The position numbers were made by a program, and so were the translations under genes. From assembly GCA_947172415.1 (NCBI GenBank), contig OX359194.1:3410001-3474000 (forward strand): a stretch of 64,000 bases of DNA, written 5' to 3'. The notes beneath the pieces are model-generated. The model saw nothing but the letters and a program-made list of their open reading frames with translations. It did no database searches and was not told where the DNA came from. Shown here in pieces: positions 1 through 64,000 of the stretch (its first letter is position 1; each line of letters begins with the position of its first letter). The stretch is from Chondrosia reniformis. Lineage: Eukaryota; Porifera; Demospongiae; Chondrillida; Chondrillidae.

Positions 1-279
1 TATTCCTAGTTAGCCGCTTTTTTGAACGCTGTAGAGCGTCGAAAGACGTTTTGGCATTTAGGAAAGCGTGCATTAATGGCTGCAAATAACCGAATATAAC
101 CGAAAATCGCTTCGTTGGCGATTTATGAGGTGTTGCTTGCTAATACATTGGATAGGGCGGCCATTTTTTCCTACTTAGAGAGTACTCTGATAGTACACGT
201 TAAACTCTAATTTTAAATATTGGCTCACATTGAAATGTGTACAGTACGTTTAGTCTTCTCTTGAATAGACATTATACCT
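1..279. other. Left edge, no gene recognised
   Basis: No convincing coding exon is visible. This stretch could hold the promoter or the 5' exons of the PARP14-like gene that follows, whose first exon I cannot fix. Confidence 0.4.
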
Positions 280-3200
280 ATGTCTATTGTAATACACTTA
301 ATTGAATATTATACCCAATTTTGCTTACTCGCAGCTGTAAGGTGTGTGTTAGACAAGATGCATACTATTCTTGGAGAAGATGTCACTACATTGATGTACC
401 ATCCAGTGCTGTCTAAGTGGTTCACTGGTACAACTCCCAAGGGTACACCAGGCCGGTCTCAATCAAAGCACTCCCACTATCAACCTCACCAAGACACTTG
501 CTCAACATTTTGAGAAGTGTGACCTCATCAAACTACTGACGGACCAGTTGAGTAAGGAGTGTGCAGAGATCAAGTTAGACAAAGCTGCGCCCAGCCTCAC
601 AGTCACTCCAAAGAGCGGGAGTGAGTGGAATGCAAAATGGGGACAGACCTGTAGAGCCATGGTGATGCAGTATGTGATTGGGTTCCATGAGGAGATGATT
701 AAAATTCCAAAAGAGGTACGTAGCTGGCACCGTATTTCCAGTGATTTTGGCCAATGTGCTGAATCCCTATGTCTCTGTGTCTCTTGCCAACTCTCATGAC
801 AAGGTTGCGCTAGTAGGTTTAGCTGAAGATGTGCACTCACTGAAGGGTGAAATAGAGGGCATAATTCATGAGAATTCGAACACATTGAAGTCCATAATGC
901 TTCCTCCTCAAGTTCTTATTCTGATTGATAAATGCATACGAAATCAGCTGAAACAGGATCATAAATCAGTCCTTTTCAAAGTTAACCTGGAAGAGAGCTC
1001 TGTACAGCTGTCAGGCAAGGTAGCTGGTTGTGAGCTGTTTGAGAAAGCCATCACAAAGCTGAACCCACAAGTAATAGATGTACGCCTTCCTCCCGAAGCT
1101 GTTCTCCTTTTATCACTACCTCATGGAAAGCAGCTGCTCCATAGCAAGATTAGAAACAAGCCTATCTCCTTCCACTTCACTGTTGAGCATGGAGAGGTGC
1201 CAAAGAGTGACATCTCTTCCATTCACCGTCTTCACCTGGTCTCTGAGAAGAAGCATGCAGCCGTGATAATTGGCATCGCAAAGGACCTTCAAGATAGCAT
1301 CATTGTTAAGGACTTTAATGTTCCTGTCGAATTCAAATACACAGTTCAGTTAGAAAGCTGGGGTTCCTTGAAGAGAAATCTGGAAAACTATTTTATTGCA
1401 CGTCTTCTATCCAAGCCAGGTGAGAAGAAAGTGACCATTATTTGTGAGCGAGGAGAACTAATTCAACAGATGAAAGATTTTGTGCATAATGAGTGCTTTA
1501 AGAAGGACATTATCAAGCTGCAGCAAGGACAGTGGCAGTACATGGAAAGGCACTCTGAGGAATGGAGAAAACTGGCCGTGAAGATGGAGGACGCACACAT
1601 GGAAGCAGTTTTGCCTCAAAACGGAGCTCAATTGCCACAGATTATTTTAAAGGGAGAGACTACACCTGTCAACAACTTTGCAGCAGAAATCAGGCACATC
1701 AGAGATGGAATAGTGAACGAGAGAAAGGAGGTAGTTCGAGCTGGAATAGTTAAGCGCTTCCTCTCAAAAGCTGGCAGTCTTCAGGTGAAGGGCATTGAGG
1801 CTGAGCAGAAGGCGGTGGTGGAGATATCTACTAAGGATGAAATGGACAAACAGGACCAAGTTGCTCACTCGGATGGTCCCATACATAGGGTTGTCTGCAG
1901 TGGTACAACAGCTGAGGGTGCTAGGGTCAAGATTATGAAGGGGGACCTACTTGAATATAAGGTGGATGTCTTGGTGAATGCTGCAAATGAAGAGCTTAAC
2001 CACAGTTGGGGCATAGCTGGTCTAATCCTGAGGAAAGGCGGTCGAGTGATACAAGAGGAGTCCACCCAGTATATCAACAGGAATGGCCGTCTTGAGGTTG
2101 GGGATGCCGTTCTACTGAAGTCTGTGGGGAACCTGAATTGCAAGGCAATTGTCCATGCAGTTAGCACAAGATGGAATCATGGAGCTGCAAACGAAGAAGC
2201 CTATCTTGCTAAATCTGTCAAGGAGAGCCTTAAAGCAGCCCAACAGTATAGTAGCATTGCCTTTCCTGCCATCAGTACTGGTATCTTTGGTGTACCCGCT
2301 CCCGTATCAGCTAAGGCCATGCTCACTGGAATAAGGGATTTCTACAGGGACTACCCCGGTGTTCTCCTGAATGATGTGGTGATCATGATATTCCAAGATA
2401 ATCATGTGAGAAGTTTCGCTGATGAAGCAAAAAGACAACTAGAACAAGCCTCAGAACCTAGTGAAGACATGTCTTTCTCTTCCACACCAGCTGCAGCTAC
2501 CTCAATGAACTACAGCTCTGCAGTTACAAGTAGTCTCCCAGCAAAATCCACTGGTCCACATCGGCCATCTTTCTCATCCCATGGAGTAGGAGCTCACCAT
2601 GCCATCAAGCTGAAAAGAGGAGCATTAACTAACTACCAAGTAAGCTTGTGGTTTTTAAACTGATAATTTAAACTGCATCAAAGATCTGAAACACCATATT
2701 CTTTCACATGGTTGACATGATATTAGGGAGACATACATATAGAATAGACTAAACATAGTTTACCTAGACTTACAGCTTCTATAGGACAAACCTGTATAAC
2801 TTAGACAAAATTAAGGATACATATACACTCATGTAAACTTATTTCTATCCTTTTTCCCTTGGTTACTTTACCTCAGGCTGATGTTTATGTTAACAGTGCA
2901 AGTCAAGACCTGGATCTAAAACATGGAGCTATAGCAGCAAGTTTGCTGAAGGCTGGAGGTCGACCTTTGAGAGAGATTTCAACCAATGTTCCAGCTCCTG
3001 TGTACACTTCCGCTGGACCTGTCACCCAAGACACTGTACTAGTGATCTCAATCTATGCAAGCAACCCCAGTGTAGTGGGACTGGTCATGAAGAATGTAAC
3101 TGCCATTATAGATGACCTCTACCGGCAAGAGGAAATTCATGATGAAAAGATATCAAAGTTGGCAACCAGAGCTATTCGACGATTGGAAGGGTTGGCTGTA

Positions 3201-5392
3201 GATCACCATGTGAAGATTACCATTGACAAGGCTCCTATTAACTCTGTCAAGCTGAAAGGAGATAAGAAAGATGTTGAGAAGATGAAGCAGTGTGTAAAGG
3301 ATGAGCTACAGAACATTGAGAAGGAAGAAGGCATGATCAGGGTGGCAGAGATGATGAAGAGATCCATCCAGTGGCAGTGGAAGGATGATAAGGGAAGGTT
3401 CCAGGGCTACGAGCTCATGCTGAACCTTGAGGCTTACAAGAGAGGAGATGGAGTCATTAAGATAGACACAGAAGAAGGGAGAAAAAAGATCAATTTCAAG
3501 AAACTATTGAAAACTGGTGAGAGTCCTCCTTTTGATTTAACTGATATTAAAAGAAGAGACTTTGAACAAGAGAGAAAGGAAAGTCAGTACATACATATAT
3601 ACATACTTACAGATGTGTGCACACATCCATCTCTACATACACGTACACGAGAAGGTCCTCCTCATTCATGTTAGAACACATGGTAATATACTCATCCTTG
3701 CTTACGTACTTTTGTGTATAGATTTGCACCCTTCAATTTGGGATCCAATGCCAACTGATTCCAATGGGAAAGAGGTTACTTGCCATGTTGTGGAGCTTGA
3801 CTCCAGTAGCCAAGAGTTCAGAGAGGTGGAAGGAAAATTCAACAGAACAATGCAAAGAGGTGGTCTACCCATGCATGGCGTGTGGTATCCTCATCAAGGG
3901 GTCTGTAAGATAAAGAGAATTCAGAACCCAACCTTGTACAGTCAGTATGTAGCAATAAAAAAGGTAATGGAACAGAAGTATCCTGACCTTGAAGTTGAAA
4001 AAAGACTCTTTCACGGCTGTGCTTCTGATACAGTTGATAAGATCAATCATGGAGGATTTAATAGGAGTTATGCTGGCAAAAATGGTATGTACATACATAT
4101 ATGTTTCTATACTGTATGTGTCAGTTAGGTAATATGCAAGACAGCTATGTATATGAAAAATCTAAGATACCTTTTTCCTACATGCTATGCCTATTCTGTA
4201 AAAAGAGCCTATAGGGGAACTAAACCTGAAGAGAGCTTTAGATGAAGATACAAGAGTCTTTTCTTCCTTCTTTTCCCTTCTTTCATCTTCTCCTCCACTG
4301 GGTCAGACAGCCATATATAGTCATATGTATGGAATGCTTGCTAACTTACTGTATGTACCTACATTCATTGCTCAAGCAAAATATGTCCACATGTATTTTA
4401 AAGTTGACTCTCATTATAAGGAGCTTGGTCGTAATGAGAGCCTATTAATGATTGTTCAGGACCCCAGCTCGTAACCTACGTATGTATATACGTAGATATA
4501 TGCAATTGCAACATCTGATAAACATACACTCATCCTGTAACGTGTTTTGGTTCAAAATACAGTTTAATTTGTTTGAAGATCACTAATTTAGCTGAAGTAA
4601 TCATCTTATTGCTACCAGTATAGCTATGAATTTGAAAACCACTGTGAGAAGCATGCTCAGCCAAGTCAAAAATCATACTCAACTTCTAATAAAATTGATG
4701 TACGTAGTTTTAGGATTGTATGAAGCTGCTATATGTACTGCTGTATGTACATTACAAGGGTCAATGCTTCTACTTTGTTTATTTACTGCTCCTGATATGC
4801 ATATGTAGAATTCAGATCTCACCTGTTCTACTACAATCCATGATTAAGAATGAATGACTATTTTTTCATACCACTTACATAATGTATCTGGTTCCACAAT
4901 CTTTCTTGTTAGAAGGTATAAAGGGAAATCCGCATAAAATGGCTACCTATCTATTAAGTATACATCTAATAGCTTCTATAGCTTCAATATATCATCATGG
5001 TCTATAAAATTAACTTGTTTGCCCCAGTCTAAACTAACTGTAGAATGTCACATGCAAGAACATGTCTATTTTTATGGTTGTATATTGTTTTGTATATGTA
5101 TACAGCTACTGCTCATGGTCGGGGAACTTATTTTGCAAGAGATGCTATTACCTCAGCCAGTGATACATATTCTCCACCAGATATTAACAGAGTGAAGCAT
5201 ATGTACCTGGCACGGGTCCTGACTGGAGAGTACACAACTGGAAATAGCAGCTTACTTGTACCACCTGCTAAAGATCCCAATAACCCTTCAGAGCTGTATG
5301 ACTCTGTAGTGAATGATGTAGGAAATCCTACAATTGTAGTCATCTTCTATGATGCTCAGACATATCCTGATTATCATATTGAATTCTCATGA
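280..5392 (+). CDS. PARP14-like macrodomain mono-ADP-ribosyltransferase
   Basis: Exons that fit splice signals and phase are 742-2639, 2877-3582, 3722-4084 and 5106-5392 (stop). Domain order is KH-like segments, a macrodomain (NAANEE near 1975-1993 and a STGIFG loop near 2275), a second partial macrodomain opening with [14 protein letters not shown], a WWE domain ([17 protein letters not shown], near 3370) and a PARP catalytic domain. The catalytic domain has His in LFHG and Tyr in GRGTYFA. A hydrophobic residue stands in VVIFYD where poly-ADP-ribosylating PARPs have Glu, so mono-ADP-ribosylation is expected from the family. Upstream of 742, coding-like sequence continues in two other frames (about 332-460 and 455-715). 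No canonical intron reconciles these frames, so the 5' end is uncertain: there may be indels, or the real start may lie elsewhere. The last intron (4085-5105) contains a dispersed repeat. Family assignment is confident; the N-terminus is not. Confidence 0.82.
4140..4325 (-). repeat. Dispersed repeat family R1, copy in PARP intron
   Basis: About 180 bp that matches, in reverse complement, the stretch 8555-8745. Shared landmarks are CACTGGGTCAGACAGCCAT, a pyrimidine-rich CTTCCTTCTTTTCC block, AGTTTAGTTCCCCTATAGG (on the other strand) and the end CATGAAAAATCTAA. No coding potential is seen; it is probably a short non-autonomous element. Confidence 0.75.
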
Positions 5393-6307
5393 ACCTCAAA
5401 TAATTTAAGGATTAATTCTTTCTGTGTTACAAATACAACACCAACTGCTTAGCATACTATTTTTGCTTTCTTCCAAGGCCTTTATATACGTATATGATGT
5501 CCCTTGTGTACAAGTTACAAAATGGTCTCTAACCCTGTTGATTATGCCAATGCATGCAACCAACCGTCGGTGTTCTTAGCTCCCTCACAAGGCAAATCAA
5601 ATCTGCTGTGGTTATTAGCTGAGACCCCTTTAATACTGAAGCCTTTGTTGATATATGGCATGCAGATGCATCATCTTCAGTCTATACTAAGGTGTGAAAA
5701 GGTAATTGGTAGGCCATGTGTTCTACCTTGCAATTGGATGATCTGTATCAACTACTACTCTCTATGCAGTAGTTGAGGATTTCAAAGCCTGCAACAGTAC
5801 TAGTGTGACTAAAGTCTTGTACTGTTTAAAATACTGATTATCCTAGGGGTCACTTGGATCTCTTTAAATTTGTAACTTGCACTGTGTAGCTAGTACTTGA
5901 TTGTAATTTTAATATTACATAGTCACTTGGATCTCTTAAATGTGTAACTTGTACTGTGTAGTACTTGATTGTAATTTAATATTTTATATATTTGCTAGTA
6001 ACTATATATATATACATATATACACGTGCCACTTTGGGCTCTTCACTGTTATTTCTGTATACTGCAGCTACATATAGCTGTATCTCTCGTGATCACTGTC
6101 AATTTAAATTTTCCATAAGTACTATTTATTTCCCTCCCTGTGTATTTGTAGCTTCATTCTTTTATATTTTTATTATACAGAGTGGCCATATACATGTATA
6201 GCTCACTCAGGAAACTAGCTGAAAATATAAGTATCATAACCTTTATTAGGTACACTTACAGTATATACAATTAATATAAAATATTATATACATAACATTG
6301 AATTCAG
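5393..6307. other. Intergenic, tail-to-tail, with local tandem duplication
   Basis: This is the gap between the stop codons of the PARP14-like gene (+) and the TIGAR-like gene (-). About 5848-5985 contains two imperfect tandem copies of a roughly 75-bp unit that begins GTCACTTGGATCTCTT. No gene is seen. Confidence 0.5.
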
Positions 6308-9300
6308 TCATTCCATATGTTCAGTGCTATGGATGTTAGTACAGTTGCAGTTAATAACTTTCCATTCTCCACGAGGAAAGTCTTCAGACTCATTTTCCTC
6401 TTTAATCCATTTTGGTCTCAATTGAATAGTAAAAACAAATGTGTTGATTGAAGTATTAGGGGGTGTTTTAGTGTAAGCTTTTCGTGGTAGGTTTTGACAT
6501 TTATGCTTGTCATTGAAGTGCTTAAATAGACAACGCATGAATCCACCATGGCTCACAACAGCAATATGAGGAATATCATCATTGCCAACTAATGCTGCAT
6601 CTCCATTGTTATGGGGTATGTCTTCGACTTGAGTTTCAATACAGCAAATACAAGTTGGTGAAGGGCAAGGTGACACATGTTGGTGTACTCCTGTTTGACT
6701 AGTGCCTGAAACAAGACTACTACACTCTGAAGAATGATTCCTGTCACCATTTTGAAAAAAGGTTCCAATCAAAGGACAAGATATTGTACTGCAATTTATA
6801 CAGTTGACAGGTTCCAGTGTCACCATCTCATTAGGTGTGCTTGTACTGAACTGGGGATGGACTGCTCGAGGAGAAAATGGAAGCGCTTGCTTTAGGATGT
6901 GGGCTTCAGCATTAAGGGGGTGTCTGTCAGTTAGTGTATTATGCCCACTTTCAGGCTGTAGGGAGGGTGTACTACCTGTGATAGTTGCTTGACAAATAGG
7001 CGAGGAGGAGATCGGGAGGACAGGTAGTGATTGGTTAAATACTTCAGGAACATTTGGTGACATTCTATCAATGGCCACAAAACTTTGAGATCCAAAAGGG
7101 TTAAAAGATTGATTCCAGCAATTCCTTTCACTAGAGGTTCGCATTCCATTTTGATGTTTTACCTGAAACAAAACAGGGATTTGCACAAGATGATGAGTAG
7201 TTAACAGTGTTACTACTAACTAATCGTATTATAATAATAGAGTGTTACTACAAACTAATTTTATTATAATAACAGAATACACACATTCCATTATTTGGTC
7301 ATAAACAAATTAACACCTTGAGCTAATTCACTCACATTCATCTTGGGAGTATTCTTCAGTAAACCATTTCCTACACTTTGACAGAGAAAGTCACAAAAAT
7401 CATTAGCTCTACGTTGAATTTTCTTAGGGGATTCCCCCTCGGTAGGATGAAAGTCAACTACGGGTACACCAGCTTCTTGGGCTGCCCTGTTGAGTTCACT
7501 GGCGTGCCGGCCTTCAAATATGCCAAAACTTCTCTCTCTTAGCAGCTGATGTCTTTGAGCAACTAAGGGAGATTGTATTCCTTCTAATATCAAGTCTGCA
7601 GTCTGAAAGAAAAGAAAAGAGTATACAAGGATTTGATAATATACTGATTTGAAAATAAACATTTAGTTCCTTAATTATTAAATTATTCAATATGATGGGT
7701 CATTTATGTAACCACTAGCATTTTGGAACATTACCAATAGATTTCCTAAATTTCCAAGCACTATGGAACCTTCCTTATACTGGAAATTGGCTAATTAAAC
7801 ACCTATCTTTTGAAATGATCATCTTCGACTTTTAGAGCGTCTAATAAAACACCTGTTATTTTCATAATAATATTTTAACTAGCAAGTAGTATATGATGTT
7901 ACAGAAGAAAAACTTCTGTGTATGAAAAAATTAACATTTCTTGCTAACTCAAATGTTGTGTACAAAATAGTGTAAGATACTTAAATGAGTTGGACCACAG
8001 TTTTTAGAAAATGATGATTAAGGTACATATGTGTAGCATACCTAGGTATGTACTTTTGGTCTGCAATTACCTAAACTATACAGTGGACCCTCACTCTTCT
8101 GGCTGACCAAGCCATGCCAGATAACTGAAACAGCCGGATAAGTACTACCAAGCCATAATTAGAACACAAACATATATACAAGTATTCATGTATGTATGTA
8201 TTATATATGTATACATCTACACATATAATTAATTCTCCTATAGATAATAAAATAAGAATTCCTTTAGACAGTCGCTTTAGAATATCCAAATTGCTTTCCA
8301 ACAAAAAAATACATTTTTCCTTTTGATACAGATACTACCATTTTATAGCACATGGTTAAGTAACAATATGGCAGTTTGTTATGTAACAGCCACACCGGAT
8401 AAACTGAGCCTCCAGAAAACTGAAGTGCAGATAGGCGAGGGTCCACCGTAATCATCTTGGTAAGCTTAGAGTACATATACAGTAACATAAGATGGTGTAC
8501 ATGGAATCACAGAAGATCAAGATGAAGACAAAGAAAAAGACAAAGACTTCCAAGATCACTGATGAAGGGTGGAATTCCCAGAAATGGCTGTCTGACCCAG
8601 TGGAGAGGAAGATGAAAGAAAGGAAAAGAAGGAAGAAAAGACTCCTATATCTTCATCCAAAATTCTCTTCAGGTTTAGTTCCCCTATAGGCTTTTTTGCA
8701 GAATAGGCATAGCATGTAGGAAAATGGTATATTAGATTTTTCATGTAAACATTTATTGATTTTCTGTTGCTTAAAAGCAGTGGAAAATTGGTCACAGTTC
8801 AATGGAGCGGAGCCACTTGTCCTCCAATCAATACACAATTCTTTGTAATATGCATGGCATCTAAACAAAGATTCCATTTCCTTGAACTACTAATACAAAC
8901 ATTAGAGGGGTTGCCTAAATTCATATAAAAAGTCGGATTCATACCCACAGATATATGCCATACATAGGGGGAGGGAGCCATACTAATAAATTGCCCCAAG
9001 AATACATAACCCATTTGATTGTATATAGTCAGACAGAGCATTGAAGCAGACATTGACTTGATTTCCTGCCATATCCTGTAAGGCTGGTAGTGAATACGTA
9101 CATGGAACAGGCAATATAGATAATCCAATATTCATTGTACAGTGAAACTCTACAGATGCAACTTATTCATCAGAGGTCAATTGGATTAGAAAACAAATTA
9201 CAGTACGTTCACATGAAGACACTTACGTACTTTCTATACTACATGTACAATATAAATGATAATATGCAAAATCTATGTATTATCCACATGCTACATAATC

Positions 9301-12261
9301 AGACCACAACTGTTTAACTCTTGGACATCATTTTGAAGGAAAAGACAAAAAAGAATTAACTTCTGTAAATGGAAAATTAAACCTGCTAAATTCACCAGCA
9401 CATAGTCCCCTTTCTGATAATAATATACACACCATGCCCACACTACTATTATACTATGTACATAGGCATGGACATTGGCCTTTGAGAAGGAAATTTTGAA
9501 GTAATAAAAATAACAGTAGTAGTTAAATTACTTCTTTTATCTGTGCTGCTACGTATGTATTTAGGAAAAGAATATTACCAATCAGTTTTGTTGATATTGT
9601 GAAATGCATTGGTTAAGTCTAAGGTAGGTATCCCAATTTAAGATGCTTCATATACTTACATTATAAGCTCTCTCCAAATCACTGGTAAACATGGCAACCA
9701 GATTTTCCTTCTGAAGCCTTTGTGCTACCATTTTGGCTTGTTCTCTGCCATGCTCAGTGAGGGAATAGTCTTTATGACCTTGAACAATTTTCTGAAGATT
9801 TGCCTCAGTTTCTCCACTAAAATGAAATACAAAAGTGTTAAGAGGTTGGAGATTGAGGGTGGGTAATATGGTGGAAAGAGGGACACAGGCACACAGGGAG
9901 AGGGACACAGGCACACAGGGAGAGGGACACAGGCACACAGGGAGAGGGACACAGGCACACAGGGAGAGGGACACAGGCACACAGGGAGAGGGACACAGGC
10001 ACACAGGGAGAGGGACACAGGCACACAGGGAGAGGGACACAGGCACACAGGGAGAGGGACACAGGCACACAGGGAGAGGGACACAGGTACACAGGGAGAG
10101 GGACACAGGCACACAGGGAGAGGGACACAGGTACACAGGGAGAGGGACACAGGCACACAGGGAGAGGGACACAGGTACACAGGGAGAGGGACACAGGCAC
10201 ACAGGGAGAGGGACACAGGCACACAGGGAGAGGGACACAGGTACACAGGGAGAGGGACACAGGCACACAGGGAGAGGGACACAGGCACACAGGGAGAGGG
10301 ACACAGGCACACAGGGAGAGGGACACAGGTACACAGGGAGAGGGACACGATAGAAGGTGGAGAGCAGGGATGCAGAGTAAGGAGAGCAATGGAGCGAGAT
10401 AGATAGGAATTTAGGGAGATGGATTGATGATTAAAAGCAGATCTTTTTAAAGTGAATTTCTTATTCATAAAAGCCATTACATTTCTCCACAAATGCAGCA
10501 TTCAGTTCACTATTCACCTTCCAGGAATGCTGCATGGCTACCTTTTTTAAATCGTACAAGTAGGTATGAAGATATAGTAAAAATATAAGGCACTGCCCAA
10601 AACGGTAGTATAGTATGAAGCAGCAGACAACAGAGAGAGGAATGTGGATAGAAAAAGGTGTAAAATGCCCCTTTTAGCAGTACCACTCAGTTTTCATTCA
10701 CAACAAAGGAAATTCCATTATGCTATGACAGGCAATAACTTCCTCAACCCATACAAGGCAGCTGGATGAGATCTCCCTTAAAGTCATAAGAATATTATTT
10801 TCTACCTGAGCATGTTCCTCTGTGCACATTTCATTCATACAAGCACATACCATCAGCTGTAGGAGTAACCTTGGCCTAGAAACATGTATATTGAAACATC
10901 CTAGGACTTGTACTGATATGGAGTCTATATATGTACAACTATCAATAGCTTGAGGAAAAGAGTTAAATCTTTTAAGTATAAAGAGTTATATCCAAAAAAT
11001 GTAGAAAAAAGCCTGAATCTTTGTGTTAATTGGGGATGTTGTATATACGTGTTAGGCTCTCTATCCACTACCTGTTAGAGATAACTACTATATGAAAAAC
11101 GCTTGCAATGGTTTGTCAAATGTATATAGATTAGTAAAATTACATTGGCCATCCCATGTACTCCAATAATATATTGTTAATATAGTATACGTAGTATATA
11201 CCTATGTACAGGTAATAAGTCAAACTGTATTCCTTATAATAAAGACCATACACTAGGTATGCACTATGTACATATAGTGGTAAGTGCTTAGGATGTAACA
11301 GGTAGGTGTGTGAAGGGTTGGAATGCCATTAGGAAGGTCAAAGTACTTGTAAGGGTTCCAGTAACTACAAGAATTGTCTCCTACTGTAGGTATGATAGAC
11401 ACATCAGTTTACATGGTCATTAACTTAGGATGTCATGACTGTGGTAAGGGAGACAACACCACAGATTATGAGACATACAGAACTAGCAAAGAGATGTGCA
11501 TGGTTCAGTCATTGATAATGTTGCACAATAATTTTATGAGAAACACAACTGAATAATACAAGTTACAGATTAATTACAGCATTTACCAAAATAAGACAGT
11601 AGTTACACACTATTGACTCTTACATCAATACATCACATTTCCATTAGCTGTACTATATACAGTTCTTTGCTTTCTTTATTTAGGCAGTTTCTACTGAATA
11701 TATATACATACACACATCAACAGCAGAAAGAATTAGAAGGTCCTAAATATCTCGCATTACATTACAACCAGCTAACATTATAATAGTTAAGCAGTTTTAT
11801 GAGCATCATTAAGGCTTAAAATGATTCCCATTACTGTATACAGACAGCAATACATAGGTTATTACAGGTAAAGACATTATGTCATCCATTACTATCCTCA
11901 TATGACAGGAATTGAGTGAGCATAAAAGGTTAATGAAGTACTGTTAGGCATTGGGGGTGTGTGTAATTGTGAATATGTAACAATCTTGAGGGTTAATTGG
12001 ATTAACTAATATATTGTATCTTGTGAAATGTTTCCATATAAATCTAATAATTTAGAGGTCAGTTTTCATATCTGTTAAGGTATTGTTAGTATCAATGATA
12101 TAGCAGCTACACTACTGTGATATTCAATAGTTTCAAGTTACTTTTTCCAGTTTTAGAAGTGTTGATAGTGTGTGCACATGTACATTTACTCACTGTCTAA
12201 TAACTGTAAGCTTGAAGTTTTTTATGTTACTGTTATTAATTTCTCCCATTTTCCTGGCCAT
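6308..12261 (-). CDS. TIGAR: TIGAR-like fructose-2,6-bisphosphatase (histidine phosphatase)
   Basis: Four minus-strand exons join in phase: 12261-12194, 9816-9660, 7602-7336 and 7162-6308, giving 448 residues. Exon 1 gives MARKMGEINNSNIKNFKLTV then Ile-Arg-His, and the His codon is split across intron 1, so the catalytic RHGE motif (R22-H23-G24-E25) is assembled by splicing. Next come SSDL-type TSDLERAYN, then RERSFGIFEG, which carries the acid/base Glu region, and the second catalytic His in VVSHGG (about residue 369). The family degrades fructose-2,6-bisphosphate and related phosphates and so lowers glycolytic flux. Human TIGAR is 270 residues, as recalled; here about 170 extra residues, Ser/Pro/Cys-rich and apparently unstructured, separate the two catalytic halves, all within the last exon. 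Intron 1 carries a minisatellite and intron 2 an R1 repeat. Confidence 0.87.
8555..8745 (+). repeat. Dispersed repeat family R1, copy in TIGAR intron
   Basis: This is the best-preserved copy of R1 and lies in TIGAR intron 2. It is the near-exact reverse complement of 4140-4325, starting around GTGGAATTCCCAGAAATGG and ending around TTAGATTTTTCATG. Other partial copies are at 24890, 33620 and 56590. Confidence 0.78.
9879..10348. repeat. 22-bp minisatellite in TIGAR intron 1
   Basis: About 21 head-to-tail copies of a 22-bp unit, GGACACAGGCACACAGGGAG plus two bases. Copies are nearly identical apart from a recurrent C/T variant (GGCACAC versus GGTACAC). Because 22 is not a multiple of 3 and the unit lacks stops, long open frames exist on both strands; these are artefacts. 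The array sits just upstream of the acceptor of TIGAR exon 2. Confidence 0.97.
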
Positions 12262-13304
12262 AGAATAAAAGAGACCAACAGCTGATTGACCCTAATATCA
12301 AGCACAATATTCATCGCAATGATTATGCAATGATAAAGACAATACAATATATGTGATGTATGATCAGTAGAGACAGTAGCTGCAACATTCTTCATAGTCT
12401 GGGACAGCCAGTAGCGAGCTGCCTTTAAATTAAGACATTATATGATAGTGTAGTGTTGTTTGACCATTTATCAAACATCCGAAAGATGATACTTGATATA
12501 CACTGATAAAACTGTACTGGTAGCTAATGAAGTATTGCGTTAAAGTTACCATTCATATGTATGTAGTAGAACTTACCAGACAAGTAAACGTAATTTCTCG
12601 TTCAAGCAGTTTTTCTGCGGATCCGGAGCCCAAATGGCTAGCACCACCAACAAAGTGTTGGAAAAGGGTCGGACAAGTCGCTATTTCAGAGCTCAACGAC
12701 CTCTTGTTGGAGTGGATCGACAATACTCCTCCCTACAGACCTGTTCTGTTGTGTTAAACTACTCTTTGTAATTTGTATACAAGCTGTTTCGTCAGACACA
12801 GACCAGTTAAACCTTGTAGAAAGAGGAAATCGCCTGATAATCATCACCGGTTTGACCGGAATCAGTGCATGACGACAATAATTTTGTTTATAAGCACTTT
12901 AAAGGTCACATTAGAGGTTAACGACCTCTTGAGCAAGATGTATATACGTCACTAAAAATGGCCGAAAATTTACATTTATTCTGACATTATTCAGCATTTG
13001 GGTTGACTTGCATTATGATCTCATTTAGTGACCTTTTCGTGTGTATATATGCATGCTCAACTTCTTGATTAGCATCTAACTGTGATGCAACTCATGCAGA
13101 CACTGTTGAGGACATTTTATTTGACCACTTCAAAATCTTCATCGTGGCCAAATAATATCCAATTTACAGTGCAAATCACATCAGACCAGTCAAAAAACAG
13201 TTATTCTTTGAATATTTCAGACAAAATTGTCAAATGAAGTCATGTTGTTCATTTGAAGTTGGTCTTTACATTACTTTGGAGTTGACTGACTTTGGCTTTT
13301 GGAT
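12262..13304. other. Intergenic gap upstream of TIGAR
   Basis: This stretch separates the TIGAR start from the GSKIP stop. A small CpG-richer island around 12580-12780 is unlike its AT-rich surroundings and could be a promoter or first exon. Apart from the weak reading frame listed separately, I see no gene. Confidence 0.4.
12634..12771 (+). CDS. Possible small ORF, unrecognised
   Basis: An ATG-initiated 45-codon frame beginning MASTTNKVLEKGRTSRYFRA lies in the CpG-richer island 373 bp from the divergently transcribed TIGAR start. I do not recognise it, and it may be part of a longer spliced transcript or non-coding. An overlapping frame is also open, which weakens the case. Confidence 0.15.
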   Translation: MASTTNKVLEKGRTSRYFRAQRPLVGVDRQYSSLQTCSVVLNYSL

Positions 13305-16300
13305 TCAGTTAGGGTTTTTAAGCAACTTCTTGGTGACTGCATTTTGAAACTGCTGGTTGTAGCTAGGACTAATGGATTCCATTAATGAATATACAGTCTC
13401 AAATGTATTTATTCTTTCACTGTTACTGTCATTGGAAATCAGATTATGATCCTCACCAATAACCTAGAGAGAGAAGTGTGCGGCATTACAAGAACATTCA
13501 TCAACTCACCTACAACCTAGCTGATATGTCTATGTAGTAACAGGTTTCCACTGAACAGCCTCAGTAGGGGGTTACATATATGTAGGTCTAGTTTAGATCC
13601 AGCTGCTGCTCTAGAAGGAATCGAGAGGCTATAAACACAAACATTCTATCCTTAGCTCCGTTAGATTTAGCTGACCAAATTCGTAATTAGATAAACTCAT
13701 GGGGCTACTGCCCCTGTACAATCAACCAATTTACATAGTCTCCTCTACTGAGGCTTTTATCCCTTAAAGTCGTAATCTTAACATTCTGGACCCTTATGTA
13801 TTACATTATAATGGCAGAAGAAAGAAAAAAAAGCCTAGTAAATTTAACCTTCCTGAATCAGACAATCGAACCATAAGCAATTATTAACAAATGTCATTAT
13901 GTGAAGAGGGAAAAACATCAAGGCTAGAATATTGTTTGGAATTGTGTATATGACTAACATTGAATAAAGGGAGTTAATTGCATTGAGTCGTGCAAAGGCT
14001 ATGATGATAAGCAAAACTAATCACTGGAAAAGTATTACGCCAAACCAGCCAAGTGACCGAAGTCTAATCTTGGCTGGGGGAATGAAGTCCTATTAAATTG
14101 GCAACCAACTGGTTTGGCGTAATACTTTTCCAGTGATTATTTTTGCTTATCATCATAGCCTTTGCATAGCTCAGTGCAATTAACTCCCTTTATTCATTGT
14201 GAGCGCTCAGTCTTGCTTAGACTGTAGCCTCCATCTTTGCTTATTATGAAATCACAAGTGTTTCACTTGTGGTTAATTAATAAGTGAAGACAGTCATCCA
14301 ACTTACCATCATTGAAGTGTACCACACTGATGAACCCAAAAGAGGGCAAAACAGCTGTCTGTAGTTCTTTGATGAATTGTTTCCATCTTGGATGACTGGG
14401 GGGCGAACACTGGTTGCTAATTTAATATGGCCCCCCAGCCAAAATTAGACTTTGGTCACTTGCCAAGCTGAGATCAGTAGTACAGCGTTGCCTGAACTGC
14501 CTAAGTTCAACATGACAAAGGGCAAAAAGTTGGCCCTGAGAAGCTGGAGGAGGACAAAGACATCATCGTCCTTCCAGCGGACAAAGGCAATGCCACCATA
14601 GTGCTGAACAAAGTAGATTACAATCAGAAGATAAATGACTTAATAACTTAGGATGCCAGCCACAAACAACTGAAGAGCAACCCCACCACCAAGGTTGAGA
14701 AGAAAGTAACTGATGCACTGAAAGAAGTAGAGAACAGAGGTGGTGTGTCCAATGCACAGAGGAAGTCCTTGGTTAACAACTACAGTACTCCACCACAGTT
14801 TTATGGTTTACCCAAAATCCATAAGAGTGGCACCCCCTTTCGACCGATTGTTTCCTCCATCGACTCCCTACCTATAACCTCCAGTTGGGATCACATCCTC
14901 CTATGTCAAGGACTCTGGAGACTTTGTCACAAAGTTGGAAGCGATTGATGTAGAAGACGAGGACATGATGGTGAGCTTCAATGTCATCAGTCTCTTCACT
15001 AGAGTCCCAATCAGTGAAGTTCTTCATATTATTGAGGATCTGCTTGCAGATGATGACACCCTGGAGACCAGGACGGCCATGCTACCAACCGACATCGTGT
15101 CTCTTACCAGACTGTCCCCCACCACCACCTAATTCCAGTTTGGAAGTATATTCTACGAGCAGGTGGAAGGTGTGGCCATGGGTTCTCCCTTGTCACCAGT
15201 CATAGCCAACATCTACATGCAGGACTTCAAGCACAGGGCACTGACAACAGCCCCATTGAAGCCTTTGCTGTGGTTGTGTTACGCTGATGATACTTTTGTC
15301 ATGTGGAAACATGGCGACAGGGAGCTACAAGGTTTCCTTGGACATCTGAATGGTCAATGCGCTGAGAGTCAATTCACCATGGAGAAAGAGACCGAAGGAT
15401 CTATCCCTTTCCTCACACCACCATCCAAAGGTGAAGTCTGGTACAGTAGACTGCCTATACCACAGAGCTGAACGGATTTGCAAACAGGATTCTACCCTGG
15501 CAGATGAAAGGAAGCATGTCCAGAATGTTCTGATGGCAAATGGCTACCCCAAACGAGCAGTTGTTAAGAAGCGGAAGAGGAGACCAGACGCTTCCTGGAG
15601 TGTATTTCTGCCATACATCAAAGGCATCAGTGAGAAGATCAGCAGAGCATGCAATCCATTGGGTGTACAGACGACATTTAGTTTCAGAAATACCCTCAGG
15701 AAATCCCTCACGAAAGGAAGGAAAGACCAGATATGATGGATGTGAAAGGAGTTGTGAACTCAATTCCCTGTGCAGAATTTTGAGCTACCTACATATGTTG
15801 GTGAGACTGGGAGGACACTGAAAGTCTGTATGGCAGAGCACAGGAGGGCGGTGAAGAACAAGGAACCCAAGAATGGAATTACCATGTATATCCAAAAGAC
15901 TGCACATACCACCAGTTAGCAAGAAGCAAGGATCCTTGTGAGGGAGGACAACTGGGGAAGAAGGGTTCTTGAAGCCCTTGAGATCCAACAAAGAAGACCA
16001 ATGATGAACCTTGATGCTGGTCTCATTCTGGATCCATCGTGGACCCCCTTTGTTTGCCCAGGGAGTGGAAGTCACATGACCAGAAGTGCTACGTCAGGAG
16101 GTCTACACCCTATATAAGGAGGGCATCCTTTGTGGCACTCTGACTTGCTGACACCCATATGTTGCTGCGTACACTTTTATACATATGCATAACCTAGCTG
16201 TATCTCCTCTTGTCTTAGCCACAAGGCTCCCACTTTCCAATTACTATCACAAACTGTAAACTATACTAACTAGTAGCCATTCTGTACTAAGTCCTCCAGA

Positions 16301-16852
16301 TTACTTTCTGCTATCCATGATCCTTCCAATCACCTTGTGTGAGTTCTCTATTGAGACAGCTAATACCAGTTAACATTTTACGATAAATAGGATCCTCTAG
16401 CAGTATCAAGACTGCAATCCTTTCAGACACAGACAGCCTCATAACATTAGCTAGGTATATCAGTTATAGCCCAGGCAGGTTTCTTCAACATTATGGAAAA
16501 CCTTCTTTCCTATGCAGTTGTGACACGTAAAAAGTATAATTCAATGATTTTTCACAATCGCTATTACTAAAACCGATTCGGTAAGACTAGATCTAGAGAG
16601 CGATACAAAATCATTATAACAGAAATGATTTCTTCAAAGGTTTATCTTAATACAGAAAGTACGTACCTGAAAGCCAACTCTGGCCAATTTTATAGAAAAC
16701 TTTCTTTCCTCTGCCGTAGTGACATTTATGTAAGCGATTTTTGCATCGCTGTGGCTTTTTACTATATCCCATGACTTCAGAGCGAATGATACATCATTGA
16801 ATTGAAAATTAGCTTCTTCCCTGTAATCAATTAGCTTTTCATCAGATTCCAT
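13305..16852 (-). CDS. GSKIP: GSKIP homologue (GSK3B-interacting protein, DUF727)
   Basis: Two exons, 16852-16667 and 13463-13305, join in phase 0 across a canonical intron (CAG|GTACGT ... CTCTCTAG|GTT) to give 114 residues. Exon 1 contains AKIAYINVTTAEERKFSIKL, matching the family pattern DVAYINV...ERN.Y.LEL. Exon 2 contains FETVYSLMESISPSYNQQFQ, matching the ETVYSLLDTLSPAYREAF helix that binds GSK3-beta. The vertebrate protein (about 139 residues) scaffolds GSK3-beta and PKA; the same role here is inference. The 3.2-kb intron holds a MITE, a Penelope-like element and a decayed copy of part of exon 1. The unrecognised gene at 17541 starts divergently, so the two may share a promoter between 16853 and 17540. 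Confidence 0.87.
13955..14210. mobile_element. MITE-like foldback element M1
   Basis: Inverted arms of about 85-100 bp: 13965-14065 (from AATAAAGGGAGTTAATTGCA to TATTACGCCAAACCAG) and 14110-14205, which is its reverse complement (TGGTTTGGCGTAATACTTTT to CTCCCTTTATTCA). Another fragment of its centre lies at about 14400-14470 in inverted orientation, and a diverged copy at 27850-28020. It sits in the GSKIP intron. Confidence 0.85.
14480..16150 (+). mobile_element. Penelope-like retroelement, decayed (PLE-1)
   Basis: Broken reading frames in order show PLE reverse-transcriptase landmarks: LPADKGNATIVL (about 14568), FYGLPKIHKSGTPFRPIVSS (14799-14858), MVSFNVISLFTRVP (about 14966), EGVAMGSPLSPVIANIYM (about 15164) and the catalytic YADD (about 15279). 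A GIY-YIG endonuclease remnant follows (YVGETGRTLKV, about 15793). At least three frame changes and an in-frame stop near 14651 make it non-functional. It is antisense within the GSKIP intron. I could not define element termini. Confidence 0.85.
16465..16545 (-). pseudogene. Decayed duplicate of part of GSKIP exon 1
   Basis: The minus strand reads VTTA-stop-ERRFSIMLKK, which aligns with VTTAEERKFSIKLAR of the real exon about 200 bp upstream. The premature stop replaces a Glu codon. It lies in the GSKIP intron and looks like a tandem duplication that degenerated. Confidence 0.6.
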
Positions 16853-17540
16853 TTTAGATGTAGTCTCGTTCTCCAGCCCACTTTAGGCCGCCATTTCCTA
16901 AAGGTTTTTAAATAAATTTATACTGCATAGTATGCCATAGTTAATGTATAAAAATATAATCAAATCAGAAAGTCAGAATATTGGTTGCTTTATTGAATAG
17001 ATCATTCTCAATCAATCTCTTGGAGTTAAAGTAACGGTGAGTATATGCAACCAAAGTGAATATTAAGAATCTCTTTCTCCCATATTGTGGAAGACAACTG
17101 AAGTGTTAGTTTTAACCAACCACTCCCTAAGAAGGTGTGGCCGCGTACCTTAGTTACGAAAAGGTGTAGATAGTTTAGAAGAAGTTGTCTTCCCTTGTGT
17201 AATTATAGCGTAGCTTTAGCATAAAGAGAAGTGGTAAGTGTCGGAATGTTTTGTTTCTTTTTCAGCTAGCAGTTATCAAGATTCTTAACGCTTTTCACTG
17301 TTAGAATTTGTGCTAACACCCTACTTTTTAGCACTGATACAGATTTCTGCTTTATGTTAGATTTATTTATTATTCCACCATTCACGAGCCCAATGAATAT
17401 ATAATATACAATACAAAGAAAATATGGGGAAATTAAACAACTGCCTATCTCGTATTAGTATTATATTATATCATCGAATGTCTTGTACATGAAAATACTA
17501 ACTTTTATATTCAGTTTATATTGATCTGTTTATTTGCTAG

Positions 17541-18943
17541 ATGCCTAATACTGGTATGTTAGACCATACTGCCTACAAACCTATCACCTTTCAGAGGAGA
17601 CCAAAGTCTGTCACCTACTGGATGCAGCCCTGGCCATCCAAAACGGGATATGAGACATTGAGGTACTTGATTAACATAGACATGTCCTTATGCACAAATC
17701 TGATGCTATGACTTGATTTGTCCTCATCCTTCCTAATTCTATGCATATGCATTATTATTGTTATTATATATGAGAATACTAACACCTGAAATTAAAATAG
17801 GTGAACAAAATAATGTTATAATGATCTGACTTTTCCTCATCCCTCCTAATTTCTGATGCTTACATGCAACCATGATTTGCTATATCCGATAAACCAACCA
17901 TAGCCATCATTCCCACACTCATCACAACTCAATCAGCACGTACGTACATCATATTTCTCCTTTAGTATGCATCTTAATAGATGTGATTTGCATGTATGTA
18001 CCTAGATCTGCTACTGTAAGAGTTGAACGTACTCTTGAATTCAGCAAACATATGGGAGTGAGTAATGGTGTGGATCACACTTCTATCATCCATGGTATGT
18101 CATGCACCAATGGTATCTCAACATTCTAATAGCCAATGATGGCCCCTATGTACAAACCTTATATGGTATACAATACACAGTTATGTACATACATACTTCA
18201 ATCTAAGGAATCTATATACAGTACTTGTAAATATGTAACATCACTGTGATTCAGGGGTTAAAATGTGTATTAATAGGGCCGTTGGTGACCATCCAGAAAG
18301 GTACTTTTAGAGACTTTTTGAAAATTAGATGTGTTTAGGGCTATTATGTATGTACGTATATATGTATACTTACCTTATCACTTCTGGAGTCACTTGTTTT
18401 TTCAATATTAAAGCTGGAAAGGATTACATGATGTAGCAGTCCTAAGGAGTCTGTAATTGACAAATTTCCTCAATTAAGCCAATAGTCGAGAATATTTTAA
18501 ATGCCAAGTTTTTTCTGCACATTTTTTGGTGGTAGTCATACAGTTACAAATGAAAATTCCCAAAGTCTTTGATAGAATTTCATATTTACATACAGCATTG
18601 AAAATGATATTCCCATGGATCAGCCCTATAATTCCTTGACTAAGTTTCTCTGCCTATCTAATGCTTAATGACCAAAATAGCCACATGCACACACCAAACA
18701 CCAGCTGGGTGACATTCTAGGTACATCAGTGATCTAATAGGAGTGGGTATGTACGTATGTGATTTATCCCCTTTTCTATATATAGGCAACAAGAGTCATG
18801 TCAACAATTCAGTTTCCCCTTTCCATACTTCAATGAAACCAACCTGCGGTTACTTCTTCTCTCGTGAGACTGACAACAGAAAGAGAAAGATTGGTATTCC
18901 TCCCTCCAATATGGTTGCATGGAGATCTCGTATAAGGACTTAA
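17541..18943 (+). CDS. Small basic protein, unrecognised, three exons
   Basis: Exons 17541-17662, 18006-18094 and 18786-18943 join in phase (AG|A and G|GC split codons) into 122 residues: start MPNTGMLDHTAYKPITFQRR, end MVAWRSRIRT. All junctions are GT-AG. The protein is rich in Arg, Ser, Thr and His, with no signal peptide, membrane helix or motif that I recognise. The compact size and conserved-looking Trp/Pro patches (VTYWMQPWPSKTGYETLR) resemble small axonemal or testis-type proteins, but that is only an impression. The ATG follows an acceptor-like TTTGCTAG, and a donor-like GTAAGT near 17233 could end a non-coding first exon. It is divergent from GSKIP. Confidence 0.68.
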
Positions 18944-19199
18944 TTTGGAAAACATTTATCCAGACAATGTAACTTTATTTTGACAGATTTGTATCTCAAT
19001 AAAATTTTGCTCTTAAAATTCCCCCTAATTAGACAATCAACTTGCCAAAATCCACATGCGGAAGTATTGGGTGTATATATATATGCAGGGGCTGTGGAGA
19101 AACCGCAGTAAAACCATTGGTGCGGATATAAACGCGTAATTCGACCCACTGGCCAATCGCTTGACAATTTCAATTTAACAGCTTATCCATTTGTGTGGG

Positions 19200-32791
<13,592 letters not shown>

Positions 32792-34756
32792 CTAAACGCT
32801 ATCAAGGTGCATATCATTATAGTGCTAACAATCCCATTCTTTAACTACATACGTATGTGCATGACTTGCCTTACAATATACGTATATACGTACATACAGT
32901 ACATAATTACATATGCATTTTTAAGTTAAGAGTGGTATTAATAACATCTTATGAACCAAAATCGTGGGCTTGTTTATGAGAAAATTTGTGGCTCAATTAA
33001 CATGCTAACTTGAATACCATCTGAATTTCAAGTATATGCTAGTGGTAGCGAGGTGCAACAACCTAAATGAGACCATCTGGAGTTCTTGTTAATGTTCTCG
33101 TATACTAAGAGTGTATTTTACATCCTTTATATAGCTTTGCCTTTAGAACAGGACTGAGTTTCTTATATATATTCATAACAGCCTCTTTATGATCTCCACT
33201 CTGTCACTGCATGTGGAACAAAGGTAATTATAGGTGATCCATTTGCTGAATTCTATACAATGTACATATATTTGGTCCACAAATCGACTGCTAGCACTTC
33301 AGACCACTGAATGTTAGAGATTGTTTTACGTAGGTTGTTTTGTAGACTAGGTATAGAGACAGAATGTTCCGTAGCCAGAGTGAAGCTGAAAAGGGAGATG
33401 TGCATATCATGATCAGCTCTGTATACATACATAGATAATTCACTCTCATCTGACACAGTACTCTGCCCTATGTTTGACAATTTTAAAATTTACATAGTAA
33501 ATCATTTCTAGGGTTTATATAGCAACCGATTCCATTGGCGAGGAGATAAAGTATTGGAGATGAATATCTTGAAAAATATTCCTGACTAATTAATGTAAAT
33601 CCCTTTTTTTGCATTTATACATGAGAAATCTAAGATTCCATTTTCCTACTTGCTATATACAGTACAAGTTACAATATACTAAGATAATATGCCTATTATA
33701 CATACATACAGTGTAGAAAAGGTACAGTATATCTGATGTTTAACAGTTTCCTGAAGGTCTAAATTTGTAAACTTCTACGTCTGTAAACTCTCACTCTATA
33801 TGCATAAGTGTAATGTCTCAATGTCAGGTTTCCTGGTAGAGGGGTATTGTGCCCATCAATACCTATTTCAAGCAAGATAAATGGGTAAATCAACCTTCCC
33901 TAACTGGAAATACAGCTCATTTCAAACTAATCATAGTACTTCATTCATCCTACCAAAATCCACTTTGTGAACATTCTAGTAGGTTAGACATTTAATAATA
34001 TGTATATAATGACTGCCAATAGTCAAATGTAATGAATAATAATCTATTTTAAAGTATGCTATTGTTGAAAGTCTTTTATTATGAGATCACAACTGTGTTT
34101 TGAGAAGAATGTTCTTTGTAAAACTAGCTAACATCTTCAAAGGAGTTGCAGTTGACTTGAGCTGTGGGTAGTGAAGTATATTTCAAAAACATGTTATTCT
34201 TATTTGACAAAATATTTTGTTGCAAGAACAAGGAATATACACGTTATAATTACCTGATTCTCCAGTGCACTAATTATAGGGTCTGCCTCAAAGAATGTGT
34301 CTGAACTAAACTTCTTCGTGTGTATAAATGTTTATTTAACTCTTTCATTATGAATTACATATTATTGACAGTAGAGTTGCAGTTGACTGGAGCTGTGTGT
34401 AGTGAACTGTATTTCTAAGACAAACTATGACTACATGACCAATGTGTGAAAGCTGGTTCAATCCACATCCCATAATGAGGGCATTGGCTCTATTCCCTGC
34501 TGTCTGAGTGTGGTTGCTAGGTAACTATTCAGAGATATAGAACACTTATCTCAATCCAGCAACTACGTATGTATTATATTTTTGATAGTGCATCTTTCAA
34601 CTTTAAAAATAATTAGAATAATATACAGTTGAATACTTTTTTGGGATTTTGGAGGTCAGAATGTGCTGTAAATTTCCAATTTAGAAGTGCTTAATAATTT
34701 CTTTTAATATGTGAATAGTTAATGTATGTACGTGTATTTGTGGAAATAAACTTAAT
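32792..34756. other. Intergenic, no gene recognised
   Basis: No recognisable exon. It contains a fragment of repeat R1 (about 33620-33660) and two direct copies of a roughly 45-bp stretch (GTTGCAGTTGACTTGAGCTG at 34145 and a near copy at 34375). The open frame on the minus strand at 33253-33480 is not recognisable and lacks support. Confidence 0.4.
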
Positions 34757-35403
34757 ATGGACTATTTACCATGGCCAGTGGAGTTGCATAATCACATGCT
34801 GTATGTTACTGTAACTATAAAGTTGGATATATCAACACTCCTTCCACATGCTCTCTGTCCTGTGGTGCTGTTAGAGGTCTCATTAAGACCACTTGGACAC
34901 TCTGCTTCTGGATCAGTCATATTGATGTATGCCATCCTTCTCCAATTGAAACTGGAAATGTTACAAAGAGTTAATTCAGTTACTTGACGTTTAGCAGCAA
35001 AAGAGTTTGACTCATTCTCAATCCCTTTAGTAGTGTTCTCTTTGACTTTTGCTATTATATCCTTTAATGTGTTCAGCTCCTCTTGAGTGCGGTTCCTTTC
35101 TTCTTCCAAGAGCTGTTTCACTTCACCATTTTGAATAAGTTCAGTAGTGTTCTCTTTGACTTCTGCTATTATATCCTCTACTACTTTTGTAAATATTTCC
35201 TTCCTTCTTGAAGTTGTTTCAGTTCACTAGTTGTAAACTGAATAACACTCTCATTCCGTCCCATTTCACCGTTCTGTTGATCTTCTCTTTTCCCTATAAG
35301 GTCGGCAATGTGTAGGCCAATAGAGGTTATTTGAAAGACCATCATATATAGTTAGAAGAGCTACCAGCAACAGAACAATGGGGATACACTTTACTGAGGT
35401 CAT
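34757..35403 (-). pseudogene. Extracellular-domain family gene, truncated copy A
   Basis: Starts at 35403 with MTSVKCIPIVLLLVALLTIY, a hydrophobic signal anchor. A frame change leads to ITSIGLHIADLIGKRED, and a second to a coiled-coil stalk with two near-identical DIIA(E/K)VKENTT(E/K) repeats. The head segment CNISSFNWRRMAYINMTDPE...GQRACGRS then breaks off and ends 14 residues later. Copy B retains the missing C-terminal part. Two frame disruptions and the lost C-terminus indicate a pseudogene. I associate this Cys-containing head (CNIT..WRR.AYINMTDP..CP.G) with a large sponge and cnidarian extracellular family of unknown function. Confidence 0.6.
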
Positions 35404-36009
35404 TGTGGTAGCTGCAGCAGTAACTATTAGCTGACTATGTGATCAGTTGAGGTTGTATTTATAGTTGTTCTAAATGTGTTGCCATGAGAAAGATTCATTC
35501 ATCCACATCTTCTTAGCAATGTTGCTTCTCTTTAAAGCATTGACTCAGGAGACATGAGTGGGCAGGGGTAATATTATGAGTTCGATGATGATGATATATA
35601 TAAGATCAACGAAGTGATAAAGTAAATTGACTGCAAGATCTTTTAGGACTTCATGCACAGAAAATTACCATTGAGAATCATTGGAGATTTATTATATATA
35701 AGCGACACTCCTTTAATTTCAGTATAGGAACTAAATGTTTAGTTTAAAGTATTACAAATTAACTGTAATTAGCTGTATTTGAGGAATGCAATTTGAACAT
35801 TGTATATAAACACCATTTGGCTAATTGATTACATTTGGTACTAAACATTTTGTTCTCAAAGTAGAGTCTGTTAATATGACAAGTTAATATACGTAACTTT
35901 CAATGATGTCATTATAGGAATCTCTTTTCTAAATCTTTAGTATAAAGTATTTCAGAGTAAATGTATACAACTATATTTGAGTATACTGTTCAAACGGAAG
36001 CCTTAATAG

Positions 36010-36770
36010 TTAGCTTAGTTACAACACCAAAATCTCCAGCAAATCAGTGTAAACATCTTCATTACTTCTTTCCTCGTTTGAACAAAACCTGGCTTCTATG
36101 TCATTCTGTGTTGGTTCAATCTCTCTGTGAAACCAACCATGTTTGTCACAAGAATGAGTTGTATCAGCAACACAATCAGCTCCATCCCAAAGTGGATCAG
36201 ACCAGGTAGTTTCACCAGATGTGGAAGTAGCAAATCCGGATCACAGTAAAAATGGTCACCCACAAAGTCAGGAACATTGCGAAAGTTAAAAGGATCTTGG
36301 TCTCTTGTCCATTGCCATAATTTTCACTCTTTCCAACTGCCAATGTCCACAGATGCTATCATGATCTACCACAAGTGATGGAGAGACCATCAGCATATGT
36401 TTGATCTATAGTTTCACCTGTTACTACTTGAAATGCATCCATAGTCCCATACTGGTATCCTCTAGCAATCCCACACACTTGAGAGTAAGTAGTGTATACT
36501 GGAAATGTGACTGGAGAGCAGCCTCCATTAACACTCCTTCCACAAGCTCTTTGTCCTGTGTCGCTGTTAGTGATTTCATTAATACCAATTGGACACTCTT
36601 CTTCTGGATCAGTCATATTGATGTAGGCCACTCTTCTCCAATCGCTACTAGTAATGTTACAAACTGTTATTTCCTCTTCTTCAGGAGGAGGACAGCCTGA
36701 GGTTATGTTATCCATCAGTTGGTCTATCTTCTCACACAAGGATTCATTTCATTTTATCAGGAATATTATT
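36010..36770 (-). pseudogene. Extracellular-domain family gene, decayed copy B
   Basis: From about 36739 downward the minus strand reads CNITSSDWRRVAYINMTDPE, GQRACGRSVNGGCSPVTFPV, YSQVCGIARGYQYGTMDAFQ and ADGLSITCGRS, then two consecutive stops (TGA TAG). The same frame continues HLWTLAVGKSENYG and PDFVGDHFYCDP, and after a frame change DPLWDGADC and QNDIEARFC. These match the conserved blocks of the family, so this is a full head domain broken by two stops and a frameshift. Its likely 5' exon (membrane anchor) is at 38510-38645, now separated by a NUP210 fragment on the other strand. Confidence 0.6.
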
Positions 36771-36789
36771 TGCTTCATTTGGTTTCCAG

Positions 36790-38500
36790 TTTTATCGGGT
36801 CATGAATTGGAAGTGGAAATTACTGTCTTTGATGAAATTGGAAGAAAATTTGACAACTTTTCATCTTTGGAATGGAAATGGGAATCAACCAATCCTTCCT
36901 ATATACCTCGTCCTGACACATCTCACATGGTAACCATGCGCTCACTATAGTCTCTCCAACCAATCAAATTGGGTCCATGACTTTGAAAGCTTTGTGAAAC
37001 CACTACCTTGATGAAGTACTATTTCAAGAAGGCATTTCAAACAAATTTCAGGAAATTTCTTCTAAATTATCACTCTTGCTGAGAAGAGAACCCAATCTTA
37101 ATCCAGAAAGATTGCTTCTGTTTAGCCATATAGATAATGAGGTATGGATGTATTTATATTTATAGCTCCCTCTGCATGTGATATGCATGTGACCTGTCCT
37201 TTTAGAGTGCGGTAGTAGGAGGTTCTGGGTACTTTTCATTTGATCACAATGCTAAGAGAGGAAACAATCAACTATATAGCAGACATCCTCAGAGACGGAA
37301 GGAAAATAAATGCTAGTTTCTCAATATTAAACTATTCTTTAACAGTGTCACCTCAATAATTCACCACAATTGGTTGAAACACTAATGTTTCATGATCAGA
37401 TATGTGGGGTTGGTGGATTACAGAGGGGGTGGATTACAGGATTATTGAGGTCACACTGTATACTCTTTCACATATAGCTTGTTTCTTTTCACTTTTGATT
37501 GGCTTTTATGAATATTTTATTTTCTAATTTCACTTTTTGTGATTGTGCAATTGTTGCATCACAGGTGTATCCCAAGTTGGAGGGCAGTCGAGTCCATGTT
37601 AGAGATCAGTGTTTGGATCTGAGAACCTCTCTTTCTTCCAAAGTGGTTATACATGTATCTGATATATATTCTATTAATGTGCAAGTGGCTGATAAGGTGG
37701 GTATATATATAGGTGACTGGACCCCACTCCCCCCACCTGAAGTCATACTGATCTACCCCACCCTACCCTACAGGTGCAAGTTGACCATTCAATATTGGCT
37801 TGCGTACAGATCTTGGATAGTCATGATAGCGCATTCCCATCAGATCAGTATGGCCACATGAACCTTAAACCTCACCTAAAGACACCACACATAACAATCA
37901 GGTATGTACTTTAATGTGTTGACCATTCTCATGCAAGATAGGATATGCAATTCTAGAATTGCAAAATACGTAGGATTAGAAAAATATTATAATCATTAAA
38001 GCAATGTAATGTGGTCACGCCTTATACTCCCTTCTGACTTCTCTTCTTTCTTCTAAATTCTTCCATCTTCCTAAGTGAAAGTGTTTCATAACAGGAATTA
38101 TGCAAGTATTATTGATAGTTAAACTCTGTCCTCACAAATCAGACCTGCTACTTCTATGGATGTCAGCCATCTTTCTCCCTCTAAAATGGGAGCGTGCATG
38201 GTGTATGTGATCAAGGGGATAGTGGTGGGTATAGACAATCTGTACTTCAATGCAACTGTCTCCTCGAGAAGCCTTTTTGGAAAGGAATTTGAATTATTTT
38301 CCAATAACTTTTTTAATTACTAATTTACTATATTTAACTCCTCTTTCCTCCTCTCCTCTCCTCTCCTCTCCCCTCCTCTCCTCTCCTCTCCTCTCCCCTC
38401 CTCTCCCAGGCTTCAATCTGTCTGTATCAGTGCATGTGGAGGTGTGTCCAGTTGGGTCTCTGTCCCTCACCCCGCCCCTCATGGATAGTTATCTCTTCCC
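36790..38500 (+). pseudogene. NUP210 (gp210) fragment
   Basis: Plus-strand exons 36790-36929 (FDEIGRKFDNFSSLEWKWES), 37049-37141, about 37207-37265 (GGSGYFSFDHN), 37565-37696 (VVIHVSDIYSINVQVADKV), 37774-37901 (QVDHSILACVQILDSHDSA), 38143-about 38290 (MVYVIKGIVVGIDNLYFNAT) and 38410-about 38500 (VEVCPVGSLSLTPPL). These follow a continuous central stretch of the nuclear pore membrane glycoprotein NUP210, and the junctions I could test keep phase. No exons for the rest of this very long protein are visible on either side. It therefore looks like a duplicated or transposed fragment rather than the functional gene, unless the assembly is broken here. Confidence 0.6.
38345..38408. repeat. CCTCT simple repeat
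   Basis: (CCTCT)n with occasional CCCCT units, in the intron before the last NUP210-like exon. It may serve as that exon's polypyrimidine tract. Confidence 0.95.
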
Positions 38501-38509
38501 TAGTTTTTC

Positions 38510-38645
38510 TTAGCTCTTCACTGAGGGCTTCATTAGGGTTAACAAACTCTGCTACCTTCAGTCCAATGGACAAGAGTTGAAGGAGTAGCACAATTGCAAG
38601 GAGAACTATAAGTACACAAACGAGTGCCTTGTCCCTTCTTTTCAT
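38510..38645 (-). pseudogene. Membrane-anchor exon of extracellular-domain family, copy B
   Basis: The minus-strand start MKRRDKALVCVLIVLLAIVL continues LLQLLSIGLKVAEF and a Glu-rich segment that runs toward the NUP210 breakpoint. This is a type II membrane anchor and resembles the anchor of copy A (SIGLHIADLI). It probably was the first coding exon of the head-domain remnant at 36010-36770. A second complete copy of the anchor lies at about 38760-38859 because of the 214-bp tandem duplication. Confidence 0.5.
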
Positions 38646-38973
38646 AGTATTGAATACTTCTGTTACCTTCCACTGCCTGTAGTACGTGTATATCTTCTTT
38701 TGTGGTAAGGTGACTGTGCTCAGACAAAGAAGATGGAACTGTCAAATATTTCTTGATCAAACTCTGCTACCTTCAGTCCAATGGACAAGAGTTGAAGGAG
38801 TAGCACAATTGCAAGGAGAACTATAAGTACACAAACGAGTGCCTTGTCCCTTCTTTTCATAGTATTGAATACTTCTGTTACCTTCCACTGCCTGTAGTAC
38901 GTGTATATCTTCTTTTGTGGTAAGGTGACTGTGCTCAGACAAAGAAGATGGAACTGTCAAATATTTCTTGATG
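38546..38973. repeat. Recent 214-bp tandem duplication
   Basis: 38546-38759 and 38760-38973 appear identical by eye, from ACTCTGCTACCTTCAGTCCA to TCAAATATTTCTTGAT. The unit includes the minus-strand membrane-anchor coding segment. Since 214 is not divisible by 3, a read-through product would be frameshifted. Confidence 0.93.
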
Positions 38974-38975
38974 AA

Positions 38976-39540
38976 GCTATAAGTTCTAAATGATCTCCCA
39001 ATTGTATCGAGGTCATGTCATTGCTATTCAGATAGTTTGTTGTCACAATGTGCAATACCGTAAAGCGATGTATGCTCATGTTATTATTCGTATGGAGAAC
39101 AGATATCAAGTTGCGTAATTATAAAAAAATTGTACAAAACGAGCAAGTAAATCAAATTAGTGTATCACGCTTTATCGTTAGGACCTAAAGGCGGAGGAGA
39201 TTTAGTAACTTGTCAGCACCAGGCCATATACCTTTACCTAATGATGGAGAGGTTATATTGCACCATGTTCACCACCGTTTTCCTAACGACATATAATGGC
39301 TACAACCGTACTCGTGGAATCATCATTTAATTATAAAGCAAATACCAAAGATTTATACATTAACTTTTACCAGTATCTTCGAAGTTCGTGTCATTTGCGA
39401 AGATATTAAGTTGTTAACTGCTTGTTGGTCCTGCGAAGGGGCATCGTTGTCTCATCAACCATATTATATCATTCGTAGTTGGGCTGGGGAATCCCCCACT
39501 TAATTATATTCATGGAGAAAAACACGTGGTAGGATCAAAA
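38976..39540. other. RPL36A: Upstream region of RPL36A
   Basis: No coding exon seen. The segment just before the start at 39541 should contain the ribosomal protein promoter. I could not identify a TATA box or other element with confidence. Confidence 0.35.
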
Positions 39541-46346
<6,806 letters not shown>

Positions 46347-47087
46347 ATTGATATTCTGATAGTGACTGCTCTGTAAATGTACTATCAATCATTTAACTAT
46401 TGAATTGTGAAAATGGTGTTACAACTAACAAGTTTAAAGTTCATTTTTCTCTGGTGACAGAGAGTCAGTTAGTCAGTTTGCTTTCCAATACATTGATCTG
46501 GAAAAGAAATATACCCCTGTATGAATGTGTAGGTCATATAGAATGCTACATTATAAAAGTGTTAAAACCATCCAAGGGGTTATCAACAATGCTTGGGTTG
46601 AAGTCATAAATCAAAGAATGTGTATGACTATTGGCTTCACATGGAACTAGGAACCTTTATAAACGTTACGTAGGCACCATTTGTCTATGTCTCCGGTAGA
46701 TGTTAATCTGAGTCTGATCTTGAAGTGTTGGATCGCATTACATTTCGCGAAACCTTCGCGTGCAACAAACATTATCCTAAGACCCACAAACGAAGTGAAG
46801 ATCGATGATTTGTGTATATGTTCCGCGCTTTCTATGGATTTGCACAATCTATGGAATGCGCAACGCAATCTAGGAATTCCTACAATGCGGGCCAATCTAT
46901 AGATTGTCGCGCATTCTATAGATTGCGCACGTTCGATTCTATAGGAATAGTACGAGTACGTTCGATTCTATAGGAATAGTACGAGTACGTTCGATTCTAT
47001 ATAGAGAGAGTACGTTCGATTCTACAGAAAGTACACGTTCTATAGGGAGAGTACGAGTATACGTTCGATTCTATATTCGAAAACGCC

Positions 47088-47280
47088 GAGAATTCAAGCA
47101 AGACTGTCACCAAAATTAAACTTTAAAAAATCACACACTGTCTCAAGAATGATCCTTGTACAAGTGGAAACTGTCCCAAGTTCAAGCACTGGGTCAGAGA
47201 GGTTTTTCTTTAATGATTTATGGAGTGCTAAGGCTCAAAGATGTATTGTGCCTGCCAGCTGCGCAGCAAGGAACAAGCTA
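47088..47280 (+). pseudogene. Inverted partial copy of the Ginger transposase exon 1
   Basis: The plus strand reads CAAGACTGTCACCAAA, ATCACACACTGTCTCAAGAA, AAGTTCAAGCACTGGGTCA and AAAGATGTATTGTGCCTGCC, matching the minus-strand coding sequence at 51170-50990 with several indels. It lies between the left inverted arm and the 3' end of the gene, so the inverted repeat originally reached into coding sequence. Confidence 0.8.
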
Positions 47281-47404
47281 AGGTAGCTATACTACATTGT
47301 AGATGTATATAGACCTATGTGCACTGAGCAATATGCAATATGTATATTATATTTAGCTATAGCTAGCTGCATTGAATAGTGATACCTATACACTGCTTAC
47401 TGAC

Positions 47405-47535
47405 GATACAAATAATACTGCCTTATGTAAACATTAAGTACAATAAAATACTGCATGCCATATTTAAACATTAAATAATACGGTCTTATTTAAACATTAA
47501 GTGTACAATAAAATACTACCTTATTTAAACATTGT
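47405..47535. repeat. Short diverged tandem repeat
   Basis: Repeating TTATTTAAACATTAAGTGTA and CAATAAAATACTGC blocks, about three copies, downstream of the transposase gene. Possibly a source of polyadenylation signals (AATAAA-like). Confidence 0.6.
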
Positions 47536-47629
47536 CTCTATGAAAATGAATGAAACTGATATGAACACGGCTATGAAAAGAAACAACACTATATGGCAAA
47601 TGCTATAGAGACAATAAAATCAGAAGCCA

Positions 47630-47686
47630 GTACTGTAACAAGTGTTAACTTGAACTACCAGTTTAAGTTAACACTTGTTACAGTAC
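47630..47686. terminator. Perfect 22-bp hairpin spanning the transposase stop codon
   Basis: 47630-47651 (GTACTGTAACAAGTGTTAAC plus TT) and 47665-47686 are exact reverse complements with a 13-nt loop. The right arm contains the last codons (Tyr-Cys-Asn-Lys-Cys-stop) of the minus-strand transposase. A role in 3' end formation is inference. Confidence 0.6.
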
Positions 47687-50600
47687 CATGGCTCTTCGCT
47701 ATTTTCTAATGCTGCTTTAGGTACATCCACACATGGTATGTGGTACCATTCGTCACATTTACAACACTGAATCATGCTGCTGTCTTCCGGCATTCTGCAG
47801 TCGCAAAAGACAGTTACTGTGTCCACTGCTCTGATGACTTTCTTGGGCGTTCTCTCTTTCATGATGGGGAACATGGTCAGCTCTCCTTTCTGCAAGCACT
47901 CACGCAGGTGATTTCTCATTTTGCCTTGATCAAAGAGTTGCTTCTCTGGCAAACACCCATTTGCAAGACATGTGGCAAATGCCAATGAAAACAAGCCACA
48001 ATCATATGTACCTCTCTGCATCTGAACATCAATGAAGTTCAGAGTGATCTCTTTATTATCTGTATGGACAATAGCTGCAACTTGTTCTTTTACACACAAG
48101 CTGGCGCTCATGTATAGGCTGTCATAAACATTCACTGTGCCATCCACTGCCCCAATTGTGCTTATAGTAAGCCAATGGGCATGTCCATTGTTGACAATCT
48201 GGATGAAATCTCCCTTCTGGATATCAAAGGCACACATCTGCCCAATGCAAGGAGGTTGAAGACCATGTGCACCAGTTTGCCTCTGCAATAGCCTTTGGCC
48301 TGCAGCAAGAATGTTGTCTGTCACCCACGCTGTTGGATGCAGAAGGATTCCTTGATCTGCGGTTGTGAGACAGACATCCTCAACTTTCACCCACTTATCA
48401 ACTTTCTTCTTAGTAGATGAGCTTTCATTTGTGTCTGGTTCGGATGTCAAGTCAATCACTGTGGAAGTCTGTGTTGTATTCTTGTGCTGGCTCTGTTGTT
48501 TCTTCAAAATGAGATTTTTGGCAGTTGATAGGCAACTGACTACCTTTCGTCTTTTGGCTGGTGCGTCCATTTGTGATGGTGGGCAATTAGAGCATGATAA
48601 ACCCTGATGACATTTTGATGTGCAGGGTGACCCAAGTTTTCGGCAAGAACACCTTAGACTTCGACATTCACTCTTGCAATTGCAGCGGCCGACTTCAAAC
48701 TCGTTGGGTGAATTCAATTTCTTTGTTGCCTCTCTTAGTGACAAAACAGGATCCTTCTTCCAATCTTCTACTGTAAGTGGAAGGCTTCCATGATAGAGTT
48801 CTAGGTCACTCTCACCAAAGCATGTCTTAAGCACTCCACAAGAGGACCTATATACAAGGTATATAGTAATACTGTATGAAGTAATATGACACAATAGCAT
48901 GTACACTTCATGATCAAACAAGAGGCACATCTGCATTGTAGAGCTGTACATTAAACACCTATATATAATCACCAGTATATAACAGTAAGCATTAACATTA
49001 AACACTAGTGCGCTGTGGAAACCATAAAATATATATTCTACCAACCTTACCTGAGCCGATACAAGTGGTGCACTTTCCCAAGGCGTTCTACTACAACACA
49101 AGGTAGCCGATGACGGTCGGTTGAGGCACGGTCAATCCTTGGGATTCTGACACTGACAAAGTTCCCAGGACAAAAAAACATTGTCTTTTTTCTCTTGCCT
49201 TTGCAATACTTTAGCTTCATTTTCTCAGCATTGGCCCTATACCTTTTATCAGCTTCTTCACGCAACTTTCTGTGCTTCTCTGATGATGCAAGTGCTCCAC
49301 AAGTACCATTGCCATCACCTGAGAATGTTTCTCCATCAAGCCCCTCATCAACACTACTACCATCTAGTACAGTCCCACAGTCATCTGCTCCACCAGTACC
49401 ATCGCCATCACCTAAGAATGTTTCTCCATCAAGCCCCTCATCAACACTACTACCATCTAGTACAGTCCCACAGTCATCTGCTCCACCAGTACCATCGCCA
49501 TCACCTAAGAATGTTTCTCCAGCAAGCCCCTCATCAACAGTACTACCATCTAGTACAGTCCCACAGTCATCTGCTCCACCAGTACCATCGCCATCACCTA
49601 AGAATGTTTCTCCAGCAAGCCCCTCATCAACAGTACTACCATCTAGTACAGTCCCACAGTCATCTCCTCCACCAGTACCATCGCCATCACCACCTGATCT
49701 TAGCTCTTCCTCCGTGTCAAGCAAGTCCTCCACATCCTCTTCCATGATGCGCTTACCCTTTGCTCCTGGAAAAATGATTTGTCGAGGAGGCTGCCCAAAC
49801 ACTAGCTCATAAGGGGTAGCTTTCATGGCACCATGAACAGTTGTGTTCAGCTGATCTAAGAAGGATAGAAATTATTTCAAAGTAACATTGCATTCCACAA
49901 AAACAATTTGTTTTAGCATATAAACAACAAATAAGAGAATACTTACACTGTACAAAAGAGAGCCATTCAGACCAAGGTGGGTAATCACCCTCATCATACT
50001 CGTAGATTCGCACTCCCAAAAGCTTCTCAACCATATGATTACCCTGCTCAACCAGCCCCTGGCACTTGGGATTTCGTGGGCGACCATTGACAATGGTCAC
50101 TTCACCAGGCCACTCCCTCACCACACTTTCAACAACTTCGTTCACAAATTCGCGACCATTGTCTGAATGTAGGATCTTGGGCACACTAACATAGGAGAAA
50201 ACATGGTTCTGGAGATTCAGTGCAACTTCTGCTCCAGATTTTCTACTTAAAGGGAATAAAAAGTGCATTTTTGACCAATGATCCATGTAGTGACCTATCC
50301 ATTTGTAGATGCCGTCAGGTCGATGTCTCATGTCTATAAGGTCGATCTGAAATGAAAATATTGAGACAAGAGAGTGAGTAACTGCATGACACCAAAGCTG
50401 GGCAAGCAGCTGCATCACACAACAGGCACGTAGTACCTACTTGTCCCCTAGTCATGAACCCAGATGAGATGATTGGTTTCAATGGTGCTCTTGTGTTTTG
50501 TGGCTTGCTTGTGTGGCATACCAGACAAAGCTCCACAAACTTGTCAATGGCACATCTTGGTATGCACTCATACATCTTGCTGATCTACAGAAATGCATGG

Positions 50601-51222
50601 TTGTCTTTGTTTACAGCCATTACATGACTTTACATGTTTTTTTAAAGAGAATACATGGACCATACATGCACATCAAATTTCGGAACCAATCTCACCTCAG
50701 TAACAGTCTTTTTTGATCCAATATGTCCCTTTTCATTGCAATGAACCTCACTAATAATGTCAAAGAACTCTTCCACAGGCACTACACGTCGCCATCCAGA
50801 GAGAATAGTAGGGTCATTCTCGTTCTGTATATAGAATAATAAATAGTAATGTGATATTAACAAAGAGCTATATAGCTTCATTCAAGCAACATGCACTATT
50901 CACAAATGAGAATTAGTTACCTAGCTAGCTACATATACGTATATAGCTATTGAACATGCATTTGCTCAATGTAGTATACCTTATTCTTTGCTGGCAGGCA
51001 CAATACATCTTTGAGCCCAAGTGCTCCATAATTCATTAAGGAAAAACCTCTCTGTTTGACCCAGTGCTTGAACTTGGGGTCACTTGTACACTGAGGATCA
51101 TTCTTGAGACAGTGTGTGATTTTTTGAAGCTTCTCTTTGGTGACAGTCTTGCTTTTCTTAGTGTTACCCTCGATGTATTTGTCTCTGATAAAGGCATTAA
51201 ACGTCTCTCTTTGTTCTTCCAT
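47668..51222 (-). CDS. Ginger-type transposase: integrase, Ulp1-like protease, PHD finger
   Basis: Six exons: 51222-50980, 50824-50696, 50584-50441, 50346-49947, 49855-49051 and 48847-47668. They total 2901 nt with consistent phases, giving 966 residues and no internal stop. In order: MEEQRETFNAFIRDK; an integrase zinc-binding part (VHCNEKGHIGS ... LCLVCHTSKP); an integrase core with DDE candidates in IDLIDM, LHSDNGREF and KCQGLVEQGN, plus TTVHGAMKATPYELVFGQPP; four acidic 31-residue repeats (GTGGADDCGTVLDGSTVDEG); a Cys-rich motif (RCNCKSECRSLRCSCRKLGS); a Ulp1/C48-like protease (HWLTIS, VNVYDS, YDCGLFSLAFA); and a C-terminal PHD finger (CDCRMPEDSSMIQCCKCDEW...WYCNKC). The integrase resembles KRBA2/Ginger proteins, a lineage related to Ty3/Gypsy integrases. 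The intact frame and matching inverted arms suggest a recently active transposon; domestication is an alternative. Confidence 0.85.
49310..49690 (-). repeat. 93-bp coding tandem repeat inside the transposase gene
   Basis: Four in-frame copies of a 93-bp (31-codon) unit, nearly identical, encoding acidic Gly/Asp-rich repeats (GDGDGTGGADDCGTVLDG). The frames open on the opposite strand (His-rich or Ser/Pro-rich) are shadows of this repeat. Confidence 0.95.
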
Positions 51223-51225
51223 AGG

Positions 51226-52529
51226 ATCATATAGAAAGAACGGACCAAGGGTGTTACGCAATCGATGACGTCATCATTCGTTACCTCTTCGCATGACGAT
51301 GCACTTCCGATAGTCGGTGGGCGTGTCCCGTCAAAATGGCCGACGGACGAATACGGAACACTTCTACAATGGTCTTACGGCCGAATACGGAACACTTCTG
51401 GCCGTAAAATGTTAACAGAATTATGAACAAGCTACTTATGTTTTAATAATGTTTAACTTGTAACTTTGTTAATCATTATCGATTAATCATTATCAATTAA
51501 TCGTTATCTACTAATCATTATCGAGTAATTGTTAGACGAACGTTCCTACGCATATAATTTACTTCATATATTTTAATTAACTAACATCTAATTAAAAACT
51601 AATCAATTCTATCGGTAATTGGCAGGTTTCTGGACCATTTTTGGCGCTTTCTTGTGAATCTTTATTCCGTTACCTTTAAGATGACAACACTGTTAAGCTT
51701 CGGCCCTACTATCTTTGGAGGTACAGATGGGATTATTACCTACATGAAAAGTGAGTTTAATAGCATAAATAAAAGAAAGATAATATTTTAAACTGCATAC
51801 ACAATCATAATTTCAGGGAAGGATCTCCTTAAAAATCAAATGGAGTGTCCAAGTTGCAACACCAATCAAGCAGCTCCTAACACTGTTTATATGGCCTGGG
51901 AAGATCGGAGTGACATCTCTGATGGTCATAGGTGGCGTTGCCCTAATTGTAGAAAAACATCCACTATAAGAAAAGACAGTTTTTTTGAAAAATCCAGGTT
52001 AACTCTACAAAAGTGGCTTCTGCTGATGTTCTTTTGGGCTATTATGTGGCGGGAGCGCTTTGGGAAGACAGCCAGCGATGCCTTTGAAAACATCATTGTT
52101 CATATTGCTGAATACTATCCTGTCTAAAGGTCTTCACACTTCGGCCTTCAGTTTCGATTTTAATAGTTACCACTTTGAGATTTCCATGTTTTTTTCAGCT
52201 TCTACAGTTTTGTATATCCTTTCAAATATCTACTATACATTTATACTGTACTTAAAAAATCTTTAAACCATCCTGGCAATCTTGACAATTAACAAATTAC
52301 TTTAATACACACAGGAGGGAGACAATACATAGAATAATACCGTTGAAAACTCCGACGTACTTGGGACTTGTCCTTTCGTCAAGAGCGAGAAGTGTTCCGT
52401 ATTCGTCCGTCGGCCATTTTGACGGGACACGCCCACCGACTATCGGAAGTGCATCGTCATGCGAAGAGGTAACGAATGATGACGTCATCGATTGCGTAAC
52501 ACCCTTGGTCCGTTCTTTCTATATGATCC
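51226..52529. mobile_element. Merlin-type element nested in the Ginger transposon
   Basis: Nearly perfect terminal inverted repeats of about 150 bp: 51226-51380 (ATCATATAGAAAGAACGGAC ... GCCGACGGACGAATACGGAA) and 52375-52529, its reverse complement. A two-exon frame inside encodes only the N-terminal zinc-ribbon part of an IS1016/Merlin-like transposase, so the copy is probably non-autonomous. It lies immediately upstream of the ATG of the Ginger gene (51222). Near-identity of the arms implies recent insertion. Confidence 0.85.
51681..52127 (+). CDS. Merlin-like transposase, N-terminal zinc ribbon, truncated
   Basis: Exon 1 starts at 51681 (MTTLLSFGPTIFGGTDGIIT) and splices at ATGAAAA|GTGAGT. 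The second exon begins after TTTCAG near 51817 and continues KRKDLLKNQMECPSCNTNQA, WRCPNCRK, STIRKDSFFEKSRLTLQKWL to a stop at 52127. The two CxxC pairs and SFF..S.L.L..WL match the zinc-ribbon start of IS1595/Merlin transposases. The DDE catalytic domain is absent. Confidence 0.7.
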
Positions 52530-52539
52530 GGTGTGCCTT

Positions 52540-52830
52540 CTGTAGAATCGAACGTACTCTTCCTATGGAATCGAACGTGTGCTTTCTGTAGAATCGAACG
52601 TATTCTTCCTATAGAATCGAACGTGTGCCTTCTGTAGAATCGAACGTACTCTTCCTATGGAATCGAACGTGTGCTTTCTGTAGAATCGAACGTATTCTTC
52701 CTATAGAATCGAACGTGTGCTTTCTGTAGAATCGAACGTATTCTTCCTATAGAATCGAACGTGTGCTTTCTGTAGAATCGAACGTATTCTTCCTATAGAA
52801 TCGAACGTGTACTTTCTGTAGAATCGAACG
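52540..52830. repeat. Subterminal GAATCGAACGT array, right arm of Ginger element
   Basis: About a dozen copies of AGAATCGAACGT or GGAATCGAACGT at roughly 22-bp spacing, alternating between TCTTCCTAT- and GCTTTCTGT-type spacers. It forms a roughly 44-bp higher-order unit. The left arm has fewer copies in the opposite orientation (46925-47075). Confidence 0.9.
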
Positions 52831-53049
52831 TGCGCAATCTATAGAATGCGCGACAATCTATAGATTGGCCCGCATTGTAGGAATTCCTAGATTGCGTTGC
52901 GCATTCTATAGATTGCGCAAATCCATAGAAAGCGCGGAACATATATATGAAGAACAGATCGCGTTGTGGCATCGAAAGGCTTTCTCGAAAATGGATAAAT
53001 ATTCCTGGCTGCTTTTTGTAAACACAGCACATCACTGTCTGGCTTCATA

Positions 53050-53319
53050 GTGACTAGGCCACCTGTGGAACCAAAGAATTTCTACAGGATCGGCCCACTC
53101 TATGCCGACAATCTTGCTATCGCTCATGGACTCTTACAGAAAGCTATTACTGCAGTGCTACCACAAAACCGACACACTAAATTTTCTCTAAATGTTTCGA
53201 AGTTTAGCAGTGACGCTATTCGCCTCGCAAGGGACACATTTAAGGGTAAATTGCAACTGGAGACGAACCACATGTACACTAATTATAAAGAAATTAATGG
53301 CTGCCGTGGGGATGAGTAA
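53050..53319 (+). CDS. Unrecognised ORF next to Ginger element, possible host exon
   Basis: An 89-codon open frame (RPPVEPKNFYRIGPLYADNL ... TKFSLNVSKFSSDAIRLARD) with typical coding composition, preceded by an acceptor-like CTTCATAG and ending in a stop at 53319. I do not recognise it. It may be the last exon of a gene whose upstream part was displaced by the adjacent 6-kb transposon, or a further part of that transposon. Confidence 0.35.
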   Translation: MTRPPVEPKNFYRIGPLYADNLAIAHGLLQKAITAVLPQNRHTKFSLNVSKFSSDAIRLARDTFKGKLQLETNHMYTNYKEINGCRGDE

Positions 53320-54172
53320 AATATATGGTGTAGCCTCACTAACAGTAGGATAAGCATATCTATACAGATTAAGATTTTATATAATACTAATGATTGTTAT
53401 GTTAATGATTGTCCAGCTTGCAATTGGATTGGAACGAGGAGGAAAGCTGTATTTATAAACTACACGTATATATATTTAAACTATGTAAATGATTAGTGCA
53501 TGGTGTAAGCACACAAGATAAATCCAATAAGTGATTTGTCTATGTAGGTATATTATTATTATTACTATAATTGATTTAAGTGCATCATGTGCTGGATGCA
53601 CACTAGGGCTACTTATGAAGTGATGTGTATGGATAAGTAATTTTTCATGATCACTGTCTTAATTATTTTGAAACTTTTTCAAGGTGTGCTATACATTGTT
53701 GCCATCCCTTCTTGTAACTTTTTTAAATGTATTAATTTTATTTTTAAATAACAGTCAAGCATGCAGTAATTTTCCCTAGTTACACCGCATGGTCAAATAT
53801 CAGGTTTAATATGGCATGAAACCTATTTGAAACTTCTTGAACAGCCAGGTTTCAAGGGGTGCTCAAATACGTATGTGCTAATTATAGAATTATTTTATGT
53901 GCTTCAAGTATATTCACAGCCCCCTTTCCAAGTTTATACATACTTTTCATAACTTTTGAAACCTGGCAGTTCAGAGAGTTTCAGTTATATATATATAGGT
54001 TTCAAACCCTCCTGTGCACATTCCATTATTTATTCAGCAATCTGTAGCTTATGCTGCATTTATGTATATATACCATAATAAAATACAACAAATATTCCTA
54101 CCACATCACATAATGTAAGTGTATATTTTTGAGATACATGTCAAAAATATTTACAGTTTAACAGCCTCAAAG
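53320..54172. other. Intergenic with imperfect foldback repeat
   Basis: No gene. At about 53815-54015, GAAACCTATTTGAAACTTC and AGCCAGGTTTCAAGGGG have inverted counterparts (CTTTTGAAACCTGGCAGTTC and ATAGGTTTCAAACCC), suggesting a small foldback element of about 200 bp. Confidence 0.5.
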
Positions 54173-57100
54173 CTAATTATTAAGAAAGGCTTTCAGAAAT
54201 TCTGCATAATTAATTTTCTCTTGTACTGTTGGATCCAGAACTTCTTGTATATCCAGTTCTTGTACTTTGGTCAGGGAGATTTCACACGACTTTAAAGCGG
54301 CCAAAAAAACTTTAGTAGGCACAAAGTTGCACCTTTCAGGGTCTGCAGCTCGTAGCAATCGCTGCAGATTCCTCCATTTTTTACCAATCTATACAACAAA
54401 GTTGAGAATAGAGGGGCACATGTTACAGTATACATGCATGTATTTGAAATGCAATGGCTATGTCAATATGTACATATATACATATACCTAAATTTGAAAA
54501 CACATTTATGAATAAATAGTTAAAATAGCTGGAGTGAGATCTTGAATGAAGCCTTTTTGCAATAATGATTTTTTATATATGTATATTGCAGATATCGTGC
54601 TGAAAGAATTTTAATGTGAATTTAATAATATGAATTTACTTACGTAGGTCTTCTGACAATGTTTCAATGAGACATCACTAAACCTTATTTCAATTACACC
54701 AGCAAATATCATCTTACAGACCAATGTTTACGTAATCAAATGTTAGTGTGTGTCCTATAATTATATAGACATAACTAAATTAAAGCTTGCAATATGCAGA
54801 AAATGGTTCTCTCTTTTCTTTTTAAAGATCTTATATTTTTCCTATTGTGTATTTAGAGAATATAACACAGTGAATTTTACTTACCATTTGTCTCAACATT
54901 GCAGCAGCACCTGGTATTCCTTTCTGTGGTCCTAAATCAAGTTGATATGATGACACATTGGTGTTTCCAGGATGATGACTTAAAAGCAGGCTCATGTTAT
55001 AACCAGTTCGGTGCAGCTGTTGTGAAGGTCTTAGCGGATAAAGAAATTTGTTGTAATTAATTCTAAAGAAAGAGAATATGTTTAAACCTAAAGTAATAAT
55101 TCTCAAAAACAATGAGGAAGGTAAAAAGATAAACAAACAGTTTATGGGAACCAAACAATGACAGCTGTTTATGACCACATCACCAGATACATACAATTGC
55201 CACAGCAATGCTCATGTTCTCCCTTTCTTATATACTAGCAGCTACAGAGTATTTGGTCCAAATTAGTCATGCATGATTCTAATATCACTACGTATGCACT
55301 GATAATCAGAGATCCAATCCATTATCTTAACACATTAAGCATTCATTCTCACTTTTCAGGATCATCACTCTTATTAAACTTGACACAAATTCTGTTCATT
55401 TCAGTTTCAGTCAATTCTGGACACAACTCCTTGATCATTGTCTAAAGAAAACCAGCAGTGTTTATCAGTTATCATCTTCTATTCCAGCATCCAAATGACT
55501 GACAATTATTTTGTTAACATAACATATTATTACATAGCTAATGAATGCATACCGTAAAAGTGTCCTTAGCAACAAAACCACTCTTGTTCTCATCTCCTTT
55601 CATAAAATGCTTTGCAACACTTGAAAAATAAAACTTTACCTACGTACGTAAATACATTCAAGTAAGCCACCATACATGTGTATAGCTGTGTAGAAATAGT
55701 CTTAACACAATGTAACAACTACAGTGTATATACGTATTTCACCTACAAAATTACAATGAAACTACTGATTTTTTGTCAAGTATTACATACGTAATCAAAA
55801 ATATCCTTACCTGCATATACATATATACAGTTGTGCATTTAGTACATACGTATGTACGTACATATTTATGTATTATATAAGCATGTATCTTATAATAATC
55901 TGTCATGTATATATTTACATTAGATTTCAACTTTTCCATTATCATGTCTTCATCTCTGTGCAATTTCAGTGATCTCTGAAAGCAGTGATCTTCAGACCAA
56001 TGTCGTCCAGATGGCAGAATGGGAACTACAGTTTCAGAGGACACATGGACATAAAATCTATATATATCACATGCCTGCAAGTATGTATATAGCATACACC
56101 AAGTGCAGCCAAGTGCAGCCAAATGCTCAATCTTTAGATGTAATAGTCAAGGTATAATGGACTACCATCTATACATACATGTATACATACGTACATATAT
56201 TAAATTTTCACTTTAAAATTTGGACATTCAAGTAATTACATCTGTAACCATAGTAAATGACCTGACTGAAAGCCCATGAAATGCCTTATAAATTCATGAT
56301 GATCAACTGAATTCCATTTATCTTTAATAAGTGTATTCCAAACAGCTAAATACTCCTCTCTAGTGGTGCCGATGCCTAGCCTACGTACATAGGTAAAATA
56401 TATACGTACATATATACGTGTAAGATTGAGTGCATACATACGTATTACGTATATAATTTACCTACGTACGTACGTATATACATACGTATGTATATATAAT
56501 ATATGTACGTATATGCAAATTTGCAACTATTCTATTTTTGTATAAATACAGTAACCCAAATTATAAGAGAGAGACAAAAATCTATGGATTCAAAGAAGAA
56601 TTTCTAGGAAGATTTTCAGGGTCAGATTCCCAGAAGTAGCTATCCGAGCCAGAGGAGCAGAAGACCAAAGAGAAGACTTTTGTATCCCCATCTAATTAAA
56701 GTTATCACTAGGTTTGGTTCCCTATATAGGCCTTTTATGATAGAATAGGTATAACATATAATAATGTTTCACATATATTTGGAAATACCTAGATTACATT
56801 TATATTGCTTACATACATACGTACTTGTCTAAGAGTAGCTGAAATCCTTCACACTTTATTCTTCCAGTGTTTTTATCATCTAAATCTTCTAAAATCTAAT
56901 CATAATATATTGACTCATTTGATCATAATCAAATATATACATATGTACATACGTAGGGTGGATCATCCACTTTACAGAGACCCTGACAATACATATTCTT
57001 TTGATATAACCCATTACAGAATATACGTAAGTATATATATGTATAAATAGATCAAGGCAGTCATCTAATACATTTAGCAGAATATAAACAAAATGTATGT

Positions 57101-60100
57101 ATATACGTACGTACGTATACCTACGTAGCAAAATATAAAAATATCTATATAGGTATGTATTACACCAAATCTACCACAGTTGATTAGATCAATTTGTGGT
57201 AGCTTATTATTAACTCACTTGAAAAACATTTTGGGAATCCATTCTGACTACTTTCTGTATCAGTTCTGTAAGTCGAATGCCTGAAACTGCTTTAGGTTGA
57301 TTGGGGTATTCAGCTTTACATTGGCTTGCCTGTCCAAAATCATCACCTCCATTTTCGCATGTGGTGGAAGGCTCTTGGAATTTAGACAGGAAGCAAGGAT
57401 AAGCAATCCATCCTGGTTCATGTTCCCCAACAGAAGCGATTATTTCATCAGGGTTATCAACCTTCATGCCAGTTACCTCTTCAATGCTAGCAAGGAAGGC
57501 AGACCTTCTTAGAAGACCACTCCCTTTAGGATCACGTATTTTAAAGGCTGACACAAGTTTAAGGAATTTGTTTTGAAGTAGATTGACCAATCGGATTTCA
57601 ATGTCATTCACAGAGGTACAAGCTCTTCCAGGTTGTAATGGAGGCCTAAACAAAGAGAACAAATATGCAAAGAATCTTAAATGCATACCTATGTACGTAC
57701 ATACACATATCAAGTCTAAGCAATGTTATGCAAATTTAACCTATTAAACAGGCCAATTAACAAATTAAAAAATGTGATGGATCTAATGCATTGAACTAAG
57801 ATACCATATAAGAATTTAGCAGCAGTATCAGACAAGGTACGTATACGTGATTTAGGTACCTTTAGACACATACACAAATATAAGTATATATAATGCATGT
57901 ATACATAACATGTACATACCCAAAGTACACACCCGTGTTACGTATTGTATGTAGTTACCTAGAGAGGTACATTTTATATACACAAGTGCAAATTAAAGTT
58001 AGTAAACAATGCTATTTAGGTGACACCTTAGCAATCTAAAGACAAGTAAAACTGCCACAAGGTATTATTAGATTATCTTCAGTGAATACAGGAAACCATT
58101 AACTGTTACTTGTCTAGTAATAAATGTACTAAATGTATAAGTACAGGTACAATACCACATACAAATATTGCTTGGACTATACATATGATATATACGTATA
58201 TAGAAATATTTGTATGTTGGTATAACATCATAAATATATATCTACGTATATTGATGTTCATACATACATACGTACATACTTTTCATTTGGATGCCTAAGT
58301 ATGGAGTCAGCAATGCTACCGTGTGACCGATCCATAAACACCTTTAAAAATTCATTGTATTTAACCAAGTTTCCTTGACAACTCTGACCAGTTCTCTGTA
58401 TAAGAGAATTCAGTTGTTCCACTGTAGCTCTTATACCAAAGATGTGGAGGATCTTCTTCATTTCACTTACATTGACCTAAACATATGGATACTGTAGGTT
58501 TCAAGAGTATAGGCACATATGTACATACGTTTGTACAGTAAATTACATCTAAGGATTACTTACTATATAGGCAAATGTACTTTATGTTTTTATATAACAA
58601 AAACACATTATATCATGGTACAGTAGACAAGCTTACAAATTTTACATAAGTATTTTAACTGAATACATACTGAATAAGGAAATCAAATGAAATGAAGTAC
58701 ATATGTACATACGCACATACATAGAGATTTTGCGATTTAAAGAACATGTTAAATCTAGCAATTGTCCAAATGGTCTAACCATTAATATAACGTTTTACAG
58801 TAAATTCATTCCTAAGCGCATTGTCAGCTATTTCTATTTAACTATTGTGATTTCTTGTATATACGTAAGTGGTAATATGTACCTGTAAAAATAATAGGAT
58901 CATTTACTTTTACAGATTAAATTTTACAAATAATGCCATTCTCCATACTGCTTTGTTTCATAACAACAGTATGTGTTTATATCATAACAACAGTTGTATT
59001 AGACGTACGTATAATATGTACGTATGTACCTTTCCAGTATTATTTGTATCCAATTCTTTTAAAGATTGTGCGATTACAGCCCAGTTGCCATGAATATATT
59101 TTAACATGTGTCTCTCAAAGTCAGTTTGCTGTTTAAAAGCTTTTTGAAGAGTGTCAGCAGTGGGGTGGGGTTGAATGTTAGGAAGGTGTGGCTGCTCGGG
59201 ACTGGTAGGGATAAATTTATTTGGCCAAGTGTGTGATCTTTGTCTTGTGTTTGAAGAAAAGCTGATTCCCAATCTTCTTAACAGCATCTCCACGGAAAGG
59301 GTTCCCTCACCACAGGGATCAAATCTACAAAACACCAAATTACAAGCATATCAATGAATAAAAAAAGGATCATCACCGAGACACTAATAATACATACATA
59401 GGTCTACACATTGACACATATATGTAATATTCATATGACCATATATATGTATGCAGTGTGTACCTTTTCCATAGCTTGTCCAGTTCCTCAGTAGACATGT
59501 TTAGTCCAAGGTTACGCAACATGTTAATGAACTCTGGTTTTGTTACAGATTGTGGAGGCCCACGAGGAAAGGGAAACAATTCTGAGAGCATCATTCTGTG
59601 AATAATGAGTCATAATAAAGATTTAAATGTTCTGTTCCTATGCCAACACTATCTACAAAGGCTGCTCACCTTTCTTTGGCTTTTTCCCTGAGGTATACCA
59701 ACACTTGATTGGCTGTCATTGTTCTCTGTCCATGCCTAGTGACTGGATCCATCCAGTGAGGACAACTCTAATAGAATAAATGGCATAATGAATGTGTAGT
59801 AGAGAACAGATACAACTTTATATATATTTGTTCATAATGGTCGCACAGACCTGAGATCTTTCATGAAACTTTGAGTAGAAATCAGAAAATGATATCACAT
59901 CCTTTTTATCCAGCTTAAACCTAAAGAAAGCAAAACACACATACATACGTACATACATAATGACAGGTGTATACTTAGCTTTGTCAAATGTAGGTTATAT
60001 ATCAATACATCTTGCAATCTTCATATGTATTACCTTTGCAAAAGTTCTTGGAAGTAAAGGTTGTTGCTAATTAGTCCTTGATTGTATAACAACCTGAAGA

Positions 60101-61723
60101 GAGCCTGTTTTGTAACATTTCCTTGACCTTGAGGATCAAAGGACTTAAAGGATTGTCTTAAAATGTAGTAGTTGGGACCCTTCAGCTTTGAGGAAATCTT
60201 CTCAAAAACCTTAAAAATTAAATCACATGTCTCTGTAAAATATAGCTATGGACTACCTGGATATTCATATAATTATACATACGTACGTATATACAGTACG
60301 CATACAGTATACAAATATCCACACAGAGAGCTTGGTTGTCTTAATTTTGTTTATATACATACATAAATTTTATTTTAAGTTACATGGTTAGTTTAAGTTA
60401 GCTTTAAGTTAATAAAATGCTATTCATTCTCAAATCTGCACTTTATAATACCCAACAAGCTGTTTTTGTAATTTTAATTCTGTCTCTGAATTATCCTTGG
60501 TACACTAATCCCAATTCTTTTTAAAGTATTTATTTCACTATTTAGTCTTTTTAAACTATTTTTTTGGCTAAATATACGTATACCAAAACTTTTATTGAAT
60601 GCTTTTCTAACTCTTGCATGTTTATAGGAGGCACATGAGCATACACTCACGTACGTACATCATGTAGAGCTATGTTAAGTGCCCTTTCTCGGCTTCCTTT
60701 TGAGTTTGGTTTCAAAGAAACACAATCTGAAATTGATTTTGGTCTCAAATCTATGAAGTAATATACATAAATAAACACCATATACGAAATTGGTTATATA
60801 AAAATGATACGTATGACATTGTGCGTTTTTCTAAAATCAAAAGGCATACATATATTATGCACTGAGAATTATGTAAAAGTAAGGTTAAAAAACCTTAAAA
60901 ACTGTAAAGACCATTTTCTATACAAATACGTACTTCAGTCTATTTTCAGTACAGTTTTAACACAAATAAAATTGATATAATAACATAATGGTACATGGTA
61001 GTCAAACTTGCCTCCTTTTCGTTGTAGTATATATTGTACTCCAAACTAGTGTATACATAGTTAGTTGCAAATATGAATATGTCTCATCAGTGGCCATGGA
61101 CTCTGGTTTTACCCCACCCACTCATGTCTCCTCAGTACCTTTATGAGCTAACAGGTGGAACTAAAGTTCACTTAATGGAAATCAGCCTCCTCTTAGCCAC
61201 TCAAAAAGATGGTTGACACATAGACAGCTTTTTTGTCCTTATTAGGATGGCATACAATGGATGTCTGAGTGGCTACTCTGCTAATTAGTACTCCCAAGAA
61301 TTAAAAAGGTTGTGGTTTCCTTATCAGCAGATAAGGGGTACAGCCAAAAGTGTTGTTGATCACTAAAAAGGACTTTTAAGATCAAAAGCTGATCTTAAGC
61401 GCTCAGATATCACAGTTGTCTATAGCTCAACAATCTTTTAGAGGCTAGGAGGAGACTGGTTCCCATTAAGTCTTCGGTCCCACCCATTAGCTCATGGGGC
61501 TCCTTAGGAAACATGAGTGGGTGGGGTAAATCTAGATTCCATTGTTAACAAACACAACTAATAATAATGTCTGCTAAACATACAAATCTTAGTTGAAATA
61601 TATATAAATAAGAAACATTGGTAAATTAGAGGACTCACTTGATCCTCTGATAGCAACACCTGTTGGATCAGACAACCTGCTTTGAGGGTGTTGTATCTTG
61701 GGGAGTACCAAACCAGCTGACAT
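54173..61723 (-). CDS. EFCAB6: EFCAB6-like multi-EF-hand protein
   Basis: Sixteen minus-strand exons: 61723-61639, 60726-60659, 60209-60034, 59920-59851, 59767-59670, 59595-59464, 59324-59030, 58476-58280, 57645-57219, 56895-56825, 56380-56262, 56025-55919, 55639-55553, 55441-55353, 55062-54885 and 54388-54173. Phases agree throughout, giving about 804 residues. It starts MSAGLVLPKIQHPQSRLSDP and ends INYAEFLKAFLNN. Repeated EF-hand-like units include FKSFDPQGQGNVTKQALFRL, FDPCGEGTLSVEMLLRRLG, LDTNNTGK, IRDPKGSGLLRRSAFLASI, LEDLDDKNTGRIKCEGFQLL and MKGDENKSGFVAKDTF. Several loops lack full calcium ligands, as in EFCAB6 (DJBP), a long EF-hand protein linked to sperm and cilia. The vertebrate protein is nearly twice as long, so exons may be missed or this is a short form. 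Exon 12 is the least certain. Confidence 0.78.
56590..56770 (+). repeat. Dispersed repeat family R1, diverged copy
   Basis: ATTCCCAGAAGTAGCTATCC, GAAGACTTTTGTATCCCCAT, GGTTTGGTTCCCTATATAGG and AGAATAGGTATAACATAT follow the order of the 8555-8745 copy. It lies in an EFCAB6 intron. Confidence 0.65.
61095..61545. mobile_element. MITE M4 in EFCAB6 intron 1
   Basis: Inverted ends: TTTTACCCCACCCACTCATG (about 61110) and the reverse complement CATGAGTGGGTGGGGTAAAT (about 61512). About 450 bp, non-coding. A related end (GACATGAGTGGGCAGGGGTA) occurs at about 35551. Confidence 0.72.
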
Positions 61724-63463
61724 CTAGGACACAGGCCTAGTGAGCACAAAGCAGATAGGTTACATACAGCAGATAGGTTAGAATCACAGCATATAAAAGT
61801 ATATCACTGTTTCCTGTATGTAAATAAATGAGATGTTTATATGGATAGAGGTTGATATAATAGGTATTTAGCAACCATGGAATATATATAGATACAAAAA
61901 CAAACACAGTTATGAAAATTGATATACCCTCACCTTGTGAAAATGCTGCTGGAATTAAAGAGGCAGTCTTGCTTAATAAGCTAGATAACTCTCAAAAGTT
62001 ACACCAAGAGTTCCTATGTAACAGTTAGGCGTTACCATGGTAATTTGTAAATTATCATTCTATTAATTCACACAGGTGTTAATATGGAGTCATTCCTAAG
62101 CCAATTCAACTAAATTGCTTCCCCTTGGATTAAATTGTTTTCAATAGAATGAACTATGAAGTGATAGGGAGTAATTTTAGTTGCATTCATTATGATAGAT
62201 GAGTGTATATATATATTGGAGCTATCTGCAACAAAATTGAGCTAGATTGAGCATTTAACCCATAGGTCTTCATCAGCAAATACCAATAAACTTATCTATC
62301 ATTTTGTAAAAAAATCAATATTTTAGGAAAGTTCTTATCAAGTTATAGGAAGACTGTGAAAATTTGGCAAGAGTCCCACAGTTGATTGGATTCTACAGCA
62401 AGGAGCATGGATCAGATGATCAATTAGACTCATGCAGAAGTTGAAGTCTAATATATACCTGACATACCTCTGGGTAAATTTGCTTCCATATCTGTAGGCA
62501 CTTTTTCCATGTGTATATCAAGTTTAAGTGGAAAGCAAGTTGATGTTCAAAATAAATCTTTGTACTCAATTACCATTACCATGTATCAATTCCAAGAAGT
62601 GTAGGCTAGGAGGTTTGCTAGTATAAAAATATGCTACATCCATCAATTAATGAAATAAAAGTATTCCATCCAGCAAACGGAGAAAGAATGGAAGGCTCTG
62701 AAATGCAACTAAAGGGTTACATATTTCTAACCTAATCTGAACCACGTTTGCTGCAATTAAGATATAACCATGCATGAAGCTGAAAAAATTATTAAACCAC
62801 AATATACACTAAGGCATGCTAATTAAATGCATAATCTCTAAGAAGCTCAACTATTTTATAATAAAATGTAAGAGTTTTATACATTAAATACCTATACAAC
62901 TGTATTGATCAAGCATTAGTACTCATGCAATAAATATACACTTACATACATAGGTATGCATAAAGTATATAGTCCTTAAGCATCTATTCTTTATAATGAC
63001 CTGAAAGCAACAAGTTAATATCTATTAGTTTGCATAGAGTAATTTAGACATGTAATAAAGGGAAGACAGTTTCAGGTATTATCCTATTCTAATTACTAAA
63101 TAACAAGAGTTCACTAATTTTTCATGACTATTCCACTACTGTAGGGAGTACACAAAATCAAGTCTTGATCCATAGGGTAGTGATTAACTGCAGAATTCAA
63201 TAGACACATTACAACGACTTCAGTTGTCTTCACACAGTTTATTTACATACTAATAAGGCATGCATAAATATTAATCAGTAGTCACTTACAGATAATGAGT
63301 ACTTCTACGTATATCAATCAGTTTGATCCTGTATTAGGTGAACATGTTCTATGGATGTAAGAGTGAACTGAAGCTTTCTTCTTCAGTGCGGTATCAGTGT
63401 CCTTTTCAGTGTTCTAATTGAAGGTATGAATTCAACATTTGATAGCCATAGCATACTAAGCAG
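61724..63463. other. Intergenic between NOS 3' end and EFCAB6 5' end
   Basis: AT-rich, no coding exon recognised. It should contain the NOS 3' untranslated region (next to 63463) and the EFCAB6 promoter (next to 61723). Confidence 0.4.
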
Positions 63464-64000
63464 TCATCTTATATATACCTCCTCTGTAGCTGCCTTGAGC
63501 CCAGGAATCTTGTTCAATCGCTTAGAGGCTTTCCTGTACTTATCAGTGACTTCTGCTGTTCTTAAAGTAACTCCAAATATATCTTCATGGTATCTCCCTT
63601 GCTCCTTGATTGAATCAAAAAGGTCTCGTGCCTTTTCTTCAGTCATAGCAAGAGTACTCATAAAGATGTCACGGAAGGCTCGAGATACACCATTTGCCAT
63701 AGAGATGTCACCACAAACAAAAATGTGAGCTTTTTCTGAAACTACCTTTTGCAGAATAAGGTCTTCCTGTTCCTTCAGCTTATCTTGAGCATATGACTAC
63801 ACAAGTTAATATTGAGTGACAAGCACAAGCAAGTGACCTGGTTTCATGAAGGGAAACAATATACATATATACCTCCACTAATACTCACTTTTGGCATTTT
63901 TGGTTCTCTGGAGAGTGCTATGAAGTAGTCTTTCAATGCTCCTGCTTCCTGTGCTTCCTTCAATTCAGATTCATACAGGCTGTCTACTGCTCTCTGTCGG
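63464..64000 (-). CDS. NOS: Nitric oxide synthase, C-terminal exons (partial)
   Basis: Two exons are visible: 64000-63889 (continuing beyond the window) and 63796-63464 (stop). They encode the end of the reductase domain: DYFIALSREPKMPK (NOS pattern YSREP..PK), AHIFVCGDISMANGVSRAF (NADPH-binding VCGD.xMA.DV) and the NOS-specific RYHEDIFGVTLRTAEVTDKY. It ends ATEEVYIR. NOS makes nitric oxide and citrulline from arginine using electrons passed from NADPH through FAD and FMN. The RYHEDIFGVTLRT signature separates it from P450 reductase and related flavoproteins. No long auto-inhibitory C-terminal tail is present. Confidence 0.93.

What the first reader, a model, noticed from the sequence alone, without database searches (positions are those of the whole stretch)
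46740..53005. Apparently intact Ginger-type transposon with a five-module protein
Six exons join without a stop into 966 residues combining integrase zinc-binding and DDE core, four acidic repeats, a CXC-like Cys cluster, a Ulp1/C48-like protease and a PHD finger. The gene sits between matching inverted arms. Integrase-type DNA transposons with accessory proteases and PHD fingers are known from the Ginger group, but this module order with internal acidic repeats and long exon-overlapping arms is worth characterising. An open frame implies recent activity or domestication.
Basis: partly seen in the sequence, partly recalled or inferred. Interest (0 to 1): 0.82.

Follow-up and report, generated by a model that had tools for sequence, protein, structure and literature searches.

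The report
Sponge jumping gene with protease cassette
A real cut-and-paste jumping gene in a sponge genome still has an open protein-coding part, but a second jumping gene has damaged its front; related protease-plus-chromatin-reader tails are also found on unrelated jumping genes in the same genome.

Summary
The window lies on chromosome 6 of the sponge Chondrosia reniformis. True element: 46819-52941 (TGTTCC...GGAACA) between TATA flanks. Corrections: (1) not intact: a 1306-bp internally deleted Merlin-type element (51224-52529) lies one base before the ATG, with about 72 bp of leader missing. (2) Not Ginger1: no YPYY or GPY/F, target RTATAY; these are Ginger2 traits, but its TGTTC ends miss Ginger2's TGTNR. 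(3) The exon-overlapping arms are long terminal inverted repeats that include exon 1. Six of six other close copies examined are broken: a small transposon family with short derivatives, not a domesticated gene. Beyond the finding: 87 genomic loci match the tail or part of it (11 only the PHD). Same-strand upstream neighbours are integrases at 14 and pogo-type DDE_1 transposases at 7; one locus has DDE_1, Ulp1 and PHD in a single 692-aa frame.

The parts
46819..52941 (-). Whole element, TGTTCCGCGC...GCGCGGAACA, 6123 bp including the nested element
   Evidence: End position shared by copies and short derivatives
46815..46818 (.). TATA, presumed target duplication (left)
   Evidence: TATA in 21 of 23 distinct end flanks held, purine before it in 20 of 23; palindromic, so duplication length not proven
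52942..52945 (.). TATA, presumed target duplication (right)
46819..47366 (+). 3' arm of the long terminal inverted repeat, with a degenerate inverted copy of exon 1 within about 47096-47259
52530..52941 (-). Outer part of the 5' arm; the arm continues at 50921-51223 beyond the nested element
52531..52847 (.). Subterminal tandem array, 23/46-bp units, candidate transposase-binding sites
   Evidence: binding inferred
46929..47024 (.). Shorter subterminal array in the 3' arm, 29-bp units
51224..52529 (.). Nested, internally deleted Merlin-type element with 142-bp perfect inverted repeats; remnant of the transposase frame within 51681-52127 (+)
   Evidence: 98-99% to a longer copy on C9 (L040:1162-3002) whose 289-aa frame matches DDE_Tnp_IS1595, 71.4 vs 27 bits
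50980..51222 (-). Exon 1 (aa 1-81)
50696..50824 (-). Exon 2 (start of integrase zinc-binding domain)
50441..50584 (-). Exon 3 (rest of integrase zinc-binding domain)
49947..50346 (-). Exon 4, DDE integrase core (D174, D234, E272; 37 residues between the last two)
49051..49855 (-). Exon 5, end of core, acidic repeats, C-terminal integrase region (VRIPRIDR)
49293..49691 (-). Acidic repeat array, 93-bp units (31 aa), four full units
47668..48847 (-). Exon 6: Cys cluster, protease, PHD finger, stop
48583..48687 (-). Cys cluster (aa 628-662)
   Evidence: similar cluster in L039
47917..48198 (-). Ulp1/SENP-like (C48) protease region, aa 791-884
47671..47799 (-). PHD finger, aa 924-966

Best explanation
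A low-copy, Ginger2-like cut-and-paste DNA transposon of the sponge Chondrosia reniformis. Its integrase-type transposase is presumed to bind the subterminal repeats, cut at the TG...CA ends and join the element to TATA in RTATAY or (TA)n sites. The C-terminal tail is most likely an accessory that removes SUMO or a related tag from host proteins (Ulp1/SENP-like protease) while docking on histone H3 tails, perhaps H3K4me3 (PHD finger), which would help the element escape silencing or steer it to open chromatin. The acidic array is a variable linker between catalytic core and C-terminal integrase region. The window copy is open-reading, but the leader next to its ATG was lost to a Merlin-type derivative, so its own promoter is probably cut off. 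Shown: gene structure, ends, target preference, copies, nested element, fold match of the protease. Inferred: enzyme activities, binding sites, role of the tail, present inactivity.
For: 966-aa open model with GT-AG introns; domains and catalytic residues; six close copies at 87-99% in the integrase core; terminal-repeat search with 45 matches and four short derivatives of 516-616 bp with the same ends; TATA in 21 of 23 end flanks, R before it in 20 of 23; one derivative sits in the (TA)n tract of a dispersed repeat, and 84 other places match a pattern for that repeat without an element inside (gap up to 30 bases; backward control 0); no YPYY or GPY/F; dN/dS 0.21 against the related family L037 over 665 codons, 15 stop codons skipped; protease model best matched by SENP5, SENP1, SENP2, SENP3 and Ulp1; PHD closest to PHF2, TAF3, DIDO1 and PPS, several of them solved with H3K4me3 peptides by the entry titles.
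Against: Ends TGTTC do not fit the published TGTNR pattern. Arms of about 500 bp exceed the 50-180 bp published for the metazoan Ginger2 families. The target duplication cannot be measured because TATA is a palindrome inside TA runs; a TA duplication with longer element ends is not excluded. Three of the four expected Pfam matches are below cut-off, and a YopJ acetyltransferase model is above its own. No tree with Ginger1/Ginger2 reference proteins could be built. dN/dS among the six close copies is 0.48-1.23 (values for L032, L035 and L036 are unreliable because deleted exons align poorly). The integrase-core model failed (pLDDT 40).
Confidence: 0.75

Rival explanations
1. It is a Ginger1 element, as the Ulp1+PHD tail suggests (Ginger1-9_HM of Hydra has both).
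For: In the sections read of the paper that defines both groups, Ulp1 and PHD are reported for Ginger1 and not for Ginger2.
Against: No YPYY and no GPY/F motif; target RTATAY instead of CCGG/CCGT. A Ginger1-like element in the same genome (L076) looks different, with TTPYHPQANG and a GPY/F-like LGLY, and is 30% identical over a 94-aa core fragment.
Confidence: 0.1
2. A domesticated host gene derived from a Ginger element.
For: It is the only fully open copy among the seven compared.
Against: Terminal repeats at both ends, several close copies and non-autonomous derivatives; the start region is disrupted by a Merlin-type element.
Confidence: 0.05
3. A chance assembly of unrelated frames.
For: Some Pfam scores are below cut-off.
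Against: All six exon blocks recur in the C7 copy at 98-100%, with 5 of 5 donors GT and 4 of 5 acceptors AG; most recur in other copies, and in the relative L037.
Confidence: 0.02
4. The shared Ulp1-PHD tail reflects repeated independent capture of host SENP-like genes, or common descent with fast change, rather than exchange among transposons.
For: Ulp1/C48 domains are known from Ginger1, Mutator and Crypton elements. One pogo-associated tail (L078) is only 33% identical to the window tail, and three of four inner branches of the tail tree are unresolved, with long end branches. The pogo copy on C12 shows no protease.
Against: The tail keeps the order Ulp1 then PHD and 41-44% identity between the window element and two pogo-type examples (L075, L077), higher than or equal to the 39% with its integrase sister L037, whose core is 77% identical; the split that separates L037 plus L078 from the other five has support 95/94.
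Confidence: 0.4

Closest known systems
Ginger2/TDD DNA transposons (Bao, Kapitonov and Jurka 2010, PMC2836005; abstract and sections 5, 6, 8, 9 read)
   Same: H2C2 plus DDE integrase-type transposase, no YPYY or GPY/F, AT-rich RTATAY target, TG...CA ends
   Different: TGTTC not TGTNR; Ulp1, PHD and Cys cluster not reported for Ginger2 in the sections read; about 500-bp arms; internal acidic repeat array
Ginger1 DNA transposons, especially Ginger1-9_HM (same paper)
   Same: Ulp1 and PHD after the integrase; introns
   Different: YPYY and GPY/F absent here; CCGG/CCGT target not used
Endogenous nimaviruses of sesarmid crabs with a Ginger2-like integrase (PMC10871703, passages seen)
   Same: Ginger2-like integrase, insertion into (AT/TA)n
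   Different: A large viral genome; the words PHD, Ulp1 and protease do not occur in the main text held
KRBA2/SCAND3-like integrase-derived proteins (recalled, from no call)
   Same: The VRIPRIDR stretch and the Cys cluster resemble them from memory
   Different: Not compared here; the one paper search for KRBA2 (listing only) gave nothing used

Membership tests
Ginger2/TDD | H2C2 zinc finger and DDE catalytic domain | tested here: met
   Pfam matches in the right order, below curated cut-offs, with metal-binding and catalytic residues present
Ginger2/TDD | No YPYY and no GPY/F motif | tested here: met
   Pattern search of the 966 residues
Ginger2/TDD | Target RTATAY | tested here: met
   TATA 21 of 23 distinct flanks held, purine before it 20 of 23
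Ginger2/TDD | 4-bp target duplication (5 bp in TDD-4/5) | tested here: inconclusive
   TATA is palindromic and lies in TA runs
Ginger2/TDD | TGTNR ends | tested here: not met
   TGTTC at 22 of 25 listed ends; hence 'Ginger2-like', not filed as a formal member
Ginger2/TDD | Terminal repeats of about 50-180 bp in metazoan families | tested here: not met
   About 500 aligned columns in the window family; relative L037 has 93
Ginger2/TDD | Integrase clusters with Ginger2 in a tree | not testable with these tools
   No reference proteins held
Ginger1 | YPYY and GPY/F motifs | tested here: not met
Ginger1 | CCGG or CCGT target | tested here: not met
Ginger1 | C-terminal OTU or Ulp1, sometimes PHD | tested here: met
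Merlin (nested element) | ISXO2/IS1595-type DDE transposase | tested here: met
   In the longer copy L040, 71.4 vs 27 bits; the core is deleted in the window copy, whose remnant alone matched no transposase model above cut-off
Merlin (nested element) | Target duplication of 8-9 bp (recalled, from no call) | tested here: not met
   Flanks differ and about 72 bp of leader are missing against L031, counted by eye; called Merlin-type through its relative only
Ulp1/SENP protease (C48) | His-Asp-Gln-Cys set and SENP fold | tested here: met
   Residues; H, D, Q and C invariant in 6 of 6 aligned tails; fold
H3K4me3-reading PHD finger | Aromatic cage and peptide binding | tested here: inconclusive
   Nearest solved fingers include H3K4me3 readers; cage residues judged by eye, binding not testable

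The most novel reading that the evidence does not exclude
One Ulp1-SENP protease plus PHD module circulates as an exchangeable accessory among unrelated DDE transposons of one genome (Ginger2-like, Ginger1-like and pogo-type), a shared kit against SUMO-based silencing and for reading active chromatin.
Probability: 0.4. Interest if true: 0.7.

Novelty: new variant of a known kind. Interest (0 to 1): 0.5.

Why it matters
Why transposons carry SUMO or ubiquitin proteases is open; Bao et al. suggested a role in repair after transposition. Related protease plus chromatin-reader tails behind unrelated transposases in one small, chromosome-level sponge genome give a natural comparison: if the tail is exchanged, the tail rather than the transposase is what is selected. 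The element also joins Ginger2-type integration with a tail that the paper sections read tie to Ginger1.

Tried and rejected
YopJ-type acetyltransferase for the protease: Pfam Acetyltransf_14 reached 25.1 vs 24.4 bits, but the fold search ranks SENP/Ulp1 first and a YopJ-type protein (PopP2) only 32nd at E 0.014.

Viral origin: one scan of viral contigs with the integrase core found no relative (18 pattern matches, none confirmed). Integrase-core fold: model too poor to use (pLDDT 40), no fold search made with it. An exact target duplication could not be established. The pogo-type copy on C12 (90% identical in the DDE part) shows no match where the protease would begin, so the single-frame fusion in L075 is backed by one locus only; the other associations are by neighbourhood.

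Neighbourhood counts: searches (43 tail loci, one DDE_1 row added by hand; part of the rows) are superseded (all 150 rows; all 102 rows). All of these lists are themselves capped best candidates, so counts are lower bounds. One search was a translation in a wrong frame and is not used. One search was a script that failed on a file name and was repeated. In one search the window's own end coordinates were entered four bases too far out on each side; the text gives the corrected ones.

Paper searches that led nowhere: no paper; its terms also missed the Ginger paper; listings only.
Full report
Where it is. The window is G000:C6:3410001-3474000 of a 117,379,552-base assembly in 15 contigs. The ten contig lengths seen agree with the chromosome table of the kidney sponge Chondrosia reniformis assembly odChoReni1.1 (PMC12181767, passages read), so the window is chromosome 6.

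Gene. Domain order: zinc-binding aa 96-153, DDE core 173-265, acidic array about 361-490, a C-terminal region with VRIPRIDR near 541, Cys cluster 628-662, C48-like protease 791-884, PHD 924-966. Of these the PHD passes its Pfam cut-off; C48 misses by 0.3 bits, rve and H2C2 by more. The model of exon 6 (392 aa, 6-row alignment A1) has mean pLDDT 63: roughly the first 150 residues are of low confidence, while ten-residue blocks in the protease and PHD regions score 71-92 with one at 42. Its best matches in the PDB are SENP5, SENP1, Ulp1, SENP3 and SENP2. The PHD is closest by sequence to PHF2, TAF3, DIDO1 and PPS among others.

Ends and targets. Of 25 listed ends, 22 read TGTTC. Of 23 distinct end flanks among the loci held, 21 have TATA and 20 a purine before it, which is the RTATAY preference published for Ginger2 (PMC2836005, abstract and sections 5, 6, 8 and 9 read). 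One short derivative on C7 lies in the (TA)n tract of a dispersed repeat; a pattern for that repeat without an element in the tract (gap up to 30 bases) matches 84 places, backward control 0. Because TATA is palindromic, the duplication length is not proven.

Arms. With the nested element left out, the two arms align over 496 columns at 91% in the window copy, 541 columns at 92% in the C7 copy and, in part, 371 at 89% in the C2 copy, and they include exon 1; in L037, whose integrase core is 77% identical, 93 columns align. The inner part holds tandem arrays (23/46-bp units at one end, 29-bp at the other).

Nested element. The perfect 142-bp arms at 51224-51365 and 52388-52529 belong to a 1306-bp element that is 98-99% identical to a longer one on C9, whose 289-aa frame matches DDE_Tnp_IS1595. 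Compared with the C7 copy, about 72 bp before the ATG are missing (counted by eye) and no flanking duplication is seen. The coding frame is open, but the start of transcription is likely disturbed.

Copies. The integrase core finds six close copies (87-99%), a 73% relative on C2 and two 71-bp matches. Exon by exon, six of six close copies have frameshifts, stops or deletions. Acidic units number 4 in the window; 3, 3, 2, 1, 0 and 3 in L031-L036 (L035 has lost the region); and 0 in L037: a variable array, not a conserved domain. Against L037, dN/dS is 0.21 over 665 codons; among the close copies 0.48-1.23, three of these values being unreliable.

Shared tail. Searching the genome with the protein also found Ulp1-PHD matches at places without an integrase match in that list. 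One, C6:2991967-2994042, is a single 692-aa frame with DDE_1 (53.7 vs 22 bits), an acidic stretch, C48 (22.7 vs 20.7) and PHD (22.2 vs 24, below cut-off); an upstream frame matches HTH_Tnp_Tc5 (29.3 vs 22.2): a pogo-type transposase with the same kind of tail. A search with this tail gave 107 matches, merged into 87 loci after one linker fragment was dropped; 11 of 87 match only the PHD. Within 4 kb upstream on the same strand, 14 of 87 have an integrase match (all 102 places; 6 of the 14 are copies of the window family, one is L037, and two of the other seven match only the PHD), with 2 neighbours downstream on the opposite strand and none elsewhere; locally shifted positions give a mean of 0.36 and a maximum of 3 in 500 trials. 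With the independent Pfam search for DDE_1 (all 150 places), 7 of 87 have DDE_1 upstream on the same strand, 1 downstream on the same strand, none on the opposite strand; shifted positions give a mean of 0.52 and a maximum of 4. A search with the L075 transposase part adds three more upstream same-strand cases, one of them L075 itself, and three downstream-opposite ones. At about 63 of 87 loci no transposase match was seen; some may be host SENP or PHD genes. L076 on C10 joins a Ginger1-like integrase frame with an Ulp1 frame.

Exchange or common origin. The window tail is 41% and 44% identical to the pogo tails L075 and L077, 33% to a third pogo-associated one (L078), 39% to the Ginger1-like tail L076, 32% to the integrase-associated L080 and 39% to the tail of L037. 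Of these only L075 is linked to its transposase in one frame; L077 and L078 are linked by neighbourhood. A seven-row tree splits L037 plus L078 from the other five at 95/94; three of four inner branches are unresolved and several end branches are long. This is suggestive of exchange, not proof; faster evolution of exon 6 would look similar.

Literature. Searches for Ginger2 with Ulp1 and for pogo with transposase, Ulp1 and PHD returned the Ginger paper alone; pogo with Ulp1 and transposon added a Crypton and a Utopia paper; transposase with Ulp1 and PHD finger gave one listing that I did not open. In the Crypton paper (passages read) C48 peptidases occur in two Crypton groups and domain shuffling is suggested. 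Passages of PMC12863088, PMC10871703, PMC5753468 and PMC10045372 were seen. A Ginger2-like element with Ulp1 and PHD, and a pogo element with Ulp1 and PHD, were not found in these searches; subscription papers, Repbase and Dfam were not searched.

Verdict. A real Ginger2-like element with an open frame but a damaged front, a new variant of a known kind. The more interesting lead is the tail shared across transposase types.

Noticed in passing
L075 (C6:2991800-2996800), frame 165-2243 minus: Pogo-type DDE_1 transposase, acidic stretch, Ulp1 and PHD in one 692-aa frame; a 155-bp near-perfect hairpin lies at L075:3372-3705.
   Followed up: partly
window 51224-52529: Internally deleted Merlin-type element next to the start codon, without a visible target duplication and with about 72 bp of the host element missing.
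   Followed up: yes
L040:1162-3002 (C9): Longer Merlin-type copy with a 289-aa ISXO2-like frame and 142-bp inverted repeats.
   Followed up: partly
window 52999-53316 (+): Open frame about 60 bp beyond the element end with a GNAT-type match just under its cut-off (22.0 vs 22.7 bits); possible host gene exon.
   Followed up: partly
L076 (C10:98000-100500); second place at C10:121541-123341: Ginger1-like integrase with Ulp1 in the same genome; matches of the same size and spacing recur 23.3 kb away.
   Followed up: partly
84 places listed: Dispersed repeat with a variable TA-rich tract; one short derivative of the element sits in such a tract, and flanks of two other copies resemble it.
   Followed up: partly
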